Positions 1 to 38,626 of a DNA stretch of 38,626 bases are shown one piece after another. Each line of letters begins with the position of its first letter. Position 1 is the first letter of the stretch. This DNA comes from Blastococcus sp. (GTDB lineage Bacteria > Actinomycetota > Actinomycetes > Mycobacteriales > Geodermatophilaceae), in contig JAOPWM010000006.1 of assembly GCA_025965695.1 (NCBI GenBank), forward strand, positions 1-38,626, given 5' to 3'. The position numbers and the translations under genes are program-made. The notes beneath the pieces are model-generated. The model did no database searches. It was not told the DNA's origin and was given only the letters and a program-made list of their open reading frames with translations.

Positions 1-1500
<1,500 letters not shown>

Positions 1501-1505
1501 CCGGC

Positions 1506-1550
1506 CGGCTGCCGGGAGCGCCCAGGATCACAGCGCGCTCCCGGCAGCCG
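1506..1550 (+). terminator. Intrinsic-type hairpin after ettA
   Basis: A perfect 15-bp inverted repeat (1506-1520 with 1536-1550, loop of 15) starts 6 bases after the ettA stop codon. There is no T tract, as is common for actinobacterial terminators. It separates ettA from the thioesterase gene that begins at about 1560. Confidence 0.7.
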
Positions 1551-1559
1551 TAAGGCAGG

Positions 1560-1982
1560 GTGTCCGCCGTGAGGCACACCGTGCAGGTCCCGATGCGCTG
1601 GTCGGATATGGACGCCTACCAGCACATCAACAACGTCGCCTTCCTCGGCTACTTCGAGATGGCGCGCGTCAACCTCTTCTTCGAGCACCCCACGCACGAC
1701 GAGAAGACCGGCCTGCGCCGCGGGCTCGTCGTCGCCTCGCACGAGATCAAGTACAAGCGTTCGGTGGTCTATGACGCGGAGCCGCTGGAGATCCAGATCT
1801 GGGTCTCCACGGTGCGCGCTGCGTCCTTCCTCTGCCACTACGAGGCCTTCGACCAGGGGCAGCTCGCGGTCACCGGCAGCACCATGCTGGTGCCGTTCGA
1901 CTTCGCGCTGAACCGCCCCCGCCGGATGACCCCGGAGGAGAAGGAGTTCCTCCAGCGCTACACCGACGACCCCGCCGCCTGA
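1560..1982 (+). CDS. Acyl-CoA thioesterase, 4HBT/YbgC-like hotdog protein
   Basis: A 140-residue single hotdog domain predicted to hydrolyse acyl-CoA thioesters in the cytosol. The N-terminal segment RWSDMDAYQHINN (about residues 14-25) is the hallmark 4HBT motif, with the catalytic-type Asp at 16/18 followed by His-Ile-Asn-Asn, and then the long hotdog helix (FLGYFEMARVNLF). Length is normal for the family (130-150). The start is GTG 1560; a second GTG at 1569 is equally possible because no clear Shine-Dalgarno sequence is seen. It sits between two hairpins (1506-1550 and 1991-2052), so it is probably monocistronic. Recalled homologue: Rv2475c, close to the EttA gene in mycobacteria too. The substrate cannot be read from sequence. 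Confidence 0.85.
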   Translation: MSAVRHTVQVPMRWSDMDAYQHINNVAFLGYFEMARVNLFFEHPTHDEKTGLRRGLVVASHEIKYKRSVVYDAEPLEIQIWVSTVRAASFLCHYEAFDQGQLAVTGSTMLVPFDFALNRPRRMTPEEKEFLQRYTDDPAA

Positions 1983-1990
1983 CCTCCACG

Positions 1991-2052
1991 GGCGAGATCT
2001 GCACACTCGCCCCCATCAAGCACCTGATGGGAGCGAGTGTGCAGATCTCGCC
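1991..2052. terminator. Long bidirectional hairpin between convergent genes
   Basis: A perfect 20-bp inverted repeat (1991-2010 with 2033-2052) continues, after one mismatch, into a further 7-bp stem (2012-2018 with 2025-2031), leaving a 6-base loop. It lies exactly between the stop codons of the thioesterase (plus) and the MOSC gene (minus), the expected position for a shared terminator. A stem of about 28 bp is unusually long and perfect, so a repeat-element origin is possible. Confidence 0.75.
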
Positions 2053-2063
2053 GAGAGCGGGGC

Positions 2064-2642
2064 TCAGACCACCCGGGGCACCGGCCGGTCGGCGCCCGTG
2101 GGCGCGCCCCGCCGCGCAGCCTCGTCGTCGGTGACCAGCCGTATCGGGGCCCCCTCCGCGATCGGCCCACCGGCGAACACCGCGGCGTTGATCCCGCCCC
2201 GGTGCACCATCGCCTTCACCAACCGCACCCCGGTCAGCCGCTCGAGGTGCGTGCACGGCGGGCAGCGCTTCATCCCAAACAGCAGGGCGTCGCCGACGGT
2301 GAACCACTGCCCGACCAGCGCCGGGAGGTCGATGCCTGTCGTCACCACGTTGCGGCGGGTGTCCCCGGCGGTCAGGTCCGACGAGGTCTCGGCGGCCACT
2401 GCGGCGACGTCGTCCCGGTCGATGAGGGTGACCTGCTTCTCCAGGTCCGGGTACTGCGCCCAGGTGCCTCCACCGAGGGCGTAGCGGTCCCCGGCCAGGC
2501 CGAGCCCGGCCACGGCTTCCACCGCCGGCACCCTGCGCATCGGCTCGGCCGCCGCCCCGGCCAGCCAGATCTCGACCACCGAACCGGACGGCGGGTCAGG
2601 CAGCACGGGGGCCTCCTCGGCGCACGGGGACGTCGTCGGCAC
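2064..2642 (-). CDS. MOSC domain-containing protein
   Basis: A 192-residue MOSC (molybdenum cofactor sulfurase C-terminal) domain protein, a beta-barrel family that handles sulfur or Moco-linked N-hydroxylated substrates through a conserved cysteine. Supporting motifs: GLAGDRYALGGGTW near residues 47-60, QVTLIDRDD, TRRNVVTTGIDL, and the cysteine motif KRCPPCTHLE in the last third, which holds the presumed reactive Cys. The ATG at 2642 overlaps the upstream bioN gene by 47 bases; a GTG at 2579 would remove the overlap but has no better ribosome site. It is the last gene of the bioY-bioM-bioN run, which suggests co-transcription rather than a role in biotin transport. The substrate is unknown. 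Confidence 0.85.
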   Translation of the reverse strand: MPTTSPCAEEAPVLPDPPSGSVVEIWLAGAAAEPMRRVPAVEAVAGLGLAGDRYALGGGTWAQYPDLEKQVTLIDRDDVAAVAAETSSDLTAGDTRRNVVTTGIDLPALVGQWFTVGDALLFGMKRCPPCTHLERLTGVRLVKAMVHRGGINAAVFAGGPIAEGAPIRLVTDDEAARRGAPTGADRPVPRVV

Positions 2643-3243
2643 CGCGGGCGTCCAGCGCCTCGCTCACGGTGTGTGCGAGTTGCAGCACCTGGACCAGCAG
2701 CGGCACGACCGTCGTCGTCAGGCCCCGCAGGCCGCGGATCGACCCCCCGCGTGCGGCCTGGGCCTCGCGGATGCGGTCGGCCCGCTCGCTGATCAGCGGG
2801 ATGAACCGCAGCGCCATCGCGATCACGAGCCCGATCCGCGCCGGGCGCACGCCGACCCACTGCAGCGGCCGGCACACCCGCTCGACGACGGCAACCATCG
2901 CAGTCACGCGCGTCGTCGCCGTGACCACCGCCGCGGCGAGCACGAGCGCCAACAGCCGCAGCACCGTCACAGCCCCGGTGAGCACGTCGGTCACCAGCCA
3001 GTGCAGGACGAACAGCGCCACCAGCCACCACAGCACCGCGCGAGCCTGGCGCACGAGCAGCGAGGCCGGCAGCCGCGCCACGACCAGCCCCAGGGCGACG
3101 ACGGCCACCAGCGCGCCGCCCACCATCGGCAGCGTCGGGACGGCGAAGACGAGCATGCTCAGCCCGGCGAGCGCGAGCAGCTTCCAGCCCGCCGGCATCC
3201 GGTGCACGGGGCTGGCCCGCGGCACGTACAGCGCCAGCGTCAC
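2596..3243 (-). CDS. bioN: ECF transporter transmembrane component EcfT (BioN-like)
   Basis: A 215-residue integral membrane protein linking the substrate-binding S component to the ATPase of an energy-coupling-factor importer. It has about five hydrophobic segments (about residues 22-55, 68-88, 92-112, 130-150) and, in the C-terminal cytoplasmic coupling helices, the two Ala-Arg-Gly signatures (QAARGGS and LDARGA) that dock on the ATPase. The GTG start overlaps the bioM stop codon by 4 bases (GTGA), implying translational coupling. With bioY and bioM it forms a dedicated biotin ECF transporter. Confidence 0.9.
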   Translation of the reverse strand: MTLALYVPRASPVHRMPAGWKLLALAGLSMLVFAVPTLPMVGGALVAVVALGLVVARLPASLLVRQARAVLWWLVALFVLHWLVTDVLTGAVTVLRLLALVLAAAVVTATTRVTAMVAVVERVCRPLQWVGVRPARIGLVIAMALRFIPLISERADRIREAQAARGGSIRGLRGLTTTVVPLLVQVLQLAHTVSEALDARGADDVPVRRGGPRAA

Positions 3244-3968
3244 CGGTGCACCATCAGCGCGCGGTAGGCGGCGACCGAGCTGTCCGGCGGGCCGTCGTCG
3301 ACCACCCGGCCGCCATCGACCACGAGCACCCGGTCGAAACCGTCCAGCAGGTCCAGGTCATGGGTGACGACGACGACCTGCTGCTCCAGCTCCTCGATCA
3401 CCTCGGCCACCCGGCGGGTGTTGACCAGGTCGAGAAGCGTGGTGGGCTCGTCGAAGACGATCCGGGCCGGCCGCATGACCAGCACGCCGGCGATCGCCAG
3501 CAGCTGCTTCTGGCCGCCCGACAGCAGGTGCGCCGGGTGATCGGCGTGCCCGGCCAGCCCGTAGCGCTCCAGTACCTCGGCCACCCGCTCCGCCCGCTCG
3601 GCCGCCGGCACGCCCTGGTTCTCCAGCCCGTAGGCGGCGTCCTCGGCGACCGTCGGGTGGACGATCTGGGCGTCGGGGTCCTGGAAGACGAAGCCCACCC
3701 GCCGGCGCACATCACGCACATGGGTGCGGGTGTCGAGCCCGTCGACGAGCACTGAACCGGTGGTCGGCACCACCAGACCGTTGATCAGGCGGGCGAACGT
3801 GCTCTTGCCCGAGCCGTTGGCGCCGACGATGCCGATCCGCCGCTCGGTGAGCTGCAGGTCGATGTCGGAGAGCACCACGCGGTCGCCGTAGCGGTGCCCG
3901 ACGCCGCGCATCTCGATGCCGCGGGCCGGGTCCACGACCGGGGCGGTCGACTCCCGCCGGACTCTCAC
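3240..3968 (-). CDS. bioM: ECF transporter ATP-binding protein (BioM-like)
   Basis: A 242-residue ABC ATPase energising the BioMNY biotin importer on the cytoplasmic face. Motifs: Walker A GANGSGKST (residues 49-57), Q-loop FQDPD (95-99), signature LSGGQ (149-153), Walker B IVFDEP (170-175) and the H-loop VVTHDLD. Length is usual for EcfA/BioM (about 230-280). The GTG start at 3968 overlaps the bioY stop codon by 4 bases, and its own stop overlaps bioN by 4. Only one ATPase gene is present, matching BioMN-type rather than two-ATPase EcfAA' systems. Confidence 0.93.
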   Translation of the reverse strand: MRVRRESTAPVVDPARGIEMRGVGHRYGDRVVLSDIDLQLTERRIGIVGANGSGKSTFARLINGLVVPTTGSVLVDGLDTRTHVRDVRRRVGFVFQDPDAQIVHPTVAEDAAYGLENQGVPAAERAERVAEVLERYGLAGHADHPAHLLSGGQKQLLAIAGVLVMRPARIVFDEPTTLLDLVNTRRVAEVIEELEQQVVVVTHDLDLLDGFDRVLVVDGGRVVDDGPPDSSVAAYRALMVHR

Positions 3969-4528
3969 CGGCGGGCGACCGCCCGGCGCGGTCGCTCGAT
4001 CACCGGGTAGCTGCGGCGCACCTGGACGGCCACGACTGCGGCGATGGCCGCCTTGACGAGGTCACCTGGCACGAAGACCAGGGCACCGAACCATGCGGCG
4101 TGCCAGAAGGAGAGGTCGTTGACGATGCCCAGAACCGCCGCGCCGATGACGTCCACGACGACGAGTCCGCCGAGCACGTTCGCCGTGAATGCCCATGCGA
4201 CGTTGAATCGGGACCAGAAGCGCTCCGTCAGCCATCCGATGACGAATGCCCCCACGGGCCAGCTGAGGATGTAGCCGGCGTACGGCCCTGCGAACGGGGC
4301 GAGCCCACCGGTCCCGCTGCTGAGAAGGGGCAAGCCGACCGCGACCAGCACCAGGAACAGCAACTGGGACAGGAACCCCCGGCGCGCACCGAGCACAGAG
4401 CCCGCCAGCATGACGCCCAGGGTCTGTGCAGTGATGGGAACCGGACCGATGGGAACGGCGGGCACCAGGCCGAGAACGGCGGTGATCGCGGCAAAGAGCG
4501 CGATGTAGGCGAGGTCCTTGGTCTTCAC
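3965..4528 (-). CDS. bioY: Biotin transporter S component BioY
   Basis: A 187-residue six-segment membrane protein that binds biotin and delivers it through the EcfT/EcfA module. The diagnostic BioY stretch is present near residues 27-50 (PIGPVPITAQTLGVML, then GSVLGARRG), with further hydrophobic segments to about residue 170 and a GPYAGYILSWPVGAF loop. It is the first gene of the operon bioY-bioM-bioN-MOSC; each neighbouring pair of bio genes overlaps by 4 bases. The start is GTG (4526-4528) with GGGAG about 8 bases upstream. No biotin-synthesis genes are in the window, which fits a salvage role. The 120-base leader shows a short TTCCGG repeat but no operator or riboswitch I can name. Confidence 0.95.
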   Translation of the reverse strand: MKTKDLAYIALFAAITAVLGLVPAVPIGPVPITAQTLGVMLAGSVLGARRGFLSQLLFLVLVAVGLPLLSSGTGGLAPFAGPYAGYILSWPVGAFVIGWLTERFWSRFNVAWAFTANVLGGLVVVDVIGAAVLGIVNDLSFWHAAWFGALVFVPGDLVKAAIAAVVAVQVRRSYPVIERPRRAVARR

Positions 4529-4648
4529 AGCAGAGATCTCCCGGTGGCAGGCGTCGGCGTCAGCAGGGGGGCGCCGGGCGTCGTCGTCGTCCGGAAACTA
4601 CCGGAAGGCGAGTAACGGGCCGCTCCCGATCCCGGAACCCGGCCTCCC

Positions 4649-6235
4649 TCAGGCATGCAGCCACACCGCCGAGTCATCGGGCAGCGTGCCGTCGCCGAGG
4701 TCCGCGCTGGCCAGGAGCACTTGGCCCTCGGGCAGCGGCATCGCCGCTCCGGAAAGGTTGACCAGGCAGACGAGGCCACCGGGACGGCGGAACGCCAGGC
4801 ATCCGTCGGGTGCCGGTAGCCAGTCGAGCCCGTCCCCGGCGAAGGCGGGGGACGACGCCCGGAGCGCCAGTGCCGATCGGTACAGCGACCGTATCGACGC
4901 GTGGTCCCCGACCTGGGCCTCCGCTGTCAAGGCCGCCCAGCCCTCGGGCATCGGCAGCCAGGTGTCCGCCTGGGCCGAGAACCCGTACGACCGCTCGCTC
5001 CCGGACCACGGCATCGGGATCCGGCACGCGTCCCGGCCCCGCTCGGTGTGGCCCGAACGCTCCCAGATCGGGTCCTGCAGAACCTCGTCGGCGAGGTCGA
5101 CATCGGGCATGCCCAGCTCGTCACCGTTGTAGAGGTAGGCCGCCCCTGGCAGCGCCAGCTGGAGCAGCGCCGCGGCCCTCGCCCGGCGGGTACCCAGTTC
5201 TCCGCCGCCGTAGCGGGTGACGTGCCGCGGCCGGTCGTGGTTGGAGAGCACCCAGCAGGCCGGCGCCGGGGTACCGGCGACGGCGGCCAGGGAGTCGGTG
5301 ACGGCGTCGCGGAGGTCGGTCGCCGTCCACTCGGCGGTCAGCAGCTTGAAGTTGAAGGCCAGCTGCAGCTCGTCCTCGCGGAGGTAGTGCGCCAGCCGGG
5401 CGTCGTCGGACACCCAGACCTCGCCGACAGCCATCGTCCCGGGGTACTCGTCGAGCACCGCACGGATCCGCCGGTGCACGGCGTGGACGTCGTCCTGGTC
5501 GAAGCGCAGATCGCCGGGCCCGTGGTCGGCGAGCAGGCCGGTGTCCTCCATCGGCACCATGTCCGGCAGGCCGTCGGGCTTCGCCATGCCATGGGCGACA
5601 TCGATGCGGAAGCCGTCCACGCCGCGGTCGAGCCAGAACCGCATCGTCTCCTCGAGGTCGGCGACCACCTCGGGGTTGGCGAAGTTCAGGTCGGGCTGCT
5701 CCGGCGCGAAGATGTGCAGGTACCACTGGCCGTCGGGTACCCGGGTCCACGCCGGGCCGCCGAAGACGGACGGCCAGTTGTTCGGCGGTTCGCTGCCGTC
5801 CGGCCCCCGGCCGTCGCGGAACAGGTAGCGGGCCCGTTCCGGGGAGCCCGGCGCCGCGGCCAGCGCTGCCTGGAACCACTCGTGGTCGTGCGAGCTGTGG
5901 TTGGGGACCAGGTCGATGGTCACCCGGATGCCCCGCCCGTGGGCGTCGGCGAGCAGGGCGTCGAACTCCGCCAGGTCACCGAAGACCGGCTCGACGTCCC
6001 GGGGGTCGGCCACGTCGTAGCCGTGGTCGGCCATCGGCGACGGGTAGAACGGTGTGATCCAGAGGGCATCCACCCCGAGGTCGGCGAGGTAGGGGAGCCG
6101 GCTGCGGATGCCGGCCAGGTCACCGACGCCGTCGCCGTTGCCGTCGGCGAAGCTGCGCACGTAGATCTGGTAGACGACCGCTGACCGCCACCAGTCGGTG
6201 GAAACGGGCAGGACGGTGTGCGGGTCCGGGTGCAC
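4649..6235 (-). CDS. aglA: Alpha-glucosidase, glycoside hydrolase family 13
   Basis: A 528-residue cytosolic GH13 enzyme that releases glucose from the non-reducing ends of maltose-type alpha-1,4-glucosides (or alpha-1,6). The N-terminal Trp-Trp, YQIYVRSFADGNGDGVGDL and DHGYDV segments are typical of oligo-1,6-glucosidase/alpha-glucosidase members. Catalytic residues are all present: nucleophile Asp212 (GFRIDVAHG), acid/base Glu272 (VGEVWV) and Asp334 (SNHDRPR). Length is normal. There is no signal peptide. The GTG start at 6235 has a clear GAGGAG site 4 bases upstream. It is the last gene of the minus-strand series after glbO (46-base gap). The recalled homologue Rv2471 (aglA) is also next to glbO. 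Trehalose-related activity cannot be excluded from sequence. Confidence 0.92.
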   Translation of the reverse strand: MHPDPHTVLPVSTDWWRSAVVYQIYVRSFADGNGDGVGDLAGIRSRLPYLADLGVDALWITPFYPSPMADHGYDVADPRDVEPVFGDLAEFDALLADAHGRGIRVTIDLVPNHSSHDHEWFQAALAAAPGSPERARYLFRDGRGPDGSEPPNNWPSVFGGPAWTRVPDGQWYLHIFAPEQPDLNFANPEVVADLEETMRFWLDRGVDGFRIDVAHGMAKPDGLPDMVPMEDTGLLADHGPGDLRFDQDDVHAVHRRIRAVLDEYPGTMAVGEVWVSDDARLAHYLREDELQLAFNFKLLTAEWTATDLRDAVTDSLAAVAGTPAPACWVLSNHDRPRHVTRYGGGELGTRRARAAALLQLALPGAAYLYNGDELGMPDVDLADEVLQDPIWERSGHTERGRDACRIPMPWSGSERSYGFSAQADTWLPMPEGWAALTAEAQVGDHASIRSLYRSALALRASSPAFAGDGLDWLPAPDGCLAFRRPGGLVCLVNLSGAAMPLPEGQVLLASADLGDGTLPDDSAVWLHA

Positions 6236-6281
6236 CGGGCTCCTCGGGGGTCGTGGTCCGTGCAGGGAGGGGCGAACGAGC

Positions 6282-6716
6282 TCAGGCGGGCGAGAGGTCG
6301 CCCTCGGCGTCGTCCGGGAAGCGGTTCTGCATGCTGCGTGCGGCCATCTCCAGGTAACCCCAGAGCGTCGCGGCCTGCTCGGGGGACAGCTCCAGCGATT
6401 CCACGGCCGCGCGCATGTGCGTCAGCCATGCGTCCCGCTGAGCCGGGCCGATGGCGAACGGGGCGTGCCGCATCCGCAGCCGCGGGTGGCCGCGTTCCTG
6501 GGAGTAGGTGTTCGGGCCGCCCCAGTACTGCTCGAGGAAGCCGCGCAGCCGCGTCTCGGCGCCGTCCCAGTCGTCCTGGGGGTACAGCGGCGCGAGCACC
6601 GGATCGGTCCGCACCCCGGCGTAGAAGGAATGGACCAGCGCGTGGAAGACCGGTGCGCCGCCGACGTCGTCGTAGAAGGTGCGTGCCGAGGGCAGGGACC
6701 GGCTCGACTCGCTCAT
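6282..6716 (-). CDS. glbO: Group II truncated haemoglobin (HbO)
   Basis: A 144-residue 2-on-2 globin that binds haem and O2, usually associated with oxygen delivery or peroxide/NO chemistry near the respiratory membrane. Group II residues are visible: Tyr32 (B10, SFYAGV), Tyr45 (CD1, PLYPQDD), proximal His84 (F8, RMRHAPF) and Trp97 (G8, DAWLTHM), plus the family signature FLEQYWGGP. Length is slightly above the usual 125-135 owing to short extensions at both ends. The ATG overlaps the stop codon of the MFS gene (ATGA), so the two are co-translated. The recalled mycobacterial gene Rv2470 has the same downstream neighbour aglA. Confidence 0.95.
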
Positions 6717-7993
6717 GACGTCGATGGTCCCTCAGTCGCGGCGTCGGCTGCCACGTGACCCCGGGTACGTCGGTATGCGATCAGCGCGGGTGCCACGGCG
6801 ATCAGCCCGAGTCCGCCCGACAGCCCGAGCACGCCGCTGGCCGAGACGCCCTCGGCACCGAGGCCGGCCAGCAGTGCACCGATGGCCTGTACGCCGTAGA
6901 GCCCGCTGACCGCGACGCCGAAGGCGCGGCCGCGGTACGCGTTCGGCACGGCCTGGACGAAGGAGACATTGAGCGGGATCAGCCACGAGGCGCCGAGCCC
7001 GGACACGAAGAGCAGGCCGATCACGAGCCAGAACGCGAGCGCGCCGGGCTCTGCGAGCACCGCCACCAGGCCGGCGACGAGGATCGGGGCCAGCGACAGG
7101 ACGACGAGCGGGACGACGAGCCGCTCCCGCCGGTCCGGCGCCACCAGCCGGGCGATCACCAGGCCGCCGATCGTCACCCCCAGCGGATTGGCCGCCAGCA
7201 GCACGCCGATCGCCGTCGTCCCGTGACCGAGCTCCTCGACGAGCGGGGCGGCCACGCCCTCGGAGGCGTAGGCGAACAGGGTCGCGACCCAGAGGACGCC
7301 CATGATCGCGAGCAGCCGGGGGGATCGGCCGATCAGCCGCAGGCCGTCGCCGGTGTCCTGCCACAGCGAGCGGCGCCCCTCGCCGGCCTCGGAGGCAGGG
7401 GCGGGCCGTGGCTGCAGCCCGCCGGCCAGCCAGAGCGCGGAGACCGCGAACGTCGCCCCGTCGATGAGCAGCGCCGCCGACGGGCCGAGCGCGACGACCA
7501 GCGCACCGGCCGACAGGAAGCCGACCACCTGCGCCAGTTGCAGGGTGATGTTGGTCAGGGACGTGGCGACGGCGTAGCGGTCGCCGTCGAGCACGTCTGC
7601 CATCAACGCCGATCGGGCGGACTCGAACGGTGGTGCGCACAACGACACCAGAAAGAGCAGCGCGAGCAGGATCGGGAGCGGCGTCCCGGGGATCGCCATC
7701 AGCCCGAGCAGCGCCGCGCGGGTGACATCGGCGGCGATGAGCACGCGGTGGCGCGGCAGCCGGTCGGCCAGCGCGGACAGCAGCGGGCCGCCGAGCAGCC
7801 AGGGCAGGTGGCCGATCGCGAAGGTCATCGCCGAGAGCAGGGACGAGGAGGTCCGCTGGTACACGAGCACGGTGAGCGCCACCCGCGCGAGCTCGTCGCC
7901 GGCGGTGGAGAGCAGGAACGTGCCGAACAGCGGCCGGAACTCCCGGACGGCGAAGACCTCGCGGAAGGTCGCCTGCCGGCCCGGTGCGCCCAC
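6713..7993 (-). CDS. MFS transporter (enterobactin exporter/EntS-like fold)
   Basis: A 426-residue major facilitator with about 12 hydrophobic helices; no large loops. Typical N-half features: [32 protein letters not shown], then the cytoplasmic loop [11 protein letters not shown] between helices 2 and 3 (MFS motif A region). It resembles DHA3-type drug or siderophore exporters, but the substrate is unknown. The frame is open far upstream, through the mscS gene; I choose GTG 7993 because residues before it are antisense-like Arg/Gly/Pro and because it clears the mscS stop at 8023. The stop codon overlaps glbO. It is probably part of the S9-mscS-MFS-glbO-aglA transcript. Confidence 0.85.
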
Positions 7994-8022
7994 GGGGGAG
8001 AGCCCGTGCGGCGCGGGCGCGC

Positions 8023-9036
8023 TCAGCGGACCCCCGCCGGGGTGCCGGTGAGGAGCGGCAGCGGCGTCCGGAAGCCCTCGGCGACGAACCGCTCCTTGAG
8101 CCGCATCCGCAGCTCCCGGCCGACCCGCCACTGGTCGGCGTTCGTCGACCGGACGATCAGCCGGAGGAACACACCCTCGGCGGTGATCTGCTCCACGCCC
8201 AGCGATTCCGGCTCGGCGAGCAGGACGGCCGCCCACTCGTCCTCCGCGTACATCGCGTCGGCGACCTCTTGCATCGTCGTCCGTGCGCGCTCCAGATCGG
8301 TGTCGTGGGCGACCGGCATGTCGATGACCACCTGGGCGAAGCCCTGGCTCTTGTTCCCCACCCGCAGGATCTCGCCGTTGCGGACGTACCAGACGACGCC
8401 GTTGACGTCCCGCAGCCGGGTGATCCGCAGACCGACGGTTTCGACCGTCCCGCCGGCCTCCCCGAGGTCGACGACGTCACCCACGCCGTACTGGTCCTCG
8501 AGGATGATCCCGATGCCGGCGATGAAGTCCTTGATCAGGTTCTGGGCGCCGAAGCCGAGCGCGACACCGACGACGCCCGCACTGGCGACGATCGGCGCGA
8601 GGTTGATGCCCAGCTCGCCGAGGACCAGCACCACGCCGATCCCGAGGACGACGATCGAGGCGAAGCTGCGCAGCACCGACCCGATCGCCTCGGCCCGCTG
8701 GGTGCGGCGCTCGTTGATCTGCGCCAGCGCGTCGGAGTGCGCCGGCGCCCGGTTGCGCAGCGGCCGCAGGATCGTCGGCACCGCACCGGTGGCGGTCCGG
8801 TCGGTGAGCCGGCGGATGCCGCGGTGCACCAGCGCCCTGACGCCGACGGCCAGCAGAACGATCAGCAGCATCTTGGCGGGCGTGGCGATCAACGTGTCGG
8901 CGTTGGCGGCCAGCCAGTCGAGGCCGAACCAGTCGTAGACCTTGGCGCACAGCGTGGTGGAGTCCTGGACGCAGCTGGGAACCGCGCCGGAGACCCCGTC
9001 GGTCGCGGCGAACACGAGCTGTGAGCGAGTCATCAC
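8023..9036 (-). CDS. Small-conductance mechanosensitive channel, MscS family
   Basis: A 337-residue MscS-type channel that opens under membrane tension to release osmolytes. About three hydrophobic segments occur in the first 190 residues; the pore-lining helix and beta-domain entry are clear (SAGVVGVALGFGAQ, then NLIKDFIAGI, EDQYGVGD). A cytoplasmic beta and alpha/beta domain follows, with NGEILRVGNKS. Length is close to E. coli MscS (286) plus a longer charged loop between helices (about residues 75-115). Tandem GTG-ATG starts at 9036/9033. It lies 53 bases after the S9 peptidase stop codon and about 30 bases before the MFS start. Confidence 0.92.
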   Translation of the reverse strand: MMTRSQLVFAATDGVSGAVPSCVQDSTTLCAKVYDWFGLDWLAANADTLIATPAKMLLIVLLAVGVRALVHRGIRRLTDRTATGAVPTILRPLRNRAPAHSDALAQINERRTQRAEAIGSVLRSFASIVVLGIGVVLVLGELGINLAPIVASAGVVGVALGFGAQNLIKDFIAGIGIILEDQYGVGDVVDLGEAGGTVETVGLRITRLRDVNGVVWYVRNGEILRVGNKSQGFAQVVIDMPVAHDTDLERARTTMQEVADAMYAEDEWAAVLLAEPESLGVEQITAEGVFLRLIVRSTNADQWRVGRELRMRLKERFVAEGFRTPLPLLTGTPAGVR

Positions 9037-9089
9037 CGGAAATACTCCCAGGCGCGACGCGCCCTGTCAGCCAAGGGGCGACACACGTC

Positions 9090-11162
9090 CTACCGGCGAG
9101 CGAGACCGCTGTGTGCCGCAAGGAAAGCGAGCTGGTCAGCGGCCAGCCCGACGGTCCGGCTGACCGCCCGGGCACCGTGCCCGACCGACGTCTCGCGGCG
9201 GAGCACGACCGGTGCGCCCGACGTGGTCGCGTGCTGCAGGGCGGCGGCGAGCTTGCGGCCGTGCAGCGGGTCGACCCGGGTGTCGGACTCGAACGTCGTG
9301 AACAGCACCGCCGGGTACGCCGTCCCCTCGCGGACCCCGTGATACGGCGAGTAGCCGAGCAGCCAACCGAGCTCCGTGGGGTCCTCGGCCGTGCCGTACT
9401 CGTCGTTCCAGGTGCGGCCCAGGCCGAACAGCTCGTAGCGGACCATGTCCAGCAGCGGCGCGCTGCAGACGACGGCGGCGGCGAGATCCGGCCGCTGGGT
9501 GAGCGTGGCACCCACCAGGAGGCCGCCGTTGGATCCGCCCATGACGGCGAGCTGCTGGTGCGTCGTCCAGCCCTCCGCGACCAGGTGCTCCCCGGCCGCG
9601 GCGAAGTCGTCGAACACGTTCTGCTTGCGCTCGCGCATGCCCGCGCGGTGCCACTCCTCGCCGTGTTCGGACCCGCCCCGCAGGTTGGCGACCGCCCAGA
9701 CGCCGCCTGCGGCAACCCAGGCCAGGGCCTGCGCGGTGTAGGCCGGGGTGAGGGAGACGTTGAAGCCGCCGTAGCCGTGGAGCACGGTCGGGCGGGGGAT
9801 GTCCGGGGAGCCCGAACCGGACAGCACGAACAGGTGCACCGGCGTCCCGTCGGCCGACGTCGCGTGCGTCTCGACGACGGTCACGTCGGGGACCTCGCCC
9901 GCGACGGCCGCCTCCTCCCAGGTCGTCAGCGTGGTCGGCGACGCCGAGTCCCAGCGCAGCACCGAGGGCGGGGTCGCGTAATCGGTGTAACCCACCCAGG
10001 CCGACGTCCCGCCCTCCGGGGGCGCACTGACACCGGAGACGCTGCCGGCGCCGAGGCCCTCGACGTCGGCCAGCCGGCCGGAGCCGTCCGCGGCCCACAC
10101 CGACAGCCGGTCGGTGGCGTCGACAGCGTGCACGGCGAGCACCTGGAGTGTGCCGTCCGGGCCGTCCACCAGGGCGACGTCGGACAGGACGCCGTGCGGC
10201 TGCTGGGGGATGACGTCCTGCCAGGCCTCCGGCGACCACGTGCCCGGGTCGGCCGGGTCGGCCACCGCGAGCCGCCATCGGGGGGTGTCGCGGTCCGACA
10301 TCAGCCACAGCCGGCCGTCGCGGGCGACCCACGCGGCGGTCTGCGCGTCCACGCCGACCTGGAAGTCGCGCAGTGTGCCGTCACCGGCGAGGTCGGCGAG
10401 CCAGACGTCGTCCCGCGGTGCGGTGCCCGCGGATCCGGAGACGACCAGCCAGCGGCCGTCCCGGCTGGTGTGCACGCCGAAGTAGGTGGTCGGATCGCTG
10501 CCCTCGCCGTGGACGAGCGTGTCGGCGTCGGCCGGCGCCCCCACTCGGTGGCGCCACACCCGGCGGTGGAACTGCTCCTCGTCGTCGGGCACCAGTTCCG
10601 GAGCCAGCCGACGGACGTAGAACAGCTCGTCGCCGCCGGGCAGCCACGCCACGGGGGAGTAGCGGCACCGGTCGATCGGCCCGTCCACCACCTCGCCCGT
10701 CGCGACGTCGAGGACGTAGAGGCTGGACTCCTCGTCGCCCCCGGTGGAGAGCTGATAGGCCAGCCGGTCGCCCTCCCAGGACGCCGACCATGCGTCCAGC
10801 GTCGTCGTCCCGGTCGGATCGAGCACCATCGGGTCGACCAGGACCCGTTCGATGCCGTCGGCCTCGCGGACCCGCAGCACGGCGTGCTCCTGGCCCGGGT
10901 CGCGGCGGGTGGAGAAGGCCCGCTTCCCCCGCCACACCGGCACGCCGACCGCGCCGGCGTGCACGAGCTTCTCCAGCCGGGCGGCGAACTCCTCGCGCAT
11001 CGGCAGGGCCCCGAGCACCTCGGCCGTGACCGCGTCCTGGGCCTCGGTCCAGGCCTGGGTCCGCGGATCGGCGGCGTCCTCGAGCCAGCGGTAGGGGTCG
11101 GCGACGGGATGCCCGTGCAGATCCTCGACGAGGTCGAGCCGGGGGGCGTCGGGGTAGCGCAT
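9090..11162 (-). CDS. Prolyl oligopeptidase family serine peptidase (S9)
   Basis: A 690-residue cytosolic peptidase cleaving short proline-containing peptides. The N-terminal segment DPYRWLEDAADPRT is the classic S9A opening; a seven-bladed propeller fills the middle and an alpha/beta-hydrolase domain the C-terminus. The catalytic triad is intact: Ser544 (GGSNGGLLVG), Asp627 (SDTRVDP) and His662 (VGHGAR). The frame continues 64 codons upstream, but ATG 11162 starts the conserved domain and has a TACCGT hexamer 7 bases upstream, compatible with a leaderless transcript. No signal peptide. It is the first gene of the minus-strand series and is divergent from the HNH gene. The substrate may include oligopeptides other than prolyl ones. 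Confidence 0.93.
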   Translation of the reverse strand: MRYPDAPRLDLVEDLHGHPVADPYRWLEDAADPRTQAWTEAQDAVTAEVLGALPMREEFAARLEKLVHAGAVGVPVWRGKRAFSTRRDPGQEHAVLRVREADGIERVLVDPMVLDPTGTTTLDAWSASWEGDRLAYQLSTGGDEESSLYVLDVATGEVVDGPIDRCRYSPVAWLPGGDELFYVRRLAPELVPDDEEQFHRRVWRHRVGAPADADTLVHGEGSDPTTYFGVHTSRDGRWLVVSGSAGTAPRDDVWLADLAGDGTLRDFQVGVDAQTAAWVARDGRLWLMSDRDTPRWRLAVADPADPGTWSPEAWQDVIPQQPHGVLSDVALVDGPDGTLQVLAVHAVDATDRLSVWAADGSGRLADVEGLGAGSVSGVSAPPEGGTSAWVGYTDYATPPSVLRWDSASPTTLTTWEEAAVAGEVPDVTVVETHATSADGTPVHLFVLSGSGSPDIPRPTVLHGYGGFNVSLTPAYTAQALAWVAAGGVWAVANLRGGSEHGEEWHRAGMRERKQNVFDDFAAAGEHLVAEGWTTHQQLAVMGGSNGGLLVGATLTQRPDLAAAVVCSAPLLDMVRYELFGLGRTWNDEYGTAEDPTELGWLLGYSPYHGVREGTAYPAVLFTTFESDTRVDPLHGRKLAAALQHATTSGAPVVLRRETSVGHGARAVSRTVGLAADQLAFLAAHSGLARR

Positions 11163-11169
11163 CGCACCA

Positions 11170-11175
11170 ACGGTA
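11170..11175 (-). promoter_or_regulatory. Putative -10 box for a leaderless S9 peptidase transcript
   Basis: On the minus strand the hexamer TACCGT fits the TANNNT pattern and ends 7 bases before the ATG at 11162, so transcription would begin at or next to the start codon. No Shine-Dalgarno sequence is seen there. The -35 region was not identified. Confidence 0.5.
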
Positions 11176-11315
11176 GTGGCCGACGGGTCGTCTCCCCGCC
11201 CGGTGTGGTCGGGATCGGAGGACCCGACAGCGCCGATCTGCGATTCCCGGGTCAGAATGGGGACCGCCCCTGGGTCGTCCATAACCCGGCGGTCCGGGGC
11301 GTCCGGAGGTGATCC

Positions 11316-11921
11316 GTGCCGCGTCTCGTGCCCGGGTCGTCGTCCGCGGGCCATCCAGGTCCGCGCCGCGACCCCGTCCGTTCGGTCCCGCCTGCGCCGT
11401 CGTCGGGCACCACGAGCGCGACCCTGCTGCTGAACGCCACCTACGAGCCGTTGTGCGTGGTCTCCAGCCGCCGCGCCATCGTGCTGGTGCTCGCCGAGAA
11501 GGCCGAACCGGTCGACTCAGCCGAGGACGTGGTGCACGCCGAGCTGATCAGCCTTCCGGTCCCCGTCGTCGTCCGGCTGACGCGGTACGTGCGGGTGCCC
11601 TTTCCGGCTTCCGTCCCGCTGTCGCGGCGGGCCGTCTTCACCCGGGACGGGCAGACCTGCGTGTACTGCGGAGGGTCGGCGACGAGCATCGACCACGTCG
11701 TCCCGCGCAGCCGGGGCGGCACACACACGTGGGACAACGTCGTCGCTGCCTGCCGGCGGTGCAACCACACCAAGGCCGACCGGTCGCTGGCGGAGATGGG
11801 CTGGGCGCTGCCGCACCCCCCACGCACGCCCAGCGGCGCCGCGTGGCGCCTGCTGGGCACCCGGACGGTGGACCCGCGGTGGCGTGAGTGGCTGGGTGTG
11901 CCTGAGAGCGTGAGCGCATGA
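11316..11921 (+). CDS. HNH endonuclease family protein
   Basis: A 201-residue HNH-domain protein of the actinobacterial type with the N-terminal signature LLLNATYEPLCVVSSRRA (about residues 37-54). The nuclease fold carries a C-x2-C zinc pair (Cys115, Cys118), the Asp126-His127 core, Asn141 and a second pair Cys146/Cys149 followed by Asn150 and Lys153. The GTG start follows GGAGGTGATC, which is fully complementary to the 16S 3' end and 6 bases from the start codon. The first 35 residues are Pro/Ser/Gly-rich and not family-conserved, so an internal start is possible. It overlaps the next gene by ATGA. Homologue recalled as Rv2469c. The biological role of this family is unknown; there is no restriction or toxin partner here. 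Confidence 0.88.
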   Translation: MPRLVPGSSSAGHPGPRRDPVRSVPPAPSSGTTSATLLLNATYEPLCVVSSRRAIVLVLAEKAEPVDSAEDVVHAELISLPVPVVVRLTRYVRVPFPASVPLSRRAVFTRDGQTCVYCGGSATSIDHVVPRSRGGTHTWDNVVAACRRCNHTKADRSLAEMGWALPHPPRTPSGAAWRLLGTRTVDPRWREWLGVPESVSA

Positions 11922-12781
11922 CCTCACCGGGTACCGCCCGCAGGCTGTGGGCGCTCGGCGAGCCGTTCCACGCGTTGACCTACTTCGCGGACGAGTGCCG
12001 GGCCGCCGGCGAGGCGGTCGGGCTGAAGGGTTTCTGGCAGACCTACTTCGCCCTGCGGGCCGCGCCGCTGGGCGCCGTCGGCCCGGAGGTGGTGACGGCC
12101 GTCTTCTTCAACTTCGCGCCGCCGTTCGTCGCCCGCCGGGTCCCCGCCGTCTGGCAGGCCGTGATGCCGGATGCCGCCCTCGCTGCCCGGCTCTCGGGCG
12201 TCGACACGGCCGTGCGGCGCGTGCTGGGCGAGGAGTGGCTCGCCTCCGCCGAGGTCGTCGAAGTGGCCGAACTCGCCGGCGTGGCGGCGGCCGCCGTCGA
12301 CCTCCCGGGGCGTCCGCTCGCCGCGGCGAATACCGGGGTGCCCGTGCCGGAGGAGCCGCACCTGGCGCTCTGGCAGTCGTTCACCACCCTGCGCGAGCAC
12401 CGCGGCGACGGACACAACGCGGCCCTGGTGGAACGGGGCATCGACGGCGTCGGAGCCCACGTGCTGGCGGCCGCCGCCGGCCGCAGCACCCGGGGGTGGC
12501 TGCAGAAGGCGCGCGGCTGGGACGACGCCGCGTGGGATGCCGGCATCGAGCAGTTGACCGCCAGGGGATGGCTGGACGACGAGGGCCTGACCGCCGAGGG
12601 GCTCACGACGGTGGCCGCCGTCGAGGCCGACACCGACCGGCTGGCCCTGGGACCGTGGCGGGCACTGGGCGACGCGGGCTGCGACCGGCTCGCCGCCCTG
12701 CTGCTGCCGGTGCGACGGGCAGTGGTCGCCGCCGGCGAGTGGCCGGCCGGCAACCCGATCGGCGTGCCTGACCCGGAATGA
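11918..12781 (+). CDS. SCO6745 family protein (SalK-like), function unknown
   Basis: A 287-residue cytosolic protein of the actinobacterial SCO6745 family. Recognisable segments are RLWALGEPFHALTYFA near the N-terminus, FWQTYFALRAAPLGAV, FFNFAPPFV and a C-terminal winged-helix-like part (WDAGIEQLTARGWL, EGLTAEG). No catalytic motif is evident. It overlaps the HNH gene by 4 bases (ATGA), so the two are translationally coupled, but a shared function is not known. It ends convergent to the nitrilase-type gene with a 63-base spacer that lacks a convincing hairpin. Confidence 0.75.
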   Translation: MTSPGTARRLWALGEPFHALTYFADECRAAGEAVGLKGFWQTYFALRAAPLGAVGPEVVTAVFFNFAPPFVARRVPAVWQAVMPDAALAARLSGVDTAVRRVLGEEWLASAEVVEVAELAGVAAAAVDLPGRPLAAANTGVPVPEEPHLALWQSFTTLREHRGDGHNAALVERGIDGVGAHVLAAAAGRSTRGWLQKARGWDDAAWDAGIEQLTARGWLDDEGLTAEGLTTVAAVEADTDRLALGPWRALGDAGCDRLAALLLPVRRAVVAAGEWPAGNPIGVPDPE

Positions 12782-12844
12782 TCCGGACCTTCCTTCCCGC
12801 CGTGACCGATGGGGGCAGCTCGGGTCGGCGTCCCGGTTGCTCGG

Positions 12845-13819
12845 CTACGTGACGATGCGGGAGCCGGCCGCCGGGCTGGACGGGGTGCCGTTGCGCTGGT
12901 GCCGGGCGTACCACCGCCGACCGTGCCAGCGCTGCTGGTGCCAGGCGAACAGCGGCAGGGGGCCGGGCGGGGTGAGCCAGAACCGGTCGGGCGGAGGGAC
13001 CGGCGTCGACCGGCGGAGTGGAAGGTCGGCGACGACGACCTGGGCGTCGGAACCGATGGCGACGGCGACCGGTGATCCGTCGGCGGCCCAGATCCCGGCC
13101 ATCGGCTCGTACGTCCCCCGGTAGCGCAGCGGCGGCAGCCCGGGCATCGGGCAGGCCACGGCACCGCTGTGCGAACCGTGCACGAACGGGGCGCCGATGT
13201 GCCTGGCGAACCGGCCTGGCGTCTCGAGGGCTCGGGCCGCGTTGGCCCGCTCCCAGGCGTCGAAGAGTCGGTGGGGACGCCACCGTGGCGCCGTCCACCA
13301 GCCGCTGCCGCCGAGGACGAGGTCCACGCGACCAGCGAGCCGACGCACCGTGCGGCTGCGGGTGAGCTCCCAGCACACGGCCAGCCCGATCGCCGTGCCC
13401 TGGACGTCGACGATGCCGTCGTCCGTTCCGCCCACGTACAGGGCGTTCTCCCACATGGTCGGCAGATCCTTGTCGTGCCGGCCGCGGATCCCGGTGCGGT
13501 CCACCGCGAGAACAGCGTTGCGGACCTCGCCATCGGGGTCGCGCACGAGCAGGCTGCCGCTGATCAGCACGTCGTGCGTACGAGCCCAGGAGCACAGGGC
13601 CTGCACTGCCGGGCCGTCGGCCGGCTGCGCGGCGGCGGCCACCTCGGGGAGGAAGGCCACCCCGGAGGTGAAGAACTCGGGCAGTGCGACGAGGCGCGCC
13701 CCGTCGCGGACCGCCGCGTTCACCGCCCGCTCGGCGAGCTCGAGGTTGGCGTCGACGTCCCCGAGGACGGCCTGCATCTGTACTGCGGCGACCCGCCGCA
13801 TCGGGACGTGCTCGGTCAT
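12845..13819 (-). CDS. Carbon-nitrogen hydrolase (nitrilase superfamily)
   Basis: A 324-residue nitrilase-superfamily enzyme that hydrolyses a C-N bond in an amide or nitrile. The triad is visible: Glu48 (LPEFF), Lys117 (RHDKDLP) and Cys149 (AVCWEL). The C-terminal 40 residues are Trp/Arg/Pro-rich and beyond the core fold. The ATG at 13819 is preferred because GGAGG lies 9 bases upstream; an upstream TTG (13840) in frame would place that ribosome site inside the gene. It is divergent from the amidase, and the two amide hydrolases may serve one pathway, though nothing in the sequence fixes the substrate. Confidence 0.87.
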   Translation of the reverse strand: MTEHVPMRRVAAVQMQAVLGDVDANLELAERAVNAAVRDGARLVALPEFFTSGVAFLPEVAAAAQPADGPAVQALCSWARTHDVLISGSLLVRDPDGEVRNAVLAVDRTGIRGRHDKDLPTMWENALYVGGTDDGIVDVQGTAIGLAVCWELTRSRTVRRLAGRVDLVLGGSGWWTAPRWRPHRLFDAWERANAARALETPGRFARHIGAPFVHGSHSGAVACPMPGLPPLRYRGTYEPMAGIWAADGSPVAVAIGSDAQVVVADLPLRRSTPVPPPDRFWLTPPGPLPLFAWHQQRWHGRRWYARHQRNGTPSSPAAGSRIVT

Positions 13820-13889
13820 GTGCCCCCGCCTCCGTGACAACCAGGCAGCGATTGTGGTGGACGTGGGGACGTGCTGGTACGGGCGGGTC

Positions 13890-13895
13890 TAGCGT
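13890..13895 (+). promoter_or_regulatory. Putative -10 box for a leaderless amidase transcript
   Basis: TAGCGT matches TANNNT and ends 8 bases before the GTG at 13904. No ribosome binding site lies between them. A -35 element was not recognised. Confidence 0.45.
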
Positions 13896-13903
13896 GCCCG
13901 GGC

Positions 13904-15370
13904 GTGACCCACATGCACGACCTGACCGCGCTCGAGCAGGCCGCCGCCGTCCGGACGGGTGAGGTGAGCCCGACCCAGCTCGTCGAGCACGCGCTCGCCC
14001 GGATCGACGCCCTCGACGAGGGACTCGGGGCCTTCATCACCGTCACCCCGGAGCGCGCCCTCGAGGCAGCTGCCCGTGCCGAGGCGCTGCTGCGTGCCGG
14101 AGGGGAGCTGCCGCCGCTGCTCGGCGTCCCGACCGCGATCAAGGACCTCAACAACACCGCCGGCATCCGGACGACGTTCGGCTCCAGGGTGATGGCCGAC
14201 TTCGTGCCGACCGTGGACGACGCCGTGGTCACCAAGCTGGCCGCCGCCGGGACGATCAGCGTCGGCAAGACCAACACTCCCGAGTTCGGCTTTCCCTGCT
14301 ACACCGACAACGACCTCGCCGGTCCCGCACGGTGCCCCTGGGACCGCTCCCGGTTGGCTGGCGGGTCCAGTGGGGGAGCGGCCGTGGCGGTGGCGGCCGG
14401 GATGCTCCCGTTCGCCCAGGGCAGCGACGGCGGCGGCTCGATCCGGATCCCGGCAGGCATCAACGGCCTCTTCGGCGTCAAGCCCACCCGCGGCCGGGTG
14501 AGCAACGCCCCGTTCGGCGGTGACGTGACGGGCCTGGGCACCAACGGGCCGCTGGCACGGACCGTCCGCGACGCCGCGGCGATGCTCGACGCCATGGCCG
14601 GCCCGGTACTCGGCGACCCGGCCTGGGCGCCGCCGCTGCCTCCTGGGGAGACGTTCCTCGGCTACACGGACCGGGTACCCGGACGACTGCGGATCGGCCG
14701 CTACCTGGAGTCCCCGATGCCGGGCATCGAGCTGGAGCCGGAGGTCCGGGCCGCGTTCGACGACGCCTCCCGCCTGCTGGAGGACCTCGGTCACGACGTG
14801 GAGGACGTGCCCGCCGGGCTGCTGGGCGCCGATGTGCTGCCGTCCTTCGAGCGGGTGTGGGCCCTGTCGGGGACGACGCTGCCGGTCCCGCCGGAGCGGC
14901 TCGCCGAGTTGCGACCGCTGACCCGGGAACTGCGTGGCCGGGGCCTGGCGCTGTCGGCGCAGGAGGCGATGGAGGCGTTGCTGGCGCTGCGGCTGTTCTC
15001 CCGCCGGTTCCTGCAGGCGACGGCGCAGTACGACGTCCTCCTCGCGCCCGTGTGCACGATGACCCCCCGGCCGCTGGGCTGGTTCGACGCCGACGGCGAC
15101 GGCGCCGAGGACTTCGAGCGGCAGAAGCGCTACGCCGCCTTCACCGCGTTGTTCAACGTCACCGGACAACCGGCGGTCAGCGTCCCGCTGTACTGGACGG
15201 ACTCGGGACTGCCGATCGGGAGCATGCTCGTGGGCCGCCCGGCGGACGAATCGACGCTGTTCGCGCTCTCCGCGCAGGTGGAGGCGGCGCGCCCGTGGGC
15301 GCACCGGCACCCCGACGGATGGACTACGCCCGCTGATCCCGGGACGGTGCCGGTAGGTTGTCCGGCGTGA
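13904..15370 (+). CDS. Amidase (amidase signature family)
   Basis: A 488-residue Ser-cisSer-Lys amidase hydrolysing an unidentified amide. Lys80 (TAIKDLNN), the GGSSGG loop (153-158) and the nucleophile Ser179 in [12 protein letters not shown] are all present, followed by the usual [11 protein letters not shown]. The C-terminal half contains the conserved [13 protein letters not shown]. Length is normal (450-500). The start is taken as GTG 13904 (leaderless candidate); ATG 13913 is the alternative. The extended frame from 13871 is unlikely. The stop codon overlaps the start of the ctaJ-like gene (GTGA), an unexpected coupling between an amidase and a respiratory subunit. It is similar to, but shorter on motifs than, GatA; no gatB/gatC is nearby. 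Confidence 0.9.
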
Positions 15371-15630
15371 CCGTCGTCGAGACCATCCTCGTCTTCGCCG
15401 GCGCCCCGCTGGCCGTCGTCGTCCTGCTGGCGCTGTTGATCTTCGTGCCCGGCGGGCGCAAGCGCGTCCGCTACAAGTCCGGTCAGGCGTGGGACCACGC
15501 GCCGATCTGGTACGAGCCGCACCCGGACGGCCCCGCGCGCAGGCACGGTTCCCACGCCGCCCTCCCGGCCGGCTCCTACGCCCACGCGGCCAACGGGGGT
15601 CCGCTCGGCGGCGCCCGCGGCACCTGGTGA
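15367..15630 (+). CDS. ctaJ: Small subunit of aa3-type cytochrome oxidase, CtaJ-like
   Basis: An 87-residue protein with one N-terminal membrane helix (about residues 4-26, ETILVFAGAPLAVVVLLALL), then a basic stop-transfer segment (GGRKRVRYKSGQ) and an aromatic cytoplasmic tail (WDHAPIWYEPHP). This matches the layout I recall for CtaJ, an accessory subunit of the mycobacterial cytochrome bcc-aa3 supercomplex. The placement beside a DUF5130 gene and pepN is the same as for the small gene next to Rv2468c, which supports the call. The GTG at 15367 overlaps the amidase stop codon by 4 bases; a TAGGTT hexamer just upstream could also give a leaderless message. The assignment is from memory and context, not from a search. 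Confidence 0.7.
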   Translation: MTVVETILVFAGAPLAVVVLLALLIFVPGGRKRVRYKSGQAWDHAPIWYEPHPDGPARRHGSHAALPAGSYAHAANGGPLGGARGTW

Positions 15631-15647
15631 CGGGAGCCGGTGACGTC

Positions 15648-15698
15648 ATGTCCCCCCTCGACGCCCTGATCCCCGACAGTCCCGGAGGCCGGAGATGA
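15648..15698 (+). CDS. Possible 16-codon upstream peptide coupled to the DUF5130 gene
   Basis: The ATG at 15648 opens a short frame (MSPLDALIPDSPGGRR) whose TGA overlaps the ATG of the DUF5130 gene (ATGA). A GGAG lies about 12 bases before it. Whether it is translated is unknown; if so it would couple translation of the next gene. Confidence 0.3.
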   Translation: MSPLDALIPDSPGGRR

Positions 15699-16159
15699 CC
15701 CGCGCGCTCGAAGCCGAGTCGCACGACACCGCCACGCGCGACACTGCGGCGGCGCGGACGGACGATGGCAGCGCCCTCGATTCGATCTTCAGCTTCCAGG
15801 AGCTGGCCCGGCTGGACGAGGCGCTGACCATGTCCTCCCGGGAGACCGGGCTGCGCTTCACGCTCTACCTCGGTGACCTGGGCGCGCAGACCCGCATCCG
15901 GGCCGAGGAGCTCCACGGCCGGTCGGGCGGCGACCTCGCCGAGGCGGTGCTGATCGCCGTCTCGCCCGGCCAGCGGGTCGTCGAGGTCGTCACCGGCGCC
16001 GCCGCCGCACGGCGGCTCCCCGACCGTGCAGCCGCGCTGGCCGTGCTTTCGATGACCGGCTCGTTCGCCGCCGGAGACCTCGTGGGCGGCATCGTCAACG
16101 GACTGCGGCAGATGTCGGACCAGGCCGGCCATCCGGTGGCCCTGCGTCACCCGCACTAA
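15695..16159 (+). CDS. DUF5130 family protein (TPM-like fold), probable respiratory supercomplex associate
   Basis: A 154-residue soluble protein. After a 30-residue polar leader come the family blocks FSFQELARLDEAL, TGLRFTLYLGDLG, AEELHG, VLIAVSPGQRVVEVVTG and GDLVGGIVNGLR, as in actinobacterial DUF5130 proteins (recalled homologue Rv2468c). No signal peptide or helix is seen. The ribosome site GGAGG is 6 bases before the ATG. It follows the ctaJ-like gene by 64 bases, and from memory a protein encoded at this locus in M. smegmatis co-purifies with the cytochrome bcc-aa3 supercomplex; that link is an inference here. A dispersed repeat begins at its stop codon. Confidence 0.75.
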   Translation: MTRALEAESHDTATRDTAAARTDDGSALDSIFSFQELARLDEALTMSSRETGLRFTLYLGDLGAQTRIRAEELHGRSGGDLAEAVLIAVSPGQRVVEVVTGAAAARRLPDRAAALAVLSMTGSFAAGDLVGGIVNGLRQMSDQAGHPVALRHPH

Positions 16160-16216
16160 GGCCCCGCTGCAGGGTCCCGCCGCGAGTTTGCGAGCGGTGG
16201 GGGGCAGCGGGGTCCT
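16160..16216. repeat. 57-bp palindromic dispersed repeat, copy 1 (probable terminator)
   Basis: An imperfect palindrome whose outer arms (GGCCCCGCTGC and its complement) pair over about 11 bp, with an inner GC stem. It fills the whole gap between the convergent DUF5130 and pepN genes. Its reverse complement matches 19602-19658 with only 6 differences in 57 positions by eye. Confidence 0.75.
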
Positions 16217-16219
16217 TGC

Positions 16220-18778
16220 TCAGATGTGGGCGTCGGCGATGGCGTCGCGCTCCCGGGCCCGCAGCGCGCGAGCGATCCCGTCCCGGCCCTCGAAGATCAG
16301 CCGCCGCAGGGGAGGGGGCTGATCCTCGTCGGCCAGCCAGGCGTCGGCGGCCACGATCGTGCGCGGCTCGACGACCGGGGGGAACAGGTACTGGACGGCG
16401 TTCTTGGCGATCTCACCGGGCCGGCGGTCCCACAGCGGCCGGATGTCGGCGAAGTAGCGCTCGACGTACCCGGCGGTGAGCTTCCGCTGCGCCGGGTGCC
16501 AGAAGCCCAGCAGCATCGCCTCGTGCACCGCGTTGGGCACCCCGTCGTCGTGGAAGGCCCGCTGCCAGGTCTCCGCCTTCGACTCGGCCGTCGGGCGCAG
16601 GGCCCGCGCGGTGGCGGCCCGCCGCACACCGGTTGCGGTGGCGTCCCGCTCGGCCTCGGCGTCGATCTCGGCGTCACCCGCACCGCCGATGGCCACCAGC
16701 CCGGAGAGGAATGCCCACCGCGCGTCGGCGTCGACCTCCAGGCCCTCCAGGGTCCGCGACCCGTCGAGCAGCCCGCGCAGGACCTCGGCGTGCTCGTCGG
16801 TGCGGGCGGCGCTGGCGAAGGTGCGCGACCACTGCAGCTGCGCGTCGCTGCCGGCCGGCGCCGCCTCGAGTGAGGACAGCGCGTGGTCGGCGAGCATCGT
16901 CCAGCCGGTGGGCGCCCACGACGGGTCGGCGTAGGAGATCAGCGCGGTCTGCACGCGGGCGAGCAGGGACTGGACGACGCTGATCTCGGTCTCGGCGTCC
17001 ACGCCGGCGAGCACCAGCTGCACCCACTCCCGGGCGGGCAGCTCGGCGTCGCGGGTCATGTCCCAGGCGGCCGACCAGCACAGCGCCCGGGCCAGCGGGT
17101 CGGGAATGGCGCCGATCCGCGTGCGCAGGGTGGCCAGCGACCGCTCGTCGAGGCGCAGTTTGGCGTAGGTGAGGTCCTCGTCGTTGACCAGCACGAGGTC
17201 GGCCGCCGAGTGGCCGACGAGGTCGGGGACCTCGGTGCGCGCACCCGCGACGTCCAGCTCCACGCGGGAGGTGCGGGTGAGCCCGTCGGGTCCCTCGCTG
17301 TAGAGCCCGACCGCCAGCCGGTGGTTGCGCAGCACGGGGTGCTCGGGCACCGCCGTCTGCTCGATGGTGAAGCTTTCGTAGCGGCCGTCGTCGGTCAGCT
17401 CGAACACCGGGCGCAGGGTGTTGACCTGGCTGGTGCGCAGCCACTGGTCGACCCACTCCGACAGGTCGCGGCCCGAGCTCTCCTCGAGCGGCGCCAGCAG
17501 GTCGGCGAGCGTGGTGTTGCCGTACTCGTGCGTGCGGAAGTACTGCCGCACGCCGGCCAGGAACTCCTCCCGACCGACGTAGGCCACCAGCTGCTTGAGC
17601 ACCGAGGCGCCCTTGGCGTAGGTGATGCCGTCGAAGTTGACCTCGACCGCGGCCACATCGGGGATGTCCGCGGCGATGGGGTGTGTGGAGGGCAGCTGGT
17701 CCTGCGCGTAGGCCCAGGCCTTCTCGGTGTTGGCGAACGTCGTCCAGGCGGTCGTGTACTCGGTGGCCTCGGACTGGCAGAGCGTGCTGATGTAGGTCGC
17801 GAACGACTCGTTGAGCCACAGGTCGTCCCACCACCGCATGGTCACGAGGTCGCCGAACCACATGTGCGCGAGCTCGTGCAGAACCGTCTCGGCGCGCCGC
17901 TCGTAGCGGGCCCGGCTGACCTTCGACCGGAAGACGTAGTCCTCCAGGAAGGTCACCGCGCCGGCGTTCTCCATGGCCCCGGCGTTGAACTCCGGGACGA
18001 AGAGCTGGTCGTACTTGTCGAACGGGTACGGGTAGTCGAACACCCGGTGGAAGAAGTCGAAGCCCTGCTTGGTGACGCGGAACAGCTCGTCGGGGTCGAG
18101 GAACTTCGCCAGGGACGCCCGGCAGTAGAGGGCGAGCGGGATGCCCTCGTGGGAGTCGGTGACCTTGGCGTAGGGGCCGGCGATCAGCGCCACGAGGTAG
18201 GTCGAGATCCGCTTGGTCGGTTCGAAGTGGGCGAGCTGCGAGCCCCCGGGCCCGGCCTCGATCGTGCGGCCGCCGTTGTTGGAGATGACCTGCCAGTCGA
18301 ACGGCGCGACCACGTGCACCGTGACGGCGGCCTTCAGGTCGGGCTGGTCGAAGCAGGCGAACATCCGCTTCGCGTCCGCCGGCTCGAACTGGGTGTAGAG
18401 GTACACCTGTCCGTCCTCCGGGTCCTCGAAGCGGTGCAGGCCCTCGCCGCTGTTGGAGTACCGGCAGTCGGCGGTGACCACGAGCGTGTTCTTCTCGGCC
18501 AGGCCGGGCAGCGGCAGGCCGCCCTCCTCCGTGTAGCTGCTGAGGTCGAGCTCGACCCCGTTGAGGGTCGCCGAGTGCACCGTCTCGGCGACCAGGTCGA
18601 TGAAGGTGTCCGCGCCGGTCCGGCGGCTGGTGAACTCGACGGTGGTGACCGACCGGAACGTGCTCACCCCAGGGTGGCCGGCTCCGTCGGTGACGTCGAG
18701 CTGCAGGTCATAGCCCTGGACGGCGAGAAGATCGGCGCGCGCGGCGGCGTCGGTGCGGGTGAGATTAGGTACGGACAC
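16220..18778 (-). CDS. pepN: Aminopeptidase N (M1 zinc metallopeptidase)
   Basis: An 852-residue cytosolic aminopeptidase removing N-terminal residues from peptides. The exopeptidase motif GAMENAG and the zinc site HELAH...NESFA (His301, Glu302, His305, Glu324) are intact, followed by the ERAP1-like C-terminal helical domain. Length fits actinobacterial PepN (about 850-870). The frame is open 34 codons further up, but GTG 18778 starts the conserved VPNLTRTDAAARA segment and has GGAAAG upstream. It is divergent from the nitroreductase-like gene across 150 bases. M. tuberculosis pepN (Rv2467) has the same two neighbours. Confidence 0.96.
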   Translation of the reverse strand: MSVPNLTRTDAAARADLLAVQGYDLQLDVTDGAGHPGVSTFRSVTTVEFTSRRTGADTFIDLVAETVHSATLNGVELDLSSYTEEGGLPLPGLAEKNTLVVTADCRYSNSGEGLHRFEDPEDGQVYLYTQFEPADAKRMFACFDQPDLKAAVTVHVVAPFDWQVISNNGGRTIEAGPGGSQLAHFEPTKRISTYLVALIAGPYAKVTDSHEGIPLALYCRASLAKFLDPDELFRVTKQGFDFFHRVFDYPYPFDKYDQLFVPEFNAGAMENAGAVTFLEDYVFRSKVSRARYERRAETVLHELAHMWFGDLVTMRWWDDLWLNESFATYISTLCQSEATEYTTAWTTFANTEKAWAYAQDQLPSTHPIAADIPDVAAVEVNFDGITYAKGASVLKQLVAYVGREEFLAGVRQYFRTHEYGNTTLADLLAPLEESSGRDLSEWVDQWLRTSQVNTLRPVFELTDDGRYESFTIEQTAVPEHPVLRNHRLAVGLYSEGPDGLTRTSRVELDVAGARTEVPDLVGHSAADLVLVNDEDLTYAKLRLDERSLATLRTRIGAIPDPLARALCWSAAWDMTRDAELPAREWVQLVLAGVDAETEISVVQSLLARVQTALISYADPSWAPTGWTMLADHALSSLEAAPAGSDAQLQWSRTFASAARTDEHAEVLRGLLDGSRTLEGLEVDADARWAFLSGLVAIGGAGDAEIDAEAERDATATGVRRAATARALRPTAESKAETWQRAFHDDGVPNAVHEAMLLGFWHPAQRKLTAGYVERYFADIRPLWDRRPGEIAKNAVQYLFPPVVEPRTIVAADAWLADEDQPPPLRRLIFEGRDGIARALRARERDAIADAHI

Positions 18779-18932
18779 GCCCGAAAGCTTTCCATGAGGG
18801 GACGACGCTCCCGTCGGTGCTCCACAGCAGAGGTCTGCCGGTGGGCGGGAACAACCCGATAGCGATCCGGATTTGCACAAGCAGCAGGCTCGGCGCGATC
18901 AGCCGGGCCGACGAGTTCCGGAGGATCGATTC

Positions 18933-19598
18933 ATGACCGAGGCAGTGCAGAGCGCCCCCACCAAGGCCCGCGTGGACTTCTGGTTCGACCCGCTGTGCCC
19001 GTGGGCCTGGCTCACCAGCCGCTGGGTGCTCGAGGCCGCCAAGGTGCGCGACCTCGACCTGCACTGGCATGTCATGTCGCTGGCCGTGCTCAACCGGGGC
19101 CGTGACCTGACGCCGGACTACCAGGAGATGATGGCCAAGGCCATCGGTCCCGTGCGTGTGGCGATCGCTGCCGCGGAGAAGCACGGCGACGAGGTTCTCG
19201 GCGACCTGTACACGGCCATGGGCACGCTCCGGCACCACGAGAAGCTCGAGATCGAGAACATCATCGCCCCGGCGCTCGAGCGCGTGGGTCTGCCGGCCGA
19301 GCTGGCCGAGGCGGCCACCTCGACCGAGTACGACGCCGCGCTCGAGAAGAGCCACCACGAGGGCATGGACCCCGTGGGCGAGGACGTCGGCACCCCGGTC
19401 ATGCACATCGACGGCGTCGCGTTCTTCGGCCCGGTGATCAGCAAGGTGCCGACCGGTGAGGACGCCGGCAAGGCCTTCGACGGCGCCGTCCTGCTCGCCA
19501 ACCTGCCCGACTTCTGGGAGCTCAAGCGCACCCGGACGGCCGGGCCGGACATGGACTCGGTGCCCGCGGACGCGCTGGAGCTCACCCGCCGCCGCTGA
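18933..19598 (+). CDS. DsbA-family protein, mycothiol-dependent nitroreductase (Rv2466c) homologue with CPWA motif
   Basis: A 221-residue thioredoxin-fold protein with an inserted helical domain. The opening [16 protein letters not shown] and [13 protein letters not shown] are diagnostic of the Rv2466c family, which uses mycothiol to reduce disulfides and nitro-compounds in the cytosol. Here the motif is Cys22-Pro-Trp-Ala25: the second cysteine is absent, and Cys22 is the only cysteine in the protein, so only a monothiol (mycothiol-linked) mechanism is possible. ATG 18933 has GGAGG about 8 bases upstream; the frame extends 20 codons further but without conservation. The same divergent pair with pepN exists in mycobacteria, where the gene is controlled by SigH. 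Copy 2 of the palindromic repeat follows the stop codon. Confidence 0.87.
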
Positions 19599-19601
19599 AA
19601 G

Positions 19602-19658
19602 AGGGCCCCGCTGCCCCCCGCCACTCGCAGGCTCGCGGCGGGTCCCTGCAGCGGGGCC
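19602..19658. repeat. 57-bp palindromic dispersed repeat, copy 2 (probable terminator)
   Basis: Begins 4 bases after the nitroreductase stop codon. The outer arms GGCCCCGCTGC / GCAGCGGGGCC pair perfectly, with an inner CCCGCC / GGCGGG stem. It is the inverted counterpart of 16160-16216. It lacks a T run, but its position after a stop codon fits termination. Confidence 0.75.
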
Positions 19659-19683
19659 GAGACGGGGGCGGCATGCTGTCGCG

Positions 19684-20439
19684 GTGCCGCACCCCGAACG
19701 TCAGCGCATCCTGATCTCCGGCGCCAGCACCGGTCTGGGCGCGGGCATGGCCCGCCGCTTCGCGGCCATGGGCCGCGACCTGGCGCTGGCCGCCCGTCGC
19801 ACCGACCTCCTCGAGTCGCTCCAGAAGGAGTTGCTGGCTGCCCACCCCGGCATCCGGGTGACGACGGCGGCGCTGGACGTCGACGACCCCGACGCGGTGG
19901 CCCGCGTGATCCCCGAGCTGGCCGACCGGCTGGGCGGCCTGGACCGGGTGATCGTCAACGCCGGCATCGGCAAGGGCGCCTCGATCGGCACCGGCAAAGC
20001 GTGGGCCAACCGCGCCACGCTGGCCACCAACGTGCTCGGCTCGCACGCGCAGTGCGAGGCGGCGATGGAGCTCTTCCGCGCCCAGGGCGCCGGGCATCTC
20101 GTGCTGATCTCCTCCGTCGCGTCCATCCGGGGCATGCGCGGCACCCGGACGGCCTACGGCGCCAGCAAGGCCGCCCTCAACGCGCTCGCGGAAGGGATCC
20201 GCTCCGACGTCCTCGGTTCGCAGATCACGGTGTCGGCGATCCTGCCCGGCTTCATCGAGACCGACATCAACGTTGGCCGCCGGGGTCCGCTGACCGTCGG
20301 ACTCGACAAGGGCGTGAAGGCGCTGGTCGAGGTCATCGAGCGCGAGCCGGTGCGCGGCTACGTACCCGAGTGGCCGTGGCGACCGGTCGCCGGACTCCTG
20401 CGGGTTCTGCCGCTCTCGGTGGTCCGCCGCTTCACCTGA
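19684..20439 (+). CDS. SDR family NAD(P)-dependent oxidoreductase
   Basis: A 251-residue classical short-chain dehydrogenase/reductase. The cofactor loop is SGASTGLG (12-19), followed by the DVDD and NAG (92-94) motifs; catalytic Ser143/144 (LISSVAS), Tyr158 and Lys162 (YGASK) are present. The Ala-Ala-Arg-Arg after beta-2 (residues 36-39) points to NADP rather than NAD. The GTG start at 19684 is chosen because the fold begins at once; the frame extends upstream into the previous gene without meaning. There is no clear ribosome site. Its stop codon is 1 base from the stop of the convergent DUF429 gene. The substrate is unknown. Confidence 0.88.
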   Translation: MPHPERQRILISGASTGLGAGMARRFAAMGRDLALAARRTDLLESLQKELLAAHPGIRVTTAALDVDDPDAVARVIPELADRLGGLDRVIVNAGIGKGASIGTGKAWANRATLATNVLGSHAQCEAAMELFRAQGAGHLVLISSVASIRGMRGTRTAYGASKAALNALAEGIRSDVLGSQITVSAILPGFIETDINVGRRGPLTVGLDKGVKALVEVIEREPVRGYVPEWPWRPVAGLLRVLPLSVVRRFT

Positions 20440-20440
20440 C

Positions 20441-21118
20441 CTACCAGGAGATGCGCATCGGACGGCCCAGCCGATCGACCGCGCCGTCCCCGACGGTCTC
20501 GGCCACCCCGTCGGCCAGCCGTCGGGCCGACCACGCCGCGGCACAGGCGTCCAGCGCGTCGATCGCCGGTACCCGCAGTGGCGCCGAGAGCAGGGCGTCA
20601 TCGACGTCCATGACGCGACGGAGCGCGGCCAGTCGCTGGGCCATGCCCCGAGCGGTGACCTTGGGGTCGCGGACCCGCGGATCGAGCGTGCGGAAGGCGA
20701 GCTCGGGGTGCACCTCGTGGACGTGGTCCAGTGGCGGGTCGCCCAGCGCCTCGTCGAGGGAGCGGATGGCCTTCACCAGCTGGAAGGCCTGCGCGGACGG
20801 CGCTCGCGGAGGAGTCGTCGACGCCCTGGACAGCGCTCGAGCCTCGGCGTAGTCGTCCGTGGCGAGCACCGCTCGTACCGGCGTGGGGAACACCGAGCTA
20901 CCCGCCCCCAGGCCGCGCAGCCGGAGCCGGGCCTCGTCGTCGCACCTGCGGGCGGCGTTCTCCGGCAGGCCGATGGGCATGTCGATGCCGATGACGTCGA
21001 CGCCCGGCACGGCGAGGACGGCGGCGACATCGGGCAGCGCCAGCAGGGTGACGGTCCGGCCGTTCATCAGGGCGCCGACCCAGGCCCCGCGCCAGCCGTC
21101 GACTCCCAGGACAGCCAT
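20441..21118 (-). CDS. DUF429 family protein (RNase H-like fold), function unknown
   Basis: A 225-residue cytosolic protein of the DUF429 family. The N-terminal VLGVDGWRGAWVGA and IGIDMPIGLPE blocks carry the paired Asp residues of an RNase H/actin-like fold, and HEVHPELAFR and DALDACAAAWSA complete the family pattern. No biochemical function is established. The gene is divergent from rpiB with only 26 bases between starts, so the two promoters must overlap or one must lie within the other gene. It ends tail-to-tail with the SDR gene. Confidence 0.8.
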   Translation of the reverse strand: MAVLGVDGWRGAWVGALMNGRTVTLLALPDVAAVLAVPGVDVIGIDMPIGLPENAARRCDDEARLRLRGLGAGSSVFPTPVRAVLATDDYAEARALSRASTTPPRAPSAQAFQLVKAIRSLDEALGDPPLDHVHEVHPELAFRTLDPRVRDPKVTARGMAQRLAALRRVMDVDDALLSAPLRVPAIDALDACAAAWSARRLADGVAETVGDGAVDRLGRPMRISW

Positions 21119-21144
21119 CCCGGCAGCCTGTCAGACTTGCCGCC

Positions 21145-21636
21145 ATGCGCGTCTTCGTCGGGACCGACCACGCCGGCCTGGAGTTCAAGCAGCACCTGAA
21201 GCAGGCGCTGGCTGCCGCCGGCCACGAGCCGGTCGACTGCGGTGCGTTCGAGTACGACGCCCAGGACGACTACCCGCCGTTCTGCTTCGAGGTGGGGGAG
21301 CGGACCGTGGCCGAGCCCGGCACCCTCGGCGTCGTCATCGGTGGATCGGGCAACGGTGAGCAGATCGCCGCCAACAAGGTGCCCGGCGTCCGGGCCGCGC
21401 TCGTCTGGAACACCTCGACCGCGCAGCTCGCGCGGCAGCACAACGATGCGAACGTCGTGGCCATCGGGGCGCGCCAGCACTCCGACGAGGAGGCCACCGA
21501 GCTGGTGCTGGAGTTCCTGCGGACGCCGTTCAGCGGTGACGAGCGGCACGCCCGCCGGATCGGCCTGATCAGTGACTACGAGCGTGACCGGCACCGCCCG
21601 GCCGGGGGTCTGCCGACGCGTTCGCCCGCGCGGTGA
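21145..21636 (+). CDS. rpiB: Ribose-5-phosphate isomerase B
   Basis: A 163-residue RpiB interconverting ribose-5-phosphate and ribulose-5-phosphate in the pentose phosphate pathway. Motifs TDHAGLEFK, the anion loop GGSGNGEQIAANK and RQHNDANVVAIGAR are all present. In the GSGNGE loop Glu72 occupies the position of the general base in mycobacterial-type RpiB, instead of the Cys of E. coli RpiB. Length is usual (about 160). ATG 21145 lies 7 bases after CAGACT and without a ribosome site, so the message may be leaderless. It ends 6 bases from the convergent Eis-like gene. Recalled homologue Rv2465c, next to the nitroreductase in mycobacteria. Confidence 0.95.
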   Translation: MRVFVGTDHAGLEFKQHLKQALAAAGHEPVDCGAFEYDAQDDYPPFCFEVGERTVAEPGTLGVVIGGSGNGEQIAANKVPGVRAALVWNTSTAQLARQHNDANVVAIGARQHSDEEATELVLEFLRTPFSGDERHARRIGLISDYERDRHRPAGGLPTRSPAR

Positions 21637-21642
21637 TTCCCG

Positions 21643-22887
21643 CTAGAACTCCTCCGGGCACCACGGGGTGACCGGCCAGGAGAACGCCGTCGACGCGAGC
21701 GTGACCGCCCCGGGGCTGACCTCGGTCACCCGTCCGGCCGCCTGGAGGGTGGCCAGCGACGTGCCCCCGAGGTAGGCCGCCGACAGCTCCTCTGTGCCGA
21801 GGGCGAGATCGGGGTCGCGGTCGGTACGCCCGCAGTAGCCGCCCGCGGGGTGCCCGGACAGCCGCCAGCGGCCGGCGTTCCAGGGACAGAACTCGTCCCG
21901 CACCTCGATCACCAGGTCGATCGGCGCGGGGTAGCGGCGGGCGGCAAGGGCGCGGTCGACGTCGACCAGCCGCACCCAGAGGGCGTCCACCGGCCGGCTG
22001 TTGAGGGCACGGCCGTCGGTGACGAGCTGCCGCAGCGGGTCATCGGCCGACGCCAGCGGTGCCCGCAGCCCGCGGACCAGGTCGACCGACAGCAGCACCT
22101 TCCACAACGACGCGTACGCCGGGGTGCTGAGGGCCCGCACCTCCTCCACGGTCAGCGTGGAGTCCGGCTCGCCGCCGTCGGTCCAGCCCGCCTTCACCCG
22201 GTAGGCGGCGTACCCGGTGACCGTGCCGTCGGGCTCGGTGTGCAGCAGGAACCGGCGCGCGGTGGCCCCGTTCCGGTGTTCCGGGACGTCCTGGAGCAGG
22301 CGCCCCCACCAGTGCTCGTCACGCGCGAGGTTGCCCGGCACGAACCGGCGGACGGTCTCGTAGAGCGCGGCCGCCGCGGGCCGGTAGGTCTCCAGCGGGA
22401 CGACGTCGACCCGGCCGGATCCGAGGTCGATGTCGGGCCGCAGCCGCAGCCGCTCGGTGCGGCCGCTGAGCCCCCCGCGAAAGGTGGCCGGTGCGTAGCC
22501 GAACCGGCCGTAGATCGGGTACTCCGCCGCCCAGAGCGCGGCGACCGGCTCGCGTTCCTGCTCGTGCATCTCGGTCAGCTGGCGACGCATGATCGACGTC
22601 AGCACGCCTCGCCTGCGGTGGGTCGGCGCGACCGTCACCCAGGTGATCCCGGCGCACGGGACGACGGCGCCCGGCACCGTGAGGGACCGGCTGTAGATGC
22701 CGGAGGTGGCGACGAGGCGGTCGCCGTCCCACAACCCCAGTGACCGGTCGAGCTCGGCGACCGGCGGGGGAGTGTCGAGGTAGGGACCGGAGGGTGTCTC
22801 GCCGAACGCCCCCGCCATGGCCTGGAGGAACTCGGGCCACTCCTCGGGAGTAGCGGGGCGCAGCTGGAGAGCGGGATCGTCGGCCAC
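21643..22887 (-). CDS. GNAT N-acetyltransferase, Eis family
   Basis: A 414-residue Eis-type protein: two GNAT domains followed by a sterol-carrier-like domain. The acetyl-CoA loop is VTVAPTHRRRGVLTS, the presumed general-acid Tyr is in YPIYGRFGYAPAT, and the chain ends in Phe, whose terminal carboxylate acts as a catalytic base in M. tuberculosis Eis. The family acetylates amines, including aminoglycosides and lysines, but the native substrate here is unknown. The start is uncertain: GTG 22887, or GTG 22908 which overlaps GGAGGTG. It is next to, and on the same strand as, the response regulator, but its start is about 50 bases downstream of that gene's stop codon, so read-through from the regulator is possible. 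Confidence 0.88.
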   Translation of the reverse strand: MADDPALQLRPATPEEWPEFLQAMAGAFGETPSGPYLDTPPPVAELDRSLGLWDGDRLVATSGIYSRSLTVPGAVVPCAGITWVTVAPTHRRRGVLTSIMRRQLTEMHEQEREPVAALWAAEYPIYGRFGYAPATFRGGLSGRTERLRLRPDIDLGSGRVDVVPLETYRPAAAALYETVRRFVPGNLARDEHWWGRLLQDVPEHRNGATARRFLLHTEPDGTVTGYAAYRVKAGWTDGGEPDSTLTVEEVRALSTPAYASLWKVLLSVDLVRGLRAPLASADDPLRQLVTDGRALNSRPVDALWVRLVDVDRALAARRYPAPIDLVIEVRDEFCPWNAGRWRLSGHPAGGYCGRTDRDPDLALGTEELSAAYLGGTSLATLQAAGRVTEVSPGAVTLASTAFSWPVTPWCPEEF

Positions 22888-22935
22888 GGAGGAATGTCTA
22901 CCGGGCACCTCCGACGGCCGGCCACCGAGTTCAGG

Positions 22936-23580
22936 TCAGCCGCGCAGATGGGCCAGCGTCGCCATCACCCGGCGGTGCTGGTCCTCGTCCTGGGCGAGTC
23001 CGAGCTTCGCGAAGATGTGCTGGGTGTGCTTCTCCACGGCTCCGGGCGTCACCACCAGCGTCCGCGCGATCGCGGTGTTCGAGTGCCCCTCCGCGATCAG
23101 GCCCAGCACCTCCCGCTCCCGCGGGGTCAGCCGGCGCACCGGGTCGTCAGCGCGGCGCCGGGCGAACAGCTGGGCGACCACCTGCGGGTCGAGCACCGTC
23201 CCGCCGCTGACGACGTCCTCCAGTGCGGTCAGGAACGAGTCGACGTCGGCCACCCGGTCCTTGAGCAGGTGGCCGACGCCGCCCGCGCCGTCCGCCAGCA
23301 ACTCGTCGGCGTAGGCGACCTCGACGTACTGCGAGAGCACCAGCACCGCCGTCCCGGGGACGGCCTGCCGCGCGTCGACCGCCGCCCGCAGCCCTTCGTC
23401 GGTGTGCGTCGGGGGCATCCGGACATCGACGACGGCGACGTCCGGGCGGTGCTCGCGTACCGCCCGGACCAGCGAGGGGCCGTCCGCGACCGCGGCGACC
23501 ACCTCGGTGCCGGCCTCCTCGAGCAGCCTGACCAGGCCCTCCCGGAGGAGGACCGAGTCCTCGGCCAGGATCACCCGCAC
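22936..23580 (-). CDS. NarL/LuxR-family response regulator
   Basis: A 214-residue two-component regulator. The receiver domain has acidic pocket AEDS (6-9), phospho-acceptor Asp52 (VVDVRMP) and Lys107 (LLKDRV); the C-terminal LuxR helix-turn-helix is LTPREREVL to HIFAKLGL (about 147-191). GTG 23580 is chosen as it begins the beta-1 strand VRVILAEDS; longer readings are out of frame with any conservation. The start overlaps the 3' end of the kinase gene by 10 bases, so they form one operon. Targets are unknown; the kinase partner is frameshifted in this sequence. Confidence 0.92.
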   Translation of the reverse strand: MRVILAEDSVLLREGLVRLLEEAGTEVVAAVADGPSLVRAVREHRPDVAVVDVRMPPTHTDEGLRAAVDARQAVPGTAVLVLSQYVEVAYADELLADGAGGVGHLLKDRVADVDSFLTALEDVVSGGTVLDPQVVAQLFARRRADDPVRRLTPREREVLGLIAEGHSNTAIARTLVVTPGAVEKHTQHIFAKLGLAQDEDQHRRVMATLAHLRG

Positions 23581-24880
23581 GGCAGCTCCGCGGTGAGCCG
23601 CGTGGGGCCGCCGCGGGGACTGTCGACGGTCAGTTCGCCGTCCACCGCGAGCAGCCGGTGGGTGAGCGCGGACAGGCCGTGTCCCGGAGCGAGCACCGCA
23701 CCGCCGCTGCCGTCGTCCTCCACCGCGACCCGCAGCCGTTCGCCGGTGCACCGGACCTCGACCCGGCAGGTGGTCGCGTCGCTGTGCTTTGCCACGTTGG
23801 CCAGCGCCTCGCTGACGACGAAGTAGGCGGAGTTCTCGGTGACCGGCGCCAGCCGCTCGGTCGGTAGGTCGACGGCCAGGTCAACCGGGACCGGTGAGCG
23901 GGCGGTGATCGCGGCGAGGGCGGCGGCCAGCCCGCGGTCGGCGAGCACCGGTGGGGCGATGCCGCGGGACAGGGCGCGCAGGTCCTCGAGGGTCTCCCGA
24001 GCCAGCCCGGCCGCCTCACCGAGTGCCGTGCGGGCGGCCCCGGGGTCGCGCTCCATCTGCCGCTGGACCCGGGCGAGGTCGATGTTCAGCCGGACCAGCT
24101 GCTGCTGGGTCCGTCGTGGATGTCGCGCTCCAGCCGGCGCAGCGCCACCGCCTCGGCGGCGACGGCGGCGTTCCGGCCCTCGGTGAGCCGGCCGAGCTCG
24201 GCCTGGGTGGCCGCGCGGGAGCTCAGCAGCAGCCGGCCGACGGAGGCCTGCAGCAGGGCGACCCCGCGGACGACGAACGGCACGAGGACGGCGAAGACGA
24301 CGCCGATGACGGTGTAGAGGGCGATCCGCCGGCCCGCGGTGCTCTCGAGGCCGACGAGCTCGAGCAGGTCCTGGTTGTCGGTGCTCCGGGAGGCGTCGGG
24401 CAGCGCCCAGTCCCGGGCCCCGTAGGTGATGCCGCCCAGGGCGACCGACCAGAAGGTCACCGTGACGACGAACGAGAAGATCGCGACGGGGAACCGGACG
24501 ATCGCGTGCAGCGCGTCCAGCCATGCCTGCGGATCGCGCAGCGGAGTGGTCAGCCGCCGGACGGGTCGGCCCTCCGCCGGCAAGTAGGCCGGTGAGGGCA
24601 GCGGGCGGCGCAGGACGCTAGGCAGCCAGGCCCGCTCGACCCTGCGAAGTCCGCGTGCGGCGAGGAGGGTGGCCGCCAGTACGGCTACGCCCACCCATAC
24701 GACGAGCAACCCGGCGCCCAGGCTGAGACCGACGACGACCACGATGAATGCGGCGAGCGCGACGGGGAAGCTGACGAGGACGTAGCCGGTGTCGACGTCG
24801 AGCCGGCGGAACCGGCCGCGCGAGCGGGGCAGCGGGGTGGACGGGGCCACGACGGGGAGTACGAGGGTCTCTGCGGTCAT
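23571..24880 (-). pseudogene. Sensor histidine kinase with N-terminal sensor domain, broken by one-base frameshift
   Basis: The first frame (24880 down to about 24108) encodes a four-helix membrane sensor domain of the kind common in Streptomyces kinases (hydrophobic segments about residues 30-72 and 128-150, 188-210), then the HisKA_3 helix ending ERDIHDGP with phospho-acceptor His255. Immediately after it the frame changes: continuing requires one extra C in the run complementary to GGG at 24107-24109. In the next frame QQQLVRLNIDLARVQ, the N-box EALANVAKHS and G-box DDGSGGAVLAPGHGL follow to the stop at 23571. All catalytic parts are thus present, split by one missing base. It may be a recent inactivation or a base-call error in a homopolymer; no slippery heptamer supports programmed frameshifting. 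Confidence 0.85.
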
Positions 24881-25114
24881 GCCGTCGAGCCTGGCGCCGG
24901 GCGACGTCCGGACCCATCCCGCCGGCTGGTCGTTCGGGGTCGGGCCCGCCCGACTGTCGGCTGCTGGTCATCTCGGTCGCTGATGTTCCCGCACCGCCCC
25001 ACCGTGGTGTCCAGTTCCTTCACCCTTCCGGCCCCGACCGGGCGACCCGGGGCTCCCGAACTGTCGCCATCCTGTGGTGTGCTGACCGGCACATCGACCG
25101 GAGGAGTGGTCCAG
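24881..25114. other. Divergent intergenic region between kinase and sigma factor
   Basis: 234 bases holding the promoters of two divergent regulatory genes. It carries the ribosome site GGAGG before the sigma factor start. No operator, repeat or small gene could be recognised. Confidence 0.5.
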
Positions 25115-26098
25115 GTGACCAGCGTCGCCATCGGCCGGGCGGATCAACTCGATCCACGGCTGCTCGAGCACCGCCGTGAGCTGACCGGGTACTGCTACCG
25201 GATGCTCGGGTCGGCCTTCGACGCCGAAGATGCGGTGCAGGAGACCCTCGTGCGGGCCTGGCGCGGGCTCTCCGCATTCGAGGGCCGGTCGGCGCTGCGT
25301 TCGTGGCTGTACCGGATCGCCACCAACGTGTGCCTCGACCAGCTGTCGGGCCGCCAGCGCCGCGCCCTGCCGATGGACCTGTCCGGATCGTCGTGGCAGC
25401 CGGTCGAGCACTCTCTGGCCGCACGACGGCCCGGGACGGCGTGGGTCGAGCCGGTGCTCGACCGGCAGGTGATCCCCGAGGACGCCGATCCCGCCGAGCG
25501 GGCCGTCGCCAAGGAATCGATCCGACTGGCCTTCATCGCCGCGCTGCAGCACCTGCCGCCGCGCCAGCGCGCCGTCCTCATCCTCCGTGAGGTGCTGCGT
25601 TGGAAGGCCGACGAGGTCGCCCAGCTGCTCGACAGCACGGTCGCGTCGGTCAACAGCGCGCTGCAGCGGGCGCGCGCCACGCTGGCCTCCGTCGGGGGCG
25701 CGCCTGCACCCCGGGAACTGGACGCCGACGAAAGGGAGCTGCTCGCCCGGTATGTCGACGCCTTCGAGCGCTACGACATCGACGCGATCGTCCGGCTCCT
25801 GCACGACGACGCCACCCAGCACATGCCGCCCTACGAGATGTGGCTGCGCGGGGCGGGAGACATCGGTGCCTGGATGCTCGGCCCGGGGAAGGGCTGCCGG
25901 GGCTCGGTGCTGGTGCCGCTCGAGGCCAACGGTTCTCCCGCGTTCGCGCAGTACCGGCTGCGCGAGGGGGGTGGCCGCGAGCCGTGGGCCCTGCACGTTC
26001 TCGAGGTCGAGAACGGCCGGATCGCCCACATCTCGAGCTTCCTGGACCTCGACACCGGCCTGTTCCGGCTGCTGGGCCTGCCGGCCGTCCTCGACTGA
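25115..26098 (+). CDS. ECF RNA polymerase sigma factor with SnoaL-like C-terminal domain (SigG/SigX5 type)
   Basis: A 327-residue sigma-70 family protein. Region 2 spans about residues 12-80 (GYCYRMLGS, DAEDAVQETLVRAW, WLYRIATNVCLD), region 4 about 142-195 (ALQHLPPRQRAVLILREVL, then VASVNSALQRARATL), and a SnoaL-like domain fills the last 110 residues (YVDAFERYDIDAIVRLLHDD, MPPYEMWLRG). In this group the SnoaL tail, not an anti-sigma factor, is thought to regulate activity, which fits the absence of an anti-sigma gene nearby. GTG 25115 is preferred over upstream options because GGAGG lies about 12 bases before it and residues upstream are not conserved. A small VOC gene follows by 69 bases. 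Regulon unknown. Confidence 0.88.
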   Translation: MTSVAIGRADQLDPRLLEHRRELTGYCYRMLGSAFDAEDAVQETLVRAWRGLSAFEGRSALRSWLYRIATNVCLDQLSGRQRRALPMDLSGSSWQPVEHSLAARRPGTAWVEPVLDRQVIPEDADPAERAVAKESIRLAFIAALQHLPPRQRAVLILREVLRWKADEVAQLLDSTVASVNSALQRARATLASVGGAPAPRELDADERELLARYVDAFERYDIDAIVRLLHDDATQHMPPYEMWLRGAGDIGAWMLGPGKGCRGSVLVPLEANGSPAFAQYRLREGGGREPWALHVLEVENGRIAHISSFLDLDTGLFRLLGLPAVLD

Positions 26099-26167
26099 GC
26101 GCGGCCCGCCGATGAGTTCGGTGGCTCGGTGCGGTCATCAGTGCAGAACCGACCGAGAGGGGAACTC

Positions 26168-26548
26168 GTGCTCACCGACAGCCCGGCCTTCAGTGGCTTC
26201 TCCGTGGACGACGCGGACCGCGCCCGCAGCTTCTATGAGGAGACGCTGGGCCTACAGGTGGCGGCAGTCCCGGAGATGGGCGGACTCATGCGCCTGCGCC
26301 TGGGCGGCGGAACCGAGGTGCTCGTCTACGCAAAGACCGATCACGTCCCGGCGACGTTCACCGTGCTCAACTTCCCGGTCGCGGACATCGAGCAGGTCGT
26401 CGACGAGCTCAGCGGCCGCGGCGTCCGGTTCCAGCACTACGAGAACCCGCCCACCGACGAGAAGGGCATCATGCGCGCCGGCGGACCGCTGATCGCGTGG
26501 TTCACCGACCCCGCAGGGAACGTCTTCTCGGTGATGCAGCAGGACTGA
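26168..26548 (+). CDS. VOC family protein (glyoxalase/dioxygenase-like)
   Basis: A 126-residue vicinal-oxygen-chelate protein with two beta-alpha-beta-beta-beta modules: [22 protein letters not shown] at the N-terminus and [19 protein letters not shown] at the C-terminus. The usual metal His near the N-terminus is replaced (Ser/Val), so it may be a binding protein without enzymatic activity. GTG 26168 has GAGAGGGGAA immediately upstream. It follows the ECF sigma factor on the same strand and may be co-transcribed. Confidence 0.85.
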
Positions 26549-26554
26549 CCGAGG

Positions 26555-26935
26555 TCAGCCTCGAGGCGTTAGGGCAACCGGCTGGTGGGCGGGCTGGGGC
26601 GCTGCCGCCGAGGGTGCAGCTGCGGCCGGCGTTCCATCGTCCGCGGCTGCCCGCGGGACCGGGATGACCGGTGCCGGGGTGACGTCGCTCTTCAGCTTCT
26701 CCCCGCCGATGAAGGACGGCCCGTCGCCCCTGCCGAGCGTGCCGCCCGCGATCGCGAACAAGACCGTGACCAGCGAGGCCATCACCGAGACGGAGAGTTT
26801 CTCGCCCCAGTTCGTGTCGAGGAGGCCCGTGCCGGAAGCGGTCAGCAACGAAGCGAGCGACGCTGCGAACGAGCGGATCGCCCGCTCCAGGGTCGCGAGC
26901 AGGAATGCGCGTGAGAACAGACTCTGAACGGACAT
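26555..26935 (-). CDS. Orphan r1t-type phage holin with Ala/Pro-rich tail
   Basis: A 126-residue protein with two hydrophobic segments (about residues 20-33 and 48-66) separated by the short TGLLDTNWGEKLS turn, then GRGDGPSFIGGEKL. This two-helix layout matches r1t-like holins of actinobacteriophages, which perforate the membrane to release endolysin. The last 45 residues are Ala/Pro-rich and probably extracytoplasmic or disordered, longer than I recall for phage holins. No endolysin, portal or capsid gene is nearby. It may be a phage leftover or a domesticated membrane protein. It lies about 200 bases from the tRNA-Gly fragment that marks an integration boundary. Confidence 0.7.
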   Translation of the reverse strand: MSVQSLFSRAFLLATLERAIRSFAASLASLLTASGTGLLDTNWGEKLSVSVMASLVTVLFAIAGGTLGRGDGPSFIGGEKLKSDVTPAPVIPVPRAAADDGTPAAAAPSAAAPQPAHQPVALTPRG

Positions 26936-27139
26936 GACGCCGGCTTTCCCCAGACGGATGTGTCGCTGGAACGACTCCGTTCACCGCGCCGCGGGTACAG
27001 GCGGCGATGGACAGTGACCCGGCCCGTTCGCGTGTCGTCACTCAATGTCAGCGGCTCGTCACGCACCCCGGAAGCTGTCGGTGGTGACGTTCGGGGCGGT
27101 GAGCAGCCTGCGGGGGAGCAGGCCCGCCAGGGTTCGGAG

Positions 27140-27185
27140 AGCGGGTGACCGGGATCGAACCGGCATGGCCAGCTTGGAAGGGTGG
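27140..27185 (-). other. 3'-half fragment of tRNA-Gly(UCC): probable attachment-site remnant
   Basis: Reading the minus strand from 27185: anticodon arm 3' part with loop CTTCCAA (27174-27180; anticodon UCC), stem GCTGG, variable loop CCAT, T-arm GCCGG-TTCGATC-CCGGT (27148-27164), acceptor strand CACCCGC and discriminator T (27140). The 5' anticodon strand (CCACC) has one mismatch, and no D-arm or 5' acceptor strand follows, so this is not a complete gene. A conserved 3' half alone is the typical product of site-specific integration at a tRNA gene. The orientation predicts that the integrated DNA lies to the right (above 27185). Confidence 0.75.
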
Positions 27186-27584
27186 ATCCCTTGCGCCGTG
27201 TTTGCCCTGGTCAGGCGCCGAGTCGAGCGGAGGCCGTGCCTTTCGATTGCCTCACCTCCGCGCTCATGGCGGCGGCGGGAGCTGCATCTCACTCTGGTGG
27301 GCGCAGGCGAAAGGTCAGGTCGCGCCGGCGGCCGTGATGACCGGCCGGACCACCAACTGCGCGACCGACGACACCGTGGTCAGCGGCTCGGGTGCTGCAG
27401 TTCGTTGGCCTGAGCCCAGGGTTGAGAGGCGTCGCAGTGTCCTTGAAGGTGGCCTATGGGACACGAGCCAGGACAGATCAACCCAGTCCGACATCAGCTG
27501 CCTCTGCGGGTGCCGAGCGGCGTGATCGAGACCTGGGCCGATTGGCTGATTGCTTCCTAGAAGTGACGGGCATCATGCGGCGCG
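27186..27584. other. Gene-free stretch right of the tRNA fragment
   Basis: About 400 bases with no coding sequence that looks real; the open frames are Arg/Ser/Pro-rich shadows. Lower coding character than the surroundings. No integrase, repeat or promoter could be identified with confidence. The ATG of the next gene is at 27585. Confidence 0.5.
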
Positions 27585-28271
27585 ATGACGAACTTCGTCC
27601 TCGTCCCAGGTGGATTCGTCGGCGGCTGGTACTGGAGCGAGGTCGCCGACCGGCTGAGGAAGGCTGGGCATCGCGTCGAGGTCATCGAACAGCTACCGAG
27701 CGCTGGGACCGACCCGGCCGCACTCGGCGACCTGGCCGCCGACGCGGACGCCGTGAGGCAGGCCGTGGAGCGCGTCGGTGAACCCGTCGTCCTCGTCGGC
27801 CACTCCTATGGCGGGATGGTCATCACCGAACTCGCCGATCACCCCGCAGTCGCCCACAGCGTCTACCTCGCCGCGTTCTGGCCGCAGCGGGGGCAGTCGG
27901 CGATGGAGCTTCTCTCGTCGGGACCGCCGCCGACGTGGATGTCGCCGCACGAGGACGGAACGCTCAGGACCACCGACGACCTGGAGCAGCTCCGGCAGGC
28001 GCTGTGCGGCGACGTCGACCAGGAGCGCGCCTATGCCAACCTGCGTCGCTTCCTGCCACAGTCGATCGCCAGCGCTACCGACTCCAGCACCGCACCTGAC
28101 CGCGGCCACCCGACGACCTACATCATCTGCGAACAGGACCAGGCCCTTCCCCCCGTCGCCCAGGAGCAGATGGCCGCGGCGGCCGACCACCGTCACCGGC
28201 TGCAGTCATCCCATCAGCCCATGACATCGATGCCTGACGAGCTCGCCGAGGCCCTCGGTGGAGTTCACTGA
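27585..28271 (+). CDS. Alpha/beta hydrolase
   Basis: A 228-residue small alpha/beta hydrolase of the esterase/haloalkane-type fold without a cap insertion of note. The oxyanion region is VLVPGGFVGGWYW (5-17), the nucleophile elbow GHSYGG gives Ser74, and Asp185 (CEQDQAL) and His210 (SSHQPM) complete the triad. The fold resembles methyl-esterase-like hydrolases (PGG near the N-terminus). Cytosolic, no signal peptide. ATG 27585 has no strong ribosome site. It stands alone between the tRNA fragment and IS110 remnant, followed by a strong hairpin at 28361. Substrate unknown. Confidence 0.85.
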   Translation: MTNFVLVPGGFVGGWYWSEVADRLRKAGHRVEVIEQLPSAGTDPAALGDLAADADAVRQAVERVGEPVVLVGHSYGGMVITELADHPAVAHSVYLAAFWPQRGQSAMELLSSGPPPTWMSPHEDGTLRTTDDLEQLRQALCGDVDQERAYANLRRFLPQSIASATDSSTAPDRGHPTTYIICEQDQALPPVAQEQMAAAADHRHRLQSSHQPMTSMPDELAEALGGVH

Positions 28272-28360
28272 CTGGCGGAAGCCCGACGCGCGAACCCTGT
28301 CCCCAAGATTCTGTCGGAGCGCCGGGTCTGGCTCGGCCAGGTCGCCAGCCTCCAGGGAAA

Positions 28361-28394
28361 ATGCTGGTCGCATTGCGCAGCAATGCCCCAGCAT
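28361..28394. terminator. Two-stage hairpin downstream of the hydrolase
   Basis: ATGCTGG (28361-28367) pairs with CCAGCAT (28388-28394) and GCATTGC (28370-28376) with GCAATGC (28380-28386), around a 3-base loop and a small asymmetric bulge. It lies 90 bases after the hydrolase stop codon, so it may be a terminator or part of a degraded mobile element. Confidence 0.5.
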
Positions 28395-28788
28395 GCCGCC
28401 GTCTCGCCACGCTCGCATGACCGGTCACCTTCCATTTTCGGATTAGTGGGCCGCTCTCTATGAAGATGGGGGCCGCTGTCAATCGGTTCGTGAGTCAAGT
28501 TCCTGCTCTTCGGCGCCAAGGGCTGATCGCCGTCGGTGAGGAGCGGGTCCAGATGGAGCGCCCGCAGCCGCGTAGCGGCAAGGACGAACGATCTGGACGC
28601 GCGACGAGCCGGCGGCAGGCTGGCTGGCCTGCCGAAGAGAGTGGTCACCGCGGGCGCGGCCGCGGCCGGGGTGGGGAGCGGCCGGGCGTTTCGGGAGCCG
28701 GGCTCATCTCTCTATCGCCTCCTGGGGGGAGGACCAGGTCGGGCCGGAGGGGCTTCGCTTCGGTGGCGCATCTGGAGGGACGGGCCGT
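28395..28788. other. Gene-free stretch left of the IS110 remnant, possibly its 3' non-coding end
   Basis: About 390 bases without a supported gene. On the minus strand it carries TTGACA followed by CATCTTCATAG (about 28457-28485), resembling the tails of IS110-group elements as I recall them. No terminal inverted repeats could be seen. A 3' non-coding end of this type may once have encoded a bridge RNA, but none was recognised. Confidence 0.35.
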
Positions 28789-29535
28789 CTACGCGGCCAG
28801 AGCGGCATGTGTGGCGCCTGCCGGAGCGAAGGGCTTGTTGGTGGTGAGCATGTACCAGATCGCCTCGGTGAGCCTGCGGGCGATGTCCACGCGGGCGACC
28901 GAGGGGCCGCGCTGGCGGCCCAGCCGGGTCTTGGTGCGCTGGTAGAGGGCGGCGTAGACCGGGTGCCGGGCGGCGTGGGTGGTCGCCTCGATCAGTGCCC
29001 AGCGCAGGTACTTCGGGCCGTTCTTGGCCAGCGAGCCGCGCCAGTCGTGGCCGCCGGACTGATCGACCGCGGGGCACAGTCCGGTGTAGCCGATCAGCTT
29101 CTTCGGCGTCGGAACCGGGTGATGTCGCCGAGCTCGGCGGCGATGGTGTAGCCGAGCACCCACCCGATCCCGGGTGCGGTCATCAACGTCGGCACGTAGG
29201 CATGGGTGGCGCCCTCGCGCGCAACGCGGCCTCGCAGTCGTCGATCTCGGCGCCGAGGATGTCGATCAGCCGCAGCGCGGCGACCACGTCACCGGCCCAC
29301 GGCTCGGGCAACCCCAGCCCGTCGAGCAACCGGCGGCCGGCCACCCCGAACAGATCGCTGACCGGGCACGGGTGACCGAAGGCCAGCAGCGTGGAGTGGA
29401 TCCGGTTCTTCAACGCGGTGCGGTGGCGCACCAGATGCAACCGCCAGCGGGCCCGTTCCCGGCTGGCGCGCACCCCTGGGCCCGGCAGTCAGATCGCCGG
29501 CACCAGATGCGCGGCTCTCACCGGCGCATATGTGG
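28789..29535 (-). mobile_element. Decayed IS110-family transposase remnant
   Basis: Minus-strand pieces of an IS110 transposase: HLVRHRTALKNRIHSTLLAF and FGVAGRRLLDGLGLPEPW (about 29470-29320), PTLMTAPGIGWVLGYTIAAELGDITRF (about 29195-29112, split by frame changes), then the Transposase_20 core KKLIGYTGLCPAVDQSGG, GPKYLRWALIEA and IDIARRLTEAIWYML (29100-28855). Lesions: TGA at 29489-29491 where Trp is expected, one-base losses near 29211-29222 and 29108-29113, and absence of the N-terminal DEDD catalytic part. The element is therefore dead. The ends could not be defined. No intact copy is in the window. Confidence 0.85.
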
Positions 29536-29620
29536 GTGAACGGAGACGGACAAGACGCGCCCGGGTCCGGCTGACGTGGCCCGTGATGGCGGAGAACAGT
29601 GCCAAGAGCCGAGGATGCCA

Positions 29621-29633
29621 GGACCTTCCGCCC
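29621..29633 (+). promoter_or_regulatory. Candidate operator upstream of slipin (GGACCTTCCGCCC)
   Basis: A 13-base imperfect dyad 80 bases before the slipin ATG. It resembles the GGGAC-TT-CCC core bound by DosR in mycobacteria, and a near copy (11 of 13 bases) occurs at 30588-30600. No DosR gene is in the window, so function is speculative. Confidence 0.3.
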
Positions 29634-29712
29634 TGATCCCGGAGCTCCGGAGCCGCGCACACTCGGGCAAGGCCCCGTCCGGACGCCTCAAGAACTTCGT
29701 TGTGAGGCACTC

Positions 29713-30573
29713 ATGACCACGTTGCTCACCGTCGCCATCGTCGTCGCTGTCGTCCTGATCGCGATGGCCCTCTCGCTGCGGATCATCAAGCAGTACGAGC
29801 AGGGCGTGCTCTTCCGCTTCGGCCGGGTACTGGCCGTCCGCGAGCCGGGGCTGCGGTTCATCATCCCGTTGGTCGACGTGCTGCACCGCGTCTCGCTGCG
29901 GATAGTGACGATGCCGATCCAGTCCCAGGGGATCATCACCCGGGACAACGTGAGCGTCGACGTGTCCGCGGTCGCCTACTTCCGGGTGCTCGACGCCACT
30001 AAGTCCGTCGTCGCCATCGAGAACGTCCGCGCCGCGATCGACCAGATCGCCCAGACCACACTGCGCAAGCAGGTCGGGCAGCACACGCTGGACGAGACGT
30101 TGTCCGAAACCGACCGGATCAACCTGGACATCCGCGCGAACCTCGACGTCGCCACCGAGGCGTGGGGCGTGGAGGTCACCCTGGTGGAACTCAAGGACAT
30201 CCAGCGCCCCGACAGCATGAAGCGCGCCATGGCCCGCCAGGCAGAGGCCGAGCGGGAGAAGCGGGCCAAGATCATCAACGCCGAGGGCGAGTCGCTGGCG
30301 GCAGCAGCACTCGGCGAGGCCTCAGACATCATGGCGGCCCACCCGCTGGCCCTCCAGCTGCGCAACCTGCAGAGCCTGGTGGAGATCGGGGTCGACCGGA
30401 ACACGACCGTCGTCTTCCCGGCGCCGTTGATGAGCACGATCGGTGAGATCGGTGCCTTCCTGGCCAAGGAGACGGCTGCTGCCGGCGCGTTGCCGCCCGC
30501 TCCCGCGATCCAGGCCGGTGCGCGCATCGACGCCCCGAACGGCGGCCGGCCAGCGGCGCCACAGCACAACTGA
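29713..30573 (+). CDS. Slipin family protein (SPFH/band 7, stomatin-like)
   Basis: A 286-residue membrane-anchored band-7 protein. One N-terminal helix (about residues 3-21) is followed by the SPFH domain ([60 protein letters not shown]), a short coiled coil rich in Ala/Glu ([18 protein letters not shown]) and a Pro/Ala-rich tail. Slipins organise membrane microdomains and often accompany a NfeD-type partner; none is present here. ATG 29713 is chosen since it starts the helix; residues before it (39 codons) are not conserved. It leads the slipin-ATPase pair (81-base gap, same strand). Confidence 0.93.
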
Positions 30574-30587
30574 GCTCCGCCCTCGGA

Positions 30588-30600
30588 GGACTCTCCGCCC
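30588..30600 (+). promoter_or_regulatory. Candidate operator upstream of cation ATPase (GGACTCTCCGCCC)
   Basis: Differs from the 29621 motif at two positions and lies 55 bases before the ATPase start codon. The shared placement in front of two stress-type genes is the only evidence. Confidence 0.25.
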
Positions 30601-30654
30601 AGGTGCGATTCACCCGGCACCGCTCGATACGAACCCCGCGGAAAAGGAACAACT

Positions 30655-33321
30655 GTGTCCGCACCGACCCTGCCGCCGCCGGCGGACCCCACTGTCGCAG
30701 CGCCGCTCCTCGATTCGCGCGAACCGGTCGCCCGGTTGTTGCGGGACCTCGACTCCCAGCCCTCCGGGCTCTCCGGTCGGGAGGCGGCGCGGCGACTCGA
30801 GCGGTACGGGCCCAACGCGCTCACCGTCGGCCACCACCGCACGTGGCCACGCGCACTGGTCCGCCAGTTCACCCATCCGCTCGCGGTCCTGCTGCTGCTG
30901 GCCGCGGTGCTCGCCGTGGTCGCCGGAACGCCGGAGGTGGCCTGGGCGATCCTGGCCGTCGTCGTCCTCAACGCGGTGTTCTCCTTCGTCCAAGAGCGCC
31001 AGGCCGGCCGTGCGGTCGAGGCGCTGGGCCGGTTCCTGCCACCGCAGGCGCAGGTCCGCCGGGACGGTGTCGTGCGGTCGGTGCCGGCCACCGAGGTGGT
31101 CCCTGGCGACGTCCTGGTGCTGGCCGAAGGTGACCGGGTGCCGGCCGACGCACGGTTGCTGTCGGGCGGGCTGGAGATCGACGCGTCCGCGCTGAGCGGG
31201 GAGTCCGCGCCGGTGGAGCGGGTGGCCGACGCCGTCGACGATGCCGGTCACCCGCTGGACTCCCCGGTGCTGGTCTTCAGCGGTACCGGGTGCGTCGGTG
31301 GTGCCGCCGAGGCCGTCGTCCACAGCACCGGTGCGCGCACCGAGATCGGCCGCATCGCCGCGCTGACGGGGCCGCGGCCGCAGGGCAACAGCCCGCTGGA
31401 ACGCCAGGTGCGCCGGGTGGCCTACCTCATCGCGGCCGTCGCCGTCGGGGTGGGCATCGCCTTCCTGCCACTCGGCGTCTACGCCGGGCTGAGCTGGCCG
31501 GAGGCGTTCGTCTTCGCCGTCGGCCTGCTCGTGGCCAACGTGCCGGAGGGCCTGTTGCCCACCATCACCCTCGCCCTGGCCGGCGGGGTGCGGTCCATGG
31601 CCAAGCGTGGCGCGCTGGTGAAGCGGCTCTCGGCGGTGGAGACGCTTGGGTCGATCACCGTCATCTGCACCGACAAGACGGGGACGCTGACGGCCAACGC
31701 GATGCACGTGCAGGAGGTGCGCGACGTCCGCGGTGCGCTGCTGGCCGCCCCGTCCCCGGAGCTGGCCGACGCGGTCAGCCGCTGCAACACTGCGGACGCC
31801 GGTGCCCGCACGGGCGACCCGACGGAGCTGGCGCTGCTGGACATGGCCATCGCCGCCGGCATCCGGCTGGACCCAGCGGTGCGGAACGCGGAACGGGTGG
31901 CGCTGTTCTCGTTCGACCCGCGCCGCCGGCTGATGGCCACCCTCGACCACGAGGGCGCGGACCTGCAGGTGCACGTCAAAGGCGCACCGGAGGCACTGCT
32001 GCCGCTCTGCGTCACTCACGCGGCGCAGGCCGACGCCCTCGCCGGCGCGGTGGAGGAGATGACCAGCCAGGGCCTGCGGGTGCTGGCCGTGGCCCGACGG
32101 AGCTGGACCGACCCGGTCGCCCCCGACCGGGACTCCGCGGAGGGCGCCGGGCTGACGCTGCTCGGACTGGTCGGCCTGCTCGACCCGCCCCGTCCCGAGG
32201 TCGCCGCAGCCGTCGCAGCCTGCCACGCGTCGGGGATCCGCATCCACGTCGTGACCGGGGACAACGGCCGGACGGCCACCGAGATCGCCCGCCGGGTCGG
32301 GATCCACGCCGACCGGGTCATCGACGGTGCCACCCTCGACGGGCTCACCGACGGCCAGCTCGACGAGCTGCTTGCCGGGGACGAGGAGTTCGTGTTCTCC
32401 CGGGCGGCCCCGGAGGCGAAGCTGCGCATCGCGGACGCGCTGCGCGCCAGCGGCAACGTCGTGGCCATGACCGGGGACGGCGTCAACGACGCACCGGCGC
32501 TGCACCACGCCGACGTCGGGGTGGCCATGGGCCGTGGCGGTACCGAGGTGGCGCGCGAGGCCGCGGCCGTCGTCCTCACCGACGACAACTTCGCCACCGT
32601 GGTGGCCGGGGTCGAGGAGGGCCGGCGGGTCTATGACAACGTCCGCAAGTTCGTGCTCTACATCTTCGCCCACGCCGTGCCCGAGGTCGTGCCGTTCCTG
32701 GTGTTCGCGCTGTCCGGCGGGCTCGTGCCGCTACCCCTGACCGTGCTGTCCATCCTCGCGATCGACCTGGGCACCGAGACGCTGCCCGCCCTGGCCCTGG
32801 GCCGGGAGCCGGCCGAACCGGGCCTGATGGCCCGGCCACCCCGCAAGCAGAGCCAGAGCGTCATCGACAAGGCGATGCTCTTACGCGCCTGGGGGCTGAT
32901 GGGCCTCCTCTCGGCGGCGCTGTCCATGGGCCTGTTCTTCCTGGTACTGACCCGCGCAGGCTGGACCCCCGGTGCTCCCACCGGCAGCGGCACCCCGCTG
33001 CACGACGCCTACCTGCAGGCCACTACCGCCACCTTCGCCGCGATCGTGGCCTGCCAGATCGGCACCGCGTTCGCCGCCCGGACCCAGCACAGCTCGCTGC
33101 GCGCCATCGGCCTCTGGAGCAACCCCCTGCTGCTGGCCGGCATCGCCTTCGAGCTGCTGTTCGCGGGCGCGGTGATCTACCTGCCGCCGCTGCAGACGGT
33201 CTTCGGCACCGCAGCCCTGCCGGGCTGGGTCCTCGCCCTGCTCATCCCCATGCCGCTGCTGGTGTGGGGGCTGGACGAGGCCTACCGCGCCCTGCGCCGC
33301 AACCTCAGCGGCGGCCACTGA
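30655..33321 (+). CDS. P2-type cation-transporting ATPase (CtpF/Ca2+- or Na+/K+-like)
   Basis: An 888-residue P-type ATPase moving a cation across the plasma membrane. The N-terminal cation ATPase domain begins near residue 25 ([17 protein letters not shown]); helices 1-2 follow, the actuator loop has the SGES motif, helix 4 contains [16 protein letters not shown] (the PEGL signature of P2 pumps), the phosphorylated Asp340 lies in CTDKTGT, KGAPE is the nucleotide-binding loop and [11 protein letters not shown] (606-616) the hinge; helices 5-10 close the chain. There is no heavy-metal Cys domain. The closest recalled relative is mycobacterial CtpF, a DosR-regulated pump. GTG 30655 has GGAAAAGGAAC upstream. 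Ion specificity is not determined. Confidence 0.93.
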
Positions 33322-33600
33322 CCTCGTACGTCGTCCTCGGGGAGCCGCTCCGGCGCAGGGTCCGCCCGTGCAGCCAACCGATGAGCACCAGCAGTGGCAG
33401 GTGGACCGCCGGCAGGTTTCGGGCGAACCAGGTGGGCAGGTAGATGTCGGTGACCGATCCGCTGCCGGCGCCGGCGGCCTCGGCCAGCCCGGTCATCGGG
33501 CAGCGGAACCCGTCGGCCTTGAAGACCAGGCACTCGCCGGCGACGACCGCCGCGGCGACACCGGCCCGCCGATCACTGCGGCCGGTCGCCGGCGAGCCGG
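33305..33600 (-). pseudogene. 3' remnant of a small membrane protein gene, 5' end lost
   Basis: The minus-strand reading from about 33560 gives one hydrophobic start (GVAAAVVAGECLVF), then KADGFRCPMTGLAEAAGAG, SVTDIYLPTWFARNLPAVHLPLLVLIGWLHGRTL. This looks like the C-terminal half of an uncharacterised four-helix membrane protein (it resembles small membrane proteins that carry an FRCP-type loop). It has no start codon in a sensible place; the sequence above 33600 on this strand is non-conserved. The stop codon overlaps the end of the ATPase gene by 17 bases. It abuts a 5'-truncated glycosyltransferase. Confidence 0.5.
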
Positions 33601-34292
33601 GGGGACTACCGGCAGTTGGGGGACACCGTCGACCTGGTGGCCATCTCGCGTGCTCAACGCCGCGCAGCCCCCGACCTGTCGTGGCTGGGTACCGTCTACA
33701 ACGCGGTCGACGTCGAGTCCTTGCCCTATCGGGCGGCAAAGGAGGAAATGCTGCTCTTCCTCGGCCGGCTGCACCCGGACAAGGGCGTGCACCTGGCTAT
33801 CGACGCCGCCCGACGCGTAGGACTGCCGATCGTGGTGGCCGGGAAGTGCTCGGACCCGATGTCACGATCTTCGGCACCGCCGACGCCACCCAGAAGCGCG
33901 ACCTGCTGTCCCGCGCCGCCGCGCCGGTGTTTCCCATCGTCTGGGACGAGCCGTCCGGGATGGCCATGATCGAAGCCATGGCGTGCGGCACGCCGGTGGT
34001 GGCGCTGCGCCGGGGATCGGTGCCCGAGGTCGTCGTCGACGGGGTCACAGGCGTGCTCTGTGACGACCCGGTGGAGTTGCCAGCGGCGATCGCGGCAGCC
34101 CGCCGGCTGGCGCCGGCGGGCTGCCGGTAGCACGTCCGGAGCCGCTTCGACGTCGACACGATGATCGCGGGCTATGAAGCGCTATACCGCAAGGCCCTCG
34201 TCAGTCGAACGCCGACGCGCCATGACGACGTCCGCCTGCCCGGCGGGCGACGAGGCGCCTGGGCGCCGGTCGCCACGGGGACCGCGGCCTGA
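33601..34292 (+). pseudogene. Glycosyltransferase (GT4) remnant, truncated and frameshifted
   Basis: Pieces of a GT4 glycosyltransferase: TVDLVAISRAQRRAAPDLSW, VYNAVDVESLPYRAAKEE and LLFLGRLHPDKGVHLAID (33622-33810), then AGKC followed directly by LGPDVTIFGTADATQKRDLL in another frame (33850), EPSGMAMIEAMACGTPVVALRRGSVPEVV (to about 34050), a premature TAG at 34128-34130 and a residual FDVDTMIAGYEALYRKAL. The N-terminal acceptor domain (about 100 residues) is missing, an internal stretch is deleted, and the stop codon is premature, so it is non-functional. It starts at the junction with the membrane-protein remnant. Confidence 0.85.
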
Positions 34293-34581
34293 CCCCTTGG
34301 GGAGGCCGGCGTCGACGGAAAGCCCGCTCAGCCACCACCGCGACCGCGGGGATGAGGGCGGCGATGCTGGACCAGCGCCCCATCTGCGCCGATAGGGTGC
34401 CTGCTTCAGCCATTCCTCGGGCTGCGCCGACCCGCCGCCTGACTCAAGGAGCACGCTGGGACCCCTTCGCACAGCAGTTGCGGTCAGGACGGACGTTCCG
34501 ACCCGCAGCAATTTCGTCCCTGTGGGCGCTCCTGTCGGCAGGGCAGCGGGGAACTCTGGAACCGAATACGAGGAGACGCGA

Positions 34582-35097
34582 ATGATCGAGGTCTGCGAGA
34601 CCGTGAACATCGACGGAGGAGTGCTCGTCGGGCACGACGGATCGGAGTGCGCCCAGGAGGCGCTGGCCTGGGCGGCGGGGCTGGCCGGCCGGGCGGGGCT
34701 GGAGCTGCACGTGGTCCGTGCGTGGGGCCTGACCACCGCGCCGCGGCCGGCCGCGTGGGAACCCGGATTCGTGCCGCCGATGACGGATTACGAGCAGGCG
34801 GTCCGCGACGAGCTGGACGCCCACGTGGCGGGTGCCGCGCTCGAACCATCGGTGCGGGTGCGCACTCACGTACTGCACCGGCCGCCGGTCAAGGGGCTGA
34901 TCGATGCGGCGAAGAGGGTGGACCTGCTGGTCGTGGGCGCGCGAGGTCTCGGGGGCTTCACCGGCCTGCTTCTCGGCTCAGTGAGCGACCAGTGCGTGCA
35001 CCACGCGCCCTGCCCGGTGACCGTGGTGCGAACCGGTGCCGGCAGGCCGCTGCCACTCGTCGCCGCAGTGACGATGGATTCCGCCGCCCGGGGGTGA
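34582..35097 (+). CDS. Universal stress protein (ATP-binding UspA domain)
   Basis: A 171-residue single UspA domain. The N-terminal strand ILVGHDGSECAQEAL is visible as VLVGHDGSE, and the ATP-binding signature GARGLGGFTGLLLGSVS gives the exact G-2x-G-9x-G-S pattern, so ATP binding is expected. In actinobacteria such proteins accumulate in hypoxia and stationary phase. ATG 34582 has GAGGAG upstream (34569-34574); the frame extends 20 codons further without conservation. It is convergent with the small membrane protein gene, and between the ATPase and acetate kinase genes. Two-domain Usp forms exist; this one has a single domain plus a short tail. Confidence 0.9.
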   Translation: MIEVCETVNIDGGVLVGHDGSECAQEALAWAAGLAGRAGLELHVVRAWGLTTAPRPAAWEPGFVPPMTDYEQAVRDELDAHVAGAALEPSVRVRTHVLHRPPVKGLIDAAKRVDLLVVGARGLGGFTGLLLGSVSDQCVHHAPCPVTVVRTGAGRPLPLVAAVTMDSAARG

Positions 35098-35183
35098 CCG
35101 CAGGCGGTCACGCCCGATCAGCGGTGGTCGCCGGTGCACCCGCGGCAATGCTTGGTGACTCCTCGGTGGTCGGTGCCGCTGCT

Positions 35184-35654
35184 TCACTCCTCCGGCTCGG
35201 CGGCGAGGACGCACACCGTCACGCCGACCAGTGCGAAGACCGCTTCGAGAGGCTGGAAACCCATCCATGCCAGTTCGGCGAGCTCGAAGCACACGAGTCC
35301 GAGCCCCGCTACCAGGGACAACTCGCGTGCGTGCCGGCCGCGGCGCCACTCCCACGTTCCGGCTGCGGTGAAACCGCCGCCGACCAGGGTCGCCAGCAGG
35401 AGGCCGGGTAGGCGCCAGTCGGGAAATGGACTGCCTGCTAGTGCGACCACAGGTGCATGAAGCAGGGAACCGTCTGGTCGGGCGGCGAGCAGGACTCCTC
35501 CGACCACGGCGGCGGTAGCTGTCCCGAGCTCGAGGCCGATCAACAGACGCAGCCGACCGGCTCGTGGGGCAACTCCGTCCGCGGTGTTGCCGTCGCTCGT
35601 CCAACGGGCGGCACGTATCGGCGCCACCGTTCCCGTCTCGTCGAGCTCAGCCAT
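35184..35654 (-). CDS. Small four-helix membrane protein, unknown function
   Basis: A 156-residue protein with about four hydrophobic segments: LLIGLELGTATAAVVGGVLLAA, LPGLLLATLVGGGFTAAGTW, LSLVAGLGLVCFELAELAWM and EAVFALVGVTVCVLAA. The 30-residue N-terminus is polar. ATG 35654 is chosen; an upstream ATG in frame (35669) is possible. The start overlaps the acetate kinase stop by 8 bases, so it is the last gene of the phosphoketolase-acetate kinase operon. I do not recognise the family. Confidence 0.7.
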   Translation of the reverse strand: MAELDETGTVAPIRAARWTSDGNTADGVAPRAGRLRLLIGLELGTATAAVVGGVLLAARPDGSLLHAPVVALAGSPFPDWRLPGLLLATLVGGGFTAAGTWEWRRGRHARELSLVAGLGLVCFELAELAWMGFQPLEAVFALVGVTVCVLAAEPEE

Positions 35655-36753
35655 GCACGACCACGCCATCTATCAGGGCGCCGGCGAGCAGTCGTCTGGT
35701 CTGGCGGTCCATCACCCGTTCCTCGTCGGCGGTGACCACCACGGTCCGCACCGGGGCACCCGGCGCACTGACGTCCCCCGGCACGGGAGCCACGCCGTCC
35801 GTGACCACCCCGAGGTGCCTGAGCCGGCTGGTGACCGCGTCCCGGACCGGGGCCGAGTGCTCGCCGATCCCGCCGGTGAACACCAGGGTGTCCAGCCCGC
35901 CGAGCACGGCGGTGTAGCCGGCCACTCCTATCGCGACGGAAGTCGTGAACACCTCTAGGGCCAGCTTGCAGTCCCGGTCGCCGACGGCGGCCCGGCGAGT
36001 CAACTCGGCGACGTCGGTCAGTCCACCGCTCATCCCGGCCAGACCCGAGGAACGGTCGACCAGCCCGCGCAGGTCCGTGGTGGACCACCCCCGGTCGGCC
36101 AGGAACAGCAGCACCTCGGGGTCGAGGTCGCCGCTGCGACTGGCCGAGGGCAGGCCGCCGGTGGGGGAGAAGCTCATGGATGTCCTCACTGAGAGCCCCC
36201 CGCGCACGGCGGTGATGCTGCAGCCGCCGCCGAGGTGGGCGACCACCGCGCGCCCGAGCCCTGGGACGGTGTCCACGACGTGCTGCACCGACAGGCCGTG
36301 GAAGCCGTAGCGGCGGATCCCCAGGGCCATGACCGCATCGGGTAGCGGCAGTCGGTGCGCGGCCGGTGACAGGGTGGCGTGGAAGGCGGTGTCGAAGCAC
36401 GCCACGTGCGGCAGGTCGGGCCAGCGGGCCCGGGCGGCGTCGATCGAGTCCAGGTCACCCGGCAGGTGCAGCGGGGCGAAGTCCACAAGTGCGCGGAGCG
36501 CGGCCACAAATTCGTCGTCGACCCGCTCGGGCTGGACGTGGACCGGCCCACCGTGCACCACCCGGTGCGCCACCGCCGACGGCGTCAACCCGGCCGCCGC
36601 CAGTCGCTCGACGACATCGGCGATCGCGCTGCCGACGTCGGCGGTCGGACGGGGTACGTGACGGTCGAACAGCCGCGCGCCCGAGGCGTCGTGGGCCGCC
36701 ACCTTCAGCGACCGTGACCCCGGGTTGATCGCGAGGATGACCGGCCCAATCAC
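35647..36753 (-). CDS. ackA: Acetate kinase
   Basis: A 368-residue acetate kinase (ASKHA fold) making acetate and ATP from acetyl phosphate. Motifs: NPGSRSLK (10-17), HRVVHGG, FDTAFHATL, HLGGGCSITAV, SGDLDPEVLLFL and GGIGEHSAPVR. The first motif is usually N-x-G-S-S-S-x-K, so Ser is replaced by Arg at one position; with the short length (about 400 is usual) this marks a divergent but complete subfamily. GTG 36753 overlaps the phosphoketolase stop codon (GTGA), a near-obligate pairing because phosphoketolase makes its substrate. No pta gene is present. Confidence 0.93.
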   Translation of the reverse strand: MIGPVILAINPGSRSLKVAAHDASGARLFDRHVPRPTADVGSAIADVVERLAAAGLTPSAVAHRVVHGGPVHVQPERVDDEFVAALRALVDFAPLHLPGDLDSIDAARARWPDLPHVACFDTAFHATLSPAAHRLPLPDAVMALGIRRYGFHGLSVQHVVDTVPGLGRAVVAHLGGGCSITAVRGGLSVRTSMSFSPTGGLPSASRSGDLDPEVLLFLADRGWSTTDLRGLVDRSSGLAGMSGGLTDVAELTRRAAVGDRDCKLALEVFTTSVAIGVAGYTAVLGGLDTLVFTGGIGEHSAPVRDAVTSRLRHLGVVTDGVAPVPGDVSAPGAPVRTVVVTADEERVMDRQTRRLLAGALIDGVVVHG

Positions 36754-38626
36754 CCCGACCAGCGCCAGTTCCGCACCTCGGGCATGTCCTCGAAGTGCTC
36801 TCGGATGTAGCCGTGGTGCCGATCGAGCATCTGCCGGCAGTGCGCGGCCAACTCCTCGCCGCCCTGGGGAACACGGCGCGCGTGCCGGAGTGCGTCGAGG
36901 GCCAGGTGGTAACGGCTCATCCGGTTCAGCACGACCATGTCGAACGGCGTGGTCGTCGTCCCCTGTTCCTCGAAGCCGCGCACGTGGAAGCGCGCGGCAC
37001 CGGGACGCCCGTGCAGCAACTGATGCACCGCCCGCGGATAGCCGTGGAAGGCGAACACGACGTCGGCGTCATCGGTGAACAGCCGGCGGAAGTGCTCGGA
37101 AGTGAACCCGTGCGGGTGCACGTCCGGCGGTAGGAGCGCCATCAGGTCGACGACGTTGACCATGCGGACGCGCAACCAGGGCACCCACTGCCGCAGCAGT
37201 TCAGCAGCGGCGAGCACCTCCATGGTGGGCACGTCGCCGGCAGCAGCCAGGACCACGTCCGGCTCGTCGAGCTGGTCGGACTCCGTCCCCGCCCACTCCC
37301 ACACCGAAGCTCCGGCGGCGCAGTGCGCGGCGGCCTCGGTCATCGTCAGGTACTGCAGATGCGACTGCTTGTCGGCCACCACCAGATTGACGTGGTCGAC
37401 ACTGCGCAGGCAGTGGTCGGCGACCGACAGAAGGCAATTGGCGTCCGGCGGCAGCCACACGCGGACGACGGCCGGTGACAGTGGAATCACCGTGTCGATC
37501 AGCCCGGGACCCTGGTGGCTGAAGCCGTTGTGGTCGTTGCGCCAGCAAGTACTGGTCAGCAGGATCGTCAGGGAGGACACCGGCGCGCGCCAGGGCAGCT
37601 CGGTGGCGTGTTGCAGCCACTTGACGTGCTGGATCACCATCGACGCGCTGACCATGGCGAACGCCTCATAGGTGGCGAACAGCCCGTGCCGCCCGGACAG
37701 CAGGTAGCCCTCCAGCCAGCCCTCGCAGAGGTGCTCGGACAGCACCTCCATCACCCGGCCGTGCGGTGACACCGCGTCGTCGGTCGGCAGCACCTCGGCC
37801 TGCAGGCAGCGGTCGGTCACCTCGAAGACCGACTGCAGCCGGTTGCTGGCCGTCTCGTCGGGACAGAACAGCCGGAAGTCACCTCCGCCGTCCGCGGTCG
37901 TCGTCCGCCGGTACACCTCGGCCAGGAGCTCACCCAGCGGATGCGTCGTCTCGTGCGACGTCGTCCCGGGCGAGGGGATGTCGAGCGCGTAGCCGTCGAG
38001 CGCGGGTAGGTCCAGCGGACGACGCAGCCGGCCGCCATTGGCGTAGGGCGTCGACCCCATCCGGAGGTCGCCCTCAGGAGCGAGGGCGGCGAGCTCGGGT
38101 GCCAGCGCACCCGTGGCGGTGAACTGGAGCTCGGGGGAGTAGGAACGCAGCCAGACCTCGAGCAGGGCCAGGTGCGCGTCGTCGGTCTGAACGCCGGACA
38201 AGGGGACCTGGTGGGCCCGGAACGTGCCCTCCACCTGTACACCGTCGACGACGGCCGGCCCGGTCCAGCCCTTCGGCGTGCGCAGCACGATCGCCGGCCA
38301 GCCTGGGCGGGCGTCGGTGCCTCCGGCGCGGGCCGCGCGTTGGATTTCGGTGATCCGGTCGTGCGCGCGCCGCAGTGCGGCCTCCAGGTCCGTGAAGACC
38401 AGCCGCGGGTCGTCGCCGGACACCACCACCGGGGCCCAGCCCTGGCTGGCCAGGTAGGCGCATACTTCCGCGTCCGACGACCGGCCCCACACGGAGGCAC
38501 TGCTGATCTTGTAGCCGTTGAGGTGCAGGACGGGAAGGACGGCGCCGTCGCGGCGGGCGTCGAGGTAGGCGGGGATCTTCCAGGACCCGGACAGCGGCCC
38601 CGTCTCGGCCTCGCCGTCGCCGACGA
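36750..38626 (-). CDS. xfp: Xylulose-5-phosphate/fructose-6-phosphate phosphoketolase, 5' end beyond window
   Basis: A thiamine-diphosphate enzyme splitting xylulose-5-P or fructose-6-P into acetyl phosphate plus glyceraldehyde-3-P or erythrose-4-P. About 625 of roughly 800 residues are visible. The frame is open to the right edge and begins VGDGEAETGPLSGSWK, HLNGYKI (the TPP-binding GDG and the phosphoketolase loop), so the real start is outside the window; the GTG at 38492 is not the true start. Further motifs: PKGWTGP, RNDHNGFSHQGPGLID and FHGYPRAVHQLLHGRPG. The stop overlaps the ackA start (GTGA). Phosphoketolase plus acetate kinase gives ATP without the electron transport chain, useful under low oxygen. 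Confidence 0.95.
   Translation of the reverse strand, partial: VGDGEAETGPLSGSWKIPAYLDARRDGAVLPVLHLNGYKISSASVWGRSSDAEVCAYLASQGWAPVVVSGDDPRLVFTDLEAALRRAHDRITEIQRAARAGGTDARPGWPAIVLRTPKGWTGPAVVDGVQVEGTFRAHQVPLSGVQTDDAHLALLEVWLRSYSPELQFTATGALAPELAALAPEGDLRMGSTPYANGGRLRRPLDLPALDGYALDIPSPGTTSHETTHPLGELLAEVYRRTTTADGGGDFRLFCPDETASNRLQSVFEVTDRCLQAEVLPTDDAVSPHGRVMEVLSEHLCEGWLEGYLLSGRHGLFATYEAFAMVSASMVIQHVKWLQHATELPWRAPVSSLTILLTSTCWRNDHNGFSHQGPGLIDTVIPLSPAVVRVWLPPDANCLLSVADHCLRSVDHVNLVVADKQSHLQYLTMTEAAAHCAAGASVWEWAGTESDQLDEPDVVLAAAGDVPTMEVLAAAELLRQWVPWLRVRMVNVVDLMALLPPDVHPHGFTSEHFRRLFTDDADVVFAFHGYPRAVHQLLHGRPGAARFHVRGFEEQGTTTTPFDMVVLNRMSRYHLALDALRHARRVPQGGEELAAHCRQMLDRHHGYIREHFEDMPEVRNWRWSG

Follow-up and report, generated by a model that had tools for sequence, protein, structure and literature searches.

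Integron cassette arrays consist of successive units that lack an integrase, with a recombination site between one unit and the next, and integrons are recognised by their own tyrosine integrase and by folded attC sites. In actinomycetes the integrative and conjugative elements termed AICEs (actinomycete ICEs) are recognised by integrase, replication and FtsK-type transfer genes. CIMEs (cis-mobilisable elements) are defined by two attachment sites without recombination or transfer genes, their excision or transfer depending on the enzyme of a neighbour. They and their tandem accretion were reportedly treated by Pavlovic in 2004, a work cited in PMC3218068, in connection with ICESt1-related elements. 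The closest array that we have seen described is that of the ssrA islands of Dehalococcoides, which lie in tandem downstream of one RNA gene and are bounded by repeats of its 3' end (PMC3146451). There, conserved bases stand beside these repeats, and both accretion and elements without integration genes are discussed (PMC3146451).

We analysed a stretch of 38,626 nucleotides from a Blastococcus draft genome (the window, throughout), which contains the 3' half of a tRNA-Gly(UCC) gene. This fragment is very probably the chromosome-side, attR-type copy left by site-specific integration into the tRNA-Gly(UCC) gene, at a place where, on the best reading, CIME-like islands accreted in tandem. The earlier note on this DNA had attributed the duplicated 3' half to integration at a tRNA gene, and this is supported by an exact second copy, an empty site in a relative, a constant side and strand and a shared arm signature. 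Anatomically the locus is a tRNA-gene island, which is a known kind; what is new is the breadth of the phenomenon in this family and the pattern of an arm type with no integrase detected within 2 kb upstream. We found no description of such islands for Geodermatophilaceae in our searches of open-access literature, most subscription papers lying outside it.

The tRNA-Gly(UCC) half copy and its complete counterpart

The fragment is read on the minus strand from 27180 to 27140, beginning with the anticodon loop CTTCCAA (UCC) and passing through the 3' anticodon stem, variable loop and T-arm to the acceptor 3' strand of a tRNA-Gly.

27140 to 27180, minus strand: predicted distal attachment-site copy (attR type), the tRNA-Gly(UCC) 3' half from anticodon loop to discriminator (41/41 identity, 46/47 with flanks)

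The T-arm, variable loop, anticodon loop and acceptor 3' strand that the earlier note had called intact can be read directly in the sequence. Its wording needs qualifying for the anticodon arm, where the loop is intact but the 5' side of the stem is altered. A 5' half had been said to be missing, and ARAGORN reported 0 tRNA genes and Rfam 0 matches at the gathering score in the window; therefore no 5' tRNA half is detected there.

All 41 bases are identical to positions 2949-2989 of contig C15 of the same draft genome (G000), within a complete tRNA-Gly(TCC) gene at C15:2946-3019 on the minus strand. Extended into the flanks, the match covers 46 of 47 bases (27139-27185, E 9e-17), its sole mismatch falling in the 5' strand of the anticodon stem, where the window has CCACC and the complete gene CCAGC. 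The 41-mer has two sites in the 4.09-Mb draft genome (317 contigs, 81.5% complete) at up to 3 mismatches, the window and the C15 tRNA, and both are exact. The backwards control of this search gave 0 matches in the same genome, and a chance tRNA-like sequence is rejected on the comparison of two exact copies with none. An identical 3' half, which the earlier note had proposed to look for elsewhere in the genome, was thus found inside a complete tRNA-Gly(UCC). That note had also expected an integrase near the full minus-strand gene; the gene is there, on C15, but the window, C15 and C85 (a contig considered below) yielded no integrase. Similarly, a complete gene, predicted to lie beyond 38626, does exist, but on a separate contig of 4.5 kb, which is consistent with that position.

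The left flank and the direction of the inserted DNA

Four features lie to the left of the fragment.

24983 to 26098, plus strand: ECF-type sigma factor with SnoaL domain (Pfam), the chromosomal anchor; 30 of 41 genomes match it at E<=1e-60
26099 to 27139, no strand: chromosomal DNA flanking the original tRNA gene on its downstream side; first bases CTCTCC, as against CTCCA in element-borne copies
26129 to 26548, plus strand: glyoxalase-family protein (PF00903), chromosomal flank; adjoins the sigma gene in several relatives
26555 to 26935, minus strand: small holin-like membrane protein (PF16945, E 9e-15), chromosomal flank

A comparison of 18 proteins of the window against 38 stretches from relatives (E<=1e-10) showed the left-flank genes recurring near the site, and the order of the left-hand genes (sigma factor, glyoxalase, acetyltransferase, rpiB and peptidase among them) is preserved in relatives. 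The glyoxalase gene lies on the same side of the site in relatives, and homologues of the holin-like protein are found between site and sigma gene in genomes G007 and G009 and beside the sigma gene in G001. Among named relatives, the best match to the sigma protein (93%) comes from Blastococcus. On the right, a single reading frame of 10, the glycosyltransferase, recurs at the same threshold, in one of the 38 stretches; the same right flank in all relatives, which by the earlier note would have refuted its reading, is consequently not seen.

An empty site is found in G018, a member of another genus of the same family, in which a complete tRNA-Gly(UCC) lies less than 50 bp from the sigma gene (48 bp from the tRNA core to the matched part of the gene, 15 bp to its reading frame). 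The window and the end of this tRNA have 48 of 49 bases in common (27137-27185), and in both the tRNA is followed by CTC without CCA, whereas most other copies carry CCA. In Modestobacter excelsi (locus L196) the sigma gene stands 1.76 kb from a complete tRNA that likewise has no CCA. In the 10 genomes with complete tRNA and sigma gene on one contig, the two are 0.05, 5.3, 8.2, 9.1, 13.4, 17.1, 23.8, 28.4, 31.2 and 56.8 kb apart.

We collected 80 named sigma-gene loci and set aside 22 as belonging to other families. Among the remaining 58, 21 had sites, and all 23 of these sites share the window's side and strand relative to the sigma gene. The other 37 loci had no site within reach, which may reflect larger islands, divergent sites (9 mismatches were allowed) or short contigs. 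A search of all 80 loci with a site model built from 26 sites, the window's included, gave 28 matches, every one on the minus strand.

The possibility of foreign DNA on the left was considered and rejected: relatives preserve the left-hand gene order, and the empty site lies directly beside the sigma gene. We place the inserted DNA to the right of 27186 because of the empty site, the constant side and strand, and the arm signature beyond the fragment. These comparisons support a left flank of syntenic chromosome and inserted DNA extending rightwards, the direction that the earlier note had predicted and on which G018 and the 23 sites, on the predicted side and strand, agree. Partial tRNA copies do arise in genomes by other routes, but an origin of the fragment as a pseudogene, by chance or by duplication and unconnected with integration, is scarcely credible beside a uniform position at all 23 sites, the arms and the empty site.

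The element-end arm

Immediately to the right of the fragment lies a repeat-bearing sequence that recurs at other copies of the site.

27186 to 27263, minus strand: arm at the element end (P arm), carrying the direct repeat AGGCA-n-AAAGGCAC (27252-27236) and CTGACCAG (27214-27207)

A profile of 32 other arms, the window's having been removed, matches 27262-27185 with 22.9 bits (bias 10.3) and E 3.9e-6; the profile that includes the window copy (locus L115) scores 33.2 bits. This is the sole match at E<=1 in the window, C85 and C15 together, and the reversed window gave no match to the profile. The shared arm stands before many copies and has the form AGGCAC-n-AAGGCAC, some 20 bases ahead of CTGACCAGC; after many copies there is a second arm, TGACCAGC with an inverted GTGCCT. 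The direct repeat (up to 2 mismatches) is present in 23 of the 32 arms as against 2 of 2000 random 90-mers, and the CTGACCAGC motif (up to 1 mismatch) in 25 of 32 as against 91 of 2000. By analogy with known tyrosine integrases, we infer that these repeats would serve as integrase arm sites.

Cargo genes and contig joins

The remainder of the window, to the right of the arm, contains eight features.

27585 to 28271, plus strand: alpha/beta hydrolase (PF12697, E 1.5e-25), island cargo
28789 to 29163, minus strand: truncated IS110-type transposase remnant (PF02371, residues 17-68)
29599 to 30573, plus strand: slipin/SPFH protein (PF01145, E 2.3e-38), island cargo; 90% identical protein in G001:C253
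30655 to 33321, plus strand: P-type cation ATPase (PF00122, PF00689), island cargo; 93% identical in G001:C253
33444 to 34130, plus strand: glycosyltransferase fragment (PF13692); homologue inside the G013 island (L089)
34522 to 35097, plus strand: universal stress protein (PF00582), island cargo
35647 to 36753, minus strand: acetate kinase (PF00871), island cargo
36750 to 38626, minus strand: phosphoketolase (XFP domains), 5' end cut by the contig end, in-frame continuation on C85

From the SPFH gene onward the DNA matches contig C253 of G001 in three colinear pieces (91, 79 and 88%), and no core copy was found in the 20 kb of that contig examined. The colinear block (29599-38626 and locus L104) comprises the SPFH, cation ATPase, glycosyltransferase, universal stress protein, acetate kinase and phosphoketolase genes, and presumably resembles a low-oxygen survival module of the kind in DosR-type regulons. 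The hydrolase and IS110 remnant (27585-29163) have no match in those otherwise colinear 20 kb. The right-flank DNA has homologues in 40 of 41 genomes, for the most part at other places in the genome; therefore the cargo genes are common and it is their place that varies. G015 has the acetate kinase/phosphoketolase pair on a contig with copies of the site, with the sigma gene about 60 kb on. With the foreign side settled, we can regard the block of acetate kinase, phosphoketolase, ATPase and stress protein as cargo of an island in this genome.

The phosphoketolase gene also leads out of the window. The last 93 bases of the window (38534-38626) are exactly those of C85:1-93, and the phosphoketolase frame stays open across the overlap; therefore the inserted DNA probably extends into C85, by as much as 30.8 kb more. 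The same 93 bases open contig C88 of G006, another draft genome of the genus (G006:C88:1-93), and the shared stretch is an assembly-graph break point. The join is likely, not certain, because G006:C88 begins in the same way. With as many as 12 mismatches allowed, no other core copy is found on C85, and an element reaching the window would for that reason exceed 40 kb, if C85 is the continuation.

C15 overlaps neither C85 nor the window; the sole overlap among the three contigs is that of C85 with the window contig, C91. The bases that follow the complete tRNA on C15 differ from the TGACCAGC-type second arm, and this element end instead matches that of G017 (284 bp, 75%) and G007:C34 (606 bp, 65%). 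Upstream of the tRNA, the sole match between C15 and the relatives' stretches is to a histidine-kinase paralogue (67-68%). Because the C15 end and the window end differ in arm type, the region probably comprises several elements; as judged from sequence, the two ends seen in this genome probably belong to different tandem elements.

With a draft of 317 contigs, unlinked contigs and a 93-bp end overlap shared with G006, it might be asked whether C91 or C15 is a chimera or does not belong to the bin. We consider such an artefact very improbable. In G005, core and arm are likewise contiguous (116 bp, 79%), and 651 bp of the left flank (79%) lie 0.9 kb away on the same side.

Breadth in the family and tandem arrays

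The Geodermatophilaceae are often isolated from desert soil and stone. A pattern search of 112 genomes of the family, which counts complete and half copies together, found the core at up to 3 mismatches in 96, with at least two copies in 61, and it is on the latter count that the tRNA-Gly(UCC) gene can be called an integration hotspot in this family. In the wider set the core is present in 26 of 41 genomes. The relatives' stretches first examined yielded 42 sorted copies, 20 of them complete genes and 22 half copies.

In places the copies form tandem arrays. In G009, four intervals measuring 4.2-13.1 kb come after the complete tRNA, an arm of the AAGGCAC type standing at the end of each, and 8 of the 10 proteins scanned in this array have Pfam domains. 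Among the stretches compared, there were just two cases of a unit shared between species. At L068:7466-11909 (G012) and L080:13182-17629 (G009), in two different species, units of about 4.4 kb between half-site copies have four homologous frames: a response regulator, its neighbour, a DUF6326 protein and a 77-aa protein. In G009 (L078) and G016 (L095) the first 5 kb after the core hold a frame of about 1640 residues preceded by a small frame, and the latter is found after the site in G008 (L087) too.

A second group of tRNA-Gly half copies lies about 140-200 kb upstream of the complete tRNA, on the same strand, in G009 (C1:1466947, 1497837 and 1522718) and G007 (C11:106594, 125018 and 150364; L071-L073 and L076-L078 for the two genomes together). 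The first remote copy is in both genomes preceded by similar non-tRNA sequence, as though a secondary attachment site or a rearrangement had played a part. Copies with the T-arm variant GCGGGTTCGATTCCCGT occur at L106:3076 and L108:331 (G015:C9), in G064 and in other genomes of the pattern search; two sequence versions of the site therefore circulate in the family.

Integrases at the site

There is no PF00589 integrase on the window, C85 or C15, the genome's five PF00589 matches being on other contigs. An integrase profile likewise matched nothing in the window, and the 11.4 kb to the right of the fragment are without an integrase, in an island that is partly unassembled. Three of the five PF00589 proteins were compared with the site-linked integrase family, the two short ones on C100 and C108 being left out, and the best of the three is 37-40% identical to that family over most of its own length.

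At other copies of the site integrases do occur. On the element side of the core, integrase frames end 69-130 bp away at L094, L096 (cut by a contig end), L165, L194 and L203. Those of L094, L165 and L194, at 82-130 bp from the site, and that of L181, within its island, are 58-86% identical to one another. The L203 integrase has 31-35% identity to these four, and therefore more than one integrase lineage uses the site. The integrase profile that found the five frames near the core also recognised decayed pieces in L081.

These observations bear on an alternative account, in which a single ordinary integrase-bearing island (ICE, IME or prophage) would span C15 and the window, its integrase unassembled and the difference between its arms due to divergence. 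Such an island does exist at the same tRNA in G017, where a 14.6-kb interval has a 375-aa integrase beside the distal copy, and it is to this element end that the C15 end is homologous over 284 bp (75%). Set against this, the window has arm repeats where L094, L096, L165, L194 and L203 have an integrase 69-130 bp from the core, the integrase profile matches nothing in the window, and 0 of the 6 sites with an upstream integrase have the window's arm type. We regard a single island as possible, but doubtful.

The last of these counts comes from a comparison of half-site copies by arm type, in which one of 39 was dropped because the contig ended within its arm. An integrase within 2 kb upstream was found at 0 of 24 AAGGCAC-type ends, the window included and four of these sites having less than 2 kb to search (97, 138, 1354 and 1580 bases), as against 6 of 14 other ends; the latter figure counts, for the distal L165 site, an integrase beyond a second site, and more strictly it is 5 of 13. 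The L108 arm, classed among the others, looks like a worn AAGGCAC arm, and the count covers the upstream side only, L081 and L097 (both AAGGCAC type) having integrase pieces downstream. The Fisher value for arm type and integrase (0.001) is only a guide because the sites are related.

Intervals between sites give a similar picture. Neighbouring sites on one contig enclose 12 intervals in six genomes (G009 six, G007 two, and G012, G010, G006 and G017 one each), and just one of these, that of G017, has a PF00589 match; G015, the named loci and the stretches of about 141 kb (G009) and 152 kb (G007) from the outlying copies to the complete tRNA, with one PF00589 match each, are omitted from this count. 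Serine recombinases (PF00239) gave 12 matches in 7 of 11 genomes, none in the site intervals or between tRNA and sigma gene.

Another possibility is an integron-like cassette array, in which a recombinase encoded elsewhere captures and shuffles integrase-less circles carrying the tRNA-Gly half-site and arms. The four G009 intervals of 4.2-13.1 kb with AAGGCAC-type ends, and with Pfam domains in 8 of 10 scanned proteins, would fit such an array, as would the 11 of 12 intervals without a PF00589 match, the want of any of the 12 PF00239 matches (11 genomes) in site intervals or islands, and the 0 of 24 AAGGCAC-type ends with an integrase within 2 kb upstream. However, no recombinase is tied to the AAGGCAC arms, the loss of integrases by decay gives the same pattern, the downstream integrase pieces at the AAGGCAC-type sites L081 and L097 lie in the next element, and only two units were shared across species among the stretches compared. 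We think a cassette array unlikely, and it is likewise unlikely that the Geodermatophilaceae half-site with AAGGCAC/TGACCAG arms is the exchange unit of a trans-acting cassette system. If it were, integrase-less modules of about 4-30 kb, in tandem and in one orientation with their recombinase off the array, would amount to integron-like storage at a tRNA gene.

A proposed mechanism

Tandem accretion by site-specific integration, the reading that we prefer, would proceed as follows. A tyrosine recombinase would cross over in the anticodon stem-loop CCAGC-CTTCCAA-GCTGG. The incoming element's own 3' half, carrying CCA, would rebuild the tRNA, and the original 3' half, without CCA, would be pushed to the far end, beside the holin-like, glyoxalase and sigma flank. 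Repeated integration events would produce the tandem arrays. The last element in the window has the AAGGCAC/TGACCAG arm type, which is common at element ends with no integrase detected nearby; because such arms occur in that setting, this element was probably mobilised in trans, or moved by CIME-like accretion with an integrase-bearing neighbour. The SPFH protein, cation ATPase, universal stress protein, acetate kinase and phosphoketolase on the right are cargo. If integrase-less, arm-bearing units do move, they would offer a clean model for the in-trans mobilisation of cargo-only islands.

Comparison with known systems

The locus shares with the islands and ICEs that tyrosine recombinases insert at tRNA 3' ends an exact duplication of the 3' half from the anticodon loop onwards, conserved flanks around variable cargo, and a complete gene at one end with a half copy at the other, although here the two ends are on separate contigs. 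It differs from them in that no integrase was found in the window element and in the many tandem copies present in some relatives. The Dehalococcoides ssrA islands involve a serine recombinase and a 20-bp repeat, whereas here the repeat is a 41-bp tRNA-Gly half and tyrosine integrases stand at some of the sites. Integron arrays differ in turn, in that the present recombination site is a tRNA half-site with arms and the units are of about 4-30 kb. With CIMEs the locus would have in common attachment sites without a recombination module, in tandem at one site, mobilisation being in our case predicted; it departs from them in that the window's arm type is not the one found on integrase-bearing elements at this tRNA.
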